This document shows, one piece after another, positions 1 to 64,000 of a DNA stretch of 64,000 nucleotides (position 1 is its first letter; each line of letters starts with the position of its first letter). Location of the stretch: contig NZ_CP012328.1 in NCBI RefSeq assembly GCF_001262715.1, positions 310,001-374,000 of the forward strand, given 5' to 3'. The notes beneath the pieces are model-generated. The model did not search any database, was not told the origin of the DNA, and saw only the letters and a program-made list of their open reading frames with translations. The stretch comes from Spiroplasma turonicum. GTDB lineage: Bacteria; Bacillota_I; Bacilli_A; Mycoplasmatales; Mycoplasmataceae. The translations under genes and the position numbers were made by a program.

Positions 1-8
1 ATGTTTTT

Positions 9-40
9 GTTATACATTTTTCGAGTTAGTTGTGTATAAC
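9..40. repeat. Inverted repeat upstream of first gene
   Basis: Perfect 8-bp arms GTTATACA (9-16) and TGTATAAC (33-40) separated by 16 nt, just upstream of the ribosome binding site of the gene at 59. It could be an operator or the remains of a terminator of a gene outside the window; no T-run follows, so a terminator is the weaker reading. Confidence 0.3.
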
Positions 41-58
41 TATTTAGGAGAAACGACA

Positions 59-292
59 ATGTTTTTGTATTGTTATTTAATGCAAATTATATTTATATGT
101 AAAGACTTTGGACCAGTTATGTTTAGCGATATTGATGATATGCATAAAGTTATAGAATTAAGTAAAAAAGCAAAAGTTTTTATGCAAACTAATGATAAAT
201 CAAAGTGAAAAGATTGTGAAGAATTAAAAGAAATTGAAGCAATATGGTATGACAAAATTGAGTTTTTTAATTTAATTAAAAACAATTATTAG
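59..292 (+). CDS. Hypothetical protein, 77 aa
   Basis: Short open frame with one in-frame TGA (Trp), which breaks it under the standard code. The ATG is preceded by AGGAGA at 47-52, a well-placed ribosome binding site, which is the main support. The protein is mixed charged, with a hydrophobic start (residues 1-14) and an acidic, lysine-containing remainder. No family recognised. It sits 36 nt upstream of another unknown gene and may be co-transcribed with it. Confidence 0.5.
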
Positions 293-328
293 TGTATTAT
301 TAAATTTATATGAGTAAGGAATTTTATT

Positions 329-1045
329 ATGTTGTTTAAAAATAATAATTTTTGAGTTAGGGCAGGAATTGATCATACACTCACTGTGATAAAATTTATG
401 GATTACAATTTTGATGACAAACAATTTATTGAAAATGCGTTTAAAGAAATAATAATAAAAAATAATAAAAACTTTCAAATTGAAGATAAAAAAATCAAAT
501 CATATATATATTCATGAGTCGAAGTTAGAAATATTGTTATTTTATGAACAGAAGCATATAACAATGATAGTAATTGTAAATTTAAAATAAGTGATTTAGA
601 AAATCTTTATATGATAATTGATAATAATTATACTTATTGAAAGTTTTTTCAAGAGAATAGTGATGAATTAGAAGATTTAGAAGAAAGATTAAATAATGTT
701 TTTAATGAAATAATAAAGGCAAAAACATTAAAAAAAGCATTAAATGCAATATTAATATTTTGCCATAAAAATTATTTAGATGGTATTTTAGGAAGATTTA
801 CAAGCTTTTTTAATTGAATGTTATTGCAAGCATTATTAATATTCAAGAACTATTCGCCAATTATTGCAAAAGTTGATAAAAATACTCAAATACTATGATT
901 TTACCCTTTAGTAAATATGTTATACAATGACATAAGTTCAATGCCAATGTCTAAATGAAATAAATCATATTATTTTAAAAAAACATTCGATTTTTGTTAT
1001 GAAAACTCTGTTAAATACAACGCATTAATTAAAAAAATAAGCTAA
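329..1045 (+). CDS. Hypothetical protein, 238 aa
   Basis: Open frame with six in-frame TGA (Trp) codons; the ATG follows AAGGA (316-320). The product is soluble-looking, rich in Asn, Lys, Phe and Trp, with an acidic helical stretch around residues 115-140 and aromatic C-terminal half. I recognise no domain. Several Trp codons spread over the frame and a proper ribosome binding site argue for a real gene rather than chance. It belongs to a set of four unknown genes ahead of era. Confidence 0.6.
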
Positions 1046-1100
1046 CTTATTATGATTTTTATTTAGTTTTTTTATATAATCTTTAATAATAGGAGTTAAT

Positions 1101-1772
1101 ATGGTAAGCTTACAAACAATTGTTATAGATTCGTTATCAGCTTTGGGATTATTTTTTATTGTATTTACACCATTATATTTTTGCATTGTTCAAGGAAGGG
1201 TATTAAATGGTAGATTACATACAAAATTAGATGGTGAAAAATTATTTGAAAAGTTAAAAACTGACTTAAGATTATCTAAAGTTACAGGTATAAATAAAAA
1301 AAGATTGTACAAAGATTTAGATTACGCATCAACAATTTTTAGGGGTGCTATGGAATATAATTCACGAGAAGTTGTCTGATTTTTTAATGAATATTACGCT
1401 AAACAATATATAAAGAAGAATATATTATCTAAAGCCTGATTACACTTCCTTATATGAGCAATTTTTATAGGTGTTGTGTTAGGAGGGGTGTACTTAGATG
1501 GTTTATGATGATTATTTAATGTAAAAGAATTAAACTCAAGTAGTGGTAAAGTTTCTACATTTATATTATTTTTTCTAACCACATTAATAAGTGCACTAAT
1601 AAAATATTTTGAATATTATAAAGTGAAAAAAGTTGTTAATGATGATGTAAGACAAATAAACTTAGTGAAAAAAGAAAAGGTTTGAAAAGACTACAAAATT
1701 ATCTATTTTATTTCAATAGGTACATTATCATTAGGATATTTATTCATATTTATAAATATGATATTTAAGTAA
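1101..1772 (+). CDS. Hypothetical membrane protein, 223 aa
   Basis: ATG at 1101 follows AGGAG at about 1091. One hydrophobic segment at residues 8-28, then a Lys/Arg/Asp-rich soluble stretch (about 30-110), then three further hydrophobic segments near residues 115-132, 150-165 and 198-220. Seven TGA codons are read as Trp, including a TGA-TGA pair. No family recognised. It ends 9 nt before the next membrane-protein gene, and the GAGGG after its stop serves that gene, so the two are likely one transcript and perhaps partners. Confidence 0.65.
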
Positions 1773-1781
1773 GAGGGTAAA

Positions 1782-2915
1782 ATGAAAAAAACAAACTGAT
1801 TAATTAATAGCAGATTAGGTAATGCATATACAGTTAGATTTTTAAAATCAAAACATGTTAATATGGTATCTGAAACTGATTATATCGCTCGACTTAAATG
1901 TGTTTGCAAAGCAACTTTCTCGATACCAATACAGTTTTTATGATTCTTATTTTTTGTATATGCTTCTTACATTGCTAAAAAACAATTAAATGTTTCTATC
2001 ACAGAAAACAGCAGTGATTCATGACTTTATGAAGATCAATTGAACTTATTAAATTTATTAGCAGCAATTCAAATTTATCACTTAGTTTTGTTATCGTCTG
2101 TTATTATAGTTATGTTAAACTTAACCATTGGAAAGTCGACTACTATTTTTACAACCATTTTTAATGCTTTATATATATTAGAATTATTGTTTTATGCTAG
2201 TTTAATTTTTATTTTTGATTGAGCTGGATTAATTCATAAATTTGGTAGTTTTGCTGATTTCTTAACCACATTTAGTACGCAGTGAATTTGAATTTTGGCA
2301 ATTTTGATTGGTATATTTTCTTTTGCTCCTCTTAAATCAATTTTCACTGATATAAATATGTGAAATAGAGAATGAATAAGAATAGATAGATATAGAAAAA
2401 CTGAAGATAGAGAAAATGCATTTATATTTAAGACTTGAGTAAGCCCTGGTGAAATTAAAGCAAGAATATTGATGATTTTGACAGGTTGGTTTTGTATATT
2501 AACTGCTAGTATATTTCAAATATTTGATTCGTTTATAACAACAGATTTTCTTGTAATGAAGTATTTAATTTTAGTATTTGGATATTTTGTATTTATTTCA
2601 TCATATGTAATTCCTTACAACATTTATAGTGTAATTTTTTATTGATTTAACTTTATACTTTTATTTGGTTTATTTACTTATGGTTTATATATAATTGAAA
2701 ATGTAGCATGGCAAGATGGCCAACATTATAAGTATTTATATTTAATTTTATTTATACCTTTTATAACAAGTTTAAGATCAGCAATTTATTATACTTGATC
2801 AATAAAAGGCGGGAGTGAAATTAAAGCAGTTACAATGAATTTATTTGAAAATGAAGAAGATTTTGAAAACTTTTTAGAAGACCAAAAAATAAAAGAAAGT
2901 GAAGACACAATATAA
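1782..2915 (+). CDS. Polytopic membrane protein of unknown function, 377 aa
   Basis: Start ATG follows GAGGG at 1773-1777. The protein has roughly eight hydrophobic segments spread between residues 50 and 345 and an acidic hydrophilic C-terminus. Trp is frequent and mostly encoded by TGA. No transporter signature is visible. Its stop lies 14 nt before the TTG start of era, and the era ribosome binding site begins at this stop codon, so it appears translationally close to era. Function unknown. Confidence 0.7.
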
Positions 2916-2928
2916 AGGAGAAAATAAT

Positions 2929-3831
2929 TTGTCAAATTTAAGATCAGGGTTTGTTAGTATAATAGGAAGACCAAATGTCGGTAAATCTACATTATTAAAT
3001 ACCATATTAGGACAAAAAATTTCTATAGTTACAAATAAAGCACAAACAACAAGAAATAGAATAAATGGGATTTTAACAAATGATGAATACCAAATGGTTT
3101 TTTTAGATACACCAGGAGTACATACACCAAAACATGAGCTAGGAAAGTTTATGAATAAAGTAGCATTATCTTCAGTTAAAGGAGTTGATGTTGTAATTTT
3201 TATGGCTCCTTCTAATGAAAAAATTGGAGATAATGATAAATTTGTTTTAAAAAATCTTGCAAAAGTTGAAGCGCCAGTTTTTTTAATTATTTCAAAAATT
3301 GATTTGGTTACCAAAATAGAATTAGAAAATAAAATAAGAGAGTGAAAAGAAATAGGTTTTAATTTTAAGGAAATTATTTGTATATCAAGCTTAGTTATTG
3401 AATCTGTTAATAATTTATTACTAAAGATCAAAAACTTTTTACCAAATACAGGAATAAAATACTATCCTGATAATGATGTTACAGATCAACCTGAGAGGTT
3501 TTTGGTAAGAGAACTTATTAGAGAAGAATTATTATTACAAACCGATCAGGAGGTTCCATATTCAATAGCTATTTTGGTAGATAAAATTGAAGATAAACCA
3601 AATATTTTAAAAATATTAGCGACCATTTATTGTGAAAGAAAGTCACAAAAACCAATTATTATTGGTAATAAGGGTATTATGATTAAAAATATTGGAATAG
3701 AATCAAGAAAAAAACTAGAAATCTTGTTCAATAAACAAGTTTATTTAGAATTATTTGTTAAAGTTAAAGAAGGTTGAAGAAGTTCGCCTTCATTAATAAA
3801 ACAACTTGGTTATGATAAGGATACTTATTAA
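2929..3831 (+). CDS. era: GTPase Era
   Basis: Era is a KH-domain GTPase that binds the 3' end of 16S rRNA during 30S assembly. Visible: G1 GRPNVGKST at residues 13-21, G3 DTPG at 60-63, G4 SKID at 122-125, and a C-terminal KH domain containing IIIGNKG. At 300 aa it is the normal length. I chose the TTG at 2929 because AAGGAG lies 8 nt upstream (2915-2920) and the product then begins six residues before the GTPase core; an in-frame GTG at 2899 lacks a binding site and overlaps the upstream gene. recO follows directly, as in many Firmicutes. Confidence 0.95.
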
Positions 3832-3842
3832 AATTAATTAAT

Positions 3843-4616
3843 ATGAAAAGCACAAAGGGTATTGTTATTGATTTAGTGGACTTTGAAGATTATGCAAAGG
3901 TAGTAACTATTTTTTCGGAAGAATTTGGAAAACTAGCTTTTTATGCACCTGGTGTTAATAAATCTAACTCTAAAAATAAGTATTCTGTTCAATTATTTAA
4001 TATTAGTGAGTTTGAAATTTTCAAGTCACGTACAATTGACAAGCTAAGTAAGTTAAAGACGGGAATATTGATTCATGATTTATTAAATATAGCAACTAGT
4101 TACACAACTTATATATTTGCAACTATTATTATTAAAGTTTTAAGTCAAATAAATGAAATATCTAATAAAAATAAAGATATTTATAATATTGCAGAAAATA
4201 TTTTATTAAATATGAAAAACTCAAATAATGTTTTTTTAAATTACATAATATTTTTATTTAAGGTATTAAAATTAACCCCTTATAAATTTAATTTAAAACA
4301 TTGTGAAAGATGTGGAAATTCAGATAAAATTGTTAGATTTGATTACGTAAAAAATACAATTATATGTAAAAGGTGTATAACAAGAAATGAAACTATTCAA
4401 CCATACTCTTTTCTTGAAACTTTAAGAATTATTAATGAATTCAAATTAGAGGAAATTTTAAAACATAGATTTAATAATAATGATCTATTGATAACACATA
4501 GTATTTTGATAGAATTTTATGAAAATATATTGGGTTTCAATTTAGGTCCTATATATTTATTAAAAAATTTTGCACCCTTAACATATACAAAAGAAGTTGC
4601 AGACTTGTATAAGTAA
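3843..4616 (+). CDS. recO: DNA repair protein RecO
   Basis: RecO acts with RecR to load RecA on SSB-coated single-stranded DNA. The N-terminal OB-fold region starts with the family-like KGIVIDLVDFEDYAKVV, and a zinc finger is present as C154-x2-C157 and C175-x2-C178. 257 aa is normal. No strong ribosome binding site precedes the ATG; the gap from era is 11 nt, so coupling to era translation is likely. The era-recO order is conserved in Gram-positive bacteria. Confidence 0.92.
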   Translation: MKSTKGIVIDLVDFEDYAKVVTIFSEEFGKLAFYAPGVNKSNSKNKYSVQLFNISEFEIFKSRTIDKLSKLKTGILIHDLLNIATSYTTYIFATIIIKVLSQINEISNKNKDIYNIAENILLNMKNSNNVFLNYIIFLFKVLKLTPYKFNLKHCERCGNSDKIVRFDYVKNTIICKRCITRNETIQPYSFLETLRIINEFKLEEILKHRFNNNDLLITHSILIEFYENILGFNLGPIYLLKNFAPLTYTKEVADLYK

Positions 4617-4617
4617 T

Positions 4618-4706
4618 AACACTTAAAAAGTGTTGACAACTATTAAAATAAACTGTTTAATTATTTATGAACTTAGTATAATGCAAACATAGTTTGCATT
4701 TTTTTG
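4618..4706 (+). terminator. Two hairpins between recO and glyS
   Basis: First hairpin AACACTT/AAGTGTT (4618-4634, 3-nt loop) has no T-run. The second, ATGCAAAC/GTTTGCAT (4681-4699, 3-nt loop), is followed by seven T and looks like an intrinsic terminator. A TATAAT overlaps the start of the second hairpin at 4677-4682, so the region may combine termination of era-recO with a promoter for glyS. No T-box leader elements are visible. Confidence 0.55.
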
Positions 4707-4720
4707 TGTAGGAGATAATA

Positions 4721-6085
4721 ATGAAAATAGCTTTTGATAAAATTATAAACCATTTAAAAACTCAAGGATTTGTTTTTCAGGGTTCAGAAATTTATGGAGG
4801 TTTAGCAAATTCCTGAGATTATGGTCCATTAGGTTCTGAATTAAAAAATAAGTTAAAATCATGCTGATGAAATTATTTTGTTAAAAGAAATAAATTAAAT
4901 GTTGGTATAGATACTTCAATTATTTTAAACCCAAAAGTATGAATCGCTTCAGGACATTTAGGAAATTTCAATGATCCTTTAATTGATTGCAAAAGTTGTA
5001 AGTCAAGATTTAGAGCAGATAAACTTGTAGAAGAATTATATGTTGATATTAATGCTGGAAATTTAAATTATGATGAATTGGAAAGTTTTATAAAAGAAAA
5101 TAAAATAAGCTGTCCTAAATGTAAAAGTTTCGATTTTACAAATATAAGACAATTTGATTTAATGTTTAAAACTTTTCAAGGGCCGATTGAAGACGATTCA
5201 GCAAAGGTCTACTTACGACCAGAGACAGCCCAAGGTATATTTGTTCAATATAAGAATACTCAAAGAGCGTTAAGAAAGAAATTACCTTTTGGAATTGGAC
5301 AAATAGGTAAATCTTTTAGAAACGAAATAACCCCAGGTAACTTTATTTTTAGAACAAGAGAGTTTGAACAAATGGAGCTAGAATTCTTTTTTTCTCCAAA
5401 TGATACCAATAATTGATTCGATTATTGATTAAAAAAAGTTCAAGATTTTATTCTAAACGAATTAAATATTAAAAAAGATAATTTTATTGTAAGAGAACAT
5501 GATAAAGAAGAACTATCACATTACTCAAATAAAACAGTTGATATAGAGTATGAATTTCCATTTGGAAGAGGTGAACTTTGAGGAATAGCACATAGGTCTG
5601 ACTATGATTTATCTCAACACCAAAAGTTTAGTGGTGAAGATTTGTCTTATCTTGATCAAGAAAGCGGTATTAAATTTATTCCACATGTAATCGAACCTAG
5701 TGTTGGAGTTGAGCGTTTATTGTTAGCATTATTATGTGACTCTTATTGTGAGGAAAAACTTCCCAATGGAGAATCAAGAATAATACTAAAGTTGCCTAAA
5801 AAACTTGCACCATATCAAATAGCAGTCCTTCCTTTACAAAAACAACAGTCTGAATTATCAGTAAAATTATATGAGAAATTATTATTAAATTTTGATGCAA
5901 CTTATGATGAGTCAGGTAATATAGGTAAAAGATATAGACGTCAAGATGCAATAGGTACACCTTATTGTTTAACAGTTGATTTTGAAACTGAAAAAGATAA
6001 TTGTGTAACAGTTAGAGATCGTGATTCAATGGAGCAAAAACGTGTTAATATTAATGATTTATCAAATTATTTAACAAATAACTAA
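4721..6085 (+). CDS. glyS: Glycyl-tRNA synthetase (single-chain, alpha2 type)
   Basis: Class II synthetase charging tRNA-Gly. The product starts by resembling the family (hydrophobic N-terminal helix, then GGLANSWDYGPLG), carries a zinc-binding pair C90-x2-C93 and C131-x2-C134, the class II motif RPETAQG at 166-172 and the FRNEITP stretch, and an anticodon-binding C-terminal domain. 454 aa is the usual length for the Mollicute/eukaryote-like single-subunit enzyme, not the alpha2beta2 form. AGGAG lies 6 nt before the ATG. It leads directly into dnaG and rpoD. Confidence 0.95.
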
Positions 6086-6096
6086 AGGGGATTATT

Positions 6097-8013
6097 TTGA
6101 CAATTAAACAAGAACAAATAGATATGGTCTTAAAAGCATCTAATATAGTTGATGATATTTCAGATTATATTGATTTACAAAAAAGGGGTAGAAATTATGT
6201 TGCTGTTTGTCCATTTCATGATGATTCTGATCCATCACTAAATGTTTCTCCAGATAAAAATATATTTAAATGTTTCGTTTGTGGTTCTGGTGGTAATGTT
6301 ATAACATTCATACAAGATTTTAATAATTTAAGTTTTTTTCAAGCATTATTAATTTTATCTAAAAAGTATAAAATAAAAATCGATGGTTTAAAAGATTTTG
6401 AACCTAAGAAGAAATTTAATAGTGTAGAAGAAAAACTATTCCAGATTAATTTAAAGTTAGCAAATTTATTTAATGGTTTATTAGTTTCAAATTATGCAAA
6501 AGAAGCTCAAAGTTACCTAGAAAAAAGAAAAATAACTAGCTCAGAAATTACAAAATTTAAAATAGGTTTTTGCCCAAAAGAAGTAAACATATATGAGTTT
6601 TTATTAAATGAGGGATTTGATGAACAAATAATTAAAAAATCTGATGTAATTTTTCAAATAGGTGTTAAGAATATTTCATTTTTTGAAAATAGAATTGTAT
6701 TTCCTATATTTGATGAAAATGACAATGTTATTGGTTTTTCAGGGAGATCAATAAATGATATTGATAAGCCAAAATACAAAAATAGTAAAGAAAATGAAGT
6801 TTTTAAGAAATCTAACTTAGCTTATAATTTTAATAACGCTAAAAAAGGTATTAAGGTTAAAAATGAAGTCATCATTTTGGAAGGTTTTATGGATGTTATA
6901 AGTCTTGAAAGAATTGGCATTAATAATAGTATTGCAATTATGGGTACAGCACTTTCAGATTATCATATAAAACTTATATCATCAACTACAAATAATTTTA
7001 AATTGTTTTTAGATAATGACAATGCAGGTATTAATGCAGCATATAAAATATCACAAAAATTACTTTCTAAGAAAATAAATTTATCTATAGTTAATAATGA
7101 ATCTCTAAAAGATCCTGATGAATTAGTAAGAGATAATAAAATTAATTATATTGATAAGATTATAAAAAATGCTAAACATCCTATTGATTATTTTATTGAT
7201 ATTTACAAAAAAGATTTAAATATATCAGACTCAATTAGTTTAAGAGATTACGTTAATAAAATTTTAGAAGTTCTAAAATATGAAAATAACTCTTTAATAA
7301 TTGAAAATGCATTATTAAAACTTTCTGATGTAACAAAAATCGCTAAGGATGTATTGTTTAAAGAATTATTTGAAAATAAAAATAATAATAATAATATAGT
7401 TCAGAATAATTCATATAATACTGCAATATCAAATAATATAGATGATAATAATGCTGATTATTTTATAAATTTAGAAGAAACATTTAATAATAATGACTTA
7501 ACAATCGATAAAGATATAAGTAAAATTACTGGTTATGAGAATAATTTAAAATATTTAGAAATATCTAAAAATCATGCTGAAAATAAAATTATTTGAGATT
7601 TATTATGTAGTGATGAATACCTTAATGAAATTGAAAATAACATAAATAAGCTTCATGAACCAGAAACAAAAATTATTATTGAGTATATTATAAACAATTA
7701 TAAAAATAAAAATTACTTAGGTAATGATTGAGAAGAAATAGCAAAAAAAATTAAAACAAAAGGTAAAAAGTATTGAGAAAAAATCTATGAAATCCATAAT
7801 CAATGTTTTACTTTAATGAAAAGTTCATTAACCTTAAAAGGTATTAATGATTGTTTTGATGTTATTGAACTTTACAAAATTCAACTAGAAATCGATGAAT
7901 ATTCAAAAACACTTGAAACATCTAAAAACTTAGATTTACAAAAAAGTTGTTTAAATATAATAGAAAATTTAAGAGAAAGACGTAATATTATTTATCAAAA
8001 AAGGAGAAAATAA
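6097..8013 (+). CDS. dnaG: DNA primase
   Basis: DnaG makes RNA primers for replication. The N-terminal zinc-binding domain is present as C38/H41 and C59/C62; the Toprim core has E262 in ILEGFMDV and D306/D308 in LDNDNAG. The C-terminal DnaB-interacting region (about 440-638) is Asn/Lys-rich and poorly conserved. TTG start chosen because AAAGGGG lies a few nt upstream and no ATG fits. In-frame TGA codons near the 3' end encode Trp. The rpoD ribosome binding site lies inside the last codons, so dnaG-rpoD translation is coupled. Confidence 0.95.
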
Positions 8014-8014
8014 A

Positions 8015-9409
8015 ATGGGATTAAATAATAAAAAATACAGCAGTTTCCAAGAATTCAAAGACTCATTATATAATTATTTAGATAAAAATGATAATGAAAT
8101 AGCACAAGAAGAAATTCAAGAAATATTAAGCAAAAGTTTTGAAGATATTGATGAAGAAGAAATTGCGCAATTATTTCAAGAATTAGCAGAAAAAGAAGTT
8201 GTCTTCACTGATGAAATAGTTGATGAAGATGAATTAGAAGATGCAATTGATGTAAATAGTTCTGAGAATTTAAATGATTTAGAAGATGGTTTTAAATTTA
8301 GAGATACAGAGAGAAAAAATTTAAAACAAGCAAATTTAAATAATGGTCCAGTTAAATATAGAGTTGGTGGGATAAGTAACGAAACAAAAATTCAAGACAT
8401 AATTAAATCTTATTTTAACCAAATAGGTTCTTCAAAAATATTAAGCAAAGATGAAGAGGTGGAATTTGCAAAAATGTTAGAATCAGAAGATCCTGATGAA
8501 GTAAAAGAAGGAAGGGATAAGCTTATAACATCAAATTTAAAACTTGTTATCTCAGTTGCTAGAAAACACCTTAATAGAGGATTAGATTTTGCTGACTTAA
8601 TAGAAGAGGGAAACATAGGCCTAATGAAAGCAGTTGATAAATTTGATTATAAAAAAGGTTTTAAATTTTCTACTTATGCAACTTGATGAATTAGACAAGC
8701 AATAACTAGAGCGATTGCAGATCAAGCCAGAACTATACGTATTCCAGTTCATATGGTTGAAACAATTAATAAATTAACAAGAATTGAAAGACAATTAACT
8801 CAAGAATTAGGAAGAGAACCAACACCAAAAGAAATTGCAAAAGTATTTGGTAAAGGCATAACTTCTCAAAAAGTTATTGAAATTAAAAAACTATCTATTG
8901 AACCAATTAGTCTAGAGAAACCATTTGGTGATGAAGATGATACTCATTTTGGGGATTTTGTTGAAGATAAAGATATTTCATCCCCAGATGAATATGCAGA
9001 AAAAGAAGCCTTGCGTGAAGTTATGGATGATGTTTTTGCAGAAATATTAGCTCCAAGAGAAGAAAAAGTTGTTAGAATGAGATTTGGTATTTTACCAACT
9101 AAGTTGAGAACATTAATTAGACTTGCAAAAGAATGTGAAGATGAAACATATGATGAATTAATAAATGAAATAAATAATTTGGATATTCATTATGATACTC
9201 CAATAGAAAAAATTCAAAAATTTAGAAACTCTTTAATACAATTTCATTTATCAAAATATGACTCACCAAAAACTTTAGAAGAAGTTGGCAAAGAATTAAA
9301 AGTAACTCGTGAAAGAATTAGACAAATTGAAGCTAAAACAATAAGAAAATTTAGACCAACAGCTTCTAATCAAAAAGCAAAAGTTCTTAAAGATTTTTTT
9401 AAAGGATAA
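8015..9409 (+). CDS. rpoD: Primary sigma factor RpoD (SigA) with insertion in region 4
   Basis: Housekeeping sigma factor. Region 1 is short and acidic (residues about 1-110). Region 2 core is present ([31 protein letters not shown] with two Trp from TGA TGA), then region 3 (MVETINKL) and the region 4 helix-turn-helix TLEEVGK...[11 protein letters not shown]. Odd: after RFGI (356-359) about 60 residues separate it from TLEEVG at 420, where the family has about six. The gene is 1 nt after dnaG. As the only sigma gene in the window it would read the TATAAT-type promoters noted here. Confidence 0.95.
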
Positions 9410-9427
9410 TAGAATAAGGAATAATTT

Positions 9428-10132
9428 ATGAGTTTTTTAACACCTAGATTGTTTGCATTAGCAAAATTAATTAATGATGATGATATTGTAGCAGATATTG
9501 GAACAGATCATGCTTATTTACCAATTTATTTAGCCAAGGATAGAAAAGCAAAAAAAATATTTGCAACTGATATTGCCAATGGTCCGTTGACTGTTGCTAA
9601 GGATAATATTAGATCTTTTGGTGTAGAAGATAAAATAGAGTTATTATTAGAAGATGGTATAAAATGAACATCTAATTTGAATATTTCAATCGATGTTTGT
9701 ATTATTTCGGGCGTTGGCAGTAATACAATGCAGAATATTTTAAAATTTGACAACAAAAATATTGACTCTTTTATTTTTTGTTCTACTAATAGCTTAACTA
9801 AATTAAGAGAATGAACAAAAAAACAGAAATATTTTATTGAAAAAGAAATGTTTGTTATTGATAATGATATATTTTATGAAATTATAAAAGTTAATAAATA
9901 TGCAGGAACTAAAGTCAAAAATAAAAAAGATATTTTGTTTGGACCAATATTAAGAAAAACTAATGATAAGATATTTATCCAAAAATTAATGTTAGAAGAA
10001 CAAAATATTATGAAAATAATTAATAAAATACCTAAAACTGATAAAAACTTTAAAGATTTTGTTAAGACAAAAAGAATAATTAGTTCAATACTAAAAAAGG
10101 GGATAAAGAATAATGACAAAACTAAAAACTAA
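9428..10132 (+). CDS. trmK: tRNA (adenine(22)-N1)-methyltransferase TrmK
   Basis: TrmK methylates A22 of certain tRNAs using SAM. The Rossmann motif I is DIGTDHAYLP (from D23), with FATDIANGPL following, both typical of the COG2384 family. 234 aa is normal. Two in-frame TGA codons interrupt it under the standard code. The gene sits between rpoD and nif3, an order conserved in Firmicutes (sigA-trmK-yqfO). Its last 20 nt overlap the nif3-like gene. Confidence 0.9.
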
Positions 10133-10898
10133 TGTGGTTATAAATTATATAAATGATTTATTTCCTAAATATTTGGAAGCTGAGTGAGATAAAGCAGGTT
10201 TTCAAATTGAAGAGGTTTATAGTCAAAAAAGTCAAGATGAAATTAGTGGTATTGTTATCTGTTTAGATGTAACAATGGACGTTATACAATATGCTTTAAA
10301 AAATAATGCTAATTTAATTATTAGTAGGCACCCATTTATTTTCAAAGATTTAGAAGAAGAATTAAAAAACAAAAAAGAAATGTATGATTTATTAGTTAAA
10401 GAAGAAATACAAATATTTTCAATACATACTAATTACGATAATAGTGAAAATCAAGGTTTAGTTTCATTGTTAGAAACTCAATTTAATATAAAAAAAGATT
10501 CTATTATAGGTGAAACAACTAAATATTTTGAAATTGAGTTAATTAGAGAACTTCAATCAAAGGAAATTATTGAGAAATTAAGTTTTATTTTCGGTAGTGC
10601 TAATGTTTTGGTTACACAATCTATGGATTTAGAAAAAGATTTTAATAAATTCTATATTGCTACAGGAGCTTGTGGAAGTCTCTTAGAGGAACTTAATTTA
10701 AAAGATATATTTTTTGTTACTGGTGAGGCTAAATGACATGAATGACTTTATGCAAATCAAAATAACGTTAGTATGCTAACATTAGGTCATTATATGGAGA
10801 ATTATTTTATTGAGGATATTCAAAATAAGCTTTTAAAAACTTTTGAAGACCTAAAAGTTTTAACTTATGACATAAAAAATCAGTTTAAAAGAATTTAA
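10113..10898 (+). CDS. Nif3-like (YqfO/YbgI) protein with altered metal-site residues
   Basis: Nif3-family proteins form hexamers holding a two-metal centre; their role is uncertain. Family features: WDKAGFQI near residue 25, LIISRHPFIF, SIHTNYDNSE and a C-terminal LGHYMENYF. In the family the second motif reads HHP and the last GHxxxE; here the first His is Arg and the Glu is one residue early, so two usual metal ligands look changed. 261 aa is normal for the form without the central insert. The start overlaps trmK by 20 nt, and the stop overlaps the ispH stop on the other strand by 3 nt. Confidence 0.85.
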
Positions 10899-11776
10899 TT
10901 ATCTTCAATACTTTCTAAAAATTTTATAACTTCATTTTGAATTATACTTGGTGTTGATGCACCTGCTGTTACAGCAACTGTGTCAACACCTTTTATTTCG
11001 CTCAATTTAATATCTTCCTTGCTATTTATTCTTATAGATTTTATTCCTTTATTTTCTGCTAATTCAACTAATTTTAAAGTGTTGTTGCTTCTTTCATCAC
11101 CAACTACATAAAGTAAATCAATTTCTAATGGGTTTAAATCTAAAACTGCTTTTTGCCTTACTAATGTTGCATCACATATATCATTTTTAAACTTTGAATT
11201 TTTATATTTTTCTTTAATCTTTTTATAAATAACATCAGTATCGATAATAGATAAAGTTGTTTGATTTGTAACAAATATATCTAAATCACTATTTAGTTTC
11301 AAGTTTTCAACTTCTTCAATGCAAGTAACTAAATGAATTTTATCATTATTTATTGAAGTTAAAGCTATAGTTTCAGGGTGATTATGTTTTCCAATAAATA
11401 TAATTTCATATCCTAAATTTAAATAATCATAAATTAAGTTTTCGGTTTCAAGTACTCATTCACACTTTGTGTCTATTATAATAAGATTATTTTGTGCTGC
11501 ATATTCAATAATTTTTCGATCAGTACCATGTGCAGAAAAAATTACAACACTATTTTTGGGAATTTCTTTAACTATATCAAGTCTTGACCGCTTTCAATCA
11601 TCAATAACAATTATTCCACTATTTTGTAGATCGTTAACAACCATTTTGTTATGAACTAATAAACCTATCATATATATTTCTTTATTTGGATAATCTTTAA
11701 TTGCTTGCTTAGCCATTTTTATAGATTTCACAACTCCTAGACAGAAACCTCTAGGCGTAACTTTTATCACTTTCAT
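10895..11776 (-). CDS. ispH: 4-hydroxy-3-methylbut-2-enyl diphosphate reductase
   Basis: IspH is the [4Fe-4S] enzyme of the last step of the MEP isoprenoid pathway, giving IPP and DMAPP. The three cluster cysteines are visible at C12 (GFCLGV), C105 (TKCEWV) and C201 (ICDAT); also SAHG, HNHPE and NQTTLS, matching family active-site motifs. 293 aa is normal. AAAGAGGT precedes the ATG, and a TATAAT lies upstream on this strand. It is alone on the minus strand, convergent with nif3. No other MEP gene is in the window; undecaprenyl and tRNA prenylation are the likely demands in a wall-less cell. Confidence 0.93.
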
Positions 11777-11870
11777 AAATACCTCTTTAAACCATTATAT
11801 TTTATAATTAATTTATTAATATATAAATTAAAAAGAAAAATTAATTTAAAATAATATTATTGGAGGAGTT
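11777..11870. promoter_or_regulatory. Divergent promoter region ispH / membrane protein
   Basis: AT-rich gap between divergent starts. On the minus strand a TATAAT lies near 11796-11801 and AAAGAGGT precedes ispH. On the plus strand GGAGGAG precedes the ATG at 11871. The plus-strand -10 is not clear among several TA-rich options. Confidence 0.4.
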
Positions 11871-12593
11871 ATGAAAAAAATATCTAATTTTTTAATCAAA
11901 CTAAAACCTTATAAGAGGAAATATAAAATGTTTTGATTAATATTTACATTATTTACATTATTTTTATTTCAAATGATAATGCTGATTTTCTCTTCTGTTG
12001 TTGATCATATAAATAGTGGATTTTATTATTGAATACGAGGTTTTCATTCATTATTAGTAGATAGTAGAAATGAACCAAACTCAGCACAAGGTTTTATATT
12101 TGCTTCAACTGTAATTGGTACTATCCCATCTGTTGCAATAATTCCTTTTTTATATTTTATTTTTACTAATTGATTAATAAATGAAAAATTAAGTGATAAG
12201 TTTATAAACGTTCCAACTGAAAAATATAAGTTTTGAACTAATTATATTCACTTTAGTGGAATAGCTTTAGTGTTTACATTATTATGTGGTTCTTTAACAT
12301 ACATTAATAATGGTGGATTGTTACCCAATCAAGCGTATAATGCAATTCTTGGAGCATTTTCAGATGATTTTGGAGAAAGAATTGCTGGTATATCTGCATT
12401 TTTATACTATGGTATTGGGATGGTTTTTTTATTTATAATGATTGTATGAAATATTTTAATTGCTCTTTCTTGAATAGGTAAAAAGATATCAATATTATTA
12501 GAAAAATGAAGTGAAATAAGAGCTGCAAAAAAAGAACAAAAACTTGCTAAAAAAATTGAAAAAATGGAATCTAAAAAAAATAATAAACAATAA
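11871..12593 (+). CDS. Hypothetical membrane protein, 240 aa
   Basis: ATG preceded by GGAGGAG. Four hydrophobic segments are visible: about residues 22-45, 75-100, 122-142 and 178-205. The C-terminus (about 215-240) is strongly Lys/Glu-rich and probably helical in the cytoplasm. Trp is frequent and mostly TGA-coded. No family recognised. It lies 29 nt upstream of a large lipoprotein gene and may work with it at the membrane. Confidence 0.7.
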
Positions 12594-12622
12594 TGTATTA
12601 GAATATTTAAAAGGGGTAAATT

Positions 12623-14929
12623 ATGAAAAAGTTGCTTGTTATTTTAAGTTCCATTTCAGTTGCTAGTTTTTCAGTTTCAAATGTTATTGCGTGTAGTCGA
12701 CCTACTTTGTTTAACAAATATACTGAAGAAGAGAAAATATTATCTATAAGAAACTTAACTTCATCATTATTAACAAATAATGGAGTAAAAGTTGGTAACT
12801 CCCTAACTGAAGGTGAAATTAATACTTTAATATCAAGATTAAATTTAGATAAAATTTTAGACGAAGATGAGTATTCTAGATTGTCACCCGAATTGATTAA
12901 TGTTTATATAATGGGGAACTCACTATTAAATGAAATATCAACTAAGGTTCCTGGTTATGAATGAATTTCATCGAAAATTGCTTGGCAATCTCAATGATCT
13001 TTAAGAGATTTATTTCAAGAAAAAGAGTGAGGTATTGCAAATAATGTCAGTGGTTGGATGGATCAAAGATTTCAATTCAATGGATGGTCTTTATCTATTA
13101 CTTTTTTAGATGAAAAAGGTCTAGGTTGAACAGGAGAAGGCAACCCACAATATGCAAGAATTAATATTAATAAAAGACTTGTAGCTGATAAAGATGGTAA
13201 TATCATCACTGAAGAATCTAATCCTGACGCAATAAGAGAAGCTTCGATAAATGCTCTTGAACCTATATTTGATTCAAAGCGTGCAATTGGACCAATATAT
13301 AATGGTTATGCTTCATCAAGCAATTTAATAAGTTTAAAAAACGTATTTGAGTATGCTAATAATGGTTTAAATCCAGGTTTTGTAAACTATTCTCCAAGTG
13401 TCATGGATTTAATAAATAACTTACCAATGAATTTTGATTTTGGTAATGATGTATTAAAAAGAAGCCAAGAAAAAATCGAGAAAAACCTAAACGATTATTT
13501 AAAAAATAATCCAATTTATTTAAGTTCATCATCTGTTGTTAAAGATATTAATATAATTTTCAGAAACCAAATATATTCTACATTATTTAGTGAAGCACTT
13601 GATAGACGAAACTTTGTAAATGAAAATGGTCAGCATTATAGCAAAGAACAAATGTATGTTGCGAGCAAGTACATGAAAAAGTTGTTCTCAGACTTAAATG
13701 AGACTTTAAACACAATACTGCAATCTTCTTGAGTTCAAAGTAATGTTGAAAGTAAAACTTTTATTGAAAATTTTATATCAGAATCAAAAACAAACATGAG
13801 TATTGATGCAAAAGAACCAGGGCTTGACTCAGGTAAAATAAGTCAGTTCAAATCTAATTTATTAAAATCAATTGAGTTATCAAGAAATATTTACGATCCT
13901 AATTCAAGTCAAATCGATTTTGCAAAAACTATGCTAGTTATGGTAAATAATAAAGAAGTTTCAAATGCTAATTTTGAAACTGAAGGAGAACCTGAAAACC
14001 CAACTATTCCAGGTTTAGAATCAAATTTAAAAACAGTTGATGATTATAGAAATTTTGGTTATGATAATTTTTACAAACTTATATCAACTTATTATTCTGA
14101 AAAAGTTCCTAGGGGAGAAGAATTAGATTTTTATAAATTTAATCCAGATAAAAATACTAGTCTTGATAAACAATTCAACACAGATATTTATTTTAAAAGT
14201 GTTTTTTTTGAAGATAGATTTAGCGATAATGGAGACTCTTTATTTGATAAATATAATGAATTAGTTAATAAGAATAATGGTTATTATAACTCCTTTTTTA
14301 ATTCAGGTTTTTTATCAAATGTTAATGAAGCAAATGAAAATGTATTGTTCGAAGAAATGTCTAAACTATTAGGAGAGATTACTGGTTTAGATGAACCAAG
14401 TAATTCTAATCCATATGATTGGAGGGTTTATTTATTAAATGATGTCTATATGAAAAAAACAACCGAAAACTTATATAATACTTTAGCTGATTCTAATAAT
14501 TTCCACAATTTTGGTATTTCATTAGATAAGTCTAGAAATTCAACTCCAGTAACTGATTCTAAAAATTTAGATGATGATAATGCATTTGCAGAACTAATAA
14601 AATACAATGAATTAAGTTTTGCCTTAACAGATATAAATAATAATAATGAGTCATCATCATTTAGTTCTAGATTATATAATTATGGAACTGCTGGGGTATT
14701 TGATGGACAAGAAGATGTACTTTATTTATATAAAACTAATGTAAATATTTACGGAAAAAATTATAATAAATCCTTTGTTAATGAAAACCCTCTGAATAAA
14801 CCAGAATTATATTTTGGTGCAATAAAATTGTTTACTAAATTATCAAACTTAACTAATAATTTTTTATCTGAATATTGAAATAATTATGTTAAATTAAATC
14901 ATAAAAACCCTGATTATAATATAAAATAA
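12623..14929 (+). CDS. Large lipoprotein, 768 aa
   Basis: A signal peptide of 23 residues ends in the lipobox SNVIAC, so Cys24 should be lipidated and the protein anchored outside the cell membrane. The remaining 740 residues are rich in Asn, Ser, Asp and Lys with no recognised domain; short Trp-containing motifs recur between residues 110 and 180. An AAAGGGG ribosome binding site precedes the ATG. A strong terminator follows. Large Asn-rich lipoproteins of this kind are common in Spiroplasma and Mycoplasma; function cannot be assigned. Confidence 0.8.
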
Positions 14930-14930
14930 A

Positions 14931-14957
14931 AAAAAACACGATTATCGTGTTTTTTTA
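14931..14957 (+). terminator. Intrinsic terminator after the large lipoprotein
   Basis: Stem ACACGA/TCGTGT with loop TTA, flanked by an A-run and followed by a T-run of eight, directly after the stop at 14929. Confidence 0.85.
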
Positions 14958-14983
14958 TTATGCTATGCATTTTTTTAAAATTG

Positions 14984-15011
14984 TTGATTTGCTAATAATT
15001 AAAAATATATG
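14984..15011 (+). promoter_or_regulatory. Candidate promoter of the structured RNA
   Basis: TTGATT (14984-14989), 16-nt gap, TATATG (15006-15011). It would start transcription near 15018, just before the first stem of the candidate RNA. The -10 match is moderate. Confidence 0.35.
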
Positions 15012-15017
15012 AATGAG

Positions 15018-15182
15018 TAATAAATAAAGACTAAATTACTAACTATGGCAACTTGCAAATTAGTCTAGTCGAAAGAAAGGATGTTATAAATTGTATAAAA
15101 AAATGAATGTATCATCTTCTGAAAGTGATGTAAAGGGAGATGATTTCATTATTTATTTGCCATAGTGTCCACAAGGACAAAA
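15018..15182 (+). ncRNA. Candidate structured non-coding RNA
   Basis: A gene-free stretch of 366 nt between two genes (14930-15295) holds a compact set of complementary segments: GACTAA (15029-15034)/TTAGTC (15060-15065); ACTATGGCAA (15042-15051)/TTGCCATAGT (15157-15166), 10 bp perfect; ATCATCT (15111-15117)/AGATGAT (15138-15144); and TGTCC/GGACA (15166-15179). The first two cross each other, so they form either a pseudoknot or alternative folds. GC content is clearly higher than in its flanks. It does not show the hallmark motifs of RNase P RNA, tmRNA, SRP RNA or the common riboswitches. A 24-codon frame (15091-15165, TTG start behind AAAGGATG) lies inside. The rest of the gap, 15183-15295, is AT-rich with a 20-bp-period direct repeat. 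Confidence 0.45.
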
Positions 15183-15217
15183 TTAATATATCAAAATAAA
15201 ATAAAGATTTCAATATA

Positions 15218-15256
15218 TTTTTAAAAATATTTTTATTTTTTTAAAAATATTTTTAT
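15218..15256. repeat. AT-rich direct repeat, two copies, 20-bp period
   Basis: A 19-nt AT-only word occurs at 15218-15236 and again at 15238-15256, each itself nearly palindromic (five A flanked by T-runs). It lies between the candidate RNA and the next gene and may act as its terminator or as an upstream promoter element. Confidence 0.5.
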
Positions 15257-15295
15257 ATTTGCTTTTTTTTTATACAATTTATATAAGGTATAATT

Positions 15296-17017
15296 ATGGC
15301 AAAAAGTAAAAATTTTAAAGAATTGTTAGATAATCTGTTAAAAACTGAGAGTTTTTCTTATTTTACTATATTTAATATAAATAAAAATGACCTTGAAAAG
15401 GTTTTTGATTCATTAATCTTAGTATCAGAAAAAATATATGATTATAAAAACTTTTTATTAAAAAAAATAAGGGATAAATATATCTATTTTTCTGAAAATA
15501 TTTTTAGTGAAGGTCATTTTAGAAAAGCTGAATCAAAAGAAGAGTTACAAGAAAATAAAGCATTTATAAATAGTTTATTAATAACAGCGACTCGTATTTT
15601 AGCATGTTTATATAACCAAGTACATGAAAATGAAAATTATATGAATATAAACAGATTAGAGATACCTAATTTTGGAAATGATAAATACGATATTAAATCT
15701 TATAAAGAAAGTTTATTTTGCTTCTTAAATTCGCTTTTAAAATGATCTCAATATTTTATTGATTTTAATGACAACAATAATATAAATTATATAACTCAAA
15801 TAGATGACTACATTAATGTTGCAGTTTCAAAAATTAGACTCTTTAAATCGTTATTTATTTTGATTTGAATATATGGTGTTGTTGAGAAAGCAATATATGT
15901 TCATGAATATTGTAGTTCTTTATCTTCTACAAAAGATGGCTATTCAATTTCTAACATATTTCAATCTAACGTATTGGAACCCATTGGTGTAAACAAAATA
16001 ATAGATAATTCAAATCATTCACTAAATGTAGCTATAAAAAATAATTTTAATGCTCATAAGATAGAGTCATTAAGAAATAATTTCTATAAGTCAGTAATTA
16101 ATAAAATAAATGAAAAAAACATTGTTGAATACAGTTTTAATGATTATATTAACATAATCGAAAAAATATCAAGTTCTTTTAGTTTTTTTAATTCTTATGA
16201 AAAAAATAGGTATTTTGACAGTTTATTTAATATACTTTCAAATACAACTAACTTTGATAAGGGTGTTAATTTGATTAAAGATATTACTTATAAACATATT
16301 TATCATCAGAATAAAGATTTAACATTTGCAAACTTAATTAAAACAAAACCAGATTTGGGACAATTTAAACAATTAATATTCAAACATAAAATAAAAGATT
16401 ATAAAACAACTTTTTATTCATTTCCAGAGTTTATTAATTTGTCTTTGAACTTACAAAAACAAGAATTATTTACTTATGTTGAAGATGAAATTGTATCAAA
16501 GCAAATCGTTCATGACTCTTTAAGAGAGACTGTAGAAAGTTTTTTTACAACTTTAAAGTTCAAAAACCCTAATTTTTTATTTAATGACATTACTCAATTA
16601 AAAGTAAAACCTATAAAAAGAGAAAATGACTTAAATTATGAAGGTACATTTGATTTTGCAATAATTAATAAATCAAATAAAGTTTTATACTTGATTAAAT
16701 GCATTGGTATGAAATCATATAAAAACTTATTTAGTTCAGTTACAAATGATGTGTATTTAGGTAGCAGATTTAATGAATTTTGTGAGAAAAATATATTTGC
16801 TCCATATGAGTTATACACTAAAAATTGAAATAAATTCAAAAAACAATTAAATTTTAAAGATATATTAAGAGTTGAATTTTTAATTGTTTCTGATGAAGAA
16901 AATAAATATTTCGTTACTAAAAAAGTAGAAGGTATGAATGTTCATGTTATTAAGTATGATGATTTAGATTATTTCTTTAGAAGTTATATCTTAAAAGAAA
17001 TTAGTATTTTAGATTAG
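15296..17017 (+). CDS. Hypothetical protein, 573 aa, possible nuclease-like C-terminus
   Basis: Long open frame crossing several TGA (Trp) codons. Mostly helical-looking, Lys/Asn/Phe-rich, no signal peptide or membrane segment. Residues 449-469 read as a beta-hairpin-like unit, TFDFAI followed by VLYLIKCIG, with D453 and K468 spaced as in PD-(D/E)xK nucleases, but the expected acidic residue is Leu466; this is only suggestive. Start ATG is preceded by ATAAGG. It has no operon partner: the next gene starts 24 nt downstream and is an unrelated phosphatase. Function unknown. Confidence 0.75.
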
Positions 17018-17041
17018 CTATTTAAGTAGTAAAATTATTTT

Positions 17042-17914
17042 ATGAAATTAAAAGAAACAAAATTACCCTATGTTGCAAGCGACTTAGATGGAACAATTGT
17101 TAGAAATGAAGATTTTAAAATTTTAGAAAGTACTGTTATTGATATACAAGAGTATCAAAAACTTAGTGGAGGAAAGTTTTTTCTTATAACAGGTAGAGCT
17201 TATCAAAATATGAAGTTTTACATAAATCAATTAAACATTGAACTTCCAATAATATGTTCAAATGGATCTGCTATTATTGATCCAAAATCTAATGAAGTTT
17301 TATATGAAGCTGAGATGAATGAACAAACTGTATTAGAATTATTAGATGATGCAACTAAACATAGCTTAGATGTAAATGTTTATACTGCTCGAGAATTAAT
17401 TTCATTAAAAACATCAGAAAGATATAAAAAATATACTGAATTATATTCTCATTATCCTAAAAATCTTCAACCAGAATTCACATTTATAAACGATTATAAT
17501 GAACTTATTCAAGAAGTTAAAAATAAAAAATATAAAGCATTAAAATTAATGTATTCTTTTGATCCAATTAATGATGTTGCTCAATATGAAAGACTGGTTA
17601 AGTATTTAGAAAGTAAAAATCTTTATCATCCTCAAACATATATTCAATCAAGATTAATAATTGATGCAATGGAAAAAGGAACAAATAAACTATCAGGTTT
17701 AAAAATGTGATGTAAAATCATGAATGTAAATATAGACACTATTTATGCAATTGGTGACAATAATAATGATATTGAAATGGTTAAAGGATGTAAAAATGGT
17801 ATTAGTGTGGGAAATGGTGTACAAGCATTAAAAGATGTATCTAAATTAGTAATTGATGAAATTGATAATAATGGAGTAGGTAAATATTTAAAGGAGTTAT
17901 CAAAAGTTTATTAA
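17042..17914 (+). CDS. Cof-type HAD phosphatase
   Basis: HAD-superfamily hydrolase of the Cof/YidA group, which dephosphorylates small metabolites such as sugar phosphates or flavin nucleotides. Motif I is D14-L-D16-G-T with D14 as the nucleophile; motif II is ITGR; motif IV is AIGDNNNDIEM. The C2 cap lies between. 290 aa is normal. Substrate cannot be told from sequence. It ends 1 nt before nadD; the family is often next to unrelated housekeeping genes. Confidence 0.88.
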
Positions 17915-17915
17915 T

Positions 17916-19013
17916 ATGAAAAAAGTTGCATTATTTGGAGGGAGTTTCGACCCTATACATACTGACCATGTAAATATTATTAAATCATGTAAAGAAAATC
18001 TAAAGTTTGATGAAGTATGAGTAATTCCAACGTATTTGAACCCTTTCAAACATCTCTCTTATTCAAGTGTAAATCAAAGATTAGAAATGATAAATATTGC
18101 AATAAGAAATCTTAATTATGTCAAGGTTGATAAATATGAAGTTTCTAAAACAGAAAGATCATATACATATGACACTATTTGTTATTTTAAAAATAAATAT
18201 CATGATATAGAATTTACTTTTATTATGGGATCAGATCAATTAGAAAAGTTTGAAAAATGAGATCATTTTGATGAGTTAATCAAAGCAATTGATTTTAAAA
18301 TATTTAAACGTGATGATAACTATGATAAAAATATTTTAAATAAATACAATTTAAAATTATTTGATTTTGAAAATAATCATTTAAGCTCAACAGAAATTAG
18401 AAATCTTGGTAGATTAAATTTACAAATAAATGAAGTTAATGAATATGTTAACAATAATTTGATGTATTTATATGAAAGATTAGAATCTAAAATGACACAA
18501 GAAAGGTACTTTCATTCATTGAATGTTGGTAGGTTCGCTTTAGAATTAGGTATGTTAAATAACTGTAACTTAAATAAAGTTTTTATGGCAGGAACTTTAC
18601 ATGACATAGCCAAAGAATGAGATGATAAATGTATGATTGATTATCTAAAAAAATATGACCCCTCATTATTAAATGAACCTGATAAAGTATGACATTCTTA
18701 TGTTGGAGCATTTCATTTAAAACATGATTGATATATTAATGATGATGATGTTATTAGCGCTGTTTATAAACATACTGTTGCTGATAAAAATATGAGTGTT
18801 ATTGATATGATTGTATTTTGCGCTGACAAATTATCATATGAAAGAAATTATTTAGAAATCGAAAAATATAGAGCTATTGTAAAATCAGACTTGGAACTTG
18901 GTTTCAAAGAATTATTGAAAAGACAATATGAATTCGCAATAATAAAAAATGGTGAAAATAAAATAGGAAGTAAGTTAAAGGATTCTTACAATTGGTGAAT
19001 TAAAAATGATTAA
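17916..19013 (+). CDS. nadD: Nicotinate-nucleotide adenylyltransferase fused to HD (YqeK-type) domain
   Basis: Residues 1-190 are NadD, which makes deamido-NAD from nicotinate mononucleotide and ATP: GGSFDPIHTDH (8-18) is the nucleotidyl transfer motif and SSTEIR near residue 157 the second. Residues about 190-365 are an HD phosphohydrolase domain: YFHSLNVG, LHDIAK with H229-D230, HSYVGAFH, and YKHTV. The HD part matches YqeK, a dinucleoside polyphosphate hydrolase usually encoded next to nadD; fused forms are known in mycoplasmas. 365 aa suits the fusion. The 3' end overlaps mtnN by 8 nt. Confidence 0.92.
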
Positions 19014-19671
19014 ATCAAAAAGTTATTATTGTTTTATTTTTGCTATGTACGAAGAAGCAAAAACTACTATCAAAAATTTAAACTTTCAATTATTAGAAAA
19101 AGAACCATTTGAAATATATAAAAAAAATGATTATTATATTGTTATTTCAAAAATTGGTTTAATTAATGCAGCGACTTGTTTTTCTTACATAAACACAAAA
19201 TATAATTTCGATTATTATATAAACATTGGAACTGCATGTGGAGTTGACAAAACAACATCAATTTTTGAATTTTTCTTTATTAAGAAAGCTTTCTTAGGAA
19301 ATGTTGATGCAACTGGTTTTGGTTATAAATTTGGTCAAGTACCTCAAATGCCTGAACATTATTCTTCAGTAAATTTATTAGATAAAAGTTTGTTTAATTA
19401 TAAAGAAGTTGATATATGTTCATCTGATATTTTTATTAACTCAAATGAAAAAGTTAATAATGTAGTTTATAAAATTGATAAAACAATAAAACTTGTAGAT
19501 ATGGAATCTGCTGCTTTATTTCAGTCAGCCTATTTAATGCAAAAAAACATTTTGTCTATTAAGATAATAAGTGATATTGTTGGGTCAAATTCTAATGAAT
19601 TAGATTTTAATTCAGTTTTAAAAGATTGTTCAGAGCGTATTTACCAATTAATAAAAAAATTTAATATATAA
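19006..19671 (+). CDS. mtnN: 5'-methylthioadenosine/S-adenosylhomocysteine nucleosidase
   Basis: Removes adenine from methylthioadenosine and SAH, clearing by-products of SAM use. Family features: early Glu-rich loop MYEEAK, the INIGTACGVD stretch, E167 in VDMESAA and catalytic D190 in ISDIVG. 221 aa is normal. Its ATG lies within the nadD end, so translation is coupled. A terminator follows directly. Several SAM-dependent methyltransferases are encoded nearby (trmK, the gene at 25884), which gives its substrates. Confidence 0.9.
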   Translation: MIKSKSYYCFIFAMYEEAKTTIKNLNFQLLEKEPFEIYKKNDYYIVISKIGLINAATCFSYINTKYNFDYYINIGTACGVDKTTSIFEFFFIKKAFLGNVDATGFGYKFGQVPQMPEHYSSVNLLDKSLFNYKEVDICSSDIFINSNEKVNNVVYKIDKTIKLVDMESAALFQSAYLMQKNILSIKIISDIVGSNSNELDFNSVLKDCSERIYQLIKKFNI

Positions 19672-19673
19672 AT

Positions 19674-19698
19674 AAATGGAATTTATTCCATTTTTTTA
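19674..19698 (+). terminator. Terminator after mtnN
   Basis: Stem AAATGGAA/TTCCATTT with loop TTTA followed by a T-run, 2 nt after the mtnN stop. Confidence 0.85.
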
Positions 19699-19723
19699 TA
19701 TATTAAATAGATAAAAATGTATA

Positions 19724-19969
19724 ATTAAAATTAGAAATACTTATATTTTATTAACTATTTTTAGTGTAATTATAACAATAGCAATTGTTCAAAATGCTAA
19801 AAAACTTATTAATATAAGAAATTTTGATCAAGAAAAAAATTTGTGTAGTATTTTATCAGAAAATCTAATGATAGCTCAAATTAGAAATGGTGCTGCAAGC
19901 AGGATAGCTGCAATTATAGCAATTACTTCTGTACTCATTTTATACCTCACTTTTATTATTCTACAATAG
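19724..19969 (+). pseudogene. Possible small membrane-protein gene or remnant, no ATG
   Basis: The 317-nt gap between mtnN and the glucosidase holds a frame open from 19715 to the TAG at 19967-19969, about 82 codons. The product would have two hydrophobic segments (residues about 6-15 and the last 20) joined by a charged loop. There is no ATG at the 5' end; ATT or ATA would have to be used, or TTG internally, and no clear ribosome binding site is seen. TATAAT lies at 19720-19725. Either a gene with a rare start, or a decayed one. The rest of the gap holds only the terminator and the upstream region of the glucosidase. Confidence 0.3.
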
Positions 19970-19988
19970 ATAGGGAAAGGAAATCAAT

Positions 19989-21488
19989 ATGAAAAATAAT
20001 GTATTTTATTATTCAACTTCATCAAATGCGTTTCAAATGGAAGGGGCAAGAAATCTTCACGGTAGGACAGATTCTATCTGAGATTGATATACTAAAACTT
20101 ATTTTAAAATACCACCGAATAATTCTACTGAAAGAGAAATTAATTCAATAGAAGTAGCAAGTGATTTTTATCATAAATATAAATCAGATGTAAAAATAAT
20201 GAAGGATTTAGGATTAAATGCATTTGTTTATAATATGGATTGAACAAGAATTTTTCCAAAAGATGAAAATTATGTTAATCCTATGGGTTTACAGTTTTAT
20301 GATAATTTATTTAATGAGTTAAGTAAGAATAAAATAAAACCAATTCCTATATTATTTCATTGAGACACACCCATGTGATTGGAAATTAAAGGAGGTTGAA
20401 CATCAAAAGAGATATTACCTGCTTTTAGAAATTATTGTTCAACAGTATTTAAATATTTAGGTAAGTATACAGATGTTTGATTTGTAAATGATGAAAACAA
20501 ATCTTTTACATTAGACGGTTATTTAGGTAATATATTTCCACCCTGTAAAAATAGTCCAAGTGACTTTGTTAAGGCAATTCATAATTTGAACATGTCAGCT
20601 GCAATTGCAAAAGAAGAATTCTTAAAAGCTAAGAATGAAGGATATGTTAGTGAAGATTCAATTTTAGGTATTGATGATGATTGATCGCCACCCATAGTAT
20701 GGAATAATGGAAATGATGAAAAACAAAATGAAGATTTAATAAATAACTACAATGCTTGAATGAGAGATTTTTGAATTGACCCAAATATAAAAGGTGAGTA
20801 TCCTAAAGTGTTTTGAGATTATTTAAAAGAAAATAAATTAGATGCTAACATACTTGAAGAAGAATTAAGTTATTTACAAAAATTTAAACTAGATTTTATA
20901 GGTTGAAACTTTTACAGACCTTATTTTATAACAAATAAAAATAATAATGTTGATATAAAACTTTTACATAAAGAACCAGTTAGTTACTCATTTGGTGATT
21001 TTGTTGTTGTTTTACCAAAAGAACACAAAAACTATACTAAATGATTATGACCGATATATCCTGAATATTTAGAAGTAGGATTAAAAGCATATAAAGATAA
21101 ATATAATTTACCAATAATGATTATTGAAAATGGTTTTGGTGATTTTGATGACAAATCTAATGAACTTATTCTTGATATTGATAGGATTAATTATTTACAA
21201 CCCATATTAGAGTCTGTAAATAAATGTAGAAAATTAGACTTAAACCTATTCGGTTACTCAATGTGAACGTTTTGTGATATTTTTTCTCCAAGTGCAGGAT
21301 ATAGAAAAGATTATGGGCTAGTATCAGTTGATTTTAATTCTCAAATTAAAGAAAGAAAACCAAAATTAAGTTATTGTTATTATAAGAATGTAATAATGTC
21401 AAATGGTGAAGATACAAATTTTGATAAAGAAAGGTTAGTAAAGGAATTAAGTAATTTATTAATAAATTGAGATATTCTTTGAAAATAG
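19989..21488 (+). CDS. 6-phospho-beta-glucosidase (GH1)
   Basis: Splits 6-phospho-beta-glucosides delivered by the PTS encoded downstream into glucose-6-phosphate and aglycone or glucose. GH1 signatures: TSSNAFQMEGA at the N-terminus, MDWTRIFP, the acid/base Glu E169, and the nucleophile E380 in IIENGFG. The C-terminal SAGYRKDYGLV supplies Lys and Tyr used for phosphate binding in the 6-phospho subfamily. The usual NE before the acid/base position is DE here. 499 aa is slightly long. AAGGAAA precedes the ATG. Two TGA Trp codons lie just before the stop. Confidence 0.9.
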
Positions 21489-21490
21489 TT

Positions 21491-22099
21491 ATGAGAGATA
21501 TTAAGTTAGGAATTGATGAAGCAGAAAAAGCACAGAAAGAATATGATGATGTTAAAAATTACTTGAGTAAACAAAAATATACTTCGTTTTATGAAGAAAG
21601 AAAGAGAATAAGCAAATTATTTTGCTCAATGAAACTATCAAAACCAATTGAGGAAGTTTTTGAAGCATTTCTAGACATTTCAATTGAAGATATAAATCCA
21701 AATATAAATAAAGAAGATTTTGAAGAAGGTCAATGATATAGATCTAGTAAAAAAAATAATAATAATTTGTTTCGACTTGAAACTCTTCAAAAAAATAAAG
21801 AAATTAGTTTATCTTGAGTTGCTAAAAAACAATTATTTATTAAATCAGTTAAGTTTAAAAAAAATAGTTCAAATACCAAAACAAAATTAACTTATTTTGA
21901 TTATGTTAAGGGGGACACTTCAATACAAGGTTTTTTTGAAAGACATATATTAAATACATATATTAAAAAGCAAGTATTAGCATTTAGAATTCAAATTTTT
22001 AAAACATCAATTAAGTTAAATTTAGTTAAGGAAAAAGATATTCCAAAAGTAAATAAAAAGATAGCTAAATTAAGTGAATATATTAAAACTATGATATAA
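21491..22099 (+). CDS. Hypothetical protein in PTS locus, possibly DUF3284-like, 202 aa
   Basis: Begins 2 nt after the glucosidase stop. The N-terminal 60 residues are charged and helical; the middle (about residues 50-65, PIEEVFEAFLDISIEDI) resembles the start of DUF3284 proteins, a small family found in cellobiose PTS operons of Firmicutes. That assignment is tentative. The C-terminus is Lys-rich. An in-frame TTG at 21467 would lengthen it but overlaps the glucosidase. Position suggests a role with beta-glucoside uptake. A terminator follows. Confidence 0.65.
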
Positions 22100-22140
22100 A
22101 ACATAAAATAAAAAAAATTTCTATTTTATGTTTTTTTTTT
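22100..22140 (+). terminator. Terminator between DUF3284-like gene and PTS IIB
   Basis: Stem AACATAAAATA/TATTTTATGTT (22100-22132) with an 11-nt loop and a long T-run. It separates the glucosidase unit from the transporter unit. Confidence 0.8.
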
Positions 22141-22151
22141 GGAAAAAAGGG

Positions 22152-22157
22152 TATAAT
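22152..22157 (+). promoter_or_regulatory. -10 element for PTS IIB
   Basis: TATAAT 19 nt before the IIB start, downstream of the terminator; the -35 falls in the T-run and is not well defined. Confidence 0.5.
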
Positions 22158-22175
22158 TTTTTTAAAGGAGGGTGT

Positions 22176-22478
22176 ATGAAAAAAATATTGTTAGTTTGTT
22201 CAGCAGGTATGTCTACTAGCATGCTTGTTAAAAAAATGCAAATGTATGCAACAATTAAAAAACTTGATTTCGAGATTGTTGCAAAAGGAATTGCTGAAGC
22301 TAAACAAGAATTATCATCATATGATGCAATAATGATTGGACCACAAATTAGTTACGCATTAGATGAAGTTAAAAAAATGTCATCAGGTAAGCCTGTTGAG
22401 TTAATTCCAACACAAGTTTATGCATTGGCAAAAGGTGAAGATGCCGTCAAACAAGCCCTAAAAATGATGGGTGAATAA
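22176..22478 (+). CDS. PTS cellobiose/lactose-type IIB component
   Basis: Cytoplasmic phosphocarrier that takes phosphate from IIA and passes it to the sugar bound by IIC. Begins MKKILLVCSAGMSTS: C8 is the phosphorylated Cys. 100 aa is the normal single-domain length. AAAGGAGGGTG lies just upstream of the ATG at 22176, so the in-frame ATG 48 nt earlier is not used. IIC follows 21 nt later. Confidence 0.93.
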   Translation: MKKILLVCSAGMSTSMLVKKMQMYATIKKLDFEIVAKGIAEAKQELSSYDAIMIGPQISYALDEVKKMSSGKPVELIPTQVYALAKGEDAVKQALKMMGE

Positions 22479-22499
22479 CAGTTTGAAAGGAGATAAAAA

Positions 22500-24674
22500 A
22501 TGGACGATAATAAATTTACGCCAAATAAAAGCTCTAGGTCTTCTGAAAAACTAGGCTTTAAAAAATGGTTTAATGTAAAATTTGTCCCTGCAATGGCAAG
22601 AGCTGGTAATCAAAGACATATAGCTGCGATTCGTGACTCTTTTGGTACAATGATACCATTAATAATTGCAGGTTCGTTAGGTGTTTTAATTAATGCAATT
22701 GTATTTGGTGGTGCAGGTTCAGGATATGTTTCTTTATTAGGGCTTTTTGCAAAAGCAGCCCATTCTGATTTATCTTGAGATCAAATTTCTGAATTAATTG
22801 GAAATGGACAAGTTCTTGGAACAGATGGATCTGTTATTCTTGATGCACCAGGTTGATTTCAAACATCAAAAATATGTGGTCTTGCAGTAGGTCATATGAA
22901 CACTGTAACAGTAGGAATGATGTCAATATATTTCTCATTCTTATTTGGATACTATATATCATTAGGTAAAGGATTTAAATCACCAGTTATTGCTGGGATG
23001 GTTTCAACAGCATCATTTATGCTAGCAAGCTTAGGTGAAGTTCAATTCTTTATGGATGCTAAAGGATTAATTGGGGCAATAATTTTTGGTATTATTGCAA
23101 CTGAGTTATTTATTTGGTTATCATCTTTAAGATCACTAAATATAAAACTTCCAGACAGTGTGCCTCCAGCAGTTGGTAAATCATTTGCTGTATTCCTACC
23201 AGTAACATTTACTTTAATGATTATTGGTGCTTTAAATATAGTTGTACTTGCACCAGCTGTTGTACTTGGAAACTTATTTGTTACAGGTAATACTCAAGCA
23301 ACTGGATGAACAAGTGCATCTGAAGTAGATACTTTCTTTAATTCTTTGAAAAGCGCATTATCTGAAAAAAATCCATGAGAATTAATTGGTTTATCTGAAT
23401 CACCAGCATGAATGGATTCGATTAGAGACAATTTATCTGCTGATAAATTTGCTAAATGATATAATGATTTATCAGCAGTTGATCAATCACAAATCGCCTC
23501 ATTTTCATTAATTGCAGGTGGTCAAGCAACACTTGCTGATATGGTTAATGTTGGCAGCGGTAGTGTATTGCACTTTGGTACAACAAATGGTGTAATAGAT
23601 GTTATTACTGCATCATTTATAGGAAAAAAACTTGGTCCAACACAATTTGGATTAAGTGCTGCAATTTATCAATTTATTACATCTTGATTTATTGGGTTTG
23701 CAACAGGAAATGGAGGATTAGGACTAGGTATTGCATTTATGATACTAGTAGGATTATTCTGATTCTTCGGTGTGCATGGTTCAAACATTATGGGTGGTAT
23801 ATTTGAGCCAATATTCTTAATGGTATTAGCAATAAATACTGCATTAGTTACTTCATTAGGTTATGAAGCAGCAGCAGCTAGTGGTTCAATGGGAGTGTTT
23901 ACAAAACCATTCTTCGATGGATATGCTTATGTTGGTGGAAGTGGAGCAACTTTAGGACTTTTAATTATGACTTTCTGTTTTTCAAAAAGACGTGATTTAA
24001 AAGAAATTGCTAAATATTCAACCCCAGCTGGAGTATTCCAAATTAATGAACCTGTTATATTTGGTTACCCAATTGTATTAAATGCAGTTTATATGGTACC
24101 ATTTGTATTTACACCAGTATTAAATTTAATTGTAGGATATATATTCTCACCAGCTGTATTGGGATTTGTAAATTATTCATATATCTTAGCTCCTTGAACA
24201 GCACCTTGATTCTTAACTGCTGTAATAACATCATTAGATGCAAGAGCTCTAATACCAGCAATGATTTGTTTAGGAGTCACAATAGCAAGTTACTTACCAT
24301 TTGTATTATTAGATAATATTTTATACTTTAAAAAATTACAAAAACAAGATCCTGAAAAATACGAACTTGAAAAACGTTATTATTCAGATAAACTATTTAG
24401 ATTCCAAACTAATACTGAAACTAAAATTGAAAATCTTGAAAATAAAGCAGAATATGTTGTTTTAAATGCTGAATCTACAAATGAGTTCTGAGCTAAGAGA
24501 TTGGTTAACCCAAAAAAACTAGAAGAGCGTAAACAAAAACAACTTGAAGAAGCTAAAATGAAAAGAGAAAAAATATTAAATCAAGTTAAAGAATATAAAG
24601 ATAATAGAGCAAAAAAATACATTGAACTTGAAAAAAAAGTGAATGAAAAAAACTCTAGAAAAGCTAGTAAATAA
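22500..24674 (+). CDS. PTS cellobiose-type IIC component with extended C-terminus
   Basis: Membrane channel of a beta-glucoside/cellobiose PTS (CelB family). The core has the expected multi-spanning pattern; conserved-looking pieces include AIRDSFGTMIPL near residue 35, GVHGSNIMGG around 423 and INEPVIFGYP around 518. At 724 aa it is far longer than the usual 430-450: there is a hydrophilic Trp/Asp-rich insert around residues 270-330 and a Lys/Glu-rich tail of about 130 residues predicted to be coiled coil in the cytoplasm. AAAGGAG precedes the ATG. Confidence 0.9.
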
Positions 24675-24676
24675 TT

Positions 24677-24703
24677 AAAAAACTGTCTTGAAGACAGTTT
24701 TTC
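24677..24703. terminator. Bidirectional terminator after PTS IIC
   Basis: Near-perfect hairpin AAAAACTGTC/GACAGTTTTT around TTGAA, with A-run before and T-run after, so it can serve both IIC and the opposing gene at 24703. Confidence 0.85.
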
Positions 24704-24900
24704 TAAATCTCTACATATAATGAAGTTACGACAATAGCAATAACAATTACAGTGCATAATAGTATACTAATTATATATATTAAATATTTTTTAACAAAAT
24801 ATCTATGAGCTACCTTTTCTAAAGATTCAATTACTAAGTAAATAATTAAGCAAATTGCAATAGGTATAAAACTAAAATAAGCTAAATTAGAAAGATGCAT
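24703..24900 (-). CDS. Small two-span membrane protein, 65 aa
   Basis: Two hydrophobic segments (about residues 8-25 and 40-62) joined by a basic loop containing VAHRYFVKK. On the minus strand AGGT lies before the ATG and TATAAT (24924-24929) upstream, which supports expression. No family recognised. It lies opposite to, and between, the PTS IIC and IIA genes, ending at the shared terminator. Confidence 0.55.
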   Translation of the reverse strand: MHLSNLAYFSFIPIAICLIIYLVIESLEKVAHRYFVKKYLIYIISILLCTVIVIAIVVTSLYVEI

Positions 24901-24962
24901 ATTATAAACCTACTTTCAAAGTAATTATAACAAAAACATTTATATTATATAAAGGAGTTATT
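24901..24962. promoter_or_regulatory. Divergent promoter region, small membrane protein / PTS IIA
   Basis: Minus-strand TATAAT at 24924-24929; plus-strand TATATT-like -10 around 24941 and AAAGGAG before the IIA start. The IIA gene therefore seems to have its own promoter, apart from IIB-IIC. Confidence 0.45.
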
Positions 24963-25280
24963 ATGTCAAACTTTAATTTTGAAGAAATATCATTTACAAT
25001 AATTGCTAATGCTGGTGAAGCAAAGGGCAGAGCAATTAATGCAATTCATCTAGCAAAAGAAAATAAATTTGATGAAGCGCAAGAAGAACTAGAACTTGCT
25101 GAAAAAGCTATGGGAATAGCTGGACACAGCCATATGGATGTTATATCTGCTGAAGCTGCTGGTGAAAAAATTCAAATTCCAGTTTTATTCATGCATGCAG
25201 AAGATCAACTACTCACTACTGAAACTGTAATATTATTATCAAAAGAAATGATTGAATTATACAAGCAACTAAAAAAATAG
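24963..25280 (+). CDS. PTS cellobiose/lactose-type IIA component
   Basis: Three-helix phosphocarrier that accepts phosphate from HPr. H78 in LFMHAEDQL is the phosphorylated His, and GHSHMD is the other typical family stretch. 105 aa is normal. AAAGGAG precedes the ATG. Together with IIB and IIC it completes a beta-glucoside PTS, although a gene on the other strand separates it from them. Confidence 0.93.
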   Translation: MSNFNFEEISFTIIANAGEAKGRAINAIHLAKENKFDEAQEELELAEKAMGIAGHSHMDVISAEAAGEKIQIPVLFMHAEDQLLTTETVILLSKEMIELYKQLKK

Positions 25281-25282
25281 TT

Positions 25283-25335
25283 AAAGTTTATTATTAATAG
25301 TATTTAATAAATTACATTAATAATAAACTTTTTTT
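25283..25335 (+). terminator. Terminator after PTS IIA
   Basis: Long stem, 16 bp, arms 25283-25298 and 25316-25331, followed by a T-run. Confidence 0.8.
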
Positions 25336-25366
25336 ATTTATAATTATTATGATTAGTGGGGTAAAA

Positions 25367-25891
25367 ATGAATACTAGTAAATTAGAAATATTAATAAAAA
25401 AAGAAGATTTAAAAAATAAAATAAAAGAGTTAGCCGATCAATTAAATGAAAAGTATAAAAATGAGTCGTTAACTGTAATTGCAATATTAAATGGAGCATT
25501 ATTTTTTTTCTCCGATTTATTGAAGTTATTAAAAATGCCAATACAAATTGATACAATAGTTGTTTCGAGTTATGATGGAACTAAATCAACTGATAAAATT
25601 GTATACCATAAAAAAATTGTTAAACCAATTATTGAAAACCAAAATGTCATAATTATTGAAGATATAATTGATACTGGAAGAACAATGAACTCAGTCTTTG
25701 AGTATGTTCAATCTTTAAAACCTAAAACATTAGATTTAGTCGTTTTAGCTTCAAAAGAAGATACAAAAACAAAGTTTAAGTACGATTATAAGTCATTATT
25801 TATAGTACCTGATAAATATATTGTTGGTTATGGTTTTGGAATTGATGATCTATATAGACAACTTGAAGATATTTATATAATAAATGAGTAA
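25367..25891 (+). CDS. hpt: Hypoxanthine phosphoribosyltransferase
   Basis: Purine salvage: hypoxanthine or guanine plus PRPP gives IMP or GMP. The PRPP loop is IIEDIIDTGRT, with VSSYDGTKS and a C-terminal LYRQLEDI; 174 aa is normal. I chose ATG 25367, preceded by GTGGGG, over ATG 25349 because a TATAAT at 25339-25344 would start transcription at about 25351. The 3' end overlaps the methyltransferase gene by 8 nt. Confidence 0.92.
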   Translation: MNTSKLEILIKKEDLKNKIKELADQLNEKYKNESLTVIAILNGALFFFSDLLKLLKMPIQIDTIVVSSYDGTKSTDKIVYHKKIVKPIIENQNVIIIEDIIDTGRTMNSVFEYVQSLKPKTLDLVVLASKEDTKTKFKYDYKSLFIVPDKYIVGYGFGIDDLYRQLEDIYIINE

Positions 25892-26627
25892 ATTCAATAA
25901 GTATTTAAATTTAAGTTCAATTATTTATGATTTAACAAAACCAGTTGGTGAATCAGTAGACGGTGATTTAGAATTTTATAAAAAAGAATTAATACCTATT
26001 AATGGTAAAATTTTAGAATTAGGATGTGGAAATGGTAGATTAACTATCGCATTGAAAAAATATAATGTTGATATTTATGGTATGGATTTATCTGATTCAA
26101 TGAAAACAATTTTTTATAGTAATTTGTTAAAAAATAATGTAATAGTCCCTTATTATAAAGAGGATATTTTAAATTTTAGTTGTGATGAAAAGTTTGAATG
26201 TATAATTCTTCCAAATGGATTTATTAATTTATTTAATGAAGGTGAAGCAAAAATGATATTTGAAAAGTTATATAGTCTATTAAATATTAATGGATTAATC
26301 TATATTGATTTAATTTATCCTTTTAACTTTAATGTAGGAAGTATATTTATAAATGAGTATCAAGTCAATGACAATATAATTACTGTGGAAAATTTTTCTA
26401 AATATTTAAATTTTTTAGAACAAAAATCAATTAATATTATAAAATATTATAGAGAAAACAAATTAGAAGAATTACAAGAAATGCATTTACATTGATATTG
26501 TTCTTATCAGATTAATAATATTTTAACAAAAAGTGGTTTTTCACTATTATCAAGATACTTTGACTTTAATATTATTTATAAGAAAAAATATAAAACATTA
26601 ACAGTTTCTGCAAGGAGAGAAAAATAA
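25884..26627 (+). CDS. SAM-dependent methyltransferase (class I)
   Basis: Rossmann methyltransferase: motif I ILELGCGNGRLTIAL near residue 40 followed by IYGMDLSDSM, and FECIILPNGFINLF as motif IV. Substrate not identifiable. 247 aa. Translation is coupled to hpt by an 8-nt overlap, and the sugar kinase starts 2 nt after its stop, so hpt, this gene and glk form one unit. Confidence 0.85.
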
Positions 26628-26629
26628 GT

Positions 26630-27484
26630 ATGAAATTAGCAGTAGATATTGGTGGTACAAATATAAGATTAGCAATAATAAATGGCAAAGAAATTATTAA
26701 AAGAGATTCCATTATTTCAGAACCTAATGATTTTGAAAAAAATTTTTCTGAAATACTTAATGTTACTAATAATTGAAATTATGAAATTGATTCTATAGGA
26801 ATTTGTTGTCCTGGGCCTTTTGATCCAATTACTGGTATTATAATTAATTCTAATAATTTACCTGGATGGAATAACATTCCTTTGAGAGATAGATTTCAAA
26901 AAGCTTATAAAATAAAAAATATAAAATTAGATAATGATGCAAATATTGCTGCTTTAGGTCAATATATAGTTAGAAATAATTTACATTCTTTATTATATTT
27001 TACTATTTCAACTGGAATAGGAGCTGGTTATGTAAATAATGGGAAAATTTTGAATGGATTTAAAGGAACTGCCCTTGAGATAGCTAATGCAATACCAGAT
27101 ATTTATGCGAAAAACCCAACAAAATCAGGAATTGAATTTGTAGCAAGCGGAAGAAATATTTTTGAAAATTTAAAAGCAAAAAATATAGATATTAGTTCAA
27201 CTAAGGATGCTTTTGATTTATTTAAAACAAAAGAAAACCAAGTTGTTAATTCTTACTTTAAACATATTGAAGAAAAATATATTCAATTTTTTTCAACAGC
27301 AATATATTTCTTTAACCCTGAAATTGTAGTAATTGGTGGAAGTGTTGCTTTAAATAATAAAGAATGATTTATAGATATATTTGAAAAGGTAAATGAGATT
27401 ACTTCTGATATTGGCTATAAAACTAGACTTGAGTTTGCTTTAAATTTAGATGATAGTACTCTAATTGGTTGTGCATTAATGTAA
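26630..27484 (+). CDS. glk: ROK-family glucokinase
   Basis: Phosphorylates glucose or a related hexose with ATP. ATP-binding loop AVDIGGTNIRLAI at the N-terminus, LDNDANIAALG for substrate, and the TISTGIGAGYV stretch. The usual ROK zinc motif (CxCGxxGCxE) is not seen, as in some Mollicute homologues. 284 aa is normal. It would handle glucose released by the phospho-beta-glucosidase. AAGGAGA lies before the ATG, inside the preceding gene. Confidence 0.85.
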
Positions 27485-27487
27485 AAA

Positions 27488-27498
27488 TATAATATAAT
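27488..27498 (+). promoter_or_regulatory. -10 elements for lipoprotein unit
   Basis: Two overlapping TATAAT (27488-27493 and 27493-27498) just after glk and 33-43 nt before the lipoprotein ATG. Confidence 0.5.
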
Positions 27499-27530
27499 AT
27501 ATTTATAAAAGTTCTGTAAAAGGTGTGCTC

Positions 27531-29423
27531 ATGGTCAAAAAAATTATCTTGTTTTTCTCAATTTTTTTAACTATCTTTAATACTTTTTTAGTATTGTCTT
27601 GTTCAAAAACACCAAATACCAGTCAAGATTCTATAAAAAATGAATTTCAGTACAATGCGTTATTTAAAAACTATGTATCTGATTTATCTAATGTAATAGA
27701 AAATTGATACGTGAATTATGTTAAAAATGTAGATTTCTTTGAAGATGATGGCACTTCAGATAAGTTATTTTTCAATGCAAATACATTAAAAAGAGCAAGT
27801 GAATTAAATATTAAAATAAATGATGTTTCACCAACAATTATTGATATTAATAGTAATAATTTCAAACCATTTTATGAAGGTTATATTAATGATATTAAAT
27901 CAATTACAAATTATAATGTTTTGATTGATAGCATAAATAATTTTAAAACAATTGAAAAATATAGTTATTTAACAAAAGGTATAGATAGTATTTTCAACTC
28001 ATTTGATATTGTTGAAGGTACTAACAAATTTTATTTTCAAAGTATAACTCAAAGTAATGAAAATAAAATTACTAATGATAAAATAATAAACAACTTTATT
28101 TTTGATGTTTCATTTAATTATAACTCTTGAAATAATAAAGTTTTAAATAAAAGTATTGGTTTGCAAAATACCTTTAAGTTTACTTATTATAAATCTACTA
28201 ATATAACAAAAATTATCTCAAATGTGAAAAACGTATTTGAAAAAAACTTATCAAAGCATTCTAATATAACGTGAGATAATATAAAAAATGATAATTTAAA
28301 TGAAAATAAGTATATAAAAATTAAACAAAAAACACTATCCTATTTTAAAACTATAGAAAAAGACGTTCTAAATGAAATACATAGTGTTTTTAATAACCAA
28401 GATAAAAATAGTTTTAGGTTAGAAAAAATTGATAATAATAAATCTATTTTTTCAGATGTTAATTATGTTAATCAAATAGAAGCTGATCAAACTAATTCTA
28501 ATCAATATGAATGGCATACAAAAAATAAAGGTGAAGAACTTTATGATTTAATATTCCGTAAAAACTATGAAAAAAAACTTTTTAATATAAATAATCAAAA
28601 TATTAGTTTAGATCAAACATTAAAAACCTTTCTTGATAATAATGTTGTAAAATATATTGAAAGTTACAAGGAAAGATTAAAAAAATACATAAGCAATAAT
28701 AATTTAAACATTTCTTTGAATGACATTATAACATCATCCAAAGTTGGTTATATAAACATTAATAATTTAAGATTATTTAACGGTAATAAATATATAGACA
28801 TTGGAAATATAAAACTTTTAATATCATATTCAATAAATAATGAAAAAATAATTGAACTTAATGACAAAGATATATTAAATTCAGAAAATTATATAATGTT
28901 GTATAATAATTTAACCAAAGGTATTCAGGATTTTCAAGAAGCTTTTGGTGTTATAAATAATATGGAAAATAAGGATAGAATTATATCTTTTTCTAGTTTT
29001 AAAGATTACTATGGTCGTAATTATTTTACATATATTGAAAGTGCTTTAAATAAAAAGGACCCAACAGATTGAACTTTGTTAAGTAAGTATCTCTCATTAG
29101 ATGTTGATGAACCTACAGTTAATAATATTTGAAAAAATAAAGCATATGATAATCAAGAAATTTTTGAATGGAAAGTTGAAAAATCTAATTATTTTGTAAA
29201 ACTTAAAAGTGATACGTTAAATAATGCTGCGTTTATAATTGAAGATTATTTAAAAAATACTAATTCATCCGAATCCAGCGATATAGAATATGGAGAGAAA
29301 GAAATTAAATTTATATATAAAAACGAATTAATTAATGCTTCATTTAAAACAGATAAAATTTGAGGTATTTATAATGGTGAAAATTATAAAGATAAAACTA
29401 TATTTGAAATTGTCAAGATATAA
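27531..29423 (+). CDS. Lipoprotein, 630 aa (paralogue of the one at 31381)
   Basis: Signal peptide with lipobox LVLSC; Cys24 is the lipidation site. The rest is extracellular, Asn/Lys/Ile-rich, without a recognised domain. Around residues 398-470 the pattern VGYININNLR, IKLLISYSI, followed by a YNNLTKG segment, matches a segment of the lipoprotein at 31381 (VGTLNISNLK, KIQFSYSID, TNLW), so the two are divergent paralogues. AAAAGGTG precedes the ATG. It is followed by a membrane protein whose binding site overlaps its stop. Confidence 0.78.
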
Positions 29424-29439
29424 GGAGAATTAATGTATT

Positions 29440-31332
29440 ATGAAGGATAAAAATAAAGAAAATTATAATAATGAAGCAATAAAATATCAAAAAGATTTAA
29501 TTCTAGATGAAAATTTTGATAAATCAAAAATAAAAAAAATTAGTTTGTTTTCATTGATTAAATTTTGTACTAAGATGTTATTTTATGAAAAATCATTATA
29601 TATTTTTATATTAATAATTACTTTGTTTACATTTGGTGTAGCTTTGTTTATTCCTTTTGCAACATCTAGCAGTCTTGTAGTAATAGTATTTGATTTTTAT
29701 GTTTTAATTTATATTTCAAGTTTCTTATTTTTATTGTTATTAAGAATGTGTCAATTTTATTTTAGTAGAAAAGTAGAAGATAAAACAGTTTTTATAGTAT
29801 TGTCAAATCATGTATCTAGGTTTAAATATTTCATTACTCAAATTGTTATTATTTTATTTATAGCATGATTAAATATATTCTTTAGCTGAATTTTAATAAA
29901 TTTATTTTATAATATATTTAATGTTTTTCAAGAATCAGAGGTAATATTAAGAAAAACAACCTCATTCTTAGTTTTTTCATTTTTGATTACATTCTTTCTT
30001 GTTTGCTTAATAATATTTTTATCAGTATTTTCAAATAACCAAACAACATTAGTAATTACTACTTTAATATTGTCATTTTCTTTTATTGCTAATTTACCAT
30101 ATCAATTTATAAGAGCTAAAGAGAAAAGTGATGTAATATCTTTTTCAAGTTTCGGGCAAGAACAAAGTTATAGAGTTTCGAATATTTATGAGTCATTTGA
30201 TTTCATAAATTATGTATATAATAATAAAATAAAATATAATTATTTATCAAATTCGTTAGCTAATTTCTTTATAAACAGCTCAATTGCAAAAGATAATTTT
30301 TCAAGATTTGATCAAAATGGTAATCCTAATGATTCAGTTATGTTGAGATATAATTATTGAAAAAGTTTAGGTTTAATTGAAGAGTTTGAAGATAATAAAA
30401 ATTATAGTTTAGAAAACATTCAAGTAAATAATTTTCCAGGTGTCGCTGATTTTTCTAATAATGAAATATGAAATAATAATGATTATTATAATATAAGTTT
30501 TCATTTTAAAAACAACTTTATTAGTATTGATCAATTAAAAACTTTAATAAATCAAACTAATGATATCGACAAAAAAAACATTTTATTAGATTTTTATAAT
30601 TTAAATCAACAATTAATAAAAGATATATATAACTTTCAATTAGATAAGGCAGATTTGTTTGATGATTTCATTAAAATGGCATTTAATAGTAATCAAAATC
30701 TAAATACTTCATACATTTGTTCTACAAAAAATAGCAGTAATTGTGCAGATTTTAAATCATCATATTTAATTTCCATCTATAAAAAAGAATTATTAAATGA
30801 TTTATATAATGGAAATGAATCTGCAACATATTTTGCTTTGAAACCTAACCAAGAACAAGTAAAAAAATTAATAAAAGAAGATTTATATTTGCCAACAATG
30901 TTAACTGCAAGAGTTATCGAAAATTATTTTATTGATCCAATAAGTACTTTTAAAACAGTTACTAACTTAAAAGTCCTTAAATCAAATGCAAACTGAGTTG
31001 AGTTCACTAATAGAAGACAGTTATTTAATATTTTTACATATCTTAGTCCTTTTTATAGTGTATGAACAAACTATACTTATTATTCAGGATTTTCTTGAAA
31101 AGATTTATGATTTTCACCATATAGTACAAGTAGTTTAAATCTTTATGATCAAGAAAATTTATTATTACCTTATTTAGTTTATGATTTAAAACTTGATGAA
31201 AATGGAATTATATATAATGATGTTTATGACAAAAAAACTGAACCTTTTATATTCATAATTATTATTTTTATAATATGTTCTTCATGTTTAGTTGCTTCAG
31301 CATTTAAATATAATGTAATTGATTTAGCATAA
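29440..31332 (+). CDS. ABC-2-like membrane protein, 630 aa
   Basis: Four hydrophobic segments in residues 45-220, a large polar region (about 225-600) with Asn, Tyr and aromatic residues, and a final hydrophobic segment at about 603-625. The topology, several N-terminal spans, a big probably extracellular domain and one C-terminal span, recalls FtsX/MacB or ABC-2 permeases, but no signature confirms it and no ATPase is adjacent. Start ATG is 11 nt after AAGGAGA. It lies between two related lipoproteins, suggesting a surface complex. Confidence 0.72.
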
Positions 31333-31380
31333 ATTTATTATAAAATTAACATATATAAATATTCTAGGGGGTAGTATTTT

Positions 31381-33273
31381 ATGAAAAAAATATTAACAAT
31401 TTTATGTGTATTATCAACAATAACTATTAGCCCATTAATAACAATATCTTGTTCAAATAAAGAAAGTGATAATAGTGAAGAAACAGATATTAATTATTAT
31501 AATAATTTATTAAATGATTTTAAAAGAGAGGTTTATCGAATACTTAATAATTCAATAACTCTAGCATCAGCAAATTGAATTGAATCAGGAAAAACAAGTG
31601 AAGCAAATAAATTTTTAACTATTAATAATTTTAAAAATGTTGTTGATTATTATGAAGAACACAAAAATTATAATTTATCTAATGAAGATAAAGAAAATTT
31701 AATATATGATATGAATAATAAAATAAATGTTAATTCTATAATATGAAGTTTAAATGATCTTAGAAATAACTCAAAATATGACATCCTTTTAAAAGGATTA
31801 GAAAATTTCTACGGGGGAATGGAAATCGATTATTCAACTCTTGATATGCAAAGGAAAGAATTTTTAAATGAAGAAGGTGAAGAGCATTCATATAACTTTA
31901 ATGGATCTTTATCTTTAAAATTCAACTTCAAAATAAATTATTTATCTATCGATAATAAAATATCTAGACTAAGCGATTTAGATTTTGATTTTAAATTTGG
32001 TATTAGTCAAGATGAGTCATTATCAAATTTATGAAAAGATTTTTTTAATAACTTATCTAAAAATTATTTAGCTTATTCAGATTATGGTGATTTAGACTCT
32101 AATAAGTTAAAATTAGATAATGAAGATAAAATACCTTTTATTGTTTCAAATGCAACTGTAAATATTATAAAAGATGAAAGAACAAAGTTAGCATCATATT
32201 TTAGTAATGATTCTTTTACTACAGGTTTAACTGATTTAGTAAAGAAAAATAGCTCTTTAAAAGATATTAGTATTGACTTTGCAAGTGCAGACAAAATTAA
32301 AACATTTGAACAATATGATCTTGATTGAATAAATAGTTTAAAAGCAACCGAAAAAGAATATTTATTTGATGATTCAAATATAAGTAAAAACTTATATAAA
32401 TATATTTTTAATTTAGATAAAAATGAAAAAGTGGGAAATTATGATAAAGCATTAAATGATTATTTATTAGAAAATTTCAATGATTGAAAAACTTCATATA
32501 AAAATGTTATGAACGAATATTTTAAAAATAATTTAAATTACGAGCAAGCTGAATTAGTAATTAAAAAATATAGTAGTTATTTAAAAGTAGGCACATTAAA
32601 TATATCTAATTTAAAAGCTGTTGTTAAAGGTAAAACTATTGATGGGAATTATGATATATTTGAGCAGCCGTTACCAAAGTTTAAAATTCAGTTTAGTTAT
32701 TCTATTGATTTAAATGAAAAATATCTTAATGATGAAAATAACATAATTGAAACAGTTGATAGTTTAAATACACTTAAATCTATTTATACTAATTTGTGAA
32801 ATTCAATTGACATTTATCAAAAATGCATTGGTATAACTAAAAATAATAATTTAGAGACAACAGTACCAATGATAATTCTTACAGGAGATGCAACAAATTT
32901 GGGTGTTGGTCAGTCATTTTGAAACCCAAAATTTTCTATATGAGAAAATTTAGGTAAGGATAAATTGCTAGATATAAAATTATCAGACTTAAATACATTT
33001 ATGTCTGTTTATTTTAATAATTCTGATTTTAATATGGAAACAATATTAAGATCATTAGTATTTTTAGATTATTCTAGACAAGGTTTTATATCGCAAAGTT
33101 TTACATTTGAAGACAAAAATATAAATATAAAAGCAAATAAAAATAATGTTATTTTAAACTCATCCAAATCTTATGATTTTAAACATAATTTTACAATGAA
33201 TTTTATAAATGCAACATTTAACTTTAAAAATTTAAAATTAACAAATAACCTTAAATTAATCTCAAGAACTTAA
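31381..33273 (+). CDS. Lipoprotein, 630 aa (paralogue of the one at 27531)
   Basis: Signal peptide of 23 residues ending LITISC, Cys24 lipidated. Extracellular part rich in Asn, Asp, Lys and Ser. A C-terminal half segment (about residues 400-480) matches the lipoprotein at 27531 in order and spacing. No known domain. The gene ends inside a terminator hairpin whose left arm is coding sequence. A GGGGG-containing binding site precedes the ATG. It likely forms one unit with the two genes before it. Confidence 0.78.
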
Positions 33274-33288
33274 CTTTAAGGTTTTTTT
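33247..33288 (+). terminator. Terminator overlapping lipoprotein 3' end
   Basis: Stem AACCTTAAA (33247-33255)/TTTAAGGTT (33275-33283), then T-run. The left arm lies in the last codons of the lipoprotein. Confidence 0.75.
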
Positions 33289-33333
33289 GGTTTATATAAG
33301 CCATTAGGTATTTAAAAAACATAAGAAATAGTG

Positions 33334-33339
33334 TATAAT
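33334..33339 (+). promoter_or_regulatory. -10 element for coiled-coil gene
   Basis: TATAAT 30 nt before the ATG at 33370, after the preceding terminator; the -35 is weak. Confidence 0.45.
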
Positions 33340-33369
33340 CTATTTAAATTGGTTTCAGGAGGGTACTTT

Positions 33370-35250
33370 ATGTCATCTAATAATTTAGAAAAAAAATCGA
33401 ATCAACCAAAAAAACAAGAAGATAATTCAAATGAAATAGCCTATGTATATCAAAGTTTTGGGCCAAAAGCATTAGCTTTAATTAATAAATATAATTTACA
33501 ATCTGATGAAAGTTATAAAAAATTAATATCTTCATATGAAAAAATTGATTCTTTGACATTAGATGATCCAAGAAGGGATAATTTAACTGAATTATGAGAA
33601 TCTGAATTTAATAGAATATTTAAATTTTTTTGAGAAGGATATGTAAATACAAATAAAAAATCTTCAAGTAATTCTGGAAGTAAAATTGATGGTTGAAAGG
33701 ATAGACTTGATGTTAAAGCTGTATCAATGTCTCCTAGCCAAAAAAGACAAGATTTATTAAATAGACTATCTGGTGGTAATAAGTCAGTTAACAGAAACAC
33801 ACGAGAAGACATATTAAGTAGAGCTGGTTATCAAAGTCAAACAAAAGTTGAACAGTTTAATTTTACAGCAACTCCTAAAACTGGAAGAAATTTACATGAA
33901 ATTGAAAATATATTAAATGATTTAGACACTAGTGTATCTGGTTCATTAGAACCAGAGAGTTTTTTAAAAAGTGGATATTTAGCAGATAAAAACAGTGATT
34001 TAATTGATAATGTAAATATTGAAGATGATTTAAATGATTTTGAATTTGATGAAGAAACAAAAATTATGACTACCAAGGCTGTTCAAGATCCAAACTTAGA
34101 AGCTTTTGTTAATGATACAAATTACTCAACAAGTAACAATTTAAATGATTCAATTAAAAATGAAGAAGATAGCTTTGATAATGAAAGTAATGATCAAGAT
34201 TACATTGCTAATGAAAATATGAGTAGAGCAGAATTTAATGCTGTTAATAATATTGAATATGATGAAAACGCAGTTACTTCAAATGATGATACAGTAGCAG
34301 CGTTAGAACTTGGACTTGATTTCTTTCAAAGAAATATCGGTGATGGTTTTTATGATAAACAAAAATTATCTAACAAACAAGATGACTTTAAACCTTTTAA
34401 ATATAATGTAAAAGATGAATTAATAAATCCTTTAAAGAAAAATATTTTATCAAAAGAAGGTTTTGAAATAAGTAAAAACGATTTAAAATCAGAAATGTTT
34501 ACAGACAAAAAATATAATCAAGATAATGAAGTTTCAAGTGAAATAAAAAAACCATACCACGAAATAAAACCTGTTGGTAATTATCAAATGAAATTTGATG
34601 TTTTAAAAAGACCATCAATGAGAGAATTGTTAGAAGAAAATTCTCGTGAAAATAAAACAATTGATGAAATGACACAAAAAATTGAGTTCTTAAGAGAATT
34701 AAGAAATGAAAGACGTCATAGAATTAATCTATTAAAAATTGAAAGAACAAACAGTTACATTGTTGCTAGGTCAAGAAAAATTGCTGAGTCACGTGAGTTA
34801 AGAAGAATTAAGAAACGTGAAGAAATTAATTTGAAAGCAATACAAAAAGCTGAAAGGCTGAGAAGACTTCAAGAAAGACAACGTTTAATTGAATTGATGA
34901 AAGAACGTCAAATGAAAAGAACAGAGGAGAAAAGAATTGCTACTGTTCTTAGACTTGAACGTGAAAGAAGACTTGAAAGAGATGCAAAAAATAGAGCAGA
35001 GCTTGCAAGTATTGATGCACAAATTAGATATGAACAAGAAATGATTAAAAAAACAGAACTTAAGATGAAAGCTTATTTCACTAGAGTTCATGATGATGAA
35101 TTATTCGATGAATCTATAAAAGCAGCAAGAAAAACAGACAAATATAAATCTATTGAAGAGAAAGCCTTAGAAATTCAACAATTAGAAGATAAAAAAAGAA
35201 AAGAAAGAATTGAAAAAATTAGTAAAAAATTCACTAAGAACATCAAATAA
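33370..35250 (+). CDS. Hypothetical protein with C-terminal coiled coil, 626 aa
   Basis: ATG at 33370 is preceded by AGGAGGG; an in-frame upstream ATG lies at the -10 element and cannot be used. Residues 1-120 are polar, about 120-400 acidic and Asn/Asp-rich (probably disordered), and about 400-626 are a dense Arg/Glu/Lys helix pattern with repeated ERLRR, ERQR and LERERR blocks, a long coiled coil. No signal peptide or membrane span, so cytoplasmic. It looks like a scaffold or cytoskeletal-type protein, but this is inference. It opens a block of lineage-specific genes. Confidence 0.78.
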
Positions 35251-35252
35251 TT

Positions 35253-35282
35253 GGGCAAGTTTTATATTAACTTGCTCATTTT
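35253..35282 (+). terminator. Candidate terminator after coiled-coil gene
   Basis: Stem GGGCAAGTT/AACTTGCTC (35253-35277) with a short T-rich tail. Confidence 0.55.
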
Positions 35283-35369
35283 ATTAAATTTTTTTAAAGG
35301 AATTTATAAGGCTTTAAAATAAAAATGATAAAATTAATACAATAAAGAAAATAATAAATGGAGGTTTTT

Positions 35370-36626
35370 ATGGTTAAAAAGGTTAAAGGTACAAAGAAAA
35401 AATATCAAAATAATATATTCAATTTAATTTCTGATAAAACAAAGTTAAGAATTAAAGGATTGATAGAAAAAAGACTTACAACAAAAACAGTTCTTTTATT
35501 TGCACAAGAATATGAATCATATGATATTGAAGTTAGAAGAGAATTAATTGCTTACATTGCTTTTTTATTTAATGAAGAAGAAGAAAAGTTTAATAAAGAT
35601 TACAGTCAACAAATTCAACAAGACCCAAGAGCTCAACACTTACAACAAATTAGATGATTAGAATTAAGTGAAAAAAGAGAAAATATTAAAAAAATAGAGG
35701 ATATTTTAATAAAAAGAGACCAAGAGGTTGTACAAGAAAACCTAAAAATAAACAAACCAAAAAACTCAGAAAAAGATAAAGAAATTGAATTAAAATCAAA
35801 ACAATCAAAACCTGTAAAAGTAAAAATTGAAGAAAGTAAACTTGATAAAATGCTTAAAGAGGCTCAACTTAGAGAAGAAAATGAAGCAAAGTTAAGACAA
35901 AGAAAAATAGAAGAAGAAAAATTAAAAAAACAAGCTATAGAAAAAGAACGAGCATTAAGATCTAAAAAGGCATTAGAAAAAAAACAAGAAACTAAAAACA
36001 TTGATAAGTTGTTAAAAGTAGAACCAAAAGTTACTGAAAAAGTAAAAAATGATTCTAAACTAAGCGATGAAAAAAATAATAAACAAGATGTTCAAGCAGA
36101 AAAAGTAGTTAAAAGTGTTCAAATTGATAGAAATTATGAAAAAGAACAAGCTGAAAAAGAAAAACTATGAAAAGAATTATATGGTTCATCAAGAAGTGAT
36201 AAAAGTAGATTAAATTTACCTAATGAAAATACAAGTGTAAAAAAAGTATTTAAACCATCATTAACAGATAAAACTCCAACTTTTGATTATGATGAACTTA
36301 CTCATTTTGTAATTTGTGGAAGAAAGTTTGATTTTGAAGAATATTCAAATGTAAATAATAAATATTTTATTTTTTGAAGAAAAATGACTAAAAAGTTTAG
36401 AATGTCTAACATAACAGTATGGTTAAATCTTAATATAGATAAACAACCTAAGTTATTGAAAAAAAGATTAAAATTCCAAAAAAAACTTGAAAAAAGATTT
36501 AAAACTAATAACAATATTAACAATCCAAAACCATCAAATAATGCTACTGATGATATTAAAAAAAACTCAAGTGAAAATTTAAATAAAACTTCTATTAAAA
36601 ATGATTCTATAGATTCAAATCAATAG
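35370..36626 (+). CDS. Hypothetical coiled-coil protein, 418 aa
   Basis: ATG 35370 follows GGAGG at 35360-35364. The N-terminal 90 residues look folded (KLRIKGLIEKRLT, FAQEYESYDIEVRRELIAYIAFLF). Residues about 110-270 are Lys/Glu-rich coiled coil with heptad-like EEEKLKKQ and EKERALRSK blocks; around 290-380 a second compact part (FDYDELTHFVICGRKF, then an aromatic and basic stretch); the C-terminus is Asn/Lys-rich. No known family. Cytoplasmic by appearance. Resembles its upstream neighbour in overall style and may act with it. Confidence 0.72.
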
Positions 36627-36637
36627 AATCATTTTTT
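36601..36637 (+). terminator. Terminator at end of coiled-coil gene
   Basis: Stem ATGATTCTAT (36601-36610)/ATAGAATCAT (36623-36632), then six T. The left arm and stop codon are part of the gene. Confidence 0.7.
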
Positions 36638-36644
36638 GAGTCAT

Positions 36645-37580
36645 ATGATAATTACATTAACATTAACTTCAGCGCTTTTATTTTTATTATTAATATTTTT
36701 GATATTTTTAATTTTTTTGATAAAAGATAAAAAAATTATTTATTACTTAAATGAAGTGCCTGAAAATTTTATATATAAGAAATACTATAAAGAAGATTGA
36801 CACTTATTTAAAAATAAAATAGAGGAATTATGAGATCTCACACAAAATAAAATAGTAAAACTTTCTATACTATCAACTTATGAATATTTTAATTTAGGAC
36901 TTTGCAACTCTCGTTATTTAAAAGTTTGAAAAAAACTTAAAAAAAACTTTGGTTTTTTAGTTGCATATAAAGTATGCAAGGAACTTAAAAATTACAACAA
37001 AATAATTGAAAACATTTGACATAAAAAGTACTATACAATATTTAAAGATCTGTATTTTATAGTAAAAAATGAAACTGCTTCACCAAACTACTTTTTTTAT
37101 AAATATTACTTTTTGTTTATTTATAAAATGAGACAAATTATAATTGAATCAATAAATAATTTTATCTTACCTGCAATATTAGTAAAATATATTCCAAATA
37201 ACATAATTATTGAATATGAAGAATTTCAAGTTATTAGTAAAATTGAATATAATGACTACATTGAAAAAGCTTTTTTAAATGTTAACTCTAAATTAAATAA
37301 GGCTTATTCATCAATTATCCAAGAATATAAAAATGAATTATTAATTAAAGGTAATAATTGAGTTGTTGACTTTAATAATAAAAGTATTATATTCGAAATG
37401 TTTCCTTTAAAACATTTTAAGAAGATAATTTTTAACCAAAGTTTTTTTAAATTAGCAAAAAGGTTTAAAATAAATATAAGTGATTATTTAGTTGATGATA
37501 TCAATAGTTTAATTAATACACTTAAAGAAAATAATGTTGATTTTGATGAAGAATATTTACTTAAGATTTTAGAAAATTAG
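36645..37580 (+). CDS. Hypothetical protein with N-terminal membrane anchor, 311 aa
   Basis: Starts with a single hydrophobic span (residues about 4-27) followed by a Lys-rich, aromatic, helical soluble domain, likely cytoplasmic. Several TGA Trp codons. No strong ribosome binding site is visible and the ATG is 8 nt past the terminator T-run, so expression may depend on read-through or coupling. No family recognised. Followed after 8 nt by the CxC-rich gene. Confidence 0.65.
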
Positions 37581-37588
37581 AGGTTTTT

Positions 37589-38233
37589 ATGAAATGTTGC
37601 AATTGTGAATCAAGTATAGTAAAAAGTTGCATTTGTGCAATTGATAGTTGTTCTTGTTTAGAAAGCAATTCTATTGATTGTTGATGTTGTATAGAGGAAT
37701 TTTGATATGCTTCTATAAAAAAAGATGATACACATAAGTATATAGAAAACACATTAGAAGAATCTATTAAAAACAAAAAAATAGACAAAATTGTGAGAGA
37801 AGAATTCTCATTGTTAAAAAAAGATATTCAAATAAATTTTAAAAACAAATTTAAAAACTCTAATAAAAGTTATTTAGAATTAATAGATTCAGACATAAGT
37901 CCTTCATTAATAGCACAAGCATTTCATTCAAATTTGATTACAAAAATTATTTATTTTATTAATGAGTTATACTATTATCTTGAAACAATTAATTTAATAA
38001 TTGATGTTTATCCAAATTTCAATCTTATAATTGATTATAAAAAAATTGAGCAATTTTTATATAAAATTGACTATATTTTACCAATTATTGTAAATGAGTT
38101 TAAAAGTATCGATAAAGAAATTGATAACTCATTTGAGTATGAAATGCTTAAAACTAAGTTATATGATTTAGATGAATTAACTGTAAGAATTAAAGATAAG
38201 ATAGAAGTTAAAACAATAGATTATAAAAAATAA
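37589..38233 (+). CDS. Hypothetical protein with CxC-rich N-terminus, 214 aa
   Basis: The first 34 residues contain ten cysteines, at 3, 4, 6, 14, 16, 21, 23, 31, 33 and 34, forming four CxC pairs. Cys is otherwise rare in this window. This resembles a metal-binding (metallothionein- or cluster-like) patch, though a disulfide or acylation site is possible. Residues 35-214 are helical, Ile/Lys/Asp-rich without Cys. Two TGA Trp codons lie in the Cys region. AGAGG precedes the ATG. No known family; it closes the lineage-specific block before trigger factor. Confidence 0.72.
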
Positions 38234-38276
38234 TTTGATATAATTAAAAAAGTCTAATATATAGAGGAGAAGAAAT

Positions 38277-39566
38277 ATGAAATTTAGTGCAAAAAAAGAA
38301 ATAGAAAAGGGTTTGGGTTATTGAACTGTTGTAATAGAAGGAGATAAATGAGTTGATGCTGTAAAAAAAGGTAAAAACAAAGTAGCTGCATCAATTGAAA
38401 TACCAGGATTTAGAAAAGGTAAGGCTCCAAAAGAGAAGATTGAAAAATATGTTACTCCTGTTAAATATCTAAATGCTGCTTTACAATCTGTACTTGATAA
38501 TGCATGAAAATTTGCATTAGAACAGAATTCGGAAATAAAACCTTTTAATTCGCCAGTACCTACACCAAAAAAAATTAATGATGAATATTGCGAAATTGAT
38601 TTTATTTTTGACTTAAAACCTGAAATTAATATTGTTGAATATAAAGGTTTAAAAGATAATGAACTTAAAAAAGAAGAAATTAAAGTTTCCAAAGAAGATT
38701 TAGATAAGGCTATTGATCAATACAGGGATAAATTTTCATTAGAAAAAGATAAAGAAAAAGATGCAAAAATTTCAAAAGGAGATGTTGTTACATTTGATTT
38801 TGAAGGATTTATTGATGGTGTTGCATTCCCAGGTGGTAAGGGACTTGATTTTAAACTTGATATTGGTAGTGGAAAAATGGTTCCAGGTTTCGAAGATCAA
38901 ATGATAGGAAAAAAACTTGGAGAATGTAAAATAAAAGTTACATTTCCTAAAGATTACACTCCTGAATTATCAGAAAAAAATGCTGAATTTGTTTTAAATA
39001 TCAAATCTATTAAAGAAAAAATATTACCTAATAAGGATGATGAATTAGCAAAAGATTTAAACATACCAAATGTTAATACTTATAAAGAATTAGAAAGTTA
39101 TATTAAGTCTCAAATTAAAGAACAAAAAGAAACTCAATTAAAAACAATATTTGTAAATAAGGTTATTGAATTAATATCAAAAAACTCTACAATTGAAATA
39201 CCAAAATCAGTTATTGATAAAGAAGTAGATAATTTATATAAAGAGTTTGAAGCAAAAGTTCAAGGTCAAAAAATAACAATGAAGGATTATAAAAAACAAA
39301 CTGGATTAACAGACGATAATATTCGTGAAGAACTTAGAAATGATGCTATTAAAAGACTTGAAAGTTACTTGATTACTGATAAAGTTAGAAACACAGAAAA
39401 ATTTGAAGTATCAGATGATGAAATTAAAACCAAGTATGAAAAGTTAGCTAAATCATTTGGCGTTGAGCCAGATTATATTAAAAATAATTTACTTCCAATT
39501 GATCATATTAAAGAAGAAATTATTAAAGAAAAAATCATTAATTTTTTATATGAAAATAATGGATAA
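38277..39566 (+). CDS. tig: Trigger factor
   Basis: Ribosome-bound chaperone with prolyl isomerase activity. The N-terminal ribosome-binding part contains the signature region PGFRKGKAP near residue 45; the PPIase domain (about 155-245) has GDVVTFDFEGFIDG and MVPGFEDQMIG; the rest is the chaperone arm. 429 aa is normal. GAGGAGA precedes the ATG, with a TATAAT about 40 nt upstream. It is followed by its own terminator and then lon, a common neighbourhood of quality-control genes. Confidence 0.95.
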
Positions 39567-39590
39567 AATACAAATAACTTGTATTTTTTT
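39565..39590 (+). terminator. Terminator after tig
   Basis: Stem AATACAA/TTGTATT with loop ATAAC, followed by a long T-run. Confidence 0.8.
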
Positions 39591-39597
39591 TCTTTTT

Positions 39598-39624
39598 TTA
39601 GCACTTAGGTGTTGAAAGTGCTAA
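39598..39624 (+). promoter_or_regulatory. CIRCE operator (HrcA binding site)
   Basis: Arms TTAGCACTT and AAGTGCTAA with a 9-nt spacer match the CIRCE consensus (TTAGCACTC-N9-GAGTGCTAA) except for one compensating pair. It overlaps the -35 of the lon promoter, as expected for HrcA repression of heat-shock genes. Confidence 0.9.
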
Positions 39625-39642
39625 AAAATGTGTTATTATAAT
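39612..39642 (+). promoter_or_regulatory. Promoter of lon
   Basis: TTGAAA (39612-39617), 19-nt gap, TATAAT (39637-39642); the -35 lies inside the CIRCE element. Confidence 0.65.
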
Positions 39643-39666
39643 TTTGACCAAAAAGGAGGAAGAAAT

Positions 39667-42048
39667 ATGTCAAATCAGAGATTACCTATGTTAGTGACAA
39701 GGGGTAGTTATGTTTACCCAACTTTCGAGCAAATACTTGAAATTGGTCGAGACAAAACAACTTTTGCCGTTAAAGAGGCAGTTGAAAAACACGAAGGACA
39801 AATTCTAATAGTTTCTCAAAAAAAACCATTAGAAGATGACCCTCTTATAAAAGATTTGTATACATTTGGTATATTAGCAAACGTTAAAATTAAGAAGGAA
39901 TGAAAAGATGGTACATTAACCGTTAATATAAAATCATTATCAAGAGTAGAACTTTTAAATATTGAACTTGATGCATTTTATACATCTGAATATGAAATAA
40001 AAGAACCTCAAAAATCTGAAGATAAAGAAGCACTGAAAAAAATAACTAAGTACATTAAAGCAATGATAAATTCACAAGAAGAGTTCCCTGCTGAAATTGA
40101 GGAAGTTTTAAAAATGGCATCAGCAAATGCAGATCCAAACTTTATTGTTGATAGTGCAGCACATTTAATGACTTTTATGCCGATAAATAAAAAACAAGCT
40201 ATTTTAGAAGAGTTAGATCCAGTTAAAAGAATTGAAATTATAAATGATTTCTTGGATGAAAAAAGACAGTCTGCAGATATTGAATCATCAATAAGTAAGA
40301 AAATAAAGTCTAGAGTTGATGAACAACAAAGAGAATTTTACTTAAGAGAAAAATTGAAAGCAATTAAAGAAGAACTTGGTGATATGGACGGTGAAGGTGA
40401 TGATTTGAAGAAATATCGTAGTCGCCTTGAAAATGAACCCTTCCCAGATAATATTAAAAAAAGAGTCAGTCAAGAAATTGATAGATATGAAGGATTGCCA
40501 GCTGCATCATCAGAAGCGAATATTATAAGAACATATATTGATTGAATGATGCAAACACCTTGGTGACAAAAGACTAAAGAAAAAACTGATTTAAAGTACG
40601 CAAAAGAAATTTTAGATAAATATCATTATGGTTTAGATAAAGTTAAAGAGAGAATAATTGAGTACCTTGCTGTAAAACAAAATACCAATTCTGTAAAAGG
40701 ACAAATAATTACATTAGTAGGTCCCCCAGGTGTTGGTAAAACTAGTTTAGCAAAATCAATATCTGAAGCAATGGGTAGAGAGTTCATTAAGGTAGCATTA
40801 GGTGGTATTAAAGATGAATCAGAAATTAGAGGTCATAGAAAAACCTATATAGGAGCAATGCCAGGTAGAATTATTCAAGGTATGAAAAGAGCGGGTGTTA
40901 AAAACCCTGTATTCTTACTAGACGAAGTTGATAAAATGGCTAGTGATTATCGAGGTGACCCAGCATCAGCTATGTTAGAAGTACTTGATCCAGAACAAAA
41001 CTCAAAATTTTCAGATCATTATTTAGAAGAAGAATATGATTTAAGTGATGTTGTTTTTATAGCAACTGCTAACTATCCAGAAAATATTCCTGAAGCTTTA
41101 TATGATAGAATGGAAATAATTGAGTTATCAAGTTATACTGAAATTGAAAAAATGAAAATTGCAAAAGAGTACTTAGTTCCAAAGGTATTAAGTGATCATG
41201 CAATCACTTCTGAACAAGTATCATTTACTGAAGAAGGTATAAGTGAAATTATTAAGCATTATACAAGAGAAGCTGGTGTTAGACAATTAGAAAGATGAAT
41301 TGCATCAATTGCTAGAAAGTTTGTTGTTAAAATGTTAAATAAAGAACTTGATAAACTAGTTGTAACTCCAAAAGTTGTTAATGAATTATTAAAGAAAAGA
41401 ATATTTGAACATACTGAAAAAGATAAAGAATCCCAAATTGGAGTTGTTACAGGTCTTGCATATACTCAGTTCGGTGGTGATATTTTACCAATTGAAGTTA
41501 ATCATTTCCCTGGTAAAGGTGGTTTAATACTAACAGGTAAATTAGGAGATGTAATGAAAGAGTCTGCAACAATTGCATACGATTTTGTAAAATCTAATTA
41601 TAAAGCATTTAACATTCCTAAAGAGGTTTTCTCAGAAAATGATGTTCACATACACGTTCCAGAAGGTGCTGTACCAAAAGATGGTCCAAGTGCTGGAATA
41701 ACATTAACAACTGCAATTATTTCTGCATTAACCAATAAACCTGTTCCTAAAGATTTGGGAATGACAGGTGAAATTACTTTACGAGGATTAGTGTTCCCAA
41801 TTGGTGGACTAAGAGAAAAATCAATTTCTGCACACAGAAGTGGATTAAAAAAAATAATTATTCCAATTAAAAATAAAAAGGATATAGAAGATATTCCTGA
41901 TGAAGTTAAAAAGGATTTAGAAATTAATTTAGTGCAAAAATATTCAGAAGTATACGAAGCTGTTTTCAATGATAAATTAAAAGAACTTGAAAAAGAATTG
42001 CCAATTAGTAGCTCAAATAATGATAATGTAACTGAAAAATCTCACTAA
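39667..42048 (+). CDS. lon: ATP-dependent protease Lon
   Basis: Degrades damaged and some regulatory proteins. N-terminal substrate domain begins [16 protein letters not shown]+ Walker A GPPGVGKT at residues 352-359, Walker B FLLDEVD; the catalytic dyad is S675 (PKDGPSAG) and K718 (REKSIS), spaced 43 residues as in other Lon enzymes. 793 aa is full length. AAGGAGGA lies 6 nt before the ATG at 39667; an earlier in-frame ATG at 39628 precedes the promoter -10 and cannot be the start. Heat-shock control by HrcA is indicated by the CIRCE. Confidence 0.97.
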
Positions 42049-42074
42049 AAACAACTTTAAAAGGTTGTTTTTTA
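42049..42074 (+). terminator. Terminator after lon
   Basis: Stem AACAACTT/AGGTTGTT with an AT loop and T-run, immediately after the stop. Confidence 0.75.
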
Positions 42075-42110
42075 ATTTGTGATATATACTTTATTTAAGG
42101 GAGAAAGAAT

Positions 42111-44009
42111 ATGGATGTAAATGGTAAATTAGATAACTTAAATTATATTGAATCATCAAGAATTAGTCCAACTAAAAATAATAAAAAGAAGATTACTGCT
42201 GATGAAAAATTGTATAATTTTATGAAGAAAAAACATACTTTAAAGTTTTTTAAAATAGTTATGGTATACGGGTTTAAACATAAAGCATTGTTTTTTACAG
42301 TAATAAGTGTAGTCATCTTTAGCGCTTTACTTGTAAGCATAAACTCATTATTAATTAATATAACTTTAAATCAAGCTCAATATGATTTTGCAATTAAAAA
42401 TGGACAAATAGCAGGAAAAAATTATAACTTATATTGATATTATTGATTAAGTATAACGATTGCTGATTTAGTATTGCTGTATATTTGTACATTTATACGA
42501 AACTTCTGTTCAATTATATTAGCTGTAACTATTGAAGTTGAGTTGAGAAAGTTAACAATTAATAGATTACTTGAATATGACATATCTTATTATTCTGACA
42601 AAAAAACGGGTAAGTTAATGACTAAATTAGTAGGAGATACAAATATTATTGGTAATGAAATTTCAGGTCTTGTTTCTTGAATTATCCAAGCACCATTGGT
42701 TATTATTTTTGGAACAACAGTTTTATTCTTTGTTGATGTTTATTTGGCATTAATATCATCAATAAGTGTTTACTTGTTAGGATTTATAATTATAATGATT
42801 ACAATAAGTTATCAAAAAAAAGTTTCTATTGTTCGTGATGTTATATCAGACATAAATGGTGATGTTGTTGATAGGATAAATGCCATTAAGTTAGTTAAAT
42901 CATCAGCTACAAGAATATATGAAGAAAATAGAATAAAGAAACTTCATAATCCATATATTAAAGTTTTTAGACCAATATCAAAAATAGATGGTACTTTATT
43001 AGCAATTTTAATAGCATCTGATGTTTTAATAAACTTACTTGTTATATCCTCAGCAGCTTTATTGTATGGAAATGAAGATATAAATAAATTCATAACAGTT
43101 ATTATTCCAATAACAACTGCAATGACTGGATTAACTAGACCTTTATGACAAATTGCTGCAATTGTACCAGGTCTTTCAAGAGCTTCCGCTTCATCAATTA
43201 AAATATATGAAGTAATATTTAAAGACCCAATATTATCAGATAATGAAGAAAATGGTTTATTATTTGATCAAAACATTAATACTATTGAATTTAGAGATGT
43301 AAAATTTAATTATCCTGAAAAACCTGAAATTAATATTGTACCAAACTTAAAACTTAACTTTGAAAAGGGTAAAAGTTATGCTTTTGTAGGAGAAACTGGT
43401 AGTGGTAAATCTACTATTTCAAAATTATTATTAAGATTCTATGATCCTACTGAGGGTTGTATTTTAATAAATGATGTTAATTTAAAAGATTTAAATTTAA
43501 GGAGTTACTTAAGTCGTGTTGGTTATGTTGAACAAGAACCACAAATTATATATGGATCAGTTTATGACAATGTTAGATATGGATTTTTCAATGCAAGTGA
43601 TGAAGAAGTTCATGAAGCTTGTAGAAAAGCACAAGTTCATAATATTATAATGAGTTGACCTGAAAATTATAATACTATTTTAGGGGAAAGAGGATTATTA
43701 TTATCAGGTGGTCAAAAACAAAGATTAGTAATTGCAAGAATGATTTTAAGAAATCCTGAGTTATTAGTATTAGATGAAGCTACAAGTGCACTTGATAACA
43801 TTGTTGAACGTGAAATACAATCTCAGTTAGATGAATTAATGAAAGATAAAACAACAGTTATTATTGCCCATAGACTAACAACTATAAAGAATGTTGATAA
43901 AATTTTTGTATTAGAATCAGGTAAAGGTGTAATTCAAGAAGGTAATTATAAGCAATTAATTAATAAACCAGGAAGATTTAAGGATTTGCATGATGCTGCT
44001 AATTCATAG
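42111..44009 (+). CDS. ABC exporter, fused membrane and ATPase domains
   Basis: Half-transporter of the MdlB/MsbA type, working as a dimer to export lipids or drugs. N-terminal soluble stretch, six hydrophobic segments over about residues 60-350, then ATPase: Walker A GETGSGKS at 427-434, Q-loop YVEQEPQ, signature LSGGQKQ, Walker B VLDEATSALD and the IIAHR switch. 632 aa is normal. GGGAG precedes the ATG. The gene is alone in this role (no second half-transporter adjacent), so probably a homodimer. Substrate unknown. Confidence 0.9.
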
Positions 44010-44023
44010 ACGAGAATTTTTTA

Positions 44024-45268
44024 ATGAATAAACCATTAAGTTTAATATTAAGACCAGAAACAATTGATGATATTGTTGGTCAAAATCATTTATTAAATGA
44101 GTATGATGGCTTAATTAATAAAATGATAGTTAATAATTTCTTAACTAATATTATATTTTATGGACCTCCTGGTGTTGGCAAAACTTCATTAGCAATTTCT
44201 TTAGCAAATGATTTAAAATGTAATTTTGATTTTTTTAATGCGTCCAATGATAAAAAGGAAAAACTTCAAAGTCTTATAAAATCAGCTAATGAAAAGCAAT
44301 TAGTATTAATAATAGATGAGTTTCATAGAATGAATAAAAATATTCAAGATTATCTTTTAGAGTTTATTGAATCTAAAAAAGTAATAGTTTTTATAACTAC
44401 AACAGAGAACCCATACTTTGTTATAAACCCTGCAATTAGAAGTCGATGTACAATTTTAAAATTAAAAGAATTAGATAGTAAAGATATATTTGAAGGTCTA
44501 AAAAAAATAATTATTAAATTAAAATTAAATTTAAAAATTGAAGAAAGTGGGTTATTAGATATATCAGAAAGATCCAATGGTGATTTTAGATTCGCGATTA
44601 ATATTTTAGAAATTATTAAAGAATTATATAGTGATAAAGTAATTGATAAAAGTTTTACATCATCTCTTGAATTCTTAAAAAGTGCAAAAGGTTCAAGTTA
44701 TGGCGATGAATTTCATGATTTAAAATCTGCCTTTCAAAAATCTATTAGAGGTAGTGATGTTGATGCTTCATTACATTATTTTTCAAGATTATTAGAAATT
44801 GGTGACTATGAAACACTAATGAGAAGAATGATTATAATTGCGTATGAAGATATAGGATTAGCAAATCCAACTATTCCTGTAAGAGTATATAACGCTTGTA
44901 ATGCTTTTAGGCAAATTGGTATGCCAGAGGGTAGAATAATATTAGGTTTAGCAGTAATTGAAATGGCATTAAGTGAAAAATCAAACTCTAGTATTTTAGC
45001 AATTGACAGTGCAATAAGTGATATAAAAAATAACAATGTTCCTGAAATACCAAGTTTTTTAAGAGATAATAATTATAATTATTCTTCTAAATTTAATGAA
45101 ACTAATAACTACAAATATGCTCATGATTATGAAAATGATTATGTTGACCAACAATATATGCCAACTAAATTAAAAAATAAGCAGTATTTCAAACCAAAAC
45201 TACATAGTAATTATGAAAAAAAATTAATTGATATTTATAATAGGTTTACTAATAAAACCAAAAAATAG
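44024..45268 (+). CDS. rarA: Replication-associated recombination protein A (RarA/MgsA)
   Basis: AAA+ ATPase of the clamp-loader-like RarA family, acting at stalled replication forks. Walker A GPPGVGKT at 47-54, Walker B LIIDEFHR, sensor 1 TTTENP, then the tetramerisation C-terminal part with SIRGSDVDA, ISAYEDIGLANP-like IAYEDIGLANP and MALSEKSNS. 414 aa is normal. The ATG is 14 nt after the ABC exporter stop. Confidence 0.93.
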   Translation: MNKPLSLILRPETIDDIVGQNHLLNEYDGLINKMIVNNFLTNIIFYGPPGVGKTSLAISLANDLKCNFDFFNASNDKKEKLQSLIKSANEKQLVLIIDEFHRMNKNIQDYLLEFIESKKVIVFITTTENPYFVINPAIRSRCTILKLKELDSKDIFEGLKKIIIKLKLNLKIEESGLLDISERSNGDFRFAINILEIIKELYSDKVIDKSFTSSLEFLKSAKGSSYGDEFHDLKSAFQKSIRGSDVDASLHYFSRLLEIGDYETLMRRMIIIAYEDIGLANPTIPVRVYNACNAFRQIGMPEGRIILGLAVIEMALSEKSNSSILAIDSAISDIKNNNVPEIPSFLRDNNYNYSSKFNETNNYKYAHDYENDYVDQQYMPTKLKNKQYFKPKLHSNYEKKLIDIYNRFTNKTKK

Positions 45269-45285
45269 TTAAAGGAGTATTTTTG

Positions 45286-46077
45286 ATGAAATCAGTCACT
45301 GATATAAAACAAGAGTTAGAAAGCAATGGTTATAATTGATTACCAAATTATAAGAACATTGCTGAGAGAGTATGATTGAAAATGGAAACTTACTTTGATG
45401 AAGATGAAAAGGTATTATCTGCATTATGAGCAAGTTTTAAGAGATATGAAGAAGAAATGATTGGAATTGTTTTTATTACATCTAAAAGAACTTTTACAAT
45501 TGAAGTTCAAGATGATTATAATAGCAGTCAAATTAGATACTTACCATTTGATTCATACTCACTTCAAAAAATATTAGTGCAATACTCTAAGACAGATTCA
45601 AAATTAAATTATGTTTCATTACAAAATGATAGTTTTGGTAATGGTATAACATTTGCAACTCCAAGTAAAAAAGTATTAAAACATTTTATTGACACTTTAA
45701 GAGGAGTTACAGGTGGTGATATTGAAATACTACCTGATTCAGATGAACCACTATTAGCTGAAAATGAAAAAGAACAATTAATTGATAAAGATTTAGAAAA
45801 AGCTAAGGAAAATAAACCTCATAAGTTTGAAGAAAAGCACGAAGAAGAACTACCTAAAGTAAAAGAATCTAATATGTGAAAGAAATCCTCTTTTGTAAAT
45901 GAACAAAAAGAAGTTCCAATAAAAATTGTTCCAGCAAAACTACCTAAACAAAAGAAAAAGGTATCAGGTTATGCAACGAAATGAAAATCTAAAACTTGAT
46001 TATTATGGTTTTTAATACCATTATTATTAATTATAGTGTTAGTACTATATGTGTTTATAAATAGGACTTATGTTTAA
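45286..46077 (+). CDS. Tail-anchored protein with PH-like domain, 263 aa
   Basis: Residues 1-140 contain MIGIVFITSKRTF followed by alternating beta strands, a pattern like bacterial PH (YokE-type) domains; this is tentative. Residues 140-235 are Lys/Glu/Pro-rich and probably unstructured; a Trp-containing hydrophobic span at about 236-257 precedes a short basic end, so it is a C-terminally anchored protein facing the cytoplasm. AAAGGAG precedes ATG 45286. Function unknown. Confidence 0.7.
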
Positions 46078-46124
46078 TAGAACATTAAATTATGATATAA
46101 TTAAATAAATCAAAGGAGTATTTT

Positions 46125-46649
46125 ATGAGTGAAAAAATTTATCAAATTAGCTCAGAACAAATAGGAGTTGTATCATTCCCTGAACCTTGATTTTTAGCAC
46201 ACGTTGAAGTAGACGGAGTTGAACCGTTCCAAATGTTTTATCCATCATTAGATGAGGGAATAAAAAGATTTGCCCCATTTTTTGAAGAACATGTAATTAA
46301 TGTATGAAAAAAACTTGGTGATGAAGGTGAAAGAAAAATAAAAGAATTGAAAGACTATGTTATAAACGAGTGATATGATCCTGGTGTAGAAACTATGCGA
46401 AGAGCTATGTATGAAACATATGGTTATCCAGAATTTAAAGACAAAACTGGAAAAGAATTAATCGAAGATGGATATGACTTTTTAGCTATAACTATAGGAC
46501 ACATTTGTATTCGTTTTAATAAATTAAACTTCTATTTTAAAGATTTACATATATCTACTAGAATTGTTGATAAATTTCTAGCTGTTGATTTTTGAACAAA
46601 AGCAAAAAAAGATGCACTAGATGAGCTTGCAAATACAGTTTTAAAATAA
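46125..46649 (+). CDS. Hypothetical protein, 174 aa
   Basis: AAAGGAG precedes the ATG and a TATAAT-like element lies about 30 nt upstream. Soluble, acidic, with Trp (TGA) and Phe-rich patches and many Glu-Lys pairs; no signal peptide or membrane segment. I recognise no family. Single-gene unit, closed by a terminator before the nucleoside transporter genes. Confidence 0.7.
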
Positions 46650-46688
46650 AATTACTATTTTTTAAAGTTAAAATTTAGTAATTTTTTT
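46648..46688 (+). terminator. Terminator before the BMP-type transporter
   Basis: Stem AAAATTACTA (46648-46657)/TAGTAATTTT (46676-46685), followed by T-run. Confidence 0.7.
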
Positions 46689-46752
46689 ATATTAATATTT
46701 TTTACATACTCTTTATGATTAAATAATAATGTAATTATTTTTAGGAGAAAAT

Positions 46753-48285
46753 ATGAGCGCTAATTTAGCAATTGAAATGAAAAATATAACAATGATTTTT
46801 AATAAAAAAATCATTGCAAATAATAAAATAAATTTAAAAGTTAAAAAAGGTGAAATACATGCAATAATTGGTGAAAATGGTGCTGGTAAATCAACATTAA
46901 TGTCAATTCTTTTTGGTATGTACACACCTACATTTGGTGAAATATATATTAATGGCCAAGCACAAGTTATAACTAGTCCAATTAAAGCAAATAATCTTGG
47001 AATTGGAATGGTTCATCAACATTTTAAACTAATTGATACTTACCCTTTTTGAAAAAATATTTCTTTAGGTAGTGAGAAAACTTATTTTAATATTTTTGTC
47101 AATAAGTCAGAAACTATTAAAAAAATTTCAGAAATAATGATTAGATACAATCTTAATATTGATTTATTAAAAAAGCCAATTAATTCTTCTGTTGCATCTC
47201 AACAAAAAGCAGAAATTTTAAAGGCTTTATATAGAGACTCAGATATATTAATTTTTGATGAACCAACTGCAGTTTTAACGCCACAAGAAATTGAAGGATT
47301 CTTAGAAGTTTTAATTGCATTAAAAAAAAGCGGCAAAACAATTATCTTTATTACTCACAAAATGGCAGAAATAAAAAAAGTTGCAGATACTGCAACAGTG
47401 TTAAGAAATGGTGAGGTAGTTAATTCTTTCAATGTTGCAGATACTGATGTTGAACAATTTGCTCAAGCAATGGTTGGAAGAAAATTAAAAAACATACATA
47501 ATACTTATAAGGAAATTAGAAAAGATATTGTCTTAAAAGTTGAAAATCTAAGCGTTTTAAATCAAAACAATCATAAAGTTGAAGCATTAAAAAATTTCTC
47601 ATTAGAAGTTTCTAAAGGTGAAATAGTTTCTATTGCTGGTGTCGAAGGAAATGGACAAGCGGAATTAGTTAATACAATAACAGGTCTTTCAAAAATAAAA
47701 AAAGGTAAAATTTATGTCAATAATCATTTAATAAACAAAGTATCTATAAGTAAAAGATATAGTAAGTATAGAATGAGTCATATACCAGAAGATAGACACA
47801 AACATGGTTTAGTTTTGGATAGTGATCTTATAAATAATATGGTATTACAAGATATATCTTCTAATAAATTTAGTAACTTTGGCTTCATAAATTTTAATGC
47901 AGTTCAAGAATATGGACAAAAAATTGTAGAAAAATATGATGTAAGAAACTCTCAATCTGGTTTTGCAATTGCAAGACAATTATCTGGTGGTAATCAACAA
48001 AAAGCAATTGTAGGAAGAGAACTTGAACGAGACAGTGATCTTATAATAATATTTCAACCAACTAGAGGTTTAGATATTGGATCAATTGAATTTATACACT
48101 CACAAATTATTAATGCTAAAAACTCTGGTAAGGCAATTTTATTAGTTTCTTATGAATTATCTGAAGTTCTTGCATTGTCAGATAGAGTTGTTGTATTGAA
48201 CTCAGGTAATAAAGTTGGTGAGTTAATTGGTAAAGAAATTAACATTGATAAAATTGGTTTAATGATGATGGGGGAGAAAGTATAA
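46753..48285 (+). CDS. Nucleoside (BMP-type) ABC importer ATPase, double domain
   Basis: Two-domain ATPase of the RbsA/YufO-like family. First domain: Walker A GENGAGKS at 40-47, Walker B IFDEPTAV, with a weakened signature SVASQQKAEI. Second domain: degenerate Walker A AGVEGNGQAE, signature LSGGNQQK, and FQPTRGLD in place of Walker B Glu, as is usual in this family. 510 aa is normal. AGGAGA precedes the ATG. The TAATG overlap with the next permease and the binding lipoprotein downstream identify a purine nucleoside importer. Confidence 0.92.
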
Positions 48286-50204
48286 TGAAAGTTAACACTA
48301 AATTATGAATAAAAAAACAACACTTCTTAAATTTCTTCTCTTCAGAAAAAAACAAAGGTAAGTTAGGGATTATAAAAGCTTCAATTTTATCAATTTTATT
48401 TGGATTATTAATCGGAATTATAATTATTTTTATTAATGGTGAAAATGGTTTTCAATTTATCTTCTCTTCAATTGATTATTCATTACAATCAAGTACATCA
48501 TCATTTTTACCTAAAACAATTAATTACTTTTCTACATATGCATTAATGGGTATTGGATTAGCACTTGGTTTTAAAATAGGTATATTTAACATGGGTGGAA
48601 CAGGACAGGCTGTTATAGGTATGGCTTTAAGTGTTCTTGCAATTGGTAATAAAGCAGACTCAACTGGTATGGATTTTAAGGATGTTGACAATTCTTTTGT
48701 AATTGCTGTATTCTTTATATTTATATTTTCAGGAATGGCAGTATCTTTAATATCTGGAATATTAAAAGTAAGTTTCAATATTCATGAAGTTGTTACAACT
48801 GTTATGTTAAATTGAATTGTATGAATTTTTGCTAATTGATTATTTGATAGAAGTAGTTGAAATTGAAGCACTAATCACACTACTGAAAGATTAAATACTA
48901 ATTGACTTTCTATAGGTGATAATGTATGAATATTTGGGGTAATTTTAACAATAATATCAGTTTTAATTTTATATATATTAGTAAATCTAACAACATTTGG
49001 CTATAAATTTAAAGTTTCAGGTAAACAACCAACAGCTGCAAAATATGCAGGAATAAATATGAAATATTTTGTAATATTAACAACCGCATTACAAGGAGTA
49101 TTTATTAGCTTGGGTGGGTTTATATATTATATGACTATTGAGTTAAGTTTAACAACTGGAAAAATATCAGAATTACCTTCAATAGGATTTGATGCTATAC
49201 CCATTGCATTGGTTGCATTTAGTAATTTTTTTGGTATTTTACCAGTCGCATTTTTATGAGCTATTTTAAAAAATGGTTCAGACATTGCAAAATCAATTGA
49301 GTTTCCATTGCTTTCAAAAGATGTTTCTAACTTAGTTTTTGGAGCAATTACATATGGTGCTGGTATATCAGCATTATTCTATAAACTTAATATTTATAAT
49401 TATTTTTATAAGAGATTTTTTATTTTATATAGCTATGAGTTTAAAAAAACTTGAATGATTAGTAATTCTAAATTATACAGTTTAAGAAAACAAAGATTAT
49501 TATTGTTATCTAATAAAGACTTAATAGAAATTAAAAAAGAAATAAAAAACTTTAAAATTAATAATAAAAAAACTTTAGCGAAAGATGAATATATAAACTC
49601 TCTCTCAAAATTACAAATTAATTATAAAAATCAAAAAAAAGAGCTAAAACAATTATTTAGTTACAATATTAAAACTGAAAAAGAAAACTTAAACTTTATT
49701 TGAGAAAATAAAATAAACACATTTAAAACTTATTCTTTAAAAGGTTATAAAAAAAGAGAAAAAAATTTATTGGTGCTGAAGAAATATGAAATACTAAACA
49801 AATTTATATTATTTGTTAATCAAAATATTAATGAATTAAGAGAACTTAAAAAAGAATATAGAAACTTTAATTTAAATAATAGAAAGAATAAAGAATTAAT
49901 TTTACAAAATCGTTTAGATTACAAAAACAAAAAGAAAATGTTGATAAGCAAAATGCATGAAAAAAGTTATTTAGAAATACAAAATTACAACTTATATAAA
50001 AAAGAATTATTAGAAAAATGTAAATCAAATGTTCAGGATATCAAAGATAATCTTAAAAATTTAAATACAGTTTATAAAAATAAATTACTTAACACTTCAA
50101 AAGACAAAAATAATAAAAAACCTTTTTATGAACTTGATAGTTTTAAACTTAAAGAAGAACATTATAATAAAAGAATTGAGGTGGTTAAAAAATATGGCAT
50201 CTAA
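48285..50204 (+). CDS. Nucleoside ABC importer permease with long cytoplasmic tail
   Basis: Residues about 25-385 form the multi-span permease, with TYALMGIGLALGFKIGIFN, FNIHEVVTTVMLN and SGKQPTAAKYAGIN, typical of the BmpB/YufP family. Residues about 390-639 are a Lys/Glu/Asn-rich, probably coiled-coil tail not found in the basic family (normal length about 320-390). The tail seems internally duplicated (IKNFKINNKK and YRNFNLNNRK, each followed by a YKN-KK block). GGGGGAG precedes the start; it overlaps the next permease by 11 nt. Confidence 0.88.
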
Positions 50205-51123
50205 TCTAATCTTAGAATCTTTATCAATTTACTTCGTAATTTTTTCTTTAGCATCTCTTGCCGGTATTATTTCAGAAAGATCTGGAGTTATCAACGTTGG
50301 TATTGATGGGATGATGGTTGTTGGTGCATTAACTTATGCAATAGTTGGAAGTAAATTGTATAAAGTAGAATCTTCAAATATTATGCAAATAGTTCCAATA
50401 ATTGTGGCATCTATTGTTGCAGGTTTATTTGCTTTATTACATGCTTTTGCATCAATTAAACTTAAAGCAGACCAAATAGTATCAGGTACTGCAATTAATC
50501 TTTTTGCACAAGGTTTAGCAATGTTTTTGACTACTTCTAGAGGATGAACAGAATCAAATGGTACATTAATTACTGCGGGATATTCAATAATTTCTTTTTC
50601 AGGGGCAAATAATGTATTTACAATTTATTTATTAATATCATTTTTAGTAACAGGAATTTCAGGAATTTACTTTTCATTTACAAGAACAGGAAATAGACAT
50701 ATTGCAGTTGGTGAAAACCCTAATGCTGTAAGTGCTGTTGGTATTAATGTTTATAAATATAGATATCTAGCAGTTATAGTTAGTGGAATGATTGCAGGTA
50801 TTTCTGGAGCTTGTTTTGTAATTATAAAAAATAATGGTAACTTCTTTGGTACTGTTAATGGTTTTGGTTTTATTGCATTAGCTATTATGATTGTTGGACA
50901 ATGAAAGATTAGATTTACTGTTATTGCATCATTTATTTTTTCATTATTTTTCACAATTGGTGAAAGAATTTTTTATCTAACAAATGATCAATGAATAAAA
51001 GATAACAGTAATATATTTAACATTTTACCATTTCTACTTTCTTTGATAACAATGGTTACAATTTCAAAGTATTCAAAACCGCCAAAAAGTATTGGTCAAC
51101 CATATGATGAATCAAAAAGATAA
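50194..51123 (+). CDS. Nucleoside ABC importer permease 2
   Basis: Second membrane subunit (YufQ-like) of the same importer: ASLAGIISERSGVINVGIDGMM at the start region, KADQIVSGTAINLFAQG, and GENPNAVSAVGIN. About eight spans over 309 aa, normal length. I chose ATG 50194, with GAGGTGG just upstream; an upstream in-frame ATG lies inside the tail of the other permease and would only add unrelated residues. The short length contrasts with permease 1. Confidence 0.9.
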
Positions 51124-51183
51124 ATAATATTAATAAAACTTCTATATTTATGTTTAAATATATTTGTAAGACACATAAAAGGA

Positions 51184-51228
51184 GGAATAAAATTAATTTT
51201 TTTAAGTTAAATTTTATTCCATTTTTTT
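51184..51228 (+). terminator. Hairpin with T-run in front of the BMP lipoprotein
   Basis: Perfect 11-bp stem GGAATAAAATT (51184-51194)/AATTTTATTCC (51210-51220) and a T-run, 28 nt before the lipoprotein ATG. There is no room for a promoter after it, so it is either an attenuator within the operon or an RNA-stabilising 3' end of the permease message. Confidence 0.65.
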
Positions 51229-51255
51229 ATGTATCTTTAAATAAGGAGAAATAAA

Positions 51256-52593
51256 ATGAAAAAACTAGTTAGTGGACTTTTAGCAATTACAGTTGTTTCA
51301 AGTAGTGCTTTAACAGCTGTCGCATGTGGAAATAATAAATCATTTAATGAAATATTTTTAATAACTGATGCTGGTAGAGTATCAGATAAATCCTTCAACG
51401 AAAGTGGAAAAAACGCTGGAGATAAATTTATTAAAGAAATTTCAGAAGTTAATAAAGATGGAGCATATTCAGGAATCGGTTTTAATGAACCTCCAAATGT
51501 ATCTGAAATACCTCATGGTTATGGTAAAGCTAAAGTAGCAGGAGCAAAAGTAGCAATTTTACCTGGTTTTCACCATTCAGGAGAAAATTTAAAGATAGCT
51601 TCAGATACCTTGGGTGAAGATTCCACTGAAATTATTATTGATGGAGAACCTGAAGGATTGTCTAATGTAATTGGTTTATTGTATAAAGCAGATATGTCTG
51701 GTTTTTATGCAGGTATGGCATCAATTTATCAAACAATAAAAGATGGAAAACAAATAAATAATAAAGTTGTTTTAGCAACATTTGGTGGCCAATCAAATTA
51801 TTATGCAGTTGAATTATTTATGGTTGGTTTCCTAGCTGCAATAGATGTTTATAATCAAATAAGAAATGAAGAAGGAAATAATCTGTTGGACTCAATCTTT
51901 GAAGAAACTGAATACAAAAAAATTGAGGCAAAGATGGCTCAAAGTAGTTGACCTGAGAATGAAAGTGATAAAAATTGATATTCTGGATCATTTATGGCCG
52001 GAGATGGTAAAACAATATCTGAAGCTCTCTTAACTTTAAATCCAAACGTTATTATGCCTGTTGCAGGACCTCAAACTGCTGATTTATTAGGTGTTATAAA
52101 ACAAAAGAATGCTCAAGATAGTATCAAAGTTGTTGGTGTTGATACAAATCAAGCTGAAGCTTATTCTAACTCTTATTCAAATTATTTTATTACATCTGCA
52201 GAAAAAAATATTGTTGATAGTACTTTAGTTGCTATCGCAAGTTCAAAGCAGTATTATAATAATGAAACTGTGTTAAAAAATATTAAAACCTATTATGAAG
52301 AAAATAATTTAAGTATGACATTAGATGATGGTAAAGATGTTAAAGATTTACTTGGTACTAAAGACATTATGGGTAAAACAATTTGAACACCTGGTGACAT
52401 CTCAAAGGATGGTAATAACATTTTAAAATCTGATGATGCAACAAAAATTAAAAATGCTTTTAAAGTTGAATATTTAAAAGAAGCTTCAAATAATTATTTT
52501 AATAATATAAATAAATATGATGCAAGTAAATTACTAGATGCAACAAAAGAATATAGTGATTTAATAATAAAATCGATAAATAAACAAAAATAA
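51256..52593 (+). CDS. BMP-family nucleoside-binding lipoprotein
   Basis: Extracellular solute-binding subunit of the importer. Signal peptide with lipobox TAVAC, Cys24 lipidated. Family features: LITDAGRVSDKSFNES at the start of the mature part, the ADMSGFYAGM and FGGQSNYY region, and IMPVAGPQTAD followed by VVGVDTNQAE. 445 aa; typical for Mollicutes. AAGGAGA precedes the ATG. Its last codons form the first copy of a 26-bp tandem repeat, so the C-terminus SINKQK is repeat-encoded. Confidence 0.93.
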
Positions 52594-52701
52594 TAAAATC
52601 GATAAATAAACAAAAATAATAAAATCGATAAATAAACAAAAATAATAAAATCGATAAATAAACAAAAATAATAAAATCAATAAATAAACAAAAATAATAA
52701 A
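52563..52701 (+). repeat. 26-bp tandem repeat, about 5.3 copies, overlapping the stop of the BMP lipoprotein
   Basis: The marker TCGATA recurs at 52573, 52599, 52625 and 52651, and as TCAATA at 52677: a strict 26-bp period. Copy 1 is the end of the coding sequence with stop at 52591-52593; the others are non-coding. Copies 1-4 are identical and copy 5 has one change, which points to recent expansion. Because 26 is not a multiple of 3, the unit cannot extend the frame. Confidence 0.95.
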
Positions 52702-52708
52702 CTTAATA

Positions 52709-52739
52709 AAAAAATCTCATTTAATTATGAGATTTTTTA
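52709..52739. terminator. Bidirectional terminator between BMP lipoprotein and DUF192-like gene
   Basis: Stem AAAATCTCAT/ATGAGATTTT with loop TTAATT, A-run on one side and T-run on the other; serves both convergent genes. Confidence 0.85.
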
Positions 52740-53159
52740 TTTTGATGTTGTTAGAAAATCATTTAATTTAATGTTTAAAAACTTATTAGTATTTCCTGTA
52801 AGAACAAATACTGAATATGCATCTTCATACTTGCTTGTAAATTTGTTAGGTTTAAGATTAGTGTAAATAGCTATTACTTGAGAATGAATGTTGCAAAATA
52901 TAACATCTACTTTTTCTTTAAAACCAAATGAGTTAAAACCTTTAGAGTAAACAAATTTGAATCCAACTTCTTGCTTGAACTTGTCCTTAAATATTAAATT
53001 TGATGTCTTACCTAATGGACTTTTTATTGTTCTAATTGTTATGTCTGTTATATTATTGTTATGAACAAGTTTTTTAATTGAATTATTACTAACTAGTTTT
53101 GTTGTATCTTTGTAACTAATTATATTAAATGCAGTTTTAATTGTTTTAAATATACCCAT
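52737..53159 (-). CDS. DUF192-like protein, 140 aa
   Basis: The middle and C-terminal part (GFKFVYSKGF, KEKVDVIFCN, YSVFVLTGN, LNDFL) follows the DUF192 pattern of GM-FVF, LDIIFID, VLEL and GD positions, with the conserved motif residues partly replaced. Function of the family is unknown. No signal peptide, unlike many relatives. AAAGGTG precedes the ATG on the minus strand; it is divergent from the DJ-1 gene and convergent with the BMP operon. Confidence 0.65.
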   Translation of the reverse strand: MGIFKTIKTAFNIISYKDTTKLVSNNSIKKLVHNNNITDITIRTIKSPLGKTSNLIFKDKFKQEVGFKFVYSKGFNSFGFKEKVDVIFCNIHSQVIAIYTNLKPNKFTSKYEDAYSVFVLTGNTNKFLNIKLNDFLTTSK

Positions 53160-53229
53160 ATATTCACCTTTTACTATTTATTTTATTATATAAAATTTAT
53201 ATAATAATAATATGAAAAGAGGTAAAAAA

Positions 53230-53805
53230 ATGGCAAATATCGCAATTTTTCTAGCAACTGGATTTGAAGATACAGAAATGGTAGCTACTAATGATGTTTT
53301 AAATAGATCAAAAAAAATGTTTCCTGGGAGTTTTGAAAAAATTGACTTGGTCTCAATAAACGATGACTTGAAAGTTGAAGGAGCACATGGATTAAATGTA
53401 ATTGCCAATAAACTTATAAAAGATCTTAATTTTAATGATTATGATTGTTTAGTTTTACCTGGTGGTGGTTTAGGAGTAGAAAATCTAAAAAAGTGTGAAC
53501 TTTTACTAAATAAAATAAAAGAATTTAATGATAGTGAAAAAGCAATAGCAGCAATTTGTGCGGCACCCCAAATTCTTGGGACATTGGGTATCTTAGATGG
53601 TGTAGAAGTAACGCATTATCCAGGATGTGTTGAGGGATTAGAAAAGGCAATTAGAAAACCACATGTTGCAGCAATCACTGATAAAAATATTATTACAGGC
53701 TCTTCAATTGGGGCAGCTTTACAATTTGGTTTACAGATTGTTGATTATTTCACTTCAACTGAAGAAATGTTAGAAATTTATAAAAGTCTTGTTTTTAATA
53801 ATTAA
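53230..53805 (+). CDS. DJ-1/PfpI family protein
   Basis: DJ-1/ThiJ superfamily member; relatives are glyoxalases, deglycase-like enzymes or chaperones. Nucleophile elbow Cys is C110 in AAICAAP, partner Glu E16 in GFEDTE, and PGGGLG is the glycine loop. 191 aa is normal. I chose ATG 53230, preceded by AGAGG; the ATG at 53212 has no binding site. Monocistronic; nusA has its own promoter downstream. Confidence 0.88.
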   Translation: MANIAIFLATGFEDTEMVATNDVLNRSKKMFPGSFEKIDLVSINDDLKVEGAHGLNVIANKLIKDLNFNDYDCLVLPGGGLGVENLKKCELLLNKIKEFNDSEKAIAAICAAPQILGTLGILDGVEVTHYPGCVEGLEKAIRKPHVAAITDKNIITGSSIGAALQFGLQIVDYFTSTEEMLEIYKSLVFNN

Positions 53806-53821
53806 TTTTATTAAAAATATG

Positions 53822-53893
53822 TATAATATAGATAGTCATATTTTTTAAAAAGAAGGCGCAAGTCTTCTTTTCTATTTGAAACGGAGGACAATC
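53822..53893 (+). promoter_or_regulatory. nusA promoter and leader hairpin
   Basis: TATAAT at 53822-53827, then a leader of about 60 nt containing the hairpin AAAGAAG (53849-53855)/CTTCTTT (53864-53870) with a short T-run, and CGGAGGA before nusA. It may be an attenuator through which NusA affects its own operon. Confidence 0.5.
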
Positions 53894-55048
53894 ATGATAG
53901 ATGGTGCAAAATTGCTAGATGCAATTTATGAAATAGTACAAGATAAAAAGATAGACAAATCAATTATATTTGAAGGTATTAAGGATGGTTTTCAAAAAGC
54001 TTACGAAAAGTTTTTTGACCCAGAAGCAATAATAAAAGTAGAAATAGATGAAAACATTGGAACTATAAAAGTTTATAAAGAACTTGTTATTGTTAAAGAA
54101 ATCGATGATGAATGATTAGAAATTGAATTAGATGAAGCTCGTAATAAATATGGTGAAGAACTACAAATCGGTGATAAAGTTTATGAAAATGTAGAATTTA
54201 CTGTTGAGTTTTCTAAACTGGCAGTTATGCAAGTTGGACAAATTATCAAACAAAAAATAAGAGAAGCTGAAAAAGCTATGATTTATGAGGAATTTTTACC
54301 AAGAAATCATGAAATAGTTGGTGGCACAATAAAAGACGTTACTGAAACTAGTTATTTAGTTGAAGTTGACGGTGTTATAATTCCAATTTGAAATAAAAAA
54401 ACAATTCCAGGTGAATATTTTAATATTGATGACATTATTTCATTTTATATTGAAGAAATTTCAAAAGATAACAAGCATTCTCAAATATCAGCAACTAGAA
54501 TTCATCCAGATTTTTTAGCCAAATTAATGGAAATAGAAGTTCCAGAAATAATGGAAGGTATAGTTGAAGTTAAAGCTGTTTCTCGTGAGCCTGGAAAACG
54601 TGCAAAGATTGCAGTTGTTTCACATGAAGAAAATGTTGACCCAATAGGTAGTTGTGTTGGTGCTTCTGGTTCGAGAATTAAAAATGTAACAAAACAATTA
54701 AATGGCGAAAAAATTGATGTAGTATTATTTGATGAAGACAAAAAAACTTTTGTTATGAACTCATTAACTCCTGTAAGGGTAATTAGTATTGATATCGATG
54801 AAGATAATAATGAATGTTTTATAGTTGTTCCTAATGAACAATTATCTCTTGCAATTGGTAAAAAAGGAATGGCAGCTAGATTAGTTGCTAATCTTGTGAA
54901 TATGAAGATAAATATTTATTCTTTAAATGTGGCTATTGAAAAAGAGATAGATATATTATGAAATGGTAATATAACAAAAGAAGAATTAGAAACAACAAAT
55001 TTTATTGAAAACACTAATAAAAGAAGAGAATCTAAGTCAAACTATTAA
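53894..55048 (+). CDS. nusA: Transcription termination/antitermination factor NusA
   Basis: RNA polymerase-binding factor. N-terminal domain from MIDGAKLLDAI, S1 domain around residues 135-200, two KH domains with GSCVGASGSRIKNV near residue 255 and LAIGKKGMAARL near residue 320. 384 aa, no acidic C-terminal repeats, normal for low-GC Gram-positives. CGGAGGA precedes ATG 53894. First gene of nusA-ylxR-ylxQ-infB-rbfA; rimP, often upstream, is absent here. Confidence 0.95.
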
Positions 55049-55063
55049 ATATAGGTGTTTACT

Positions 55064-55348
55064 ATGGCAAAACAAATTAATGGAAACATTCTAAGAAAAG
55101 ATATATCTTCAAATAAAAGGCTACCAAGAAATGAGTTATTAAGAATAGTTAAAAATAAAAATGGACAAATCTTTGTTGACATTGCAAAAAATGCACATGG
55201 AAGAGGTGTTTATATTTATCCTAGTGAATTATCAATTAAAAAAATTAAACAAAAAAACTTATTAGATAGGTCTTATAGAACTCATATTGAAAGCAGTATT
55301 TATGATAATGTTGAAAAAGATTTATTAAAAATAATAAATAATGAATAA
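55064..55348 (+). CDS. ylxR: YlxR/RnpM family RNA-binding protein
   Basis: Small nucleic acid-binding protein, known in B. subtilis as a regulator of RNase P. LRKDISSNKRLPRNELLRIV and GRGVYIYPSEL match the family, with the usual Cys replaced. 94 aa is normal. AGGTG precedes ATG 55064; the GTG nine nt earlier is less likely. Conserved position between nusA and ylxQ; overlaps ylxQ by 8 nt. Confidence 0.88.
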   Translation: MAKQINGNILRKDISSNKRLPRNELLRIVKNKNGQIFVDIAKNAHGRGVYIYPSELSIKKIKQKNLLDRSYRTHIESSIYDNVEKDLLKIINNE

Positions 55349-55640
55349 AGATAAATTATTAAATGCTTTAGGATTGGTTTCAGCTGCTAATAAATTAATA
55401 TATGGTATTAAATTATTTGAAAAAATTAAAGAAAATAAAATTAGTTTGGTTATTATTGCTTCTGATATTGGTATTAGTCAACATAAAAAAATAAAAAATA
55501 AATGTAATTTTTATAATGTTCCTTATTATGATAATCTAATAAATGGAATAGAACTAAGTAAGTCAATTGGTAAAACAAATATAAAAATAATTGGCATTCA
55601 AGATCAAAATTTCATTAAATTAATACTAAAAAATATTTAA
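55341..55640 (+). CDS. ylxQ: YlxQ, L7Ae-family ribosomal-like protein
   Basis: L7Ae/L30e-type RNA-binding protein that recognises kink-turns. LGLVSAANKLIYGIK at the start and LVIIASDIGISQHKK match the family core. 99 aa is normal. Its ATG overlaps the ylxR end, so translation is coupled. Conserved operon position before infB. Confidence 0.88.
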   Translation: MNKDKLLNALGLVSAANKLIYGIKLFEKIKENKISLVIIASDIGISQHKKIKNKCNFYNVPYYDNLINGIELSKSIGKTNIKIIGIQDQNFIKLILKNI

Positions 55641-55659
55641 ACAAAAAGGAGATGGTGGT

Positions 55660-57528
55660 ATGACAAATAAAAATAAAAAAAAGGTATCAAATAACAAACA
55701 AACAAATAAGAGTAAGTCTAAAGCACATACAACAATTATAAAAAATAAACTAAAAGAAACCAAAGAAACAGGATTAATTGATGGGGTTTTCATTTTTACA
55801 GAACCATTATCTATCGCTGAATTTGCAAGTAAGTTAGGAAAAGAACCAGCATCTATAGTTAAAATATTTTTTACAAAAGGAATTATGGTTAATCAAACAT
55901 TTACCTTATCAGAAGAGCAAATGGGTGAGTTATGTTTAGAACTTGGTTATGATTTTAAAAAAGAAACTAACATTACTAAAGAAAACATATTTGAAACATT
56001 AGAAGAAGATGATAATCCAGATGATTTAAAAACAAAACCACCAATAGTCACTATAATGGGACATGTAGATCATGGAAAAACAACATTATTAGATTCTATA
56101 AGAAATGCAAACGTTATTGAAGGTGAGTTTGGGGGAATTACTCAACACATAGGTGCTTATCAAACAAGTATAAATAAAAACAAAATTACTTTCATTGATA
56201 CCCCAGGTCACGAGGCTTTTACTGAAATGAGAGCAAGGGGTAGTGAAGTTACTGATATTGTAATTATAGTTGTTGCAGCAGATGATGGTGTTATGCCACA
56301 AACTGAAGAGGCAATTGACCATGCCAAAGCAGCTGATGTTCCAATTATTGTATTTGTTAACAAGATTGATAAACTTGGTGCTGATCCAAGTAAAGTTAAA
56401 ATGGAATTAATGAAATTTGGTATTGTAGCTGAAGAATATGGTGGAGATACACCATTTATTGAAGGTTCTGCAAAAACAAAAGTTGGTATTGATACATTAT
56501 TAGAAACAATTTTATTATTGGCTGAACTTAAGGATTTAAAAGCAAATCCTAATAAATATGCAAAGGGTACAGTTATCGAAGCACATATAGATAAAAACAG
56601 AGGACCAATTGCAACAGTTCTTGTGCAAAACGGAACTTTAAACATTAAAGATATAGTTATTGCTGGTGCAACATATGGTACAGTAAAAGACATTGAAAAT
56701 GAAAATAAAATGAAATTGAAAACGGTTAGTCCGGGTCAACCAGCATTGATAGTTGGTTTAAATGAAGTTCCAAGAGCTGGTGATAAGTTTATAGTTGTTT
56801 CAGAAGAAAGAATTGCTAGAGATATTGCAAAAGCTCAGTATGAAAAACAAGCAAACGAGTCTAGAAATAAAAGTACTGCATTTACATTAGATTCTATTAA
56901 AAATCAAATCGAAGCAGGTGAATTAAAATCCATAAACATAATTCTTAAGGCTGATGTACAAGGAACTGTAGAAGCAGTTAGAAATGCAATGCTTAAAATT
57001 AACATTGAAGGTGTTCGAATTAATGTAATTCGTTCAACAGTTGGGGCTATATCAATAAGTGATATTACATTGGCACTAGCTTCAAATGCAATAGTTTATG
57101 GTTTCAATGTAAGACCAAATGCTCAAGTTAGACAAAAAGCTGAAGAAGATGGGATAGAAATAAGACTTCACAACATAATATACAAACTATTAGAAGAAAT
57201 TCAAGAAGCAGCAACTGGTATGCTTGACCCAGTATATGAGGAAAAACCTCAAGGTGAAGCAGAAGTTAGACAATTATTTAGACATTCACAGGTAGGAACA
57301 ATCGCTGGATGCAGAGTAGTTAGTGGTACTATACCTAGAGGTTCAAAAGTACATATAATAAGAGATGGTATAGTAATTTATACTGGTGAAATGGCATCTT
57401 TAAGAAACAATAAAGATGATATTAAAGAGGCTAGAACTGGTCAAGAATGTGGTATTACAATAAAGAACTTTAATGATCTTAAAGAAAATGATATTATAGA
57501 AGCATATAGTATAGAAGAGGTGAAATAA
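55660..57528 (+). CDS. infB: Translation initiation factor IF-2
   Basis: GTPase that delivers initiator tRNA to the 30S subunit. Short Lys-rich N-terminus, IF2_N domain (about residues 45-110), G1 GHVDHGKT from residue 134, G3 DTPGHEAF and G4 NKID, then domains II-IV with ILKADVQGTVEA. 622 aa is the compact Mollicute form. AAAGGAGATGGTGG precedes the ATG. Directly followed by rbfA with no gap. Confidence 0.97.
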   Translation: MTNKNKKKVSNNKQTNKSKSKAHTTIIKNKLKETKETGLIDGVFIFTEPLSIAEFASKLGKEPASIVKIFFTKGIMVNQTFTLSEEQMGELCLELGYDFKKETNITKENIFETLEEDDNPDDLKTKPPIVTIMGHVDHGKTTLLDSIRNANVIEGEFGGITQHIGAYQTSINKNKITFIDTPGHEAFTEMRARGSEVTDIVIIVVAADDGVMPQTEEAIDHAKAADVPIIVFVNKIDKLGADPSKVKMELMKFGIVAEEYGGDTPFIEGSAKTKVGIDTLLETILLLAELKDLKANPNKYAKGTVIEAHIDKNRGPIATVLVQNGTLNIKDIVIAGATYGTVKDIENENKMKLKTVSPGQPALIVGLNEVPRAGDKFIVVSEERIARDIAKAQYEKQANESRNKSTAFTLDSIKNQIEAGELKSINIILKADVQGTVEAVRNAMLKINIEGVRINVIRSTVGAISISDITLALASNAIVYGFNVRPNAQVRQKAEEDGIEIRLHNIIYKLLEEIQEAATGMLDPVYEEKPQGEAEVRQLFRHSQVGTIAGCRVVSGTIPRGSKVHIIRDGIVIYTGEMASLRNNKDDIKEARTGQECGITIKNFNDLKENDIIEAYSIEEVK

Positions 57529-57873
57529 ATGCCAAAAGATGTTAAGTTAGAAAGAGCTCAATCAAATATCTTAAGAGAATTAACTTTAATTCTACAAAGA
57601 GAGTTTCATGATACTGATTTTATAAAATTTTTAACAATTCATGAAGTTAGATTATCAAGTGATATGAGTCATGCAAAAATATTCTATTCATATGTAAACC
57701 CAGATTTTGACCTTGAAGAAGTTAAAATTGAGTTAATGCATAATTTAAAAGAAATAAGAATGCTATTAGCAAACAAAGTAGACATGAGAAGTGTCCCTGA
57801 ATTAACTTTTGAATATGATAAATCATTAGATAATGCAAATAATATCGATAAAATACTAAAAGATATAAAATAA
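57529..57873 (+). CDS. rbfA: Ribosome-binding factor A
   Basis: KH-like 16S rRNA maturation factor. Start MPKDVKLERAQSNILRELT, then HEVRLSSDMSHAKIFYSYV and MRSVPELTFEYDKSLD, all typical. 114 aa is normal. ATG immediately follows the infB stop. The 63 nt after its stop are AT-rich with no gene, then a strong bidirectional terminator. Confidence 0.94.
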   Translation: MPKDVKLERAQSNILRELTLILQREFHDTDFIKFLTIHEVRLSSDMSHAKIFYSYVNPDFDLEEVKIELMHNLKEIRMLLANKVDMRSVPELTFEYDKSLDNANNIDKILKDIK

Positions 57874-57936
57874 TTACTTTAAAAAAATAAAAATATCTTA
57901 GTAGCATTTTTTCCAGTTTTTATTTAGTTATTAATT

Positions 57937-57969
57937 AAAAAACCTAAACTTATAAAGTTTAGGTTTTTT
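57937..57969. terminator. Strong bidirectional terminator rbfA / symporter
   Basis: Perfect 15-bp stem (57937-57951 with 57955-57969), loop ATA, A-run and T-run at its two ends. Closes both the nusA operon and the minus-strand symporter operon. Confidence 0.92.
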
Positions 57970-57972
57970 GTT

Positions 57973-59643
57973 TTAGCTTTCACTAACTTTTTTTTGATTC
58001 ATGTACTCTTTCTTTTTTTCTATATAATCTATTTTTACAGATTTAATTTTTTGCAAAGTATCATATCTCATTTTTGATTTATCTTCATTATTCAAATCTT
58101 TTTGTTTCAAATCTTTGCTTAACTCTTTTTTTAAAAGCCTTACTTTATTTACCTTATCATCTTTAATTGTTTTAAAAAATAATAAAGTTTTTTGTTGTTC
58201 AATTCCTTTTGTTGTTAATAGATTTGAGCCCTCTTCAATTAAACCTTCGGATTTAGCTACAATTGTCGCCGTACTTACACCTGCAAGCACATTAGCACCC
58301 GTTCTACCCATATCAAATAGACCATCCAAAGGAGCAATAACATTTAATACAGCATCAATAAATTCTCCAAAACCAATTCCACCTATTACACCGATTGTAA
58401 CAACAGAAGCAGTTCCTGGAACACCAGCTATACCCAGTGATGCAACTATAGTAACAAATAAAGAAGTTATAAAAAATGTAAATAATCCCATGGAATGAAC
58501 TGTATCAGAACCTGTTCATAAAATACTTGTAGCAAGTCCTGATTGTATACCAGCACAAGCAATCAACCCCATTGTTGTAGAAATTGGAGGAATACTACTT
58601 ACTACTTTTTCATTAACTTTCATTTTTGTAAGAGTCTCCATCGATACTGGTAATGTTGCATTTGATGATTGAGTTGCAAAACCTTGAATTAATGGTCTTC
58701 AAGCTTCCTTTCATCATGAACCAATTTTTATTCTAGATAAAAATATTTGAAGAGTTAATCATGCAATTGCAATAGCAATTGCAAGATAACCAATACCAAT
58801 AACTTTTCCAATGTTTGCTAATTCACCTATAGGTCTAGATGTGATTGAAGTAGAAAGCATAGACATTACAGCAAGTGGCATTATTTTCATAAATGTTGAA
58901 AGCATTGAAGAAGTTATTTTTCATGCTGTGTCTGCTCCCTTTACAATAGCCTCCATTTCAACTTTATTTCTTTTTGATAAAATTTTAACTGACATACCTG
59001 CAAGTGCTGCGATTACCATTACAGGTATAATTGAGTTTTGCACTAACGCACTAAAGAAATTTTGTGGTAAATACTCTCAGATAATCTCAGGTAAGGGAAC
59101 ATTATCCTTAACTCTTGTTGATTCACCTGGATCTCCTAAGACACCTTGGCCAACTTTAGTTGCAAGTCCTAAAAAAAATGTTATGCTAAACATTACAGCA
59201 ACATTTATAAGTAAAATTGCAATTCCTTTTGCTGTAATTCTAGCAAGGCCTGTTTCACCAGGTTTAGCTGTAATTTTAAATATTGCTATAAATACTATTG
59301 GTATTGTTAGCAATAGTACACCACGAATAAAAATGTTCTTAAAGAATCCTGACCAAATGTTTAATTCATTAACCCAATATAAATCACTTTCACTATTTTT
59401 AAAACTATTTTCTAGAGTTTCTTTATTTGGAAAACCAATAATTGATTGTATTACAACTCCAAAAGCCAATCCTAATAACATACCAATTATTACTCTATAC
59501 ATAAAAGCAATCTTAATTTTTTTTAAAAATACTCAAAAACCAATTTGTAATAAAATGAATATTAGAATTGCAACACCAGATTGTCATTTACTTATTGCAA
59601 TAAAATCACGTAATATATCATTTTTGTTATCATTTAAAATCAA
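57973..59643 (-). CDS. Dicarboxylate/amino acid:cation symporter (DAACS), probably cystine type
   Basis: Sodium- or proton-coupled symporter, about eight spans plus two re-entrant loops. Family signatures: GFATQSSNATLP and IPPISTTMG (one substrate/ion site), GGIGFGEF and MGRTGANVLAG (the other). The serine-rich loop best fits the cystine/TcyP-like branch, but substrate is inference. 556 aa against the usual 410-460: the last 90 residues are a Lys/Glu-rich cytoplasmic tail. TTG start at 59643, 8 nt after AAAGGAGG. Lies 33 nt downstream of the disulfide reductase. Confidence 0.85.
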
Positions 59644-59676
59644 TACTATAACCTCCTTTATTATATTTTATACCTT

Positions 59677-60999
59677 TTAGTTAATTAATTTTGATAATGC
59701 AATATGAATTATGTCAAATGATCTTGAGAAGGGTGGTGCATATGGTAAATCTATTTGTTCTAAACATTCGTTAACTTTAGTTTTATTCCATATTAATGTT
59801 GATAGTGAGTAAAATCTAAGTATTGAGTTTTTGTCAGCAAACATTTGAGCACCAATAAGCTCGTTTGTTTCAATGTTCATAATAAGTTTTAAATATATAT
59901 CTTTCTGACCTTTTAAATAATTTGTATGATCTTTATCTTTTATAAAAGCAACTTTAGTTTTAATATTATTTTTTTCAGCCATTTCAGTTGTTAAACCGGC
60001 TCTTGCAATAGCTTTATCAAATATTTTAATAATTGAACTTTGAATAGTTCCATAAAATTTAGATTCGATATTACAAATATTATTAGCGATAACTTTAGCC
60101 TGTTTTGAAGCTACTGTTGCTAAAGGTGTATATACATAATCATTTGTAATTCTATTTTTTATAACACAACAATCACCACCTGCATAAACATCTTTAATAT
60201 TTGTTTCTCCTTTTTCATTTACTATAATTGCATTATTTTTGTATAAATTAAGTTCTGTATCATTAAATATATCAGTATTTGGTTTAAAACCAGTTGCAAC
60301 AATTACAATATCACAACTCAATTCTCCATCTTTTATTTCTGCAATTATTTTGTTGTCAAGCTTTTTAAACTTTTTAACATAGTTATCATTAATTAGATCT
60401 ATATCATTTGAAATTAAGTTTTCTTTTATTAAATTTGAAATTTCTTCATCATAAATATTTGAAGATATTCTTTTATCTAGTTCTATAATTGTAACTTTTT
60501 TACCTAAATTTTTTAAGTTCTCAGCTACTTCTAACCCAATAAATCCTGCTCCAATTATTAATATATTTTTAACTTCGCTTTTATTAATAGTGTCTTTTAA
60601 ACTTAATGCGTCTTCAAACTTAGTTAGTTTAAAAAAATCTATATCATTTAATCCATCAATTTTAGGAATTGAAGCACTAGCTCCTGTCGAAATTATTAAT
60701 TTATCATATTTAAAGATTTCATCTGTTGTTAAAACTTCTTTATTATTAAAATCTATTTTTTTTATGTTTGTTTTTAATTTTATGTCTATACCAGTTTCTT
60801 GAAACTTTTCAACTGTTCTCGCAAATAAATTATTAGAATCTTGAAACTCATCTCCAACATAATATGGTAAACCACAAGCTCCAAGAGAAACATAATCACC
60901 ATTTTCAAGTACAGTAACTTCATAATTTTGATTAAGTCTTTTTATCTTAGCAGCAGCACCCATACCTGATGCACCGCCACCAATAATAAGTATTTTCAT
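59677..60999 (-). CDS. CoA-disulfide reductase / FAD-NAD(P)H oxidoreductase
   Basis: Class III pyridine nucleotide disulfide reductase. FAD loop IIGGGASGMGAA at the N-terminus, single active-site C42 in GACGLPYYVG, second nucleotide loop IIGAGFIGLE near residue 147, FAD loop YAGGDC, and YAPPFS near the end with the Tyr used in CoA-disulfide reductases. NADH oxidases read SCGIALY at the Cys, so CoA-disulfide reductase is preferred, though oxidase activity cannot be ruled out. 440 aa is normal. AAAGGGGTG precedes the ATG. Confidence 0.85.
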   Translation of the reverse strand: MKILIIGGGASGMGAAAKIKRLNQNYEVTVLENGDYVSLGACGLPYYVGDEFQDSNNLFARTVEKFQETGIDIKLKTNIKKIDFNNKEVLTTDEIFKYDKLIISTGASASIPKIDGLNDIDFFKLTKFEDALSLKDTINKSEVKNILIIGAGFIGLEVAENLKNLGKKVTIIELDKRISSNIYDEEISNLIKENLISNDIDLINDNYVKKFKKLDNKIIAEIKDGELSCDIVIVATGFKPNTDIFNDTELNLYKNNAIIVNEKGETNIKDVYAGGDCCVIKNRITNDYVYTPLATVASKQAKVIANNICNIESKFYGTIQSSIIKIFDKAIARAGLTTEMAEKNNIKTKVAFIKDKDHTNYLKGQKDIYLKLIMNIETNELIGAQMFADKNSILRFYSLSTLIWNKTKVNECLEQIDLPYAPPFSRSFDIIHIALSKLIN

Positions 61000-61114
61000 T
61001 TAAACACCCCTTTATTAAATAAATTTAATGTTATAATAACTAAGAATTATAACAATTTAATTATAGTTCATATTATTTATAAGAATATTTAAAATTAAAA
61101 AAAGAGGAAAAAAA

Positions 61115-61657
61115 ATGAAAAAATGAATAACAACAAAAAACATTACTACATGTAGTCTTTTGTCTGCAGTTATGTTTGTTATGGGAGCTGCAATTTCTAC
61201 AATAGCTTCTATGACAGGAAAATCTATTATACAATTTTCTGATATTATTTTTCTAATAATGTTAGGTAAAACAAATTTATTTACATTAATTTTAAGTGCA
61301 ATTATAGCTGGTTCTATGATTGATCTTTATGCTGGAGGAGCTATTTTTATACCAATCACTATATTGGTAAAAATTTTAATTGGACTAACTTATCTGTTAT
61401 TAAGAAAAAAAGTAAATATACATATAATATTTATAATTAGTTACTTATGAATTTTTATTTATAATTTATATACATATATATTATGAGATGCATCAACATT
61501 GATAGTTGAATCAATAGTTAATTTAATTCAATATAGTGTTACAGTAGTGTTTTCAATTGCAATTGTTTTTGTATCAAATTTTAAATTACAAAATAATATT
61601 TTAAAAAATGATTACAATGATACCGTGGAAGTTACAATCAATAATAAAAATAATTAG
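61115..61657 (+). CDS. ECF-like transporter S component, 180 aa
   Basis: Six hydrophobic segments. IFLIMLGKTNLF, IAGSMIDLYAGGAIFIP and ILVKILIGLTYLLLRKK resemble ECF substrate-binding (S) components of the riboflavin/folate-type fold, in which a Gly-rich D-L motif follows helix 3. The vitamin is not identifiable. AGAGGAAA precedes the ATG; a TGA Trp at codon 4. The energising EcfA/EcfT genes are not in the window. Confidence 0.65.
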
Positions 61658-62523
61658 TATTGTAAAAAATAAAACATACATAAAATTTTAATTATTCAAA
61701 TATTAACATTATGTTATTAAAAAATGTATTAATATTAATTAATAAATATTTTGATGATTAATATTTTTTATTATAGAGTATTTGTTTTTTAAGTTTAAAA
61801 AATAATAAAGTGTAAGCAAAAATTTATATTTTAATTATTTTACATATATTCAATTAATTTATACAAATAATTATTATTAAAGTAATTTATAATTAATAAA
61901 AACAGTTTTCATGCATGATCAAACACAAAAATTCGTATTAATCTAACAATTTATTAAAAAACATTAACAAATTTTTCATTAAATAAACATAATTAAAGTA
62001 TTTTGCTTTCAATATATTTTTACATTTTTAATAGTTATATTATTTAAATAAAATTTTTTATTGAATTATAATTTTTTAATAAGCTATATAATTTAAATCA
62101 TATGATATTGTTTAATTATTCATTTAATAAAAACTAATTAATTGTTCCATTAGTTATTTATAAAATTAAAAGTGATTATTAACTTATAGTATCTAATTTA
62201 AAAACAGTATTTTTTCAAAATTAAATAATTTTGTTTCATTTAATATAGTAATTTATTTTCTAAAAAAATTTAATTATTAAAGTTATAATTTTAAATTAGT
62301 ATTAACTATAGATATAATTTATATAAAAATAAACTATCTATGTAAAAGTTTTCTAAAATGTTGAGCTAATAATGTATAAAATTATTTTTTAAATTAATAA
62401 ACTAATTAGTTATAAAATTTATTATTATTTATAAAATATCTTTCAAATTGTTATTTTAGATATCTTTTTTAATATATTTTTATAAAATTAATTTTGTGGA
62501 AGTTTGCATAAAAGAGGTTTTAA
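61658..62523. other. 866-nt AT-only stretch without a credible gene
   Basis: Single 60-nt lines here contain only 4-10% G+C in part (for example 62041-62100 has four G/C), lower than the coding parts. No frame of meaningful length is open on either strand, no RNA signature is seen, and no DnaA-box cluster. TA-rich inverted repeats occur by composition. It may be a decayed gene, or a spacer with the promoter of the ABC gene at 62524 at its right end. Confidence 0.6.
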
Positions 62524-63264
62524 ATGATAGAGGTTAAAAATATTACAAAATTATATAAAAACAATGATGGTATCAAAAATGTATCATTTAATTTAAAAGA
62601 ATCATGTTTATTATCTTTAATTGGGGAAAATGGTGCAGGCAAAACCACAACTATAAAAGCTATTTTTAAAGAAGCTAAACTCGACTCTGGTAAAATATTA
62701 ATAGATGGAGATAATCTACATACAAATAATAATCTTAGAAAGATTGCATTTTTTCCTGACTCAAATAATATACCATTAAATATTAAGTCCAAAGATTATA
62801 TAAATTATATTTGTGCAACAATTGGTTTATCTAAAAAAGCATATAAAGATAACTTAAATATAATTGTAGATTTGTTAAAAATAAATAACTTAATGAATAA
62901 AAAAATAAAAGAACTTTCAGCTGGCCAAAAGAAAAAAATAATTATGGCAAGTGTCTTGATAAGGGAACCAAAATATATTTTTTTTGATGAACCAACAGCA
63001 AACTTAGATATTAGTTCAAAAACCGAATTTATATCTATAATTAAGTATTTAAAAAACTTAAAAATAAGTATGCTTATAACAAGTCATTTACTTGATGAGT
63101 TACAAGAAATATCAGACCATATTGTAATCCTTAATAAAGGTTCAGTTGTTTATAACCAATCATTTGATAGTAATAAGGAAAATATAAAAGATTTATATAA
63201 TAATTACATTAGTTCTAAAAAAATACAACTTGAAGATTTAAATAAAGTTTTTAAATCTAAATAA
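62524..63264 (+). CDS. ABC-2-type exporter ATPase
   Basis: Stand-alone ATPase: Walker A GENGAGKT at 34-41, signature LSAGQKKKI, Walker B IFFDEPTANLD, H-loop TSHLLDEL. 246 aa is normal for DrrA/CcmA-type exporters. AGAGG precedes the ATG. The stop overlaps the ATG of the membrane partner (TAATG), so the two make one transporter. Substrate unknown. Confidence 0.9.
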   Translation: MIEVKNITKLYKNNDGIKNVSFNLKESCLLSLIGENGAGKTTTIKAIFKEAKLDSGKILIDGDNLHTNNNLRKIAFFPDSNNIPLNIKSKDYINYICATIGLSKKAYKDNLNIIVDLLKINNLMNKKIKELSAGQKKKIIMASVLIREPKYIFFDEPTANLDISSKTEFISIIKYLKNLKISMLITSHLLDELQEISDHIVILNKGSVVYNQSFDSNKENIKDLYNNYISSKKIQLEDLNKVFKSK

Positions 63265-64000
63265 TGAACACACATATTAAAAAATCTTTTTTCTTATTAT
63301 TAGCAATAAATCTAATTCTTTTAATAAAAAATAAAACTTTAATAGCTCTTTTCACTTTTATTTTTGTTATACAAGAGTTGATAATATTGATTGTTTTAAT
63401 TAAAAGTAATTCTATTATTAATATTTCGAAAAGTTTTATAAATATTAAAAGTATATGATTTATATTTTTAACATTAATATATGGTACTTGTTTAATCATT
63501 ATTTCTTATAAGTTATTTCGAAATCATATTGACAATGGATTGCTTAATTTGGAAAGACACTCAGGAATAACAAAGTTTAAATCCTTTTTTGTTAGATATG
63601 TTGTTTCTCTAATTTTGTTATGTAGTTTTATAATAATTAATTTAATAATTAACTTTTTAACTATAATAATTTTAAAAGAAAATATTTTATTCTTTGTAAA
63701 TAATGTAATACAAATTTATTTCTATATATCTATATTTACAATTGTTATTTATCCATTAATTTGTTTTCTATCGATTTGTCTTAAGAATGTTGTTACGATA
63801 ATAACAAAGTTTTTATTAGTTTTTATATTAAGTTTATCACCATCAATAAGTAAGCTAATTGAAAATCCTAATAATATTTACAGCATAAATAATTTGTATT
63901 ATAATAACATTTCCAAAGTAAATTTAAAATACTCATTATCTTATGATTTTCAAAAAATAGTTAAAAGAAGTTTTTATTTAAATGATATTTTAAATGATAA
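63264..64000 (+). CDS. ABC-2-type permease, partial (runs off window)
   Basis: Begins inside the ATPase stop codon and is open to the end of the window at 64000 (about 245 codons visible). Hydrophobic segments near residues 7-22, 27-50, 62-80, 113-135, 150-170 and 180-200, with short basic loops. Membrane half of the exporter encoded upstream. The 3' end lies outside the window. Confidence 0.8.

Follow-up and report, generated by a model that had tools for sequence, protein, structure and literature searches.

A cysteine-rich gene at the end of a cassette upstream of tig and lon

Spiroplasma are insect-associated, wall-less, reduced bacteria. In the window, i.e., the whole stretch of 64,000 nucleotides of the Spiroplasma turonicum genome analysed here, a gene for a cysteine-rich protein (hereafter CYS) lies 8 bp downstream of the gene that we call C. 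Both belong to a cassette with the order A-[X]-B-C-[Y]-CYS, placed just upstream of tig-lon in the genus and in some related genera, and CYS is the last cassette gene in every genome that has it. The S. turonicum genome (1,261,374 bases, one contig) carries a single copy. The features of the locus are collected in Table 1.

Table 1. Features at the CYS locus, in window coordinates
Feature	Position	Strand	Remark
Cassette gene A: charged, Arg-rich coiled-coil-like C-terminal part	33370..35250	+	possible GTG start 33331
Terminator-like hairpin after A, parting A from B-C-CYS	35252..35278	+	consensus match only
Cassette gene B: charged, coiled-coil-like	35358..36626	+	
Cassette gene C: soluble part preceded by a single N-terminal transmembrane-like segment	36636..37580	+	start TTG 36636 or ATG 36645
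CYS gene: 214-aa protein, Cys-rich N-terminus and helical domain	37589..38233	+	NCBI table 4
Ten-Cys module, residues 3-34, CCxC-x7-CxC-x4-CxC-x7-CWCC	37595..37690	+	
Predicted helical domain, residues 39-214	37703..38230	+	single-sequence AlphaFold, mean pLDDT ~60
TTTGATATAATT: promoter-like extended -10 site (TTTGNTATAAT), between CYS and tig	38234..38245	+	
tig, trigger factor, conserved downstream neighbour (context, outside the module)	38277..39566	+	
lon, next after tig	39628-42048		

Codons 32 and 39 of CYS are TGA, which is read as Trp under NCBI table 4. The original prediction had given the gene's coordinates and ten cysteines, at residues 3, 4, 6, 14, 16, 21, 23, 31, 33 and 34; these are right, but only under this table, and the same translation bears out that no cysteine follows residue 34. 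The cysteine density, which it had called striking, is indeed so: cysteine makes up 0.66% of the residues in the other ORFs of the window, and against this background at least ten in 34 residues has a binomial P of ~2e-14, the best of those other ORFs reaching 4 per 34-residue stretch. As for the concern that translation might begin further downstream, the comparison of homologues disfavours it, since all 18 begin at the same Met, which the first CC follows at once or after one residue (M-CC or M-x-CC). Moreover, a ribosome-binding-site-like GAGG lies upstream of the CYS start, and most of the 18 homologue starts have a recognisable ribosome-binding site.

The part behind the cysteines had been described as helical, and single-sequence AlphaFold models likewise show the C-terminal part as helical, although their confidence is low (mean pLDDT 56 and 60). 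A Foldseek search with this low-confidence model gave no match below E 2. CYS had no convincing family match in Pfam, NCBIfam, PHROG or PDB, and residues 1-40 had none in Pfam or PDB when searched alone, such short Cys-rich queries being easily missed. Weak matches of single members in NCBIfam, Pfam and PHROGs were scattered and not shared, and were treated as chance. No strongly hydrophobic segment was found in CYS, and the protein is therefore expected in the reducing cytosol.

The cassette is lineage-specific and its members are unevenly spread

CYS had been placed in a block of lineage-specific genes, which is in line with what we found: A, B and C are confined to a few related genera and lack family matches. 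None of the four cassette proteins of the window (A, B, C and CYS) had a Pfam match, and neither X, Y nor the relatives of the cassette proteins in genus g7 had one at a meaningful score. CYS itself is unrelated to A, B, C, X and Y as judged by hhalign, with all probabilities <4%. Gene A is the widest-spread member (g1, g6, g7, g9, g11 and g12, weak in g11), followed by B and C (g1, g7, g9 and g12) and by X and Y (part of g1, plus g7); among the cassette-bearing genera, CYS is restricted to g1. Gene A is also strongly conserved, at about 52-80% within the genus, with an Arg/Glu-rich coiled-coil-like end.

In relatives without the cassette, the gene order is pepP-efp-asp23-like-tig-lon, where efp was identified by Pfam, and pepP and the asp23-like gene are what we take them to be from recognising their sequences. 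A-[X]-B-C-[Y] sits between the asp23-like gene and tig (window 33370-37580 and loci L278-L310). CYS is missing from a sister pair of genomes (G014 and G019), both of which have gene A, and five genomes have CYS without C. Since CYS can be lost where A stays and be present where C is not, it does not strictly depend on one partner.

Several further observations were made at these loci. Directly upstream of the cassette, the window carries a lipoprotein-like/membrane-protein/lipoprotein-like block (27525-33273) that is absent there in the two closest relatives (G012 and G006), in which a ROK-like gene is directly followed by A. In G014 (L294) the cassette is decayed, with B reduced to fragments of 73 and 84 aa, C and CYS absent and A intact. 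One genome alone, G013, has a HAD-type hydrolase-like gene between CYS and tig (L291 10695-11516). Loci L020 and L021 (G010 and G004) encode a protein that resembles dihydrolipoamide acyltransferase (E2); a long charged insertion separates its lipoyl-like part from its catalytic part.

The stretch between CYS and tig carries the promoter-like site TTTGNTATAAT in the window as well as in all 16 homologous loci examined, and tig probably has its own promoter. Given this site, and given that the tig-lon adjacency is older than CYS, the closeness of tig-lon says little about what CYS does.

CYS homologues are found in one genus

Of the 20 genomes of the genus, 18 have a CYS homologue; the 300 other genomes of the order have none. 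Profile searches of 320 order, 100 class and 392 phylum genomes (sets that overlap) gave no convincing member outside the genus; weak matches in five genomes of other genera (G024, G112, G325, G360 and G500) covered helical stretches alone and were rejected. Nothing was found in viral contigs by a single-protein search, nor were there matches in the plasmids or phages searched. A degenerate Cys-codon pattern, run against the genome and viral contigs, was too loose, returning low-complexity TGC repeats and chance matches. S. turonicum Tab4c belongs to the Apis clade (PMC4653801).

Fixed cysteines with variable spacers

If the cysteine pattern matters it should recur among homologues, and exactly ten cysteines are kept in 17 of the 18; the remaining member (G005) has only 8. 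Eleven columns are invariant across the family, 8 of them cysteines, and a ninth Cys column is retained in 17 of 18; K119 and F171 are also invariant. Cys columns have a mean majority fraction of 0.95; for the remaining N-terminal columns it is 0.44, and for the part of CYS behind the N-terminus 0.47. At every Cys position both TGT and TGC are used, and in 7 of the 8 pairs compared, dN of the N-terminal non-Cys codons exceeds that of the rest of the gene. Invariant columns, synonymous codon variation and high spacer dN together indicate strong selection on the Cys scaffold and much less on the spacers, a combination of frozen cysteines and fast-evolving spacers that resembles metal-thiolate proteins. 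The helical part is under purifying selection as well (dN/dS ~0.1-0.4). CYS is a real, conserved gene and a cassette member, with its cysteines under purifying selection.

The ten cysteines come in two layouts. Type I (CCxC/CxC/CxC/CxCC) is found in ten genomes, S. turonicum included, and type II (CCxC/CxC/C/CCxCC) in seven; in the latter, C21 is absent and an extra cysteine stands directly before the last CxCC, so that the total is still ten. A tig+lon tree is without resolution at the base of the genus, and is compatible with a single or a repeated exchange of layouts. That ten are kept while one moves is as would be expected for a set of ligands. The two ten-Cys layouts and the eight-Cys member offer a natural series for probing which ligands matter.

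A putative metal-thiolate module and the alternatives to it

Clustered CxC thiols in a reducing cytosol bind metal rather than form disulfides, and Zn is the likeliest metal for such a cluster. With the protein expected in this compartment, the best explanation for ten cysteines in CC and CxC arrangement is that they serve a polynuclear metal-thiolate cluster as ligands. The original prediction, in which a module that binds metal or a cluster is joined to a helical domain, is supported, as such a module would fit both the invariance of the cysteines and the free spacers. We propose that the first 34 residues form a small polynuclear cluster in which ten cysteinate ligands hold and bridge the metal ions, most likely three or four Zn(II); it would give a compact fold to an otherwise structureless N-terminus. 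Joined to a cytosolic helical domain, this cluster would serve as a module for structure or interaction in an assembly that is specific to the lineage and encoded by A-B-C(-X-Y). That the module binds metal through its thiolates we regard as probable, and with good confidence; the role in a cassette assembly is put forward less firmly, and the explanation as a whole, Zn-thiolate module and assembly together, with moderate confidence.

The first alternative is that CYS buffers or stores Zn or Cu(I) in the manner of a metallothionein, the helical part serving as a carrier or dimerisation domain and the position in the cassette being incidental. Ten cysteines per 32 residues, CxC and CCxCC motifs and free spacers all suit this reading, as does the fact that CYS does not depend on one cassette partner. 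We nevertheless consider it unlikely, because the helical domain is much longer than a metallothionein and is itself under purifying selection (dN/dS 0.1-0.4), because no recognisable metal-transport or metal-regulator gene adjoins CYS, and because in most members the last Cys motif includes a Trp (CWCC). A Trp inside a Cys motif is unusual for metallothioneins.

Less probable still is a redox or metal sensor, in which oxidation of the Cys cluster or loss of its metal would switch how the helical domain interacts. As a rule, thiol clusters are sensitive to redox state, and the neighbours tig and lon act in protein quality control, yet with the conserved promoter-like site of tig and the older tig-lon adjacency, no functional link to these two is implied, and no DNA-binding domain was recognised in CYS. 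An iron-sulphur cluster protein, to which a Cys-rich cytosolic protein might at first point, is very unlikely, since CYS has its cysteines as CxC and CC and keeps ten of them as a unit, whereas the usual Fe-S ligand spacing is CxxC or CxxCxxC. Finally, a wrong start or frame, with the Cys stretch untranslated and translation beginning further downstream, is suggested by a GTG at 37793 that begins a 146-aa ORF under table 11, but can practically be dismissed, as the organism uses code 4, all homologues match from residue 1-3, and the cysteines are kept while their codons change synonymously.

For the metal-thiolate module, then, the likely chemistry is familiar, polynuclear metal-thiolate clusters being already known, while the lineage and the layout are unusual; in the open-access literature, we found no such module described for Spiroplasma or other Mollicutes. 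More tentatively, the module may be a new ten-Cys metal-thiolate fold, unrelated to metallothioneins or to CXC/pre-SET domains, that arose in one Spiroplasma lineage within a cell-structure assembly, one ligand having moved between clades with ten kept; we see this as possible, if somewhat doubtful. If the module does form a metal-thiolate cluster, an orphan gene of a reduced, wall-less bacterium would have invented or strongly remodelled one. The cassette around CYS, whose genes lack family matches, may for its part have to do with cell architecture.

Comparison with known systems

The CXC (tesmin/TSO1, MSL2) and pre-SET families are eukaryotic. Like CYS, they have many cysteines in a short stretch, arranged in CxC pairs and fused to a larger protein, and a polynuclear Zn-thiolate cluster is presumably common to both. 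In the CXC domain of MSL2, nine clustered cysteines hold a Zn3 cluster, and this Zn3Cys9 cluster has been compared to metallothioneins and pre-SET domains (PMC3447885). CYS differs in having ten cysteines (17 of 18 homologues) rather than nine, and in their spacing, which is CCxC-x7-CxC-x4-CxC-x7-CxCC as opposed to CxC-x11-C-x4-CxC-x6-CxxCxCxxC in MSL2 (from the Cys positions in PMC3447885). Neither full-length CYS nor residues 1-40 matched a CXC/pre-SET profile in Pfam, and residues 1-40 had no such match in PDB, with the proviso that a search can easily miss a query so short and rich in Cys.

Metallothioneins (vertebrate and bacterial SmtA type) share with CYS a Cys-dominated stretch, CxC and CCxCC motifs and free spacers. 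In CYS, however, the Cys part is joined to a helical domain of ~175 aa that is itself conserved, and accounts for 34 of 214 residues, whereas a metallothionein would be mostly Cys domain; in addition, a Trp lies within the last Cys motif. No metallothionein family profile in Pfam or NCBIfam matched CYS.

The helical residues gave a weak profile match to the transcription regulator AcaB (PDB 6n8a; E 0.0014), which leaves the Cys module uncovered and was not among the Foldseek matches of the low-confidence model. As a designed coiled coil scored better in the same search (E 0.0005), the AcaB match is probably a matter of helical composition.

Given the differences in Cys number, spacing and architecture, together with the negative profile searches, we do not file CYS under CXC/pre-SET domains or metallothioneins; by analogy, it may still work like either of them.
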